From: an uncultured Caryophanales bacterium
GTDB taxonomy: Bacteria > Bacillota_I > Bacilli_A > RF39 > UBA660
Direction: 5' to 3'
Length of the DNA stretch: 32,651 bases
NCBI GenBank assembly: GCA_945228905.1
Contig: CALYOH010000007.1
Location: 1 to 32,651, forward strand
Shown: positions 1-32,651 of the stretch, piece after piece
Layout of the letters: each line of letters begins with the position of its first letter
Position numbering within the stretch: the stretch's first letter is position 1
The notes under the pieces: generated by a model
Told to the model about the DNA's origin: nothing
The model's database searches: none
What the model saw: only the letters and a program-made list of their open reading frames with translations
Position numbers and translations under genes: made by a program

Positions 1-46
1 TACACGCGTAAGATCGTCGGCAGCGTCAGATGTGTATAAGAGACAG
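1..46 (+). other. Residual Illumina Nextera i5-side adapter (P5 tail, 8-nt index GCGTAAGA, TCGTCGGCAGCGTC + AGATGTGTATAAGAGACAG)
   Basis: Exact match to the Nextera read-1 transposase adapter at 14-46, preceded by TACAC and an 8-nt index. Confidence 0.98.
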
Positions 47-1537
47 ACCCAATCCATTAACGCAATCATCCATTAATTGAATCGTTTTTTGTACTGTGTT
101 AGTTGATGCTACTCTTTCAATTTCTGTACGATTTTTTTCTAAAACTATTTCTCCTGTTTCACTATCTACTATTTTTGATACTAAATATGGTTCTAGAATA
201 ATTCCATCATTTGTTAATGGAGTCATTGCTTTTATATTTTGAATTGCTGTTGTAGTAATACCTTGACCAAATCCTGCATTAAATATTTCTGTTTCATATT
301 TAAAGTTTAATTGACCTTTACTTTCATTTGGTAATTCAATTCCTGTTTTTTTACCAAAACCAAGTTTTTTATAGTATTGTCTTAACATTGTACTATTCAT
401 ATGACGGCTTATGATATTAATAACTCCAACGTTACTACTCATAGCATATCCTTTATCGAATGTAATAACACCCCATCCATTACGATCCCAGTCTCCTATT
501 TCAGTTCCATCTGTTGTAGTATATACTCCTGATTTATATGTTTCTGTACCATTATATACTCCATTTTCCATGGCAGCCATATAAGTAAATGTTTTCATTG
601 TACTTCCTGGTTCATATGCTGTTTGACTTAATAAGTCCATATAATTAGTTATATTTCTTAAGTTAGGATCAAATGAAGGGTTTGATACTGTTCCTAGAAT
701 TGCTCCTGTTTTAGCGTCTGCAATAGTAATAGTAAACCATTCCCATCCATATGATTTATTTGATGTATTTACTGCTTGTTCTAAGAAGAATTGTATGTTT
801 GAATCTATTGTTAGATATATGTCTTTTCCTTGTTCTGCATCTTTTTCAATTACTGGTGTATTAGCGATTCTATATCCTTTTAAGTCTTTTTGATAAGTAA
901 TAAATCCATCTGATCCTTTTAAAATACTATTGTATTGCTTTTCAATACCCATTTCTCCTGTAATAGTTCCATCATCATTATTTGTTTTAGCATATCCTAT
1001 TACATATGATGCAAAATTACCTTTAGGATAATATCTCTTATAGCTTTCTATAAAATCTAGTCCAGGTAGATTTAAGTCATCTATTTTCTTTTTAGTTAAT
1101 TCATTTAACCCTTTACCTGCAGTTCCAAATTCTGTTTGATATACATTTTCTTTATTTAGATATTTTAATATTTGATCTTTTTCTATACCTAAAATTGGAG
1201 CAAGTTTTTCTGCAGTATCTTCTTTGTCTACTACGTGTTGTGGTCTTTTAGGATTAGTTGTTCTCTTACTATCTAGATAAGCTATTAATTTATATGACGC
1301 TACATTTATAGCAAGTGCATCTCCATTAGCTGAATAGATTCCTCCTCTATTAGCACTTATTACATCTGTTCTTGTAGTTCTTTTGCTTGCTAGTTCTTGT
1401 AGGTTTATTCCATCTATTTCTTTACTTGTACCCAATTGTATTACTCTACCTATCATTAGACAAAATAAAAGAAGAGAAAATAATATAATTCCCCCAGAGT
1501 ACTTAATATTATTTTTCCTTCTCTTCTTTTTTTTCAA
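47..1537 (-). CDS. pbpB: Penicillin-binding protein (FtsI/PBP2B-like transpeptidase), 3'-truncated by contig edge
   Basis: N-terminal TM, dimerisation domain, SxxK motif (GSTMK) and SxN (SSN); follows mraZ-rsmH-ftsL. Called C-terminus LSLIHI is translated adapter. Confidence 0.9.
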
Positions 1538-1555
1538 TTTTTTTCACGTCCTTGC

Positions 1556-1858
1556 TTAGTTGTCTTCTACAACTGTCTTGATATTATTATTATTATATCT
1601 CAATCCTTGTTCTTCCGCAACTGCTTGGATTTTTGTTAGAGATGCTAACTCATCAATTGTCATTGCAAGTGATTCATTAGTTTTCTTTTGAGTTTCTATC
1701 TCTTTCTTTTGTTTTTCTACTTCAAAGTTTACTTTAGCTAAAGTTGCTTTTGAAAAAACTATTGATACAGGGGATATAACTAGCAAAAAGATTGCTAATG
1801 TATATAATAGTTTTTCAAACTTTGAAATTTTAATTTGCTTTTTTACTCTTTTTGCCAT
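1556..1858 (-). CDS. ftsL: FtsL-like cell division protein (short TM plus coiled coil)
   Basis: 100 aa, one TM, coiled-coil; between rsmH and pbp as in canonical dcw clusters. Confidence 0.75.
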   Translation of the reverse strand: MAKRVKKQIKISKFEKLLYTLAIFLLVISPVSIVFSKATLAKVNFEVEKQKKEIETQKKTNESLAMTIDELASLTKIQAVAEEQGLRYNNNNIKTVVEDN

Positions 1859-1868
1859 TCTTTTCTCC

Positions 1869-2798
1869 TTATTTTATTCTTTCAATAACTCTAAGTTTTG
1901 AGCTTCTAGCTCTTGGATTATTCTTTATTTCTTCTTCACTTGGAATAATTGCTTTATTCTCTACAAGTTTAAAGTCTGGTAAATACTCATTTGGAATATT
2001 AGGCATTCCTTTTACTTTATCATCTATTTTAGTTTTCTCTTTAAAGTAATTCTTTACTATTCTATCTTCTAGAGAATGGAATGTTATTACTGCAACTCTT
2101 CCTCCTACTTTAATCAAGTCAAGGGCTTGCGATAAAGCAGGTTCTAAAACATCTAGTTCTTTATTTACTTCTATTCTTATCGCTTGGAATATTTGTCTTG
2201 CTGGATGTTTTTCTAATCTAAACTTCATTGGAACAGCTGATTTAATTATCTCAACTAATTCTAATGTTGTTTCTATTGGTTTATTTACTCGATATTCACA
2301 TATCTTTTTTGCTATATTATTTGAAAACTTATCTTCTCCGTATTTAAAAAATATTCTTGCTAAATCTTCTTTAGAATAATTATTAACTACTTCATAAGCA
2401 GACAGTTTTTGTTCTCTGTTCATTCTCATATCTAGTCTTGCATCATTATGATATGAGAAACCTCTTTCTTCATCATCTAGTTGGGGTGATGAAACTCCTA
2501 AATCAAATAGGACTCCATCTACTTCTGTTACTCCTAATTTTGCTAACTCTTCTTTCATATTAACAAAATTATTTTTAATGATAGTGAAGTTAGTACCGAT
2601 CTTTGATAGTCGATCGGTACTATGCCGAATTGCTTCACTATCTTGGTCAAAGGCGAATAAATACCCCTTACTTATTCTATCTAAGATGTTACTACTGTGT
2701 CCTCCATAGCCTAAGGTTGCGTCCACTATAACGCTATTTTCTTTTAATTTTAGGGAGGAAATAGATTCATTTAGTAATACGCTAATGTGTCTTTCCAT
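1869..2798 (-). CDS. rsmH: 16S rRNA (cytosine1402-N4)-methyltransferase
   Basis: MERHISVLLNE..., DATLGYGGHS, FDLGVSSPQLD, ITFHSLEDRIVK motifs. Confidence 0.97.
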   Translation of the reverse strand: MERHISVLLNESISSLKLKENSVIVDATLGYGGHSSNILDRISKGYLFAFDQDSEAIRHSTDRLSKIGTNFTIIKNNFVNMKEELAKLGVTEVDGVLFDLGVSSPQLDDEERGFSYHNDARLDMRMNREQKLSAYEVVNNYSKEDLARIFFKYGEDKFSNNIAKKICEYRVNKPIETTLELVEIIKSAVPMKFRLEKHPARQIFQAIRIEVNKELDVLEPALSQALDLIKVGGRVAVITFHSLEDRIVKNYFKEKTKIDDKVKGMPNIPNEYLPDFKLVENKAIIPSEEEIKNNPRARSSKLRVIERIK

Positions 2799-3235
2799 TA
2801 TAAGTTCACGCTTTCGTTAAATAAATTTTCGGCTATGTCTGACATATTGTCTTTCGTAGAATCGAAGAAGGAATCCCAGTCTTCTTGTGACCATATTTCC
2901 AATCTTTCTCCTGTTCCTATAACAACACAGTCTTTTTGAAGATTAGCATAACCAATTAATGGTTGTGTCACGTTTACTCTTCCTTGCTTATCTAATTCTA
3001 CTTCCGTAGCGCCTGACATGAAGAAACGAACAAATTGTCTAGCATCTTTCTTGGTAAAAGGTAGGGAATTTAGTTTATCGCAGATCTTATTCCAACTATC
3101 AATTGGATAAACAAATAAGCAGTTTTCGATTCCTCTAGTAATAATAAAATACTTACCAAGAGATTCTCTAAACTTAGCTGGAATAATAATTCTTCCTTTT
3201 TCATCAATTGTATGATGATATTCTCCTATAAACAT
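2798..3235 (-). CDS. mraZ: Transcriptional regulator MraZ
   Basis: MFIGEYHHTIDEKGRIIIPAKFRE and LDKQGRV: two AbrB-like repeats. Confidence 0.96.
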   Translation of the reverse strand: MFIGEYHHTIDEKGRIIIPAKFRESLGKYFIITRGIENCLFVYPIDSWNKICDKLNSLPFTKKDARQFVRFFMSGATEVELDKQGRVNVTQPLIGYANLQKDCVVIGTGERLEIWSQEDWDSFFDSTKDNMSDIAENLFNESVNL

Positions 3236-3245
3236 TTTTCATCCC

Positions 3246-3270
3246 CCACTTTTCACCACTATCAACCACT
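3246..3270 (-). promoter_or_regulatory. Putative MraZ-binding box: three AGTGG repeats at exact 10-nt period
   Basis: Plus-strand CCACT at 3246-3250, 3256-3260, 3266-3270, just upstream of the mraZ start. Confidence 0.8.
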
Positions 3271-3280
3271 ACCTACTATA

Positions 3281-3309
3281 ATATTACATAATTACTATGA
3301 TTTTGTAAA
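3281..3309 (-). promoter_or_regulatory. Putative mraZ promoter (TTTACA, 17 bp, TAATAT)
   Basis: -35 at 3304-3309 and -10 at 3281-3286 with 17-bp spacer. Confidence 0.55.
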
Positions 3310-3338
3310 TAAAAAAAAAGACTTTTTCAGCCTTTTTA
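3306..3338 (-). terminator. Rho-independent terminator downstream of yqeH
   Basis: Minus strand AAAAAGGCT-GAAA-AAGTCTTTTTTTTT hairpin with U-tract. Confidence 0.6.
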
Positions 3339-3354
3339 CAATTGTTTACAATTA

Positions 3355-4365
3355 CTAGATTAAGCTTCTTCTTATAAAGGTATCTACATCTTTGTCTACA
3401 TAAATATCTATTGTACCTTTATCTACTATTTTTACAAATCCTAAACCACTAATTACTAAGTCTTCATCATATTTCATTTGATATGTAATTTTATTTTTAT
3501 CTTTTAGTTCAGAATTATTAATTAAATTTAGTAGTCTTCTTACTCTTAAATCATTAGAAATAAATAATGTAAAACTATTTTTTTCTCCTTCTACATAATC
3601 TATTCTTACTAAGTCTTCTATTATAATAGATTGATTCTTCTTTAATTGATATGTTCTTGGTTTTATTTCTTTTTTAGCGTTTATTCTTTTTACCATATCT
3701 CTATCAACATGATTTAGTATTGATCCATTATCTACAAGTCCAGGTGTATCTATTAAAGTTAGATGTTCATCTATATCTATTGTGATTGTGCTTAAAGTAG
3801 TTGATGGAAGAGGACTTTCTGTTAATTCTTGTAGATTTGTTGAATAATTCTTTATTAATTTATTAATAAGAGAAGATTTACCAGCATTAGTATGACCTAT
3901 AACATATACATTTTTAGATGTTTGATAGAACTTAATTCTTTTTAATAAGTAATCTATATTATAATTTTTAGCTGTACTTATAACAATTATTTCTTCAAAA
4001 TTTAAGTTCTTCTTTTCTATGTATTGTTTTAATTTTTCTTCTTTTACTGATTGTGGGAATACATCTTTTTTATTTAGTACTAAAATCATTTTATTATCTA
4101 TAATACTTCTTATTTCTTCTAGATTTTGTTCTAGATTTAATAAATCAGTTATATATAATACTAAGTCTTTAGTCTCTCCTACTCCTTTTAGGATATTAAC
4201 ATATTCATCATTACTTTTAGTAACTACTTGATATTCTCCATAATTTTTCATACGAAAACATCTTTGACATAAGTCATTTTCTTTGTTAGTAGTATATCCT
4301 TCTTGTAGAATATTTTCATCTTGTAGGAGGACCCCACATCCTTGACATCTCTTCTCATCATTCAT
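3355..4365 (-). CDS. yqeH: Ribosome biogenesis GTPase YqeH (circularly permuted GTPase)
   Basis: CxGC...CQRC zinc finger, NKKD, GHTNAGKSSLIN, DTPG order. Start re-assigned to the internal MNDEK at 4365, preceded by AAAGAGGT; the track ORF starts at 4401. Confidence 0.92.
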   Translation of the reverse strand: MNDEKRCQGCGVLLQDENILQEGYTTNKENDLCQRCFRMKNYGEYQVVTKSNDEYVNILKGVGETKDLVLYITDLLNLEQNLEEIRSIIDNKMILVLNKKDVFPQSVKEEKLKQYIEKKNLNFEEIIVISTAKNYNIDYLLKRIKFYQTSKNVYVIGHTNAGKSSLINKLIKNYSTNLQELTESPLPSTTLSTITIDIDEHLTLIDTPGLVDNGSILNHVDRDMVKRINAKKEIKPRTYQLKKNQSIIIEDLVRIDYVEGEKNSFTLFISNDLRVRRLLNLINNSELKDKNKITYQMKYDEDLVISGLGFVKIVDKGTIDIYVDKDVDTFIRRSLI

Positions 4366-4885
4366 AATATTTACCTCTTTCAAATATTCCTTTTTTCTCA
4401 TATTTTTTTATAATATAATTTTCAAACATTCTATTAATCTTAGTAATCTTTAAGTCTTTTTCTCCCATAGGATCAACTAGTATTGTTTTTATTCTAAATC
4501 TATTACCACATAATATATCAGTTACTATTTGATCTCCTATGATACACATTTCTTTTTTGGTAAGTCGATAATTCTTTTTAATCTTTCTTAATCCTCTTGT
4601 AGTTGGTTTCATACTCCAAGAGACTCCTTCTATTCCTAAATCTTTTAGATATGGTTTAATTCTACTTCTTGTATTATTAGAACTAATTAGTATTAGGAAA
4701 TCTTCTTGTAGTTTTCTTAATAACATTTTCGTTTTTCTTGGGCATTTTTTATTACTTATTAAACCCAATGTATTATCAAGGTCAAAAACAAGACAAGTTA
4801 TTCCTTGGTCTTGTAATTTTTTATAATCTATATCAAATATACTTTTCTTATACATTGATGGTTTAAAAATTCCCATTGAAATCAC
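4358..4885 (-). CDS. yqeG: YqeG family HAD-IIIA type phosphatase
   Basis: VFDLDNTL motif, IIGDQIVTDI; upstream neighbour of yqeH. Confidence 0.9.
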   Translation of the reverse strand: MISMGIFKPSMYKKSIFDIDYKKLQDQGITCLVFDLDNTLGLISNKKCPRKTKMLLRKLQEDFLILISSNNTRSRIKPYLKDLGIEGVSWSMKPTTRGLRKIKKNYRLTKKEMCIIGDQIVTDILCGNRFRIKTILVDPMGEKDLKITKINRMFENYIIKKYEKKGIFERGKYYE

Positions 4886-4918
4886 CTATATAATTATATA
4901 TTAAATAATCATTTTTGT

Positions 4919-6355
4919 CTAATTATTAACTCTTTGAGTTACCATATCTGTGTCCATTGTTATCTTTTCAAATCTATAACCATTTTCTTTACCATATTTT
5001 ATGATTCTTCTTAGAGCATCTCTAGTATATGGTTTAATATCATGCATTAGTACCATATTTGCTCTATTCTTACGTAGACTATTAACTACATTATTATAGA
5101 TTTGATCAGCTGTAGGATATCCTCCAGCAGCATCTCCACTACTTAGATTCCAATCATAATATCTAAATCCTCTATTTTTTTCTTCATTAGTCAATCTAGA
5201 CATGATACCTTGAGAATATCTTCTACTTACTGTATTACTACTTCCTCCTGGGAATCTTGTTATCTTACTTTCTTGACCAGTAATATTTTTAACTCTATTT
5301 TGTACTGCATATAAGTCATTAAAAAATGCATCTACTGATGAATATATTTTAGCATAATCATGAGAACAAGTATGAAGTGCTATTGCATGTCCTTCATCAT
5401 ATTCTCTTTTTATTAAATAATCAGGTCCTTTACAAGTAACAAAGAATGTTGCTTGTACTCCTTCTTCTTTTAAGATATCTAGAATTACATTGGTAGTTCC
5501 CTCTTGTGGACCATCATCAAATGTTAAATATATTACTCCATTCTTATTTCTTTCAATTACTCTAACTGTACGAGTAATAGTATTTTCATTCTTAGCTTTA
5601 TCTTCTATTTTATAAGTTAATACATATTCTCCTAAAGTATTATTATCAACATTTCCTTCTACTTTATACTTATCTGAAAGATCACCATCACAGTTATCTA
5701 CTGCTTTAATACCTTCTTCATTATATTGATCTCCAATATAAACATCTTTATAATCTGATCCAATTAATTCTATAGTAGGTTTTTCTATATCTTTAAATAA
5801 TACTTTTTTATTAACTATTCTTTTATTACCACTACTATCTTTTACTGTATAAGTAACAACATTATCTTTATATTCTACTTTTACATTTTTAGATAGGTCT
5901 CCATCATAATTATCAGTTGCTTTTACTTTGGTTTCATATTTTACTTCTTCTCCTGGACAAATATAAATATTATCTTTATTTATTTCTATCTTTGGTTTTT
6001 CTATATCAGCAACTTTTATTTTTCTAGTTATTTTCTTTTTAAATAATCCTTCTCCTGCTGTATAAGTAATTTCATATTCTCCTAACTTATCAGTATTTAC
6101 TTTTCCTTTTACTTCTACATTTTTAGTAACATCATCACCAAGATATGTTGCTTTATATCCAGCATCTTTAAATTTATCTTGATAATTTATTGTTACTACG
6201 TTTTTTCCTTTTAAATCTATCTGAGGAGTTAGTACTTTGTTATATAAAACTATTCCTAAAAATAATAGAACTATTACTATACAAGATATTATAAAGCTCT
6301 TATCAAAACCAAATTGTTTAAGATTTCTCCTTAATTTTCTTTTATTCATACTCAT
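4919..6355 (-). CDS. Membrane-anchored polysaccharide deacetylase with Ig-like (DUF5011-type) repeats
   Basis: N-terminal TM; three Ig-like repeats (GEYEITY, VVTYTVKDSSGN, GEYVLTYKIEDKAKN); NodB motifs TFDDGP, HTCSH, RFPGGS, LMHD. Confidence 0.9.
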   Translation of the reverse strand: MSMNKRKLRRNLKQFGFDKSFIISCIVIVLLFLGIVLYNKVLTPQIDLKGKNVVTINYQDKFKDAGYKATYLGDDVTKNVEVKGKVNTDKLGEYEITYTAGEGLFKKKITRKIKVADIEKPKIEINKDNIYICPGEEVKYETKVKATDNYDGDLSKNVKVEYKDNVVTYTVKDSSGNKRIVNKKVLFKDIEKPTIELIGSDYKDVYIGDQYNEEGIKAVDNCDGDLSDKYKVEGNVDNNTLGEYVLTYKIEDKAKNENTITRTVRVIERNKNGVIYLTFDDGPQEGTTNVILDILKEEGVQATFFVTCKGPDYLIKREYDEGHAIALHTCSHDYAKIYSSVDAFFNDLYAVQNRVKNITGQESKITRFPGGSSNTVSRRYSQGIMSRLTNEEKNRGFRYYDWNLSSGDAAGGYPTADQIYNNVVNSLRKNRANMVLMHDIKPYTRDALRRIIKYGKENGYRFEKITMDTDMVTQRVNN

Positions 6356-6409
6356 AGCACCATCTCTATTCTATATTATATATAAATATTTCTATTTTGT
6401 AAATTAAAC

Positions 6410-6438
6410 AAAAGAAGATAATTTGTTTATCTTCTTTT
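6410..6438 (-). terminator. Hairpin terminator overlapping the 3' end of the flippase gene
   Basis: AAAAGAAGATAA / TTATCTTCTTTT 12-bp stem, loop TTTGT. Confidence 0.55.
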
Positions 6439-7836
6439 TAGTTTGCCCATTACTGTATTATATGTACCTTTTAAGAAATCTATATTAGTTATAAAAGCAT
6501 AAATAACTACTATTATTAAACTAATTATATTTAAATAGAAATTATTTTTATAATACATAATTATAGCGAATGTAAATATTATGAATGTTTCTACTATAAA
6601 TAGTTTATCTATTTTAATATTAACATATTTCTTTAGATCAAAATGTCTATAAGTCATCATTACAAAGTATGCGATTGCTGTTGAAATAGCTGCTGCAGAT
6701 AATCCTATTATTTTAATAAATATTACATTAATTAATATATTTATAATTGCACCCATTATTGTAGTAGATGCTACTTTTCCTGACATTTTTTTTGCTAAAT
6801 ATATTTGACTATATAAACATATTGCAACATTACATACTGTTCCTATTATAAGTGGAGGTATATATAAATATGCTTCATTAAATTTACTATTAATCATTAA
6901 TGGGAATACAAATGGAAGACATGCTATCATTCCTACTCCTAAAGCAGTAAATAATCTCATAATAGTATTTGTAATATCTGAGAAGAATTCATCTCTATCT
7001 GGACTATTAATATGAAGTGATGCTGATTCTGCCCAACTAAGATTAAATATTCCAGTTAAACTACTTATAATAGTTGGGAATTTATTACTTATTGCATATA
7101 ATCCATTAAATGATGATCCTAAAACAAATGAAATAATACTTCTATCTGATACATTTACTATCCACCAACTTATTCCATTAGGAACTAGTGGTATTGAATA
7201 CTTATACATTTCTTTTAATAGTTTTTTATCTACTAATTTAAAATCTATCATATTATATAGTTTTAATCTAATAAATAAGTATGCTGCACAAATAAAATTA
7301 GCTAAAGCCATTGATATAATCATACCTTCTGATTGCATACCACAATATACAATTAAAAATATATTTGATATTACTGTTGTTAATCCTGTTAAGATACAAC
7401 TAATAGAAAAGTCTAGAGTCTTACCAAATCCTCTTGCAACTTGTAAGAAGTTACCCGATAATACACAAACTATAATATCTACTAATATTATAAATCTTAA
7501 TGGTATATGTATAAAACTTGTTACTATTAGATATAAAATACTAAATACAAATAAACTTATACATAGTACATAAAAGTCATTACTCATTAATTTTTTAGTA
7601 TCTTTTTCTTTACCTCTAGAATCTATTAAATATCTAAAAATACTCATTTCTAACTCTAGAGTTATTATTGGTACTAACAAAGTTACATATGTTTGAATTA
7701 AATCAACTATACCATATTCAGAAGTTGTTAAATAAGCAGTATATAAAGGTAATAAGAAGAATGATATTAATTGTGTACATACTTTACCAAAAAATATTAT
7801 GATTGTTGTTTTAGCAAATTGTTTTTTCTTGTTCAT
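6427..7836 (-). CDS. Oligosaccharide flippase / polysaccharide biosynthesis membrane protein (Wzx/RfbX-like)
   Basis: About 12-14 TM segments; N-terminal FFGKVCTQLISFFLLPLYTAYLTTSEYGIVDL typical of the family. Confidence 0.85.
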   Translation of the reverse strand: MNKKKQFAKTTIIIFFGKVCTQLISFFLLPLYTAYLTTSEYGIVDLIQTYVTLLVPIITLELEMSIFRYLIDSRGKEKDTKKLMSNDFYVLCISLFVFSILYLIVTSFIHIPLRFIILVDIIVCVLSGNFLQVARGFGKTLDFSISCILTGLTTVISNIFLIVYCGMQSEGMIISMALANFICAAYLFIRLKLYNMIDFKLVDKKLLKEMYKYSIPLVPNGISWWIVNVSDRSIISFVLGSSFNGLYAISNKFPTIISSLTGIFNLSWAESASLHINSPDRDEFFSDITNTIMRLFTALGVGMIACLPFVFPLMINSKFNEAYLYIPPLIIGTVCNVAICLYSQIYLAKKMSGKVASTTIMGAIINILINVIFIKIIGLSAAAISTAIAYFVMMTYRHFDLKKYVNIKIDKLFIVETFIIFTFAIIMYYKNNFYLNIISLIIVVIYAFITNIDFLKGTYNTVMGKLKRR

Positions 7837-8281
7837 GTTTTCTCCTTCTTCCTAGATAATATAAACTTATTCCTATAAATGAGCCTATTGTATCTATTAG
7901 AATATCTTTTATTTCTCCACTTCTTCCTGGAATAAATAGTTGATGTATTTCATCACTACAAGCATATAAGAAACAGAATAATAAACTATATATTATTAAT
8001 CTTTTATCAGTAATATTATACTCTTTTAATAGAGATGCTACTAATATTCCTAAGATTAAATATATAAATAAATGAGCACTTTTTCTTACTAAGACTACGA
8101 ATTTATTTATATATTTTTCTTTTTCACTTTTGCTTAATTCTTTCTTATTAAACATTTCTGCTACTGAAATAATTAGTTTATTACTTTTTTTAGTTGACTC
8201 AGTAGATGTATCATTTGAAAAGGTGAATATTGTTATCATACAGATTAAGACTAATAAAATTTTAATTACTTTTTTATACAT
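7811..8281 (-). CDS. VanZ family protein
   Basis: Four TMs; VRKSAHLFIYLILG and YACSDEIHQLFIPGRSGEIKDILIDTIGSFIG signature. Confidence 0.93.
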   Translation of the reverse strand: MYKKVIKILLVLICMITIFTFSNDTSTESTKKSNKLIISVAEMFNKKELSKSEKEKYINKFVVLVRKSAHLFIYLILGILVASLLKEYNITDKRLIIYSLLFCFLYACSDEIHQLFIPGRSGEIKDILIDTIGSFIGISLYYLGRRRKHEQEKTIC

Positions 8282-8365
8282 GAAATCACCTTAATTAAAT
8301 ATATCATATTGGTAGAATTTTTCAAGATTTACATATTATAACATATAAAAAAAAGAAAAATCATT

Positions 8366-9811
8366 TTACAGACTTTCTTCTCTTATTTTTCTTTTAGCAA
8401 CTGCATTATATGCTTCTTCTTCATCATTGAAATAGATAGTTCCAGTATTTAGTTTTTCATATGTTTCATTTCCTTTTCCAAGAATTAATACCATATCATT
8501 TTCTTCTGCCATATCTATTGCTTTTGTAATTGCTTCTCTTCTATCTATTACTATTTCATAATTAGTATGTTTATTTTTTAGTTCTGATATTATATCTTCA
8601 CATATTTTCATAGGGTCTTCACTTCTTGGGTCTTCATAACAGAATATTGCATGAGTTGCATTTTCTACTACTACATTACCTACCTTAGGTCTTTTATATG
8701 GATCTCTTTCTCCTGCTTGACCTATTACTACTATACTTCTCTTTATGTTTAGAGTATGTACAAATTGTAATAACTTAGCTATACCATTTGGAGTATGTGC
8801 ATAATCTACCATTACATAGTATGGTGTATTTGTCTTTAACAAATCTAGTCTTCCTTCTATTTTTATATTCTTTATATTTTCTAATACTTTATCTAAATTA
8901 AATCCTGCTGCTAAAACTACTAATAAAGCACAAGCTAGATTATATACATTAAAGTCTCCCATTAATGGACTGTTTATTTTTAATTCTTTACCTTTATATT
9001 TATAAACTATATCAGTATGATCTGGATAAACATCATAACTTGCAATTTGTAGATCATTATCTTCTTCTTTACCATATGTTAACACTTGTCCATTACAAGC
9101 ACTCTTCATTTGTTCAAAGTATTCATCATCTTTATTTAGAATACAGAATCCTTCTTTTTTAGTTTGTTTAAATAATTGTTTCTTACATTCCAAATAATTT
9201 TCAAATGAACCATGAATATTTAAATGTTCTGAAGTAACATTAGTATATGCAGACACATCATAAGTCATAGCTTGAAGTCTTCCTCTAAAGAATGCTTCTG
9301 ATGATGCTTCCATTACTGTGTATTTACAACCATATTTAATGAATTCGTCTAAATACATATATAATAGTTGGGCATCTGGTGTAGTATTAGGATTATCCCC
9401 TTTAAACTTAGCACAACTTCTTCCATTAGTACCAATATATCCACATTGGTCACTTCCAATAAGTGTTTGAACTATTGTTGCGGTAGAAGTCTTTCCATCA
9501 GTTCCAGTAATACCTATCATTTTTAATTTTTGATCTGGATAATCATAAAACTTTTGACAAAGATATGGAAGTTCTCTATTAGTATCAGGAACTTTAATAA
9601 TATTTACTCCATCTCTTTTTATGTCTTTACTAACTATAAATGATTTACATCCATTCTTTATAGCGTCATCTATAAAATCATGTCTATCTGCAGTTACTCC
9701 CATAGTACATACAAATAGATCACCTTCTTCTACTTCTTTTGAATTTATTTTAATAGCTTTAATTGGATCATTTGATCCACATCCTTGATATAATTCTTCT
9801 AATGTTTTCAT
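8366..9811 (-). CDS. murE: UDP-N-acetylmuramoyl-tripeptide synthetase (MurE-like Mur ligase)
   Basis: GITGTDGKTSTA P-loop, TNVTSEHLNIHGSFENY, DYAHTPNG, EDPRSEDP. Confidence 0.93.
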   Translation of the reverse strand: MKTLEELYQGCGSNDPIKAIKINSKEVEEGDLFVCTMGVTADRHDFIDDAIKNGCKSFIVSKDIKRDGVNIIKVPDTNRELPYLCQKFYDYPDQKLKMIGITGTDGKTSTATIVQTLIGSDQCGYIGTNGRSCAKFKGDNPNTTPDAQLLYMYLDEFIKYGCKYTVMEASSEAFFRGRLQAMTYDVSAYTNVTSEHLNIHGSFENYLECKKQLFKQTKKEGFCILNKDDEYFEQMKSACNGQVLTYGKEEDNDLQIASYDVYPDHTDIVYKYKGKELKINSPLMGDFNVYNLACALLVVLAAGFNLDKVLENIKNIKIEGRLDLLKTNTPYYVMVDYAHTPNGIAKLLQFVHTLNIKRSIVVIGQAGERDPYKRPKVGNVVVENATHAIFCYEDPRSEDPMKICEDIISELKNKHTNYEIVIDRREAITKAIDMAEENDMVLILGKGNETYEKLNTGTIYFNDEEEAYNAVAKRKIREESL

Positions 9812-9865
9812 CTAATCACCTATTATCATTATACAGTAAAGATTTTATAAATTAAAGTCTTTTTC

Positions 9866-9894
9866 TTGATATAAAAATGGTTTTGTTCTAAAAT
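9866..9894 (+). promoter_or_regulatory. Putative promoter of the arginase-family gene (TTGATA, 17 bp, TAAAAT)
   Basis: Consensus-like hexamers with 17-bp spacing upstream of the 9911 start. Confidence 0.6.
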
Positions 9895-9910
9895 GTATTA
9901 AGGTGATTAT

Positions 9911-10822
9911 ATGAGAACAATGATATTTGGAGCAGGTTCTGATTTAGGTGTTCACATAGATGGAGCGTCTTTAGGACCAGTACAATTAATGAATGACTTA
10001 GCATCATTTTATCAAGGTGAAACAATGATGTTTGAACAAGATAAATCAATTATTAAAAGTAGAAATTTATCTGATAGAAGAAAGAATGAGTATGAAGTTG
10101 AGAAGTTTAATACTCAATTATATAAAAGTATAGTAGAAAAAACTAAAGAAGAGTATTTTCCTATATTAATTGGTGGAGATCATAGTCTTGCGGTTGCATC
10201 TGCACTTGCTTCGGCAAAAGTAAATAATGATGTTGGTATTATATGGATTGATGCTCATACAGATTATAATACTTTTGAAACTACGGTTACTGGTAATTTA
10301 CATGGCTTACCTCTTGCGGCAATTACTGGATATAAATGTAGTGAAATGAGATTTTATCATGATGGTAAAATTATTCAACCTTCAAGATGTGTTGTTATTG
10401 GAGCAAGAAGTATAGATGAAGCTGAAAAAGATAATGTAAGATATTCTGGAATTACAGTATTCTCTACTGAAGATGTTAGAGAAAAAGGAATAGAAGCTGT
10501 TATGGATGAAGCTTTTAAAATAGCTGGTTATAAAACAAAGGGAGTTCATGTAAGTTATGACTTAGATGTAATTGATCCAGATGTTGCTCCTGGAGTTTCA
10601 ATTCCTGAGTTTGATGGAATTACTGAAGAAGAAGCCATGGAAATTAATGCTTATTTAGTTAATCATTTTGATAAGATTGTTTCTTTTGATTTAGTTGAAT
10701 TTAATCCATTAAGAGATCAAGAAAGAAAAACAGAGCAAATTGCTCTTAATATACTTGCTCAAATTATTAGAGCTGCTGAAAATAAAAAGAAAATAGAAAC
10801 TCCTAATTATATTCAATATTAA
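9911..10822 (+). CDS. Arginase/ureohydrolase family protein
   Basis: GGDHS, DAHTDYNT, GNLHGLPLA, SYDLDVIDPDVAPG metal-binding motifs. Confidence 0.92.
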   Translation: MRTMIFGAGSDLGVHIDGASLGPVQLMNDLASFYQGETMMFEQDKSIIKSRNLSDRRKNEYEVEKFNTQLYKSIVEKTKEEYFPILIGGDHSLAVASALASAKVNNDVGIIWIDAHTDYNTFETTVTGNLHGLPLAAITGYKCSEMRFYHDGKIIQPSRCVVIGARSIDEAEKDNVRYSGITVFSTEDVREKGIEAVMDEAFKIAGYKTKGVHVSYDLDVIDPDVAPGVSIPEFDGITEEEAMEINAYLVNHFDKIVSFDLVEFNPLRDQERKTEQIALNILAQIIRAAENKKKIETPNYIQY

Positions 10823-10902
10823 AACAAAATAAAAGCGATTGATATTGAACTGCACCCCTTAGAATAGGCATCATAAAAAAAGCAGTTCAATAAGAGTGTT
10901 AT

Positions 10903-10932
10903 AATACACTTCCGAATGGAAGTGTATTTTTT
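10903..10932 (+). terminator. Hairpin with T-run (AATACACTTCC-GAAT-GGAAGTGTATTTTTT)
   Basis: Perfect 11-bp stem, 4-nt loop, T-rich tail. Confidence 0.5.
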
Positions 10933-11240
10933 GTGGCAATTCTGATGAGTTAAGGAATGAAATTATCAACAAATATATTTCTGGTATTCCAAGTTCTAGA
11001 TTGGAAAAAGAAGATAATATTCCACAAAAAACTATTAGAAATTGGAACAAAAAGTATATTAGTCACCCCAAATTATATTCTGGACTAGGGAATAAACGTG
11101 GACGAATAAATCAATCTAACTTAACCAAGAAAGATTATAATGAAAGATATGAAATACTAAAAAAAATACCAAGCTTCCTCTTTACAAGAATATATTCAAC
11201 TTGTAGAAGAATGGTATTTTTTATAACGCAACAAGATTAA
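10905..11240 (+). pseudogene. Remnant HTH transposase-like (IS3 OrfA-like) ORF
   Basis: Open from codon 10905: SEWKCIFCGNSDELRNEIINKYISGIPSSRLEKEDNIPQKTIRNWNKKY...GRINQSNLTKKDYNERYEILKK. A run of 8 A (11159-11166) appears to shift the frame; the alternative frame continues YQASSLQEYIQLVEEW. Confidence 0.5.
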
Positions 11241-11274
11241 AGTCAAAAGTTAAGAAAAAGAGAAAAACTAACAC

Positions 11275-11302
11275 AAAAAGAGAAAAATAATTTTCTCTTT
11301 TT
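11275..11302 (-). terminator. Bidirectional-looking terminator downstream of ftsZ
   Basis: AAAAAGAGAAAA / TTTTCTCTTTTT 12-bp stem with flanking A and T runs. Confidence 0.6.
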
Positions 11303-11363
11303 TATATCGCTTTTTTTGATGTCTCCTAAATAGGTTTCACATCATTTCAATCATTTTTATTTA

Positions 11364-12491
11364 TTAAAAGTTTCTATCTCTTAAGAATGAAGGAACATCT
11401 CCATAATCTCCTGAAGTTGTGTCATCATCTGTATTATCTGCAGTTAAGATTTCTGGTTGATAAGTATACTCTTCTCTTACAGGTGTTCTTCTTGTTTCTT
11501 TTACTCCATTATAACTTGTTTCAAGTTTTGGTTCAGGTTTTTTCTTATCGAAACCTGTTGCGATAACTGTAACAATTACTTCATCACTTAAGTTCTCATT
11601 AATAACTGATCCGAAGATTGTATTGATATCTGTATTTGAAGCACTTCTTACAACTTCAGCTGCTTGTTCAGCTTCGAATAATGTTAAGTTAACTCCACCA
11701 GTAATATTAATAATTGCATCTGTTGCACCTTCGATAGATTGTTCTAGAAGTGGACTAGATACTGCTTGTTTAGCAGCTTCTAGTGCTCTATCTTCTCCCA
11801 TTCCAATTCCGATACCGATTATAGCACGACCAGAATCTTTCATTACTGTTCTAACATCTGCAAAGTCTAAGTTAACAAGTCCAACTACAGCGATTAAGTC
11901 TGAGATTGATTGTACACCTCTACGTAATACATTATCAACTTCTTTAAATGCTTCAAGCATTGGAGTTGATTTATCAATTATTTCTCTTAATCTATCATTT
12001 GGAATAACTATTAATGTATCAACATGTTTTTTTAACTCTTCAATTCCTGCTAGAGCATTTTCCATTCTTCTCTTTCCTTCGAATGAAAATGGTTTAGTAA
12101 CTATTGCTACAGTTAGAGCTCCTAAACCTTGAGCTATTTCTGCAACTACTGCAGCAGCTCCAGTTCCAGTTCCTCCTCCCATACCAGCCGTTATAAATAC
12201 CATATCAGCTCCAGAAAGGGCATCTTCTATTTCTTTCTTTGATTCAATTGCTGATTCTTTACCAATTTCAGGTTTTCCTCCAGCTCCTAAACCGTCTGTT
12301 AGAGTTGATCCGATTTGAATTTTAACATCTGCTTTACTGCTATTTAATACTTGTAAGTCTGTATTTGCAGCAATAAATTCTACTCCTTTAACACCAGATT
12401 CAACCATTCTATTGATAGCATTTCCACCACCGCCACCTAAACCGATGACTTTGATTTTAGCTAATTGATCCATTTCTAACGATCCTACCAT
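11364..12491 (-). CDS. ftsZ: Cell division protein FtsZ
   Basis: [20 protein letters not shown] tubulin signature, C-terminal DVPSFLRDR peptide. Confidence 0.99.
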
Positions 12492-12503
12492 AACCTTTTC
12501 CTC

Positions 12504-13742
12504 CTAATCTACGAAAAAGTGTCCAAACACCTTACCTATCATATTATCATTTACAGCGACTTTAGAATCTACAGATTTCAATGTCTCTGCATCTTCATTA
12601 GTTACCATATTATAATGTTTTCCTCTCAAGTCTAATTTATTATTAAAATATTTAATAGCACCAAAACAGCTACTAAATTTATTATGTCTAACACCTATTG
12701 TGTTCGCATTACATACCTTGGCAACTGCGCCGAATTCTTGGTCTACAAGGTGTGAAAATCCTTCTAATTCGCTCAAGCCACCTGTTATTATTATATAACG
12801 TATTTCTCTATTTGTTAAGTTTTTTATTTCTTTTTTGGAAAGATTTAAAATTTCCTTAACCCTTGCCTCTACTACTTTAGAAACACCCAACTGATTTACT
12901 TCTTTTGTATCTCCTTTAGATATTTCATATACCCATGTTTCATTACTATCAGCAAGTTCTGATAAAGCAACAGAAAAATCTTCTTTTATAACTCTAGAAT
13001 AACTTAATTTAGATTTAAAAATATAAGTAATATCTTTATCAACATTCTTACTTCCCATAGGAATAACACTATTTTTAATTTGAATTCCTCTATTAAAAAT
13101 AGATACATTAGTAGACTCTTCTCCAATATTAATTATTGCTCCTACAAGTTCATCATACATTTTATTTTTAACTGAATAATAATCTCCAAAAGATGAATAA
13201 CATATATCTACTGTTTCTAAACCGCTTAATCTTAATACCTCTAATAATCTATATAATGGTTCTTTTGCAGTAGTACTTATTACTACTCTAGTTTCTAATT
13301 TAGAACCTTTTCTTCCTTTTGGATCTTGAACGTTTTTATCATCATCAATTGTAAATGTTATTGGCATTGCTGTTACCAATTCATTATTAGTGAAATCTTG
13401 TCCTTTTAAACTATCAAGTAAAGCATTGCTTACATCTTGACCAGTAATCTCATTTGGATCTATAACATCAGCATTACCTAAAACAATATCCATATTACAA
13501 TTTTCTGGTGGAACACATGCAATTACTTTAGTAATTTTAATTCCTAACATTTCATTTATTTGTTTAATAGCATTCTTAACACTATTAACTGCACTTTTAG
13601 TTTCAACAATAAAACCATTCTTTATTCCTGAAGATGGACTAGTTGTTGATGCTAAAACATGATATTTTTTATTAAACCTCTCAGCTACAACTACTTTTAT
13701 ACTATCAGTACCTAAATCAATACTTGTATAAATATCACTCAT
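12504..13742 (-). CDS. ftsA: Cell division protein FtsA
   Basis: SIDLGTDSIKVVVAE, IINIGEESTNVSIF, IITGGLSELEG actin-fold motifs; next to ftsZ. Start at the second Met (MSDIYTS) suggested by AGGAG. Confidence 0.96.
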   Translation of the reverse strand: MSDIYTSIDLGTDSIKVVVAERFNKKYHVLASTTSPSSGIKNGFIVETKSAVNSVKNAIKQINEMLGIKITKVIACVPPENCNMDIVLGNADVIDPNEITGQDVSNALLDSLKGQDFTNNELVTAMPITFTIDDDKNVQDPKGRKGSKLETRVVISTTAKEPLYRLLEVLRLSGLETVDICYSSFGDYYSVKNKMYDELVGAIINIGEESTNVSIFNRGIQIKNSVIPMGSKNVDKDITYIFKSKLSYSRVIKEDFSVALSELADSNETWVYEISKGDTKEVNQLGVSKVVEARVKEILNLSKKEIKNLTNREIRYIIITGGLSELEGFSHLVDQEFGAVAKVCNANTIGVRHNKFSSCFGAIKYFNNKLDLRGKHYNMVTNEDAETLKSVDSKVAVNDNMIGKVFGHFFVD

Positions 13743-13807
13743 AGCATTCATCTCCTATCTTCAAATTACATTATACTATAAATAATTTTTTTTGACTAGT
13801 TATTATA

Positions 13808-15235
13808 TTATCTTTTCTTGAACAAAAACCTACTATTGCTTTCTAAAACAGACTCATAAGAATTATTATTTCTTAAATAATCATATAGTTGTTCTTCTTC
13901 AGATACAATTAAATAATCAAATTTATATTTATTTAAAAATTTCTTACTATCAAGTTTACCTGATATTAAATTTATATATTCTATAAAAATATCTTCTTTT
14001 TTATTATTAGATTTTAAAAATACTTCTGCTCTTGTATCTATATAAGTTTTATATCCTTTATATTCTAAATAAGGTCCATCTCCAAAAGATGTATATAGTT
14101 TTATATTTTTATTAGTATTCTTATCTAAATAGTTAACTATTTTATCTAGATTAGAACTTAATTTATAATTTTTATTAATTATTGAATTAGTACATGCTCC
14201 AATTAAAATTAATAGACATATTAAATATGCAATAATAGGTTTATTAGTATCTTTACCATCTTTTATTTTTATATATGTACTTATATATGGCATTGTACTT
14301 ATAAAGAACAAACTACAATTTCTTAGATTTGTATATGCCATATATGCTGTTCCTAAAAAGAATAGTAATTGATGAATACTTATCTTTCTCCTATTCTTAT
14401 ATATAATTACTAATAATATAATTGTATATGCAATTAATAAAATAGAATTCCATGTTGTTTGTTTATCTATAAATCCAATATGATGCATTTCTATAATTCT
14501 TTGATTTATTTCTTTTATTCCATATGATCTTAAAAAATATGTCATAGCATCTATTCCATATGGATTAATTAATCCTACTAATATACTAATTATTGATACT
14601 ATTATTAATTTTATTACTCTTTTATCTTTCTTTTTAAAATATAAATATAATAGTTCTACTCCAAATGGTCCAATAAATATAAATAGAATTGGCCACACAG
14701 AACAATGTAGATTAATTAATAATATTGATAATAATGGTATAAAATAAATGCTATTTTTAGACTTGTTTTTTATATAAAGTTCTAATATATATAATTCAAT
14801 TATAAATATTAATATACTAAATATTTGTGGTCTTGGTATTATGAATATTAATTCTAATAATAAATCTAATAGTACTATTATTAATACAGATGAATAAACT
14901 TTATTATTAGAAATAACCATACATAATTTATATATAAAAAACATAATTATTATATTTATTATAAATATAAATATATATAGTCCTATATCTCCTAAATAAT
15001 GATAAAAGAAATATAATAATACACTACTTAGCCATTGTTGCATAACAAAACTTAAACCTGTATGAATAGTTAAAAATTCTGTATGTGGTATTCCATTAGT
15101 TAATACTTCCCTTCCATGGCTAAATAAAAACCATATATCTGTTTCTCTATTCATATCAATAAAGAAAAAGAAAAATAATGGAAGTAAGAATAATAAATAA
15201 CTTGTATATTTAGAAGGTGTATATTTCTTAAACAT
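13808..15235 (-). CDS. Multi-TM membrane protein, putative GT-C-like glycosyltransferase
   Basis: About 10 or more TMs; DIWFLFSHGREVLTNG, RPQIFS, NLHCSVWP, NPYG motifs; start overlaps upstream stop by 1 nt. Confidence 0.6.
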   Translation of the reverse strand: MFKKYTPSKYTSYLLFLLPLFFFFFIDMNRETDIWFLFSHGREVLTNGIPHTEFLTIHTGLSFVMQQWLSSVLLYFFYHYLGDIGLYIFIFIINIIIMFFIYKLCMVISNNKVYSSVLIIVLLDLLLELIFIIPRPQIFSILIFIIELYILELYIKNKSKNSIYFIPLLSILLINLHCSVWPILFIFIGPFGVELLYLYFKKKDKRVIKLIIVSIISILVGLINPYGIDAMTYFLRSYGIKEINQRIIEMHHIGFIDKQTTWNSILLIAYTIILLVIIYKNRRKISIHQLLFFLGTAYMAYTNLRNCSLFFISTMPYISTYIKIKDGKDTNKPIIAYLICLLILIGACTNSIINKNYKLSSNLDKIVNYLDKNTNKNIKLYTSFGDGPYLEYKGYKTYIDTRAEVFLKSNNKKEDIFIEYINLISGKLDSKKFLNKYKFDYLIVSEEEQLYDYLRNNNSYESVLESNSRFLFKKR

Positions 15236-16776
15236 TATTTTTCCTCCTGATAAGAGCTATCTACATTAATATTCCATAATTTATCTAAATCATGATTATT
15301 CTTCTTTATCATATCAGCGCATACAAAGCCACTATAAATAGAATGATCCATATTATTATAAGAATGTGTACCATTTCTACCTATACAATATAAGTTTTCA
15401 TAATCATTTAAATACTCTCTTAATTTATCTATTTCACTATAACTATCAAAGTATGCTGGATATGCTTTCTTTACTCTATATACATAACTATCAATTATCT
15501 TATCTTTAATAAATCCCATTCTTTTTAATTCTTCTGCTGCTAGTTTAGTTAATTCTTTATCAGATTTATTCCAGAAAGAATCTCCTTCACTACAGAAATA
15601 TTCTAATCCCATCCAAATAGTATCTTTAGGACTTTTTACCATATATGGAGACCAATTATTAAATATTTGTACTCTTCCCATTGTAACTGATGGATCTTGT
15701 ACATAAATCCAATTATCTGAAATACTACCATGAATAGTCTTTATAGTTTTATGTGGTTTAAGATTTAGTTTATCTACTAATACTCCTATAGTTATAAAAT
15801 CTCTATAAGGTAGATTGTTGCTAATATCTTTAATATTTTTAGGGATCTTATTCATATCATTAACTAAGTCTTTCATTGGCATAGATGATACAACTATGTC
15901 ACAATTAATATCTATCTTTTTATTATTATTCATATAACTAATACTTTTAATCTTATTATTTTCATTATTAATCTTAGTTACTTTACTATTAAGATATATC
16001 TTACCACCCATTTTTTCTATTTCTTCAGCAACATATTCATATAATTCTCCTGGTCCATATTTAGGATATAAGAATTCTTCTATTAGTGATTTTGCTTTGT
16101 TTTTATTTTTTATTTTAAATAATCTATGGAAATAATCTGATATAACTTTTCTTATAGATATACCTTTAGCTCTTTGACTTCCCCAACTTGGATCTATATC
16201 TTTAGGTTCTCTACCCCATACTTTAGTAGTATATTCTTTAAAAAACATAGAGTATAATTTTTTACCAAAACTATTTATATAGAAGTTTTCAAGACTTGTT
16301 TCTTCTAATTTAAATAAAGAAGATTTTATATAACTAAAACCACAATTAATAGATGTTACTAAACCCATATTTTTTAAAGTCTTAAAATTTAAATTAACAG
16401 GATAATCAAAGAATTTTTTATTATAGTAAATTCTAGATACTCTATTTCTTACAAGCATTACTCTATCTTCTTTTTCTGGATCAGGTCCACCTTTCTTTAG
16501 TGATTTATCTAATTCTAAAAGAATATCATCATATGCTTTTTTACCTTGTAATGGAAGTATCTTTAACCAGAACTTTTTAACTTCTTCATTTTTAGTAAAG
16601 AATCTATGTCCTCCAACATCCATTCTATTACCTTTATAATTTATAGTTTTAGATATTCCACCTACCTGAGAATCTTCTTCTAATACTATTACTTCAATAT
16701 TTTTATTATTGCTTAGTAACTTGTATGCACAAGATAGTCCTGCTGGTCCAGCTCCTATAATAACTACTTTCTTCAT
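15235..16776 (-). CDS. NAD(P)/FAD-dependent oxidoreductase (amine oxidase / UDP-galactopyranose mutase-like)
   Basis: VVIIGAGPAGLSCAYKL Rossmann motif, GGHRFFTKNEEVKKFW, C-terminal GRNGTHSYNNMDHSIYSGFVCADMI. Confidence 0.85.
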   Translation of the reverse strand: MKKVVIIGAGPAGLSCAYKLLSNNKNIEVIVLEEDSQVGGISKTINYKGNRMDVGGHRFFTKNEEVKKFWLKILPLQGKKAYDDILLELDKSLKKGGPDPEKEDRVMLVRNRVSRIYYNKKFFDYPVNLNFKTLKNMGLVTSINCGFSYIKSSLFKLEETSLENFYINSFGKKLYSMFFKEYTTKVWGREPKDIDPSWGSQRAKGISIRKVISDYFHRLFKIKNKNKAKSLIEEFLYPKYGPGELYEYVAEEIEKMGGKIYLNSKVTKINNENNKIKSISYMNNNKKIDINCDIVVSSMPMKDLVNDMNKIPKNIKDISNNLPYRDFITIGVLVDKLNLKPHKTIKTIHGSISDNWIYVQDPSVTMGRVQIFNNWSPYMVKSPKDTIWMGLEYFCSEGDSFWNKSDKELTKLAAEELKRMGFIKDKIIDSYVYRVKKAYPAYFDSYSEIDKLREYLNDYENLYCIGRNGTHSYNNMDHSIYSGFVCADMIKKNNHDLDKLWNINVDSSYQEEK

Positions 16777-16777
16777 A

Positions 16778-16925
16778 TTAATTCTCCTTTATTAATTTTA
16801 TTTTATAAATAATATATTGTTCATCTATAATTGTTTCTTTTCTTATATAATTTTTCTAATTTATAATGCTTCTTAATTATTTTATCATGGTTTTCAATAT
16901 CATTATTTATACTGATATATTTGCT
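16778..16925 (-). pseudogene. Frameshifted C-terminal relic of a coding sequence
   Basis: Two frames join across an A-run near 16853 to read SKYISINNDIENHDKIIKKHYKLE / NYIRKETIIDEQYIIYKIKLIKEN*, ending just before the 16776 start. Confidence 0.4.
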
Positions 16926-18230
16926 CTACTTCTTATAATAAATTTCAAAACCATTTATCTCTTTTTCTTTTTTACTAACTTCTTTTATATGATTATATAT
17001 ATCTTTACAGAATTGTCTATTATCATTTTTTTCTATATAAAAATATACATTATGCATAGAATCTATTTTCTTTTTCATATAATTAACTCCATCATATCCA
17101 AAATTCCCATATAATGGTACATCAAAATATGTAATCTTATGATCAGTAGATATATCAAAAAACATATTTGATAATGAAAACATATAATTATTACCTTTTT
17201 TATATTTTATATATATTTTATCTAGTTCTTTTTCATATGATTTAGTTGTGATATACCCTTCAAAATGTTTATATTTGGAGAATTTAATATCTTTATAAAT
17301 ATTAATATTAATAATTATATTTAGTATTACTACTACTATTATTAATGGTATAGATACTTTCTTTAATGTGTTAATTATTTCATTATCTAATTCAGATATT
17401 ATTATTATAAAATATATAGCAATTAAATAGTACATATGAAAGAAATCTATTATTGGAATAATTAAAGATAAAGAGCCTAGAAGATAGTAGTTATTAATAT
17501 TATTTGGTCTTTTTATAAATCTAATAATTAAATTTATAACAATAAATATACATAAAATTAATGATATTGTACTTGTTCCATTATTACTTTTATTAAAATC
17601 AAATAAACCCATTATACTTAGATTTATAAAACTATTAAGGGATTTTGTTAGTAAAAGATATATTAAAAATAATATGTTTGGTATTAGAAAAGTAACTATT
17701 CTTTTTAAATCTTTCTTTATACTAAAACAAGATATTAAACTACATATTAGAATTACTCCTCCAATAGTATGTTTAGTTAAAAATAGTAATCCGAGTACTA
17801 GACCGATTAAATAATCATTAGACTTCTTTTTCTCTAAATATATTAGTAATGTTATAAAGAATATTACTAAGAAATTATAATTAGGAAATATTGTATAAAA
17901 TACTGGAAATATAAATATAAATAAAAGTATATATATTTTGTCTTTTACTAATTTACTTAATAAGTAAAAGAAGAGTGTTAAAAATAATGATTGTTCTAAT
18001 ATGTAGGCAATATAACTATCTTTAATAAATAGTCCTATAGACATAATAAATGGATATAGAGGTGTTGTAATTATATTAAAATCTTTATATGGTATTTCAC
18101 CTATTCTTATAGCATGTGCCATTCCATAATTCCATATTATATCTGTATTATTGTAACCAAAGAATATTAAAGATATAAAAAAGAATATAAATAACAATAT
18201 ACATTTATAATTTTTCTTTATAATATTCAT
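16926..18230 (-). CDS. Multi-TM GT-C/ArnT-like membrane protein, paralog of the neighbouring gene
   Basis: WNYGMAHAIRIGEIPYKDFNIITTPLYPFIMSIGLF; C-terminal ITYFDVPLYGNFGYDGVNYMKKKID...FEIYYKK. Confidence 0.7.
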   Translation of the reverse strand: MNIIKKNYKCILLFIFFFISLIFFGYNNTDIIWNYGMAHAIRIGEIPYKDFNIITTPLYPFIMSIGLFIKDSYIAYILEQSLFLTLFFYLLSKLVKDKIYILLFIFIFPVFYTIFPNYNFLVIFFITLLIYLEKKKSNDYLIGLVLGLLFLTKHTIGGVILICSLISCFSIKKDLKRIVTFLIPNILFLIYLLLTKSLNSFINLSIMGLFDFNKSNNGTSTISLILCIFIVINLIIRFIKRPNNINNYYLLGSLSLIIPIIDFFHMYYLIAIYFIIIISELDNEIINTLKKVSIPLIIVVVILNIIININIYKDIKFSKYKHFEGYITTKSYEKELDKIYIKYKKGNNYMFSLSNMFFDISTDHKITYFDVPLYGNFGYDGVNYMKKKIDSMHNVYFYIEKNDNRQFCKDIYNHIKEVSKKEKEINGFEIYYKK

Positions 18231-18240
18231 ACTTCACCCT

Positions 18241-19584
18241 CTACTTTTTATAATATATTTCATATAAACCAATAGTTTTAACTAATTTATTATTTTTAAT
18301 TACTTCTTCTCCTAACTCTTTAATAAATTGCTGATTAGAATCATTATTCTTAACTAATTCTTTATCTATTACAAAATATACATCATGCTTATTATTAATC
18401 TTTTTCTTCATTTTATTAATACCATCATAACCATAATTACCATAATTTGGTAAATCAAAATAATTTATTTTTTCATTATTAATGATCTTATAAAAATAGT
18501 TTTCTGATCCTCTCATAAAATAAATAACCTCTTTGTCTAACTTAGATGTGTATTTTAGTAATTTTTTACTTGTATCACTATAGTCTTTAGTATTAATTAC
18601 TAAACTAAAATTATTATAATTAGTTATGGTTAATTGATTTAGAAAATTAATTGTTACAAAGGACCATATAATACTTATTGCAATTATAAATACATAGATA
18701 TATTTATATAATTTATTATTTATATTTAGATCTTTAATAATAAAGAATAATACTATTATTAAGAATAAAGATACATGATAATAATCTATTATTGGTAATA
18801 CTACACTACTAAATAATAGTGAATAATATAATAAAATATTATTCTTATCTTTAATAATCTTATAAATCATATAGATTAATCCTAAAATTAATAATATGAA
18901 ATAGAAAACATTAATACTACTATTACTATTATTAAAATCTAATAATCCTAAGAAACATAAGTTTATAAAGTTATATAGAGATTTTGTAATAAGTAAGTAA
19001 ATTAATAATAATGATATTGGGACTAAATAACCAATAAACATTTCTTTAAATTTTTTTCTATCTTTAAATAAATAATATATTGTAGGAATAAATAATATTA
19101 TTCCGATAGTTTGTTTTGTACAAAATATTAAACCTAAGAGTATTCCCAGCAAATAGTTATTCTCTTTTTTAAAATAATAAATAAACATTATAAATAATAA
19201 TAATATTAAAAAATTATATCCAGGATATATTATTGATACTAGTGCTACTGGATACGGGATTATTAAACATAATAAGAATACTATCCATTTTTTATCTAAT
19301 AGTTTTTCTATATAATAGATCATTACTGTTAAGAGTATTGCTTGTTCTATATAATAAACTATTATATTTTTACATAATAATAATCCTATAGAATAAATAA
19401 TAGGTCCAAATGGAGATATTACCATATTAAAGTCTTTATATGGCGTTTCGCCTCTACTTATAGCATAGCTAAATCCATAATTAACAAAGGTATCTCCTCT
19501 TGATAAAGTAAATATAAATACTAATGACACAAAAAAGAATATAAATAATATTATATATTTTAGATATTTCTTCATTATAACCAT
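18241..19584 (-). CDS. Multi-TM GT-C/ArnT-like membrane protein, paralog of the neighbouring gene
   Basis: VNYGFSYAISRGETPYKDFNMVISPFGPIIYSIGLL; C-terminal INYFDLPNYGNYGYDGINKMKKKIN...YEIYYKK. Confidence 0.7.
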   Translation of the reverse strand: MVIMKKYLKYIILFIFFFVSLVFIFTLSRGDTFVNYGFSYAISRGETPYKDFNMVISPFGPIIYSIGLLLCKNIIVYYIEQAILLTVMIYYIEKLLDKKWIVFLLCLIIPYPVALVSIIYPGYNFLILLLFIMFIYYFKKENNYLLGILLGLIFCTKQTIGIILFIPTIYYLFKDRKKFKEMFIGYLVPISLLLIYLLITKSLYNFINLCFLGLLDFNNSNSSINVFYFILLILGLIYMIYKIIKDKNNILLYYSLLFSSVVLPIIDYYHVSLFLIIVLFFIIKDLNINNKLYKYIYVFIIAISIIWSFVTINFLNQLTITNYNNFSLVINTKDYSDTSKKLLKYTSKLDKEVIYFMRGSENYFYKIINNEKINYFDLPNYGNYGYDGINKMKKKINNKHDVYFVIDKELVKNNDSNQQFIKELGEEVIKNNKLVKTIGLYEIYYKK

Positions 19585-19601
19585 TCTCCTATAAATATAA
19601 T

Positions 19602-19637
19602 ATCAAAAAAAAAGAAATAGTAAAATACTATTCCTTT
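19602..19637 (-). terminator. Rho-independent terminator at the 3' end of ftsQ
   Basis: Minus strand AAAGGAATAGTA-TTT-TACTATTTCTTT followed by a T-run; one mismatch in the stem. Confidence 0.7.
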
Positions 19638-20317
19638 ATTTCAAAATGATTACCATTATCTAGATAAAGTATTCCTTTATGTCCTTCTAATTGGGGTAAT
19701 ACTTCATTATAATGATTTAGAGTTTTAAACTTAGTTAGCGTTAAATAAACCATATTTCCATCATCCATATAAAGTAAGAATCTATCTTTATCATAATCAT
19801 TTGGTTTATATTCAATATCACTTGTTTTTAATAATATTTCTTTCTTTATTTTATTCATACCTTTAATAAATTGAGTAAATTTCTTATCTGGTACATAGTT
19901 TAATAATCTTGGTATATTAAAATTATAATTTATTTCATCTTCATTTACTTCTTTTCCATTACTTAATACATATTTATTAGTATTATTATTATAAAATAAT
20001 GGTACATTTTCTACTATATTTATTTCTATAATAAAACCATATTTCTTATTAATATCTATATTTTCAATATAGTCTGATTTTAATAATTCTTTTTTTATTT
20101 TATATGTATTAGTCATTAAGAAACTTGGATATTCTTTTATACCTGCTTTTTCTATAATATAATCATCGTTTAAATAATCAGTTCCTTTTATTACTATATT
20201 TTTTATTGGAACTTTTAATAATAAATATACAGCAAAAAATAGTCCTATTAAAACTAAAAGAACTATCAATAAATTAAATACTTTTAATTTTCTTTTCTTG
20301 ACTATTTTTTTTGACAT
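19628..20317 (-). CDS. ftsQ: Cell division protein FtsQ/DivIB
   Basis: N-terminal TM and POTRA-like VPIKNIVIKGTDYLNDDYIIEKAGI; directly after murB. Start at MSKK (20317) suggested by GGGAG. Confidence 0.88.
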   Translation of the reverse strand: MSKKIVKKRKLKVFNLLIVLLVLIGLFFAVYLLLKVPIKNIVIKGTDYLNDDYIIEKAGIKEYPSFLMTNTYKIKKELLKSDYIENIDINKKYGFIIEINIVENVPLFYNNNTNKYVLSNGKEVNEDEINYNFNIPRLLNYVPDKKFTQFIKGMNKIKKEILLKTSDIEYKPNDYDKDRFLLYMDDGNMVYLTLTKFKTLNHYNEVLPQLEGHKGILYLDNGNHFEIKE

Positions 20318-20319
20318 AA

Positions 20320-21228
20320 CTACTCCCAATTAACAAATTCTTGTTCTACTTTTAGGTCTACTCCATATTTTTTTAATACTTCTTCATGAGCTAAATCTAT
20401 TAGATATTTAATATCACTACTAGAAGCATTTTTATAATTAATAACAAAGTTAGCATGTTTATCACTAATCATTGCGCCGCCATGTATTTTTCCTTTTAGG
20501 CCTACACCATCTATTAGTTTCCATGCTACTTGATCATCTGGATTTCTAAATACTGATCCTGCAGATGGATATTCTAACGGTTGTGATTCTACTCTTCTTT
20601 GACGTCTTTCTTTAATAACTTCTTCTATTGCTTTTCTTTTTCCTTTTTTTAGTTCTACTGTTGTTTCTAAACATATATAGTTTGGATGTTTTTGTAAAAA
20701 GCTTGTCCTATAATGGAAATTCATTTCTTTATTTACTAGAGTTAATACTTTTAAATCTGGAGTTAATACTTTAACTGTTTCTACTATATAACCCATATCC
20801 ATTTTATATGCTCCAGCATTCATAAATACTGCTCCACCAACAGTTCCAGGTATACCTGATGCGAATTCTAATCCAGTTAATCCTTTTTTAGCAGCCATCA
20901 TACTTAATTTTACTAATGGATATCCTGCCCCTACTCTTATTTTAGTTTTACCAATAAATTCTATTTCATTAAACTCTGTTAATTTAATTAATACTCCATC
21001 ATAGAATTTATCACTAAATAATAAATTAGATCCATTACCTAAAATTTTATGTTTGATTTTATTAGATTTTAATAAAGTTAATAAATCAATTAATTTGTTT
21101 ATATTCTTAGGATAAACAATACATCTAGCAGTACCACCCGCTCTATAGGTAGTATATTTTTTTAAAGATACATTTTCTTCTACTTTACCAATTTTTTTAT
21201 CTTTTATTAATTCAATAATTCTATCCAT
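20320..21228 (-). CDS. murB: UDP-N-acetylenolpyruvoylglucosamine reductase
   Basis: TTYRAGGTARCIVYP, LGNGSNLLFSD, GIPGTVGGAVFMNAGAY, YPSAGSVFRNP. Confidence 0.98.
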   Translation of the reverse strand: MDRIIELIKDKKIGKVEENVSLKKYTTYRAGGTARCIVYPKNINKLIDLLTLLKSNKIKHKILGNGSNLLFSDKFYDGVLIKLTEFNEIEFIGKTKIRVGAGYPLVKLSMMAAKKGLTGLEFASGIPGTVGGAVFMNAGAYKMDMGYIVETVKVLTPDLKVLTLVNKEMNFHYRTSFLQKHPNYICLETTVELKKGKRKAIEEVIKERRQRRVESQPLEYPSAGSVFRNPDDQVAWKLIDGVGLKGKIHGGAMISDKHANFVINYKNASSSDIKYLIDLAHEEVLKKYGVDLKVEQEFVNWE

Positions 21229-21232
21229 ACTA

Positions 21233-22309
21233 TCACCTTATTATATTTTTTATTTCATTATATATTCTTGTTGCAGAATCATCGATACCTAACTTTCTAG
21301 AATTTTCAACCATCTTATCATATTCTTCTTTATTATCAAATATCTTATCTATTTCATGAATAATTCTATCTTTAGAAAATTCTTCTTCTGTAACTATTAT
21401 ACAAGCACCTGCATCTTCTAATTCTTTTGCATTTTTATATTGATGATTATTTGTAACATATGGAGATGGTACTAAGATTGCTGGTAGACCAATAGCAGTT
21501 ATTTCAGCAATTGTTGATGCTCCAGCACGTGATACTATTAAATCACTATCTTTCATTAGATTAATTAAATCATCCATAAATGGAACAATCTTAACATTAT
21601 CACTAATATTAATATCTTTATATTCATCAAAATACTTTTTACCTGTAATAACAAGTACTTGATATGCTTTATTATTAAAACCTGGAATTAATTCTTTTAT
21701 TTTCTCAGTCATAGTAGTACTTCCAAGAGATCCCATTACTACAATAACTAGTTTTTTATCTTGATTAAATCCTAAAGAAGATTTATTTTTGTTTTTAACA
21801 CTAATTATTTCTTCACTTCTTGGATTTCCTGTATAAATGGTTTTATTCTTAGGAAATAATTTTAAACTATTTGGTAGTGATACACATATTCTATCTGAGA
21901 AATTGCCTATAAATTTATTAGATAATCCAGGAATAGAATTTTGTTCATGAATTAGTGTTGGTACCTTAAGTTTATGTGCTGCATATAGTACTGGTGCAGT
22001 TATATATCCACCTGCTCCTATTACAACATCTGGTTTAAAATCACTTATAATTTTTTTTGCTTCTTTTATTGCATGATTAAATTTCTTTATTACTTGTATA
22101 TTTGAAAAGACATTCTTTCTATTTAATCCTTCCATATCTATACCAATATATTTAATACCTAACTTTGGTATTATATCTTTTTCCATTCTATCACTTGTAC
22201 CAATATATAAAAATTCTACATTTTTTTCTTTTTCTTTTATTTTGTTTATGATTGCTATTGCAGGATAGATATGTCCACCTGTTCCTCCAGCTACAACTAT
22301 TACTTTCAT
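21233..22309 (-). CDS. murG: UDP-N-acetylglucosamine transferase MurG
   Basis: VVAGGTGGHIYPAIAI, GAGGYITAPVLYAA, HEQNSIPGLSNK, SRAGASTIAEI. Confidence 0.98.
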   Translation of the reverse strand: MKVIVVAGGTGGHIYPAIAIINKIKEKEKNVEFLYIGTSDRMEKDIIPKLGIKYIGIDMEGLNRKNVFSNIQVIKKFNHAIKEAKKIISDFKPDVVIGAGGYITAPVLYAAHKLKVPTLIHEQNSIPGLSNKFIGNFSDRICVSLPNSLKLFPKNKTIYTGNPRSEEIISVKNKNKSSLGFNQDKKLVIVVMGSLGSTTMTEKIKELIPGFNNKAYQVLVITGKKYFDEYKDINISDNVKIVPFMDDLINLMKDSDLIVSRAGASTIAEITAIGLPAILVPSPYVTNNHQYKNAKELEDAGACIIVTEEEFSKDRIIHEIDKIFDNKEEYDKMVENSRKLGIDDSATRIYNEIKNIIR

Positions 22310-22393
22310 ACAATCACTCCATCTACCAAAATTATATCATAATTTTAATTATATAATTGTAATTCAAAGTAAAAAACAAATACTTTACATAAA

Positions 22394-22422
22394 TTGTAAA
22401 AGAATAATTATTATGATAAAAT
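22394..22422 (+). promoter_or_regulatory. Putative tmcAL-gmk operon promoter (TTGTAA, 17 bp, TAAAAT)
   Basis: Consensus-like hexamers with 17-bp spacing upstream of 22445. Confidence 0.55.
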
Positions 22423-22444
22423 ACATACTGAAAAGAGGGATAGT

Positions 22445-23590
22445 ATGAAAGCTATTGGTGTTATTGCAGAATATAATCCATTTCATAATGGGCATTTATA
22501 TCATCTTAATACAATTAAAGAAAAATACCCAGATTATGTAATAGTTTTAGTACTATCTGGTAATTATACTCAAAGAGGAGATATTTCTATTATTGATAAG
22601 TTTAAAAAGACTGAGATTGCTTTAAAATATGGTGTTGATTTAATTATAGAATTACCTTTTCCATTTGCGACTCAGTCAGCTGATTTCTTCTCTTATGGAG
22701 CAATTACTCTACTAGAAAATTTAAATGTAGAAAGAGTTATATTTGGAAGCGAATCTGATAATATAGAAGATCTTAAATTAATTGCTGAGGCACAACTTAA
22801 TAATCCTGAGTTTGATAAGCTTACTAAGATATATTCTAAGTTAGGTAAGAATTACCCTACTGCTTTATCTTCAGCATTATATGATCTTACTGGTAAGAGT
22901 ATTACTTCTCCTAACGATTTACTTGGAATTAGTTATATTAAGACTATATTAAAATATAATTATAAGATAATACCTGAAACTATTAAGAGATTAGGTAATT
23001 ATCACGATTTAGAACTTAATGAAACTTCTTCTGCTTCTGCAATTAGAGAAGCTTTAAAAAATAATAAATCAATAAAAGGACAAGTTCCTTATAATGAAGA
23101 ATTACTTAATAATAGTCATTATATTGATGAGTTCTTTAATATATTAAAATATAAGATTATTACTGAAGAGGATTTATCTATTTATCAAACTGTTGATGAA
23201 GGAATAGATAGATTAATAAAACGTGAGATTAATAATTCTAATAATTATGATGAATTAATTATGAATATTAAGTCTAAACGTTATACTTATAATAAAATAA
23301 GTAGAATGTTACTACATATATTATGTAATTTTACTAAAGAGAAAGCTAATGGTTTTAGAGAAATTAAATATATTAGAATATTGGGTCTTAATAAGAATGG
23401 TAGTAATTATTTAAATAAAATTAAAAAGACTTCTACTCTACCTATTATTAGTAAAATAACTAGAGAAAAAGATCCTATGTTAGAGTATGAAATTGAAACT
23501 ACTAAGATATATGATATTATTTGTAATAATAATTTAGTTAATAGAGAATTTGAAAGTATAATATATATAGGAGATGATAATAATGATTAG
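22445..23590 (+). CDS. tmcAL: tRNA(Met) cytidine acetate ligase (YlbM family)
   Basis: GVIAEYNPFHNGHLYHL, LSGNYTQRGD, ELPFPFATQSADFF. Confidence 0.92.
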   Translation: MKAIGVIAEYNPFHNGHLYHLNTIKEKYPDYVIVLVLSGNYTQRGDISIIDKFKKTEIALKYGVDLIIELPFPFATQSADFFSYGAITLLENLNVERVIFGSESDNIEDLKLIAEAQLNNPEFDKLTKIYSKLGKNYPTALSSALYDLTGKSITSPNDLLGISYIKTILKYNYKIIPETIKRLGNYHDLELNETSSASAIREALKNNKSIKGQVPYNEELLNNSHYIDEFFNILKYKIITEEDLSIYQTVDEGIDRLIKREINNSNNYDELIMNIKSKRYTYNKISRMLLHILCNFTKEKANGFREIKYIRILGLNKNGSNYLNKIKKTSTLPIISKITREKDPMLEYEIETTKIYDIICNNNLVNREFESIIYIGDDNND

Positions 23591-24272
23591 ACAAAAGAAA
23601 CAAGGACAATTAATAGTTGTATCTGGACCTTCTGGAGCAGGAAAAGATACTATTGTTAGTGAGTTATTAAAAAGAGATGAGAATATATGGTTATCTGTTT
23701 CTGCTACTTCTAGAAAGCCTAGAAAGGGAGAAGTTGAAGGAGTTAATTATTTCTTTTTAGAGGAAAAAGAATTTAAAAAGAAGATTAAAGAAAATTACTT
23801 CTTAGAATATGCTAAATATGCAGATAATTATTATGGTACTCCTAAAGAAGAGATTATTAAGAAACTTGATAAGGGTATTGATGTTATACTAGTCATTGAA
23901 ATAGAAGGCGCTAAAAAGATTAAGGAAATTGCTCCTGAGACATTATTTATATTTATAATGCCTCCTTCTGAAAAGGAATTATTAAAGAGATTATCTAATA
24001 GAAAGACTGAAGATAAAGATAAAATAATTAAGAGATTTAATATTGCTTATCAAGAGATGAATGAAGTTACTAAATATAACTATGTTGTTGTTAATGATAA
24101 GATAGAAAATGCTGTTGATAAGATGGAAGCAATTATTAAAGCTGAGAAATGCAGAGTAGATAGAATTGAAGAAATGTTAGTTGCTAATAAAGAGGAGTTA
24201 ATCCATGAGTTCTTAATGGATGAGGAATTTGATAATTCTCGTATTTCTGAGAAGATTGGAGAAGAAGTATGA
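23583..24272 (+). CDS. gmk: Guanylate kinase
   Basis: LIVVSGPSGAGKDTIV P-loop, SATSRKPRKGEVEGVNYFF. Start at MIRQ (23583) preferred over 23574. Confidence 0.95.
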   Translation: MIRQKKQGQLIVVSGPSGAGKDTIVSELLKRDENIWLSVSATSRKPRKGEVEGVNYFFLEEKEFKKKIKENYFLEYAKYADNYYGTPKEEIIKKLDKGIDVILVIEIEGAKKIKEIAPETLFIFIMPPSEKELLKRLSNRKTEDKDKIIKRFNIAYQEMNEVTKYNYVVVNDKIENAVDKMEAIIKAEKCRVDRIEEMLVANKEELIHEFLMDEEFDNSRISEKIGEEV

Positions 24273-24598
24273 AATTAAAGTTAAATAATTATATTTGTGA
24301 ATTAGAAGATAAAATTAAAAATAATAAAATAGATAAAGTTTTAGATGAAGAAGTACTTAGAACTATACAATTCTTTCAACATGAGAGATTTGTACATTTA
24401 CTTGTTACTGTATTTGTAGGTATATCTTGTATATTATTCTTACTTGGAACATTACAATTTGGTTTGTTTGGATTATTAATTTTATTTATTATTACTTTAT
24501 TATTATTTATTCCATATATATTTCATTACTACTATTTAGAGAATGGTACTCAGAAATTATATGATTTATACTTTGAAATAGAAAAGAAAATCAAATAA
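24269..24598 (+). CDS. Small two-TM membrane protein of unknown function
   Basis: 109 aa, 4-nt overlap with gmk, two hydrophobic segments. Confidence 0.7.
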   Translation: MKLKLNNYICELEDKIKNNKIDKVLDEEVLRTIQFFQHERFVHLLVTVFVGISCILFLLGTLQFGLFGLLILFIITLLLFIPYIFHYYYLENGTQKLYDLYFEIEKKIK

Positions 24599-24610
24599 TG
24601 ATTTTCTTTT
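24582..24610. terminator. Bidirectional terminator between convergent genes
   Basis: AAAAGAAAATCA-AATAA-TGATTTTCTTTT perfect 12-bp stem; overlaps the stop of the small membrane ORF. Confidence 0.75.
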
Positions 24611-26014
24611 TTATATTTCTATTATTCTTATGTAGTTTGTTCTTCTTGTTTTACCTAAAGGGAAACCTCCAGTAAATACTATTAAATCTCCAGGATTTAA
24701 GTTAAATTCTTCTTTAGCAATTCTTTTTGCTTCTTCTACCATTTCATCTGTTGATTCATATACTTTTGTTACTACTGGTTTTACTCCAAAGTTTAGAGCT
24801 ACTTTTTCTGCTATATGGTTTGATGGGCTACACGCTAAAGTAATACAATTTGGTCTTAAATTACTTATTTTTCTTGCTGTAAAGCCTGTCATTGTAGTAG
24901 TTACTATTAATTTAATATCATTATACTCTACCGCATCTACTACTAGTTTTGCTATTGTATCTGATACAGTTATTTTTCTTTTGTATGCAGTATGCTTTGT
25001 ATAGTCTATTGTTGATTCTACATATTCACATATTTTTGCCATAAATGATACTGCTTGGATTGGATATTTACCAACTGTTGTTTCTCCTGATAACATTACA
25101 CAATCTGTTCCATCTATTACTGCATTTGCGATATCTGATACTTCTGCTCTTGTTGGTCTTGGACTTTCATACATTGACGCTAACATTTCTGTTGCTACTA
25201 TAGCAAATTTGCTTGATTCACGACATTTAGTAATAATTTCTTTTTGTAAGATTGGTAGATGTTCCATTGGTACTTCTACACCTAAATCTCCTCTTGCAAT
25301 CATAATACCATCTGATTCTGCAATTATTGAATCAATGTTATCTATACCCATTTGACTTTCTATTTTAGATATAATTCTGGCATCTCCACCAGCTTCTAAT
25401 ACTATTCTTTTTGCTTCTCTTACATCTTCTGCACTATTAACAAAAGATAGAGCTAAATAGTCACATGAATGTTGAGCTGCGAATGTAATATCATGTCTAT
25501 CTATATCACTAATGAATTTTAAATTTAAATTTATTCCAGGAACATTAAGTGTCTTATGACTTTTAATCGATCCATCATTAAGAGCTTGTAATAATACATA
25601 ATCTGGCCCTTTTTCTATTACCAATAAATCTAATAAGGCATTATCTACTAATACGTGATTACCTACATTTATGTGGTCTATTGCTTCTGGATGATTAACA
25701 CTAAATTCTTTATAATTACCTAAAACATTACCTTTTACCATCTTAATAGTATCATTTGTTTTTATATCTACTCCATCGAATTCAAAATTCATTGTTCTAA
25801 ATTCCGGACCTTTTGTATCATACATTATTGCGATAGGTAAACCTGTTCTTTTTCTAGTTTCTCTTACTACTTCAATTGTATTTAGAATAGAATCTTCTGT
25901 AGCATGAGATAGATTTATTCTTGCACAATTCATTCCATTTAATGCAAGTTGTTCCATTACTTCAACATTATTACTTACTGGACCAATACTACATATTATT
26001 TTTGTTTTTTTCAT
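24611..26014 (-). CDS. pyk: Pyruvate kinase
   Basis: TKIICSIGP, INLSHA, SKIESQMGIDNIDSIIAESDGIMIARGDLGVE, TEMLASM. Confidence 0.98.
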   Translation of the reverse strand: MKKTKIICSIGPVSNNVEVMEQLALNGMNCARINLSHATEDSILNTIEVVRETRKRTGLPIAIMYDTKGPEFRTMNFEFDGVDIKTNDTIKMVKGNVLGNYKEFSVNHPEAIDHINVGNHVLVDNALLDLLVIEKGPDYVLLQALNDGSIKSHKTLNVPGINLNLKFISDIDRHDITFAAQHSCDYLALSFVNSAEDVREAKRIVLEAGGDARIISKIESQMGIDNIDSIIAESDGIMIARGDLGVEVPMEHLPILQKEIITKCRESSKFAIVATEMLASMYESPRPTRAEVSDIANAVIDGTDCVMLSGETTVGKYPIQAVSFMAKICEYVESTIDYTKHTAYKRKITVSDTIAKLVVDAVEYNDIKLIVTTTMTGFTARKISNLRPNCITLACSPSNHIAEKVALNFGVKPVVTKVYESTDEMVEEAKRIAKEEFNLNPGDLIVFTGGFPLGKTRRTNYIRIIEI

Positions 26015-26116
26015 ATTATCACCTCTAACCCTACTATATATTATTACATATTTTTTTATATTTATAACATCTTTTTATAATAGTTTTGTAATATTTACAA
26101 AAAAGGATAGATAATT

Positions 26117-27250
26117 CTATCTTTTCTTTGATTTAGGAAATTGTCCATCTACTATTTCTTTATAAGTTGGATTACTTCCAAAGTATGTATCATAATCAAC
26201 TGGTTTGTTTAATCCTTTTGCATGTATAATTCCTGCATAATTATATTTGCATAAATCGCAATCAAGTTCATGTTCAATTCCTGGAAGTAGTCCTGTACAT
26301 GAGAATTGTAACATATCTACATGTCCTTTATATTTTGGAGTTGCTGGATTAAAGTCATTATAGAAATCCATTTGTGGGCCAGACCATCCATATCTCCAAC
26401 AAGCATCCCATATTGTATAGTTTGCGAGCTTAGTTCCATCTGGATCTATTGCGCATAAAACATTATCTGATGTATAAATACCTGTATAATATCCATATTT
26501 TTCCATTACTTTTGCGAATGCTTTAAAATTCTTTAGAGTTTGTTCTGGATTATTATAAATAAATTCTTGTGAATCTACAAAATTATTATGTTCATCTTTT
26601 AATGGCTCTGCAGATACTGCTTCAACATCCCAATAAACAGGAAAATCTGGTCTTATATTATATTTAGATAAGAATTTAATTAATTTAACTGCTTCTTGTT
26701 CTGCCATTTCTTCTGTAGTTGCTCTAGAGTAGATATATATTCCAAATGGAATATTGTGTTCTTTACAAGCTTCTATTTTTTCTAACCATGAAAGGTCTAA
26801 TTCTTCTAGATTATCGTTTTCATAATCCATAGCAATACAATCGAAGGCTCTTACAATTATATAATCAATGTTATTTTCTTTTAATGCTCCTACATCGACA
26901 TAACCATTTAAATTTGATATATCTACACCTTGATAGTTACCATAGATAGAATTACCGCTTGGTTGTAGATCAATAAACTCTCCATCGCCTTCTACTTCTA
27001 AATCATATTCTTCTAATAATTTATCAGTTACTCCTTCTAATAATTCATCATCAATTGTATCTTCTTTTGCTGTGGGATCTGACATATGTGGTCTTAATGA
27101 ATCTTCACCATTTTTTATTTGATTTCTATTATTAAGTATTTGGGATATCATCCAACCCGCGATAAAGCCATATGTTACTCCTTTAGCAGTAGCTTTCTTA
27201 AATTTATAATTTTCTTTGCTCTTTGGCTTATTTTTTATTTCTATCTTCAT
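26117..27250 (-). CDS. Membrane-anchored GH25 lysozyme-like muramidase
   Basis: N-terminal TM; GVDISNLNGYVDVGALKENNIDYIIVRA, PFGIYIYSRAT, PVYWDVEA, YTGIYTSDNV. Confidence 0.9.
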   Translation of the reverse strand: MKIEIKNKPKSKENYKFKKATAKGVTYGFIAGWMISQILNNRNQIKNGEDSLRPHMSDPTAKEDTIDDELLEGVTDKLLEEYDLEVEGDGEFIDLQPSGNSIYGNYQGVDISNLNGYVDVGALKENNIDYIIVRAFDCIAMDYENDNLEELDLSWLEKIEACKEHNIPFGIYIYSRATTEEMAEQEAVKLIKFLSKYNIRPDFPVYWDVEAVSAEPLKDEHNNFVDSQEFIYNNPEQTLKNFKAFAKVMEKYGYYTGIYTSDNVLCAIDPDGTKLANYTIWDACWRYGWSGPQMDFYNDFNPATPKYKGHVDMLQFSCTGLLPGIEHELDCDLCKYNYAGIIHAKGLNKPVDYDTYFGSNPTYKEIVDGQFPKSKKR

Positions 27251-27271
27251 ATAATCACCATCCTAATTATA

Positions 27272-28093
27272 TCATTTTTGACATTTTTTACAATAGTGTG
27301 TTCCTCTACCACCAATTCTTGTTTTTTCTAGAATTGTGCCACATACTGGGCAAGGAGTTCCTCCTTTTCCATGAACTAATAATTCATTTTGAAATAGACC
27401 ATGAACTCCTTCAGATGAAGTAAAGCTTTTTATTGTTGTACCACCTAACTCTACTGCTCTATTTAATACATTTCTTGTATTATCTATTATTTTTTGACAT
27501 TCTTTTAGAGTAATAGAATTGGCTTTTCTATTTGGATTAATATTACTCATAAATAATATTTCATCATCATAAATATTACCTATTCCACATATAATAGATT
27601 GATCTAATAAAGCTGTTTTTATTGGTACTTTTAATTTAGATAATTTATCATGTAAATATTCTTTTGTAAGAGTATCATCATAAAATTCTTTACCTAACTC
27701 ACTTAATGGTTTTACATTAAATGTTTCATCTTTATTAAATAGATACATCTTACCAAACTTTCTTACATCATGATATCTCATACTAATACAATTATCTAAA
27801 TCAAATTCTACATGTTCATGTTTAGTTATTTCATCTAATTCATCTCTAAAGAAGAATTTACCTTCCATTCTTAAATGAATAAGTAAATGATAGTCATCTA
27901 ATTCTAAAACTATGAATTTACCTCTTGTAGTTATATCATGTATCTTTTGACCTATTATTTTATTTCTAAACTCATCACTTGTAGGATAAGCAATTATATT
28001 ATTCCAATATACATTACAGTTATTTATTGTTCTACTTATTAATTTTGGTTTTAGTTTTTTTACAACTGTCATTACTTCTGGTTTTTCAGGCAT
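27272..28093 (-). CDS. mutM: Formamidopyrimidine-DNA glycosylase
   Basis: N-terminal MPEKPEV, GIGNIYDDEILF, C-terminal zinc finger CPVCG...GRGTHYCKKCQ. Confidence 0.95.
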   Translation of the reverse strand: MPEKPEVMTVVKKLKPKLISRTINNCNVYWNNIIAYPTSDEFRNKIIGQKIHDITTRGKFIVLELDDYHLLIHLRMEGKFFFRDELDEITKHEHVEFDLDNCISMRYHDVRKFGKMYLFNKDETFNVKPLSELGKEFYDDTLTKEYLHDKLSKLKVPIKTALLDQSIICGIGNIYDDEILFMSNINPNRKANSITLKECQKIIDNTRNVLNRAVELGGTTIKSFTSSEGVHGLFQNELLVHGKGGTPCPVCGTILEKTRIGGRGTHYCKKCQK

Positions 28094-28103
28094 GTTATCA
28101 CTC

Positions 28104-30716
28104 CTATTTTGCTTCGTACCAGTTAGTTCCTGTTTCTATTTCTACTTTTAATGGTACTTGTAATTTATATGTATTTTCCATTATATCTCTTACTAATTTC
28201 TTTACTTCTTCTAATTCATCATTATGAACATTTAATATTAATTCATCGTGTACTTGTAGAAGAATCTTCGTTTTTAATTTTCTTTTTAATAATTCTTCAT
28301 ATAGTTCTACCATTGCTTTTTTAAGTATATCAGCAGCGGTTCCTTGGATTGGAGTATTTAGAGCCATTCTTTCTCCACTACTTCTAATCATATAGTTCTT
28401 AGACATTAATTCTGGTATTACTCTTCTTCTATTCATTAGAGTTGTTACATAACCATTAGAATATGCTTCTTTCTTTTCATTTTCCATATATTCTCCAATT
28501 CCTGGAAAAGCATCTAAATATTTATCTATAAAGTCTTTTGCTTCTGCAACATTTATACCTAAATCTTCTGATAATCCAAAACTACTTATTCCATAAATTA
28601 TACCAAAGTTTACTGCTTTAGCAGTTCTTCTCATAGTTTTATCTACTTGATCTATTGGTACATGATAAATATCACTCGCTGTCTTACTATGAATATCTAA
28701 ATCATTTTTTAAAGCTTCTATCATTTGAGTGGCTTTTGCCTGTGATGAGAATACTCTTAATTCTACTTGTGAATAGTCACTTGATAATAATACTGAATCT
28801 TCATCTGGAATAAATGCTTTTCTAATCATTCTACTATATTCATCTCTTGCTGGTATATTCTGAAGATTTGGACTAATACTTGATAATCTACCTGTACGTG
28901 TAAGTGTTTGTGTATAAGTAGTATGAATTCTACCATCTTCTCTTATTTCGTTTATTAAACCCACTGCATAATTTGAATATAATTTAGATAACATTCTATA
29001 TTCTAATATTTTATCTACTATAGGATTAACAAAACTAATTTTATCTAAAATATCTTTATTAGTTGAATATTTACCATTAGTTACTTTCTTTGGATATGGT
29101 ATTTGCATATCTACAAATAGAACTTGTGATAATTGAGCTGGACTATTAATATTAAATTCTTTATTTGCTAAAGAATATATTTCTTTTTCTAGATTTTTAA
29201 TTTTAATATCTAATTCATCTCTTACTTCTTCTAAGTATTTTTTATCTACTTTAATACCAGTTAATTCCATATCAGCAAGTGCATATACTAGTTTCATTTC
29301 TATATTATTAAATAATTCTTCTTCATTATACTCTTTTATCTTATTTAATAATTCTTCTTTTGAATCATAAATAAATTTTGCTTTTGAAATAGTTACATTG
29401 TGTAATTTATCATCATCTACTAGCATTGGTCTTTTAATTGTACCAAATACATCTTCAAATTTAGGTATATCATAACCCATAGTATTTGCTAAAAAGCTTA
29501 TATCATCTTTAATTTCATAATCTGATAAGTATGCTGCTAAAGATGTATCGTAATTACAATTATTTATTTTAATATTATATCTATCTAATAAAACTATACA
29601 TTTCTTTAAATCATAAGTATATTTATTACTATTAGTTGTAAATAAATCTTTATATTTAGATATTTCTTCTTCCTTTAAGAAATATCCTGCTTCTCCATCA
29701 TAGAAACTTATTCCTAAGATATCACTCTTACTATATACTTCTCCCATGCTTTCTATATAGAATGAGAAGTCTTTATTATAATCAAAGTCTTTAATATCTT
29801 TTATTATTAATTCATCATTTTTCTTTACTTCATTATTATCTTCTACTTCTCCTATAAGATTATATTTTTTTAATAATGAATGGAATTCTAATTCTTCTAA
29901 TATTTCTTTTAACTTTAAATTATTAATTCCAGTATATTTACAATCTTCTAATGTAAAGTCTAAATTAACATCTTTTACAATAGTTGCGAGATTATAAGAC
30001 TTATAGCAATTATCTTTATCTTGAATTAATTTATCTTTAATCTTACCTTTAATACTATCAATATTACTATATAGATTATCTATTGAACCATATTCTTTTA
30101 TTAGTTTAATAGCAGTCTTTTCTCCTATTCCTTGAACTCCTGGAATATTATCTGATGGATCTCCCATAAGGGCTTTTAAATCTATCATTCTTATTGGTTC
30201 TACTTCATATGTTTCTATAAATTTATTTCTATCCATCATTATATGATCATTACTTTTTAATACTCTTACTATTACATCATCTTCAATTAATTGTAGTAAG
30301 TCTTTATCACTACTTATTATTTCACAATCAAAATCTGAATCTATATGTGCTTGATATGATAATGTTCCTATAATATCATCTGCTTCATAATAATCCATTT
30401 CATGATATTTAATACCCATTGCATTTAATACTTCTTTTGCTACCGGAAATTGTTTTTTTAAATCATCAGGTGTATCACTTCTACCAGCTTTATATTCATC
30501 ATATGCTTCATGTCTAAACGTTTTTCCTTTATCAAAAGCAACTAATATGTATTCTGGTTTATCTTCTCTTATGATTCTATTCATCATATTAATAAATCCA
30601 TATAATGCATTAGTTGGGAATCCTTTAGAATTACGCATAATTACTCCACTATAAGCAGTTGCGTAATAACTTCTAAATACTAAGTTATTTCCATCTACAA
30701 GTAATATTTTTTTCAT
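28104..30716 (-). CDS. polA: DNA polymerase I
   Basis: 5'-nuclease domain, polymerase A motifs DYSQVELRV, RRTAKAVNFGIIYG, LLQVHDELI. Confidence 0.98.
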   Translation of the reverse strand: MKKILLVDGNNLVFRSYYATAYSGVIMRNSKGFPTNALYGFINMMNRIIREDKPEYILVAFDKGKTFRHEAYDEYKAGRSDTPDDLKKQFPVAKEVLNAMGIKYHEMDYYEADDIIGTLSYQAHIDSDFDCEIISSDKDLLQLIEDDVIVRVLKSNDHIMMDRNKFIETYEVEPIRMIDLKALMGDPSDNIPGVQGIGEKTAIKLIKEYGSIDNLYSNIDSIKGKIKDKLIQDKDNCYKSYNLATIVKDVNLDFTLEDCKYTGINNLKLKEILEELEFHSLLKKYNLIGEVEDNNEVKKNDELIIKDIKDFDYNKDFSFYIESMGEVYSKSDILGISFYDGEAGYFLKEEEISKYKDLFTTNSNKYTYDLKKCIVLLDRYNIKINNCNYDTSLAAYLSDYEIKDDISFLANTMGYDIPKFEDVFGTIKRPMLVDDDKLHNVTISKAKFIYDSKEELLNKIKEYNEEELFNNIEMKLVYALADMELTGIKVDKKYLEEVRDELDIKIKNLEKEIYSLANKEFNINSPAQLSQVLFVDMQIPYPKKVTNGKYSTNKDILDKISFVNPIVDKILEYRMLSKLYSNYAVGLINEIREDGRIHTTYTQTLTRTGRLSSISPNLQNIPARDEYSRMIRKAFIPDEDSVLLSSDYSQVELRVFSSQAKATQMIEALKNDLDIHSKTASDIYHVPIDQVDKTMRRTAKAVNFGIIYGISSFGLSEDLGINVAEAKDFIDKYLDAFPGIGEYMENEKKEAYSNGYVTTLMNRRRVIPELMSKNYMIRSSGERMALNTPIQGTAADILKKAMVELYEELLKRKLKTKILLQVHDELILNVHNDELEEVKKLVRDIMENTYKLQVPLKVEIETGTNWYEAK

Positions 30717-30746
30717 AATTAATCACCATTTCTAGTATAACAAAAA

Positions 30747-30772
30747 AAATAATAATTTTGAAATTATTATTT
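30747..30772 (-). terminator. Rho-independent terminator downstream of the small SOS ORF and its hairpin region
   Basis: Minus strand AAATAATAATTT-CA-AAATTATTATTT followed by TTTTT. Confidence 0.7.
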
Positions 30773-30777
30773 CTTTT

Positions 30778-30830
30778 TAGTTACTTTTAGTAAATACGAA
30801 AGAAGAGTAAAGAAAACCTAAAAGTAACTA
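30778..30830 (-). ncRNA. Structured 3' region or putative sRNA: 13-bp stem with a 27-nt loop carrying an anti-Shine-Dalgarno segment
   Basis: TAGTTACTTTTAG (30778-30790) / CTAAAAGTAACTA (30818-30830); loop contains 30793-30807, complementary to the RBS at 31033-31047. Confidence 0.55.
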
Positions 30831-30876
30831 TGTTCCTCCTCCACCAGATGTAAACATCTGGATTTTTACAGGTTAA

Positions 30877-31026
30877 TTATTTACTTAATTTAATAGCGAT
30901 ACTTGTTTGTTCTTCGACAGAATTTTTTTCTAATTGTTCGAATCTACAACTTACAAAAAATAAGTATAGTAAGAAAATTAAGTAAATCCCCACAATAATT
31001 AAACCTGTTTTAATACGTTCTGACAT
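30877..31026 (-). CDS. 49-aa single-TM small protein, candidate SOS-induced membrane peptide / division inhibitor (missing from ORF track)
   Basis: MSERIKTGLIIVGIYLIFLLYLFFVSCRFEQLEKNSVEEQTSIAIKLSK*; RBS AAAGGAGAG; consensus promoter with LexA box; divergent from lexA. Confidence 0.8.
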   Translation of the reverse strand: MSERIKTGLIIVGIYLIFLLYLFFVSCRFEQLEKNSVEEQTSIAIKLSK

Positions 31027-31055
31027 AAAATTCTCTCCTTTCGTATTACACCTTT

Positions 31056-31084
31056 ATTATATATCGAACATTCTTTCGGGTCAA
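31056..31084 (-). promoter_or_regulatory. Promoter of the small ORF with LexA operator in the spacer
   Basis: TTGACC (31079-31084), 17-bp spacer, TATAAT (31056-31061); CGAACATTCTTTCG (31065-31078) is one mismatch from CGAAC-N4-GTTCG. Confidence 0.85.
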
Positions 31085-31092
31085 TAGTAATT

Positions 31093-31106
31093 AAAACATT
31101 TGTTTG
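31093..31106 (+). promoter_or_regulatory. Second putative LexA operator, overlapping the lexA -35 box
   Basis: AAAACATTTGTTTG with AAAC-N4-GTTT dyad; lexA promoter TTGACA (31104-31109), 17 bp, TAAACT (31127-31132). Confidence 0.65.
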
Positions 31107-31154
31107 ACATTTTACACTATTGATGGTAAACTTAATTTATGAAGGAGGAATACT

Positions 31155-31775
31155 ATGGAGAAGTTAACTGGAAAACAAAAGATTATATTAGATATACTTA
31201 AAAGATTAATCGCTAAAAATGGTTATCCACCTACGGTTAGAGAGATTGGTAAAGAAGCTAATTTATCATCTCCGGCAACAATACATTTCCATTTAAAGAA
31301 ATTAGAGGAAAAAGGATATATTAAACAAGATCCTAAAAAGAATAGAACAATTGAAATATTAGTTCCAAATGAATATTTAGAAACTCAAGATGATAAAGTT
31401 GTAGAAGTTCCTTTACTTGGAAAAGTTACTGCAGGTACTCCTATTGAGGCTATTGAGATGCCTGATGAGTTTTTCTCTTTACCTACAAATTTAATAACAA
31501 CAAAGAATGATATATTTTCTTTAACTGTATCAGGTGAATCTATGATTAATGTTGGTATCTATGATGGAGATATATTAATTGTTGAAAGAAGAGATACTGC
31601 TAGAAACGGTGAGACTGTTGTTGCTATGAACGATAATAATGAAGCAACTGTTAAAACATTTTATAAAGAAGATGGATATTTTAGACTACAACCTGAAAAT
31701 GATACTATGGAACCTATTATATTAAAAGAGTGTACAATCTTAGGTAAAGTAATTGGTTTATATAGAAAATTATAA
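31155..31775 (+). CDS. lexA: SOS repressor LexA
   Basis: LTGKQKIILDILKRLIAKNGYPPTVREIG wHTH; cleavage-site AG (KVTAGTPIEA); catalytic SGESM and Lys in EATVKTF. Confidence 0.98.
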   Translation: MEKLTGKQKIILDILKRLIAKNGYPPTVREIGKEANLSSPATIHFHLKKLEEKGYIKQDPKKNRTIEILVPNEYLETQDDKVVEVPLLGKVTAGTPIEAIEMPDEFFSLPTNLITTKNDIFSLTVSGESMINVGIYDGDILIVERRDTARNGETVVAMNDNNEATVKTFYKEDGYFRLQPENDTMEPIILKECTILGKVIGLYRKL

Positions 31776-31780
31776 TAAAG

Positions 31781-31808
31781 AAAAAAGAACTAATAAGTTC
31801 TTTTTTTT
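31781..31808. terminator. Bidirectional terminator between lexA and the convergent gene
   Basis: AAAAAAGAACT-AATA-AGTTCTTTTTT stem with flanking A and T runs. Confidence 0.8.
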
Positions 31809-32604
31809 GTGTTTAAATTAGAAAACAAATCAATCTTTCCATTTAAATGTATTTTCATATTTTCACTATGAATAAATGGTTCACTTATAAGTTCTATACA
31901 AGGATATCTTCTTATTAATTCTAAAAATGTATTATAAAAGCGTTCTGTTTTATTTTGACAAATTAAATCTTGTTTATCTACAAATCTAGATACCATTCCT
32001 TTAGTATGCATATAATCAAGTACTTTATCACTTCTATCCCCTTTTTCATACAATCTTTCTATCTCTTCTCTATCTTCTTCTGTATATCCGCTATAATTAT
32101 CATAAATACTAGAAGATAAATGTTCATGATATGGATAATTAAATACTTGTAATATAGGAACTTCTATATCTTCTATTTTATTATCATATAGAAAATCTAA
32201 GAATAAACTTAGTCCAATCATAAAATCAGGAGATACATATTTATTGCGTAAACTCTTTCTAATTGGTTGAATATCTTTTTTTACGTCTTCATCATGCATC
32301 CCATTAATAGATTGAATTCCATATATAAAACAAGTTGGTTTACCATTTTCTCTAGAAAGAGCGAAATGAATTGCAGGAAAGTCATAGTCTTTATTTCCAT
32401 CAAAAATATCTCCATCATATTTACGAACTGAAAATATAATATTTTGATTTGTTTCAAACCAATCATCATTCTCATGAACACGATAAGCTAGGACTTCACT
32501 ATTTCCTATATCTTCAAGTTCTCTATATTTTGGAACAACTGAAGAATTATTTAAAAAAGTTAATTGTCTTTCTAAAAATTCTTCTACATGATCTATATCA
32601 GATG
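31790..32604 (-). CDS. Hypothetical protein, 5'-truncated by contig edge
   Basis: The 31790-32299 ORF frame stays open upstream to the adapter junction (...FLERQLTFLNNSSVVPKYRELEDIGNSEVLAYRVHENDDWFETNQNIIFSVRKYDGDIFDGNKDYDFPAIHFALSRENGKPTCFIYGIQSING-MHDED...). Confidence 0.85.
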
Positions 32605-32651
32605 CTGTCTCTTATACACATCTCCGAGCCCACGAGACCTCTCTACATCTC
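32605..32651 (+). other. Residual Illumina Nextera i7-side adapter (CTGTCTCTTATACACATCT CCGAGCCCACGAGAC + index CTCTCTAC + ATCTC)
   Basis: Exact match to the Nextera read-2 adapter in reverse orientation, followed by an 8-nt index and the start of the P7 tail. Confidence 0.98.

Follow-up and report, generated by a model that had tools for sequence, protein, structure and literature searches.

A 3' UTR element complementary to the ribosome-binding site of a putative SOS small membrane protein gene probably represses its own mRNA by cis fold-back in uncultured Bacilli

The window analysed here is the whole 32,651-nt contig C7, which belongs to a 1.56-Mb genome in 153 contigs (completeness 93.6%, contamination 8.6%) of an uncultured Caryophanales bacterium. 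The closest relative among the genomes compared is UBA3789, with a LexA identity of 97%, and bin contamination is no explanation of the locus, since the UBA3789 assembly carries the same one. The records of the relatives are labelled Bacilli, Bacillales, Erysipelotrichaceae, Tenericutes or Mollicutes, and many come from rumen or gut samples. The minus strand shows, in this order, a promoter with a LexA box, an ORF encoding a 49-aa protein, a 3' element, a terminator and a polA-like gene, and lexA is divergent (Table 1). The last bases of the contig are sequencing adapter and not genome, since positions 32605-32651 read as a Nextera/Tn5 transposase adapter plus index (CTGTCTCTTATACACATCTCCGAGCCCACGAGAC...).

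Table 1. Features of the lexA, small ORF and polA locus, in window coordinates.
Feature	Position	Strand	Basis
lexA	31155..31775	+	NCBIfam TIGR00498, E=1.4e-64, residues 1-206
Sigma-A-type promoter of the small ORF, TTGACC-17-TATAAT	31056..31084	-	11/12 consensus matches; kept in the seven element species
Putative LexA box CGAAAGAATGTTCG, between -35 and -10	31065..31078	-	Sequence
RBS segment AATACGAAAGGAGAG, target of the anti-SD	31033..31047	-	Sequence, folding, covariation, UTR constraint
ORF of the 49-aa single-TM protein	30877..31026	-	SosA/YneA-like position and layout
Hairpin 1 CCAGATGTTTACATCTGG	30844..30861	-	One compensatory pair
Nearly invariant stretch GGTGGAGGAG(G)	30835..30845	-	Can pair weakly with the anti-SD loop
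Hairpin 2, 13-bp stem 30778-30790/30818-30830, 27-nt loop 30791-30817	30778..30830	-	Three compensatory pairs
Anti-SD CTCTTCTTTCGTATT	30793..30807	-	Sequence, duplex energy, covariation
Intrinsic terminator of the small-ORF mRNA, AT-rich hairpin and U-run	about 30744..30776	-	One compensatory pair
polA-like DNA polymerase I gene, next downstream	28104..30716	-	ORF; name from sequence alone; start MKKILLVDGNNL kept beside lexA in relatives

Transcription of the small ORF is predicted to start near position 31050, and the putative LexA box reads CGAACNNNNATTCG in five of the six other element-bearing species. Comparable small TM ORFs were picked at 79 of the 92 distinct lexA loci by a script which preferred a start codon with a Shine-Dalgarno (SD) sequence plus a hydrophobic stretch. 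Across relatives, the small protein has a positive N-terminus (median charge +2) and a short tail after one hydrophobic segment, which is present in 80 of 80 proteins, as judged by hydropathy only. The dN/dS of the small ORF is about 0.2-0.4. Pfam and NCBIfam searches, LysM included, gave nothing near the cut-off. By analogy with SosA of S. aureus and YneA of B. subtilis, the small protein is probably an SOS-induced division inhibitor of this kind: the gene is adjacent to lexA (divergent in sosA) and putatively under LexA control, and the protein has a single N-terminal TM segment and, as SosA, a short outside tail without LysM (PMC6851548). It differs from them in length (42-58 aa across relatives versus 77) and in showing no detectable homology to a named family, and the text consulted on SosA and YneA describes no 3' UTR control. 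SOS division inhibitors of the SosA/YneA type have little sequence in common even with one another (PMC6851548). The link is one of resemblance, not of membership.

The original prediction had described a pairing between the RBS and a downstream loop, a stem closing that loop and a terminator 3' of the element, and the three were recovered. The RBS and the loop form 15 contiguous pairs (14 Watson-Crick and one G-U) and the 13-pair stem encloses the anti-SD, both with exact coordinates, and the AT-rich hairpin with its U-run follows (Table 1). Run length alone is weak evidence, because this T-rich DNA gives such runs by chance: a run of at least 14 pairs, with G-U allowed, was reached in 77 of 2000 Markov shuffles. 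The energy of the RBS/anti-SD duplex is -21.5 kcal/mol, which was reached by none of 1000 shuffles (best -19.7), and 73 loci without the element show a mean of -8.5 and a best value of -16.4 kcal/mol. The complementarity between RBS and loop is not due to chance, which is decided by its conservation with compensatory change in seven species. In its own genome, the exact RBS/loop pattern is found at the loop and at the small-ORF RBS and nowhere else. The Rfam search of the window gave nothing at the gathering threshold. Two further candidates in this region were rejected: a G-quadruplex in GGTGGAGGAGG, whose fourth GG is missing in three of the seven species, and a leader ORF behind the GGAGGAG stretch, whose start codons vary among element species.

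Among 39 genomes of the genus, a hairpin-1 pattern and a covariance model each give exactly seven strong matches, never more than one in a genome, and flanking sequence places all seven elements between the small ORF and polA. A search with the RNA model across 389 genomes of the family, a set which included just a few members of the genus, gives a strong score for the window alone; family matches at E 0.009-0.1 and one genus member (G007) at E=0.001 were counted as noise. As judged from sequence comparison, the gene pair came first and the element is a lineage-specific addition, since the small TM ORF at lexA is far wider spread than the element. At loci without the element and with a recognised polA start, polA lies mostly within about 15-65 nt of the small ORF. 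Two loci, L029 and L032, branch near the element species with weak tree support and have neither small ORF nor element; the same weak support does not settle one versus two origins of the element. Where relatives lack the element, the small ORF leads directly into the polA promoter and no terminator is evident between them (30717-30876 compared), so SOS transcription could reach polA. The element would uncouple SOS transcription of the small ORF from polA.

The pairing between RBS and anti-SD, of 15-16 contiguous pairs, is kept in all seven element species. Two species have AAUACG in the RBS and five have AAUAUG, and the loop reads CGUAUU or CAUAUA/CAUAGA to match, which is a compensatory change from C-G to U-A between RBS (ACG/AUG) and loop (CGU/CAU). 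The same five species carry two more nucleotides on each side, AG after GAGAG in the RBS and CU (or UU) in the loop, and since these insertions match, the pairing extends rather than slips. Standard pairs occupy 95% of the cells on the named pairing versus 44-57% when it is slid by one to three columns, a count which includes hairpin 2. The covariation set contains seven sequences, all from one genus, and in the core of the long helix it shows a single clear compensatory substitution, on one branch (two species versus five), most pairs being invariant; compensatory pairs in the other parts are listed in Table 1. G-U pairs are found at G13-U40 in the seven species and, in two of them, at G17-U36 and as one U-G of hairpin 2. 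On the plus strand these positions would read as A-C mismatches, so the pairs favour the minus-strand RNA as the selected molecule.

Within the loop, 11 of the 15 anti-SD positions are invariant versus 2 of the 10 other positions. The 13 nt before the SD core show a mean pairwise identity of 0.96 in element species versus 0.58 in 22 genus members without the element. At a LexA identity of 82-90%, the identity of the same 13 nt is 1.0 (6 pairs with the element) versus 0.57-0.60 (191 pairs without it), where pairs across the two RBS types lie outside the matched LexA bins and show a single difference. The upstream 5' UTR is thus constrained solely where a pairing partner exists. Independent drift of loop and RBS, for which the relatives were checked, was not seen, and compensatory change was found. 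The sequestration in cis between 5' and 3' UTR put forward in the original prediction is well supported, as changes in RBS and loop go together and constraint on the 5' UTR is found only along with the element.

The predicted MFE structure of the mRNA contains the 5'-3' helix in the seven species, with transcript ends also predicted, and the full mRNA of the window has a folding z of -5.7, which is partly owed to the terminator. The predicted probability of an unpaired SD is 0.3-0.99 for prefixes ending before the anti-SD and at most 0.02 after it. Forcing the anti-SD to be single-stranded, with hairpin 2 allowed, carries a penalty of 6.2-13.7 kcal/mol. The 5'-3' helix and hairpin 2 compete by energy, and RNAfold, whose scope does not extend to a pseudoknotted alternative, opens the hairpin for the long helix. 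The anti-SD, expected in the original prediction to be accessible in the loop, lies wholly within it, but the hairpin opens in the predicted fold, and a full 15-bp duplex within a closed 27-nt loop is sterically doubtful. A first contact through the loop and then the opening of hairpin 2 is the likely path to the long helix. Tried against the RBSs of the larger ORFs of the window (20 candidates), the anti-SD scores -20.6 with its own RBS and -14.3 with the next best, that of lexA. A general anti-SD for many genes was rejected, its own RBS being by far the best target among window RBSs.

From the computed complementarity, covariation, constraint and folding, we infer that the 3' UTR anti-SD probably represses translation of its own mRNA by cis fold-back, giving a self-limiting SosA-like SOS transcript. 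The LexA-repressed mRNA, of about 310 nt, would encode the small single-TM protein and carry a 3' UTR of roughly 120 nt, ending in the hairpin, the loop of which can pair with most of the 24-nt 5' UTR, and then in the terminator. During transcription the SD would be accessible, at least in part, and protein could be made in a burst. Once the 3' hairpin is transcribed, its loop would nucleate on the SD, the hairpin would open and a helix of 15-18 bp would close the mRNA. Binding of the 30S subunit to the closed mRNA would be blocked, and the helix may be open to RNase III. Each small-ORF transcript would therefore be self-limiting. A broader and rather doubtful extension is that this lineage-specific RNA module, placed behind an SOS division-inhibitor gene, silences each finished transcript, confines synthesis of the protein to the time of transcription and so serves as an SOS checkpoint timer, possibly reset by a convergent antisense RNA.

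The arrangement of hairpin, loop and terminator also resembles an sRNA, and the 3' UTR might be released or transcribed as one, acting in trans on the small-ORF RBS or on others such as that of lexA. In three species, pairing of the loop with the RBS of lexA reaches -14.3 and -13.3 kcal/mol, but in the remaining four just -5.5 to -8.5 kcal/mol, and lexA was rejected as a trans target because the pairing is not conserved across the seven. A conserved minus-strand promoter before the element was looked for and none was found: there is no good one before hairpin 1, and the nearest candidate, with 9/12 matches, is inside the element. The 3' end of the upstream ORF also varies among species. The independent or processed sRNA of the original prediction gained no positive evidence, and we consider it unlikely. 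Nor did the type-I-toxin-like layer proposed with it find any, the small protein occupying the position of a division inhibitor of the SosA/YneA type.

Type I control could take another form here, a convergent toxin-antitoxin pair whose plus-strand RNA would terminate at hairpin 1, antisense to the 3' UTR of the mRNA; overlap at the 3' ends is found in Bacillus systems, yonT/SR6 among them (PMC5848175). Hairpin 1 and the downstream T-run (30844-30868, plus strand) form an intrinsic terminator kept in the seven species, which is read from the conserved A-run that precedes hairpin 1 on the minus strand. However, no conserved plus-strand promoter is found (the best candidates have 8-9/12 matches and lie partly within polA codons), a plus-strand RNA would hold a copy of the RBS and not its complement, and the G-U pairs point to the minus strand. 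Such a pair is as improbable as the sRNA, and a convergent antisense RNA is possible either as a rival or as an added layer to cis control. Still less probable, in our judgement, is that the element is a mere terminator region shielding polA from SOS read-through, with incidental complementarity: this agrees with the direct passage from ORF into polA promoter in relatives without the element, but a second hairpin with an anti-SD loop and the covariation with the 5' UTR would be superfluous for a terminator. As an observation apart, the plus-strand terminator at hairpin 1 is preceded by CTCCTCCACC and may be the end of an unannotated convergent RNA.

IstR of E. coli is a separate sRNA, whereas the anti-SD of the fold-back proposed here lies within the same transcript as its target. 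TisB/IstR resembles this locus in having an SOS-induced small membrane protein under post-transcriptional control by RNA (PMC8145889). In S. aureus, translation of icaR is blocked when an anti-SD in the 3' UTR of its mRNA binds the SD of that message, as the 3' UTR segment could do here, and a compensatory mutation restored the interaction; that case involves a 7-nt UCCCCUG motif and a biofilm repressor gene (PMC3868564), whereas here 15-16 pairs in a covarying hairpin loop face a membrane protein gene with a putative LexA box. The full-length hok and AapA3 toxin mRNAs likewise encode small membrane proteins, and in their folded form a distal anti-SD of the same molecule masks the SD; they differ in their antisense antitoxin RNA, 3' truncation and toxicity (PMC6733600), and control at the present locus would run through a LexA box. 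In the open-access papers searched, no description was found of 5'-3' UTR anti-SD pairing on SOS checkpoint genes or on a lexA-divergent SOS gene, but the principle of 3' anti-SD pairing is already known from icaR and hok/AapA3, and this case differs in having a LexA-box gene, in the length of the pairing and its covariation, and in presenting the anti-SD in a hairpin. Covariation-backed pairing of this type is seldom documented in bacterial mRNAs, and this case would put an RNA layer on top of LexA control in uncultured gut Bacilli/Mycoplasmatota. In so compact an mRNA, fold-back repression is testable with two or three mutations, and the sister species without the module are a natural control.

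Immediately before the -35 of lexA, at about 31093-31104, there is a palindrome, AAACATTTGTTT, which is kept in most relatives inspected and present in altered form in L029 and L032, where the small ORF and the LexA box are lost. It is a possible lexA auto-operator.

Follow-up and report, generated by a model that had tools for sequence, protein, structure and literature searches.

The characterized genes of the lexA-divergent slot in Gram-positive bacteria encode inhibitors of cell division (PMC6851548). One of them, SosA of Staphylococcus, is described as a LexA-controlled protein of 77 aa that has a single transmembrane (TM) segment near the N-terminus, an outer tail of ~47 aa, and no LysM domain. 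The residues just outside the membrane are required and conserved, and the extreme C-terminus is less conserved. The protease CtpA turns the protein over, probably via its C-terminus, and truncation of SosA to 47 aa abolishes its activity (PMC6851548). YneA of Bacillus and Listeria (NF010723), which is likewise operator controlled and has one N-terminal TM segment, reaches the division site through its own TM segment together with TM7 of FtsW. To block septal synthesis, it requires the LysM domain, YneA without LysM being inactive (PMC13396833). The structure models of the same authors also place SosA, ChiZ, and SidA on FtsW, and SidA of Caulobacter is described as an SOS division inhibitor that has one TM segment, is very short, and acts on this protein (PMC13396833). 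The SOS-induced membrane peptides further include that of tisB in Escherichia coli, which is small, hydrophobic, and LexA controlled (PMC8145889). Our searches for literature on the SOS response in the RF39-type order gave nothing.

In the window (i.e., the whole 32,651-nt stretch of DNA analyzed here), a gene for a 49-aa single-TM protein lies on the minus strand at 30877..31026 (translation of 31026..30877, MSERIKTGLIIVGIYLIFLLYLFFVSCRFEQLEKNSVEEQTSIAIKLSK), divergent from lexA (31155..31775, plus strand; 206 aa; TIGR00498, E value 1.4e-64). The small ORF is preceded by a good ribosome-binding site, AAAGGAG (31035..31041, minus strand), of which AAGGAG is 8 nt 5' of the ATG. Upstream of this is the minus-strand promoter (31056..31084), which consists of TTGACC (31084-31079), a 17-nt gap, and TATAAT (31061-31056), with 11/12 matches. 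The palindrome CGAAAGAATGTTCG, which has one mismatch to CGAACNNNNGTTCG, takes up bases 1 to 14 of the spacer and represents a LexA-like operator (O1, CGAACATTCTTTCG; 31065..31078). A second LexA-like operator (O2, AAAACATTTGTTTG; 31093..31106), proximal to lexA, is located 28 nt from O1 and overlaps the -35 element of the lexA promoter (TTGACA-17-TAAACT; 31104..31132, plus strand). By eye, the LexA protein has kept both its Ala-Gly cleavage site and, in the protease domain, the Ser and Lys residues. The downstream neighbor, polA (28104..30716, minus strand), has a promoter-like site of its own and is outside the unit. Between the small gene and polA, a 142-nt stretch (30735-30876) contains an AT-rich hairpin resembling a terminator, along with two inverted repeats. 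Among the relatives compared, this stretch was common only to Bacillales bacterium UBA3789 (L123), the closest named relative (LexA 97%), and it occurs once in the genome; the hairpin (30844-30861), considered as a conserved part, was rejected for the same reasons. An apparent Nextera sequencing adapter was seen at both ends of the contig (window positions 14-46 and about 32605-32640; TCGTCGGCAGCGTCAGATGTGTATAAGAGACAG and CTGTCTCTTATACACATCTCCGAGCCCACGAGAC), so the ORFs at these ends run into artifact.

The N-terminus of the 49-aa protein is positively charged and predicted to be inside, followed by an uncharged TM segment (residues 9-27) and a tail of 22 aa (residues 28-49). The AlphaFold2 model is a single helix (residues 2-47), in which the tail is of low confidence (pLDDT ~60). 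Pfam and NCBIfam models detected no LysM domain, and searches of Pfam, NCBIfam, PHROG, and PDB gave no significant match, only chance-level ones. The original prediction, made from the letters of the DNA, thus proved accurate on the gene itself: a 49-aa, one-TM ORF divergent from lexA, with a tail of roughly 20 aa and no LysM, under a promoter in which a LexA box covers 14 of the 17 spacer bases. The YneA model NF010723 did not match the ORF, and its only match in the same genome was elsewhere and below the cutoff (22.5 bits versus 60); hhalign also found nothing when run against a YneA sequence whose identity was checked only through the score that it gave with NF010723 (93.9 bits).

The conservation in relatives on which the original prediction depended was borne out. 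In 291 genomes of the same family, the best tblastn matches of the 49-aa protein adjoin lexA, and 126 of the 146 distinct lexA loci of the family have, divergent from lexA, a small ORF that encodes one TM segment and is preceded by a ribosome-binding site. Its length is 44 to 64 aa at all but three of these 126 loci, and its start is 109 to 147 nt from that of lexA at 117 of them. With the distance and length limits combined into one strict rule, 123/145 loci passed, compared with 0.17% of dinucleotide shuffles and none of 143 loci on the other strand. A profile of 72 members detected a single copy in each genome, and the 21 matches with E values under 1e-9 all adjoin lexA. The pooled pN/pS ratio of the small gene was 0.33 (60 pairs, which are not independent) and that between the window and UBA3789 was 0.28, with a value of about 0.05 for lexA; the small gene is thus fast evolving yet constrained. 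Going by their record titles, most of the relatives listed are assemblies of uncultured Bacilli sampled from rumen and gut. An alternative is that the ORF is untranslated, conservation being limited to the promoter with its LexA operator or to a noncoding transcript. The frame is indeed just 49 aa, and a lone operator box within 32 kb is compatible with chance (shuffle mean, 0.85). Against this, the size, start position, ribosome-binding site, and TM segment are all conserved, the codons are under purifying selection, and the protein profile is restricted to one lexA-adjoining copy per genome, so that this alternative is already contradicted by the conservation and has a negligible chance of being correct. 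On this comparative evidence, the small ORF is a real gene.

The operator in the promoter appears to belong to this gene. At 116 of the 126 loci with the gene, an operator is inside the spacer of a TTGACA-17-TATAAT-like promoter. O1 was found at 125/126 loci with the gene but at only 3/20 without it (Fisher, 3e-18), and O2 was kept at 19 of the 20 loci lacking the gene. Because the loci are related, a count of pairs on the LexA tree is fairer than the Fisher figure: of seven independent pairs, about six agree and none disagree on the co-occurrence of gene and O1 (P of about 0.03). In this count, L091 was scored as gene bearing, its ORF having missed only the hydropathy cutoff. Since O1 follows the gene and O2 persists without it, the two operators seem to be divided between the genes, with O1 assigned to the small gene and O2 to lexA. 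Only one other box with one mismatch occurs in the 1.56-Mb genome, inside an apparent tmRNA gene. A relaxed consensus (at most one mismatch) gave 29 sites in the genome versus 31 for a reversed-pattern control; few of the 29 are intergenic, and these include O2 and a LexA-like operator 70 nt upstream of recA (AAAACAATTGTTCG; L231 position 1501; G000:C8:6033-6046), which suggests an intact LexA circuit. A further LexA-like site between genes (CAAACATTTGTTCT; L245 position 1501; G000:C38:5303-5316) is 30 nt upstream of a gene for a 285-aa protein, the first 60 residues of which had no clear Pfam match and which by eye resembles phage Bro-N/antirepressor proteins. These patterns are consistent with a scheme in which LexA would bind O1 and repress the small gene by occupying the promoter spacer; after DNA damage, active RecA would stimulate the self-cleavage of LexA, and the small gene would be induced along with lexA and recA.

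The gene beyond the small ORF is polA at 80 of the 126 loci, as in the window, and tkt at 19. In a sister family (f11, with several complete genomes), three loci have the order lexA, a 57-aa TM protein gene, DUF896/ynzC, and tkt, and the loci of the 57-aa protein bear LexA-like boxes. In Bacillus, tkt presumably comes after ynzC. In Bacillus pumilus, lexA, yneA, yneB, and ynzC have consecutive locus tags (PMC3896406). The order in f11 resembles that in Bacillus, which suggests that the small protein fills the yneA slot, bounded in these relatives by lexA and by ynzC plus tkt. The 57-aa protein is likened to the 49-aa family through this position. The small gene shares with yneA the divergence from lexA and a LexA-like operator in the promoter; it differs in that yneB was not seen, polA is next in the window, and the product lacks LysM and is half as long as YneA.

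This location also bears on the second function considered in the original prediction, that of a TisB-like peptide that is induced in the SOS response and depolarizes the membrane, leading to dormancy. Like TisB, the protein is small, hydrophobic, and, by its sequence, LexA controlled. However, TisB is a 29-aa type I toxin with a charged/polar membrane helix, whereas the TM segment here is free of charged residues in 94 of 122 family members and has a low hydrophobic moment (0.09), and the polar tail is conserved and includes a juxtamembrane motif. No RNA family match indicated an antisense antitoxin near the gene (the sole Rfam match, to U6atac, scored 16.3 bits against a cutoff of 33 and was attributed to chance), and the stop codon is only some tens of bases from polA in most close relatives, which leaves little room for an antitoxin RNA in cis. 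Together with the placement in the yneA slot, these features make a TisB-like function improbable. The TisB-like part of the original prediction is therefore disfavored, and there is good support for its other part, membership in the functional class of yneA/sosA, namely, the presence of the gene at 126/146 loci, the co-loss of gene and operator, and the synteny of the slot.

Within that class, the 49-aa protein shares with SosA the divergence from lexA, the small size, the single TM segment, the lack of LysM, and a conserved juxtamembrane segment. It is shorter than SosA (49 versus 77 aa) and appears to repeat the SosA plan at a smaller scale, with a positive N-terminus, an uncharged TM segment, a juxtamembrane motif, and a C-terminus that commonly ends in K or R. 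Across the aligned members, Y15 is invariant and R28 and L32 are nearly so. The juxtamembrane motif [RK]-phi-x-x-[LM]-[EDN] was identified in 78 of the 81 members with a LexA identity of 69% or more, and a C-terminal K or R was present in 64 of 85 nearer members. Our favored reading, which we consider probable, is that the protein is an SOS-induced, LysM-less, SosA/YneA-like division inhibitor with an outer tail of ~22 residues that probably acts on FtsW. Like YneA and SosA, the bitopic product, with the predicted topology of an inner N-terminus, one TM helix, and about 22 residues outside, would hold back septation to allow repair of the damage. Its TM segment would dock on the septal synthase FtsW, the juxtamembrane R-phi-x-x-L-E segment would replace the role of LysM in YneA or of the longer tail in SosA, and a CtpA-like protease would later remove the protein. 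The division arrest, the target, and the turnover are all projected from the described systems; in the genome, the FtsW family is represented by a single gene (G000:C47:4380-5450), as are the S41 proteases. SidA is likewise very short, and it is not known to be located in a lexA-divergent slot. Given that both YneA without LysM and SosA cut to 47 aa are inactive, so short a tail must act in a way that is without precedent so far.

Two further features speak against the inhibitor reading, namely, the lack of detectable sequence homology to YneA and the distant members without the motif, which was identified in just 10 of the remaining 37. These highly diverse outer members are tied to the family by place, size, topology, and operator, not by sequence, and may be homologs or replacements. 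The same diversity is compatible with an SOS-induced small membrane protein that tunes another membrane enzyme, a transporter, or a protease and leaves division unaffected. Many small TM proteins are modulators, and FtsW as a target is something that we infer; however, the synteny fits the division inhibitors that characterized lexA-divergent genes encode, and we regard a modulator as unlikely, although worth serious consideration. In kind, the 49-aa protein is best read as a minimal, LysM-less member of the YneA/SosA functional class; by sequence, it is not a member of the YneA family.

The presence and absence of the gene on the LexA tree require 10 to 13 changes, for which an ancestral gene with repeated losses is the simplest account if the root of the tree holds. 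We propose, tentatively and with the balance slightly against it, that these proteins are an order-wide, ancestral family of SOS division inhibitors of minimal form, for which a single TM helix and a tail of ~22 residues suffice to stop septal synthesis without a peptidoglycan-binding domain, and which share the position and perhaps the descent of yneA/sosA. In YneA, the TM segment finds FtsW and LysM is required for inhibition, and SosA needs its longer tail; a TM segment with a short conserved tail would be a smaller natural design. If so, the family, with its many diverged variants and its clean losses in nature, would reveal the minimum required for jamming the septal synthase, and a DNA damage checkpoint would be added for a large, uncultured group of gut Bacilli. 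The gene itself is a conserved one that was missed by size cutoffs and family libraries.

In a sample of the class, lexA matches at an E value of 1e-30 were obtained, among the families listed, only in the same family, f8, and f11; most of the class may therefore lack such a LexA. Two loci of the sister family (L209 and L210) are without the 57-aa ORF and have, by eye, a seeming decayed end remnant (...MSYQL...) before ynzC. In six other lineages (L080, L082, L086, L098, L113, and L219), the lexA-divergent slot is occupied by a different, larger gene. By eye, these larger genes are interrelated (...EKARKLLF[SN]SKNQ...), and the two that were compared with Pfam had no match.
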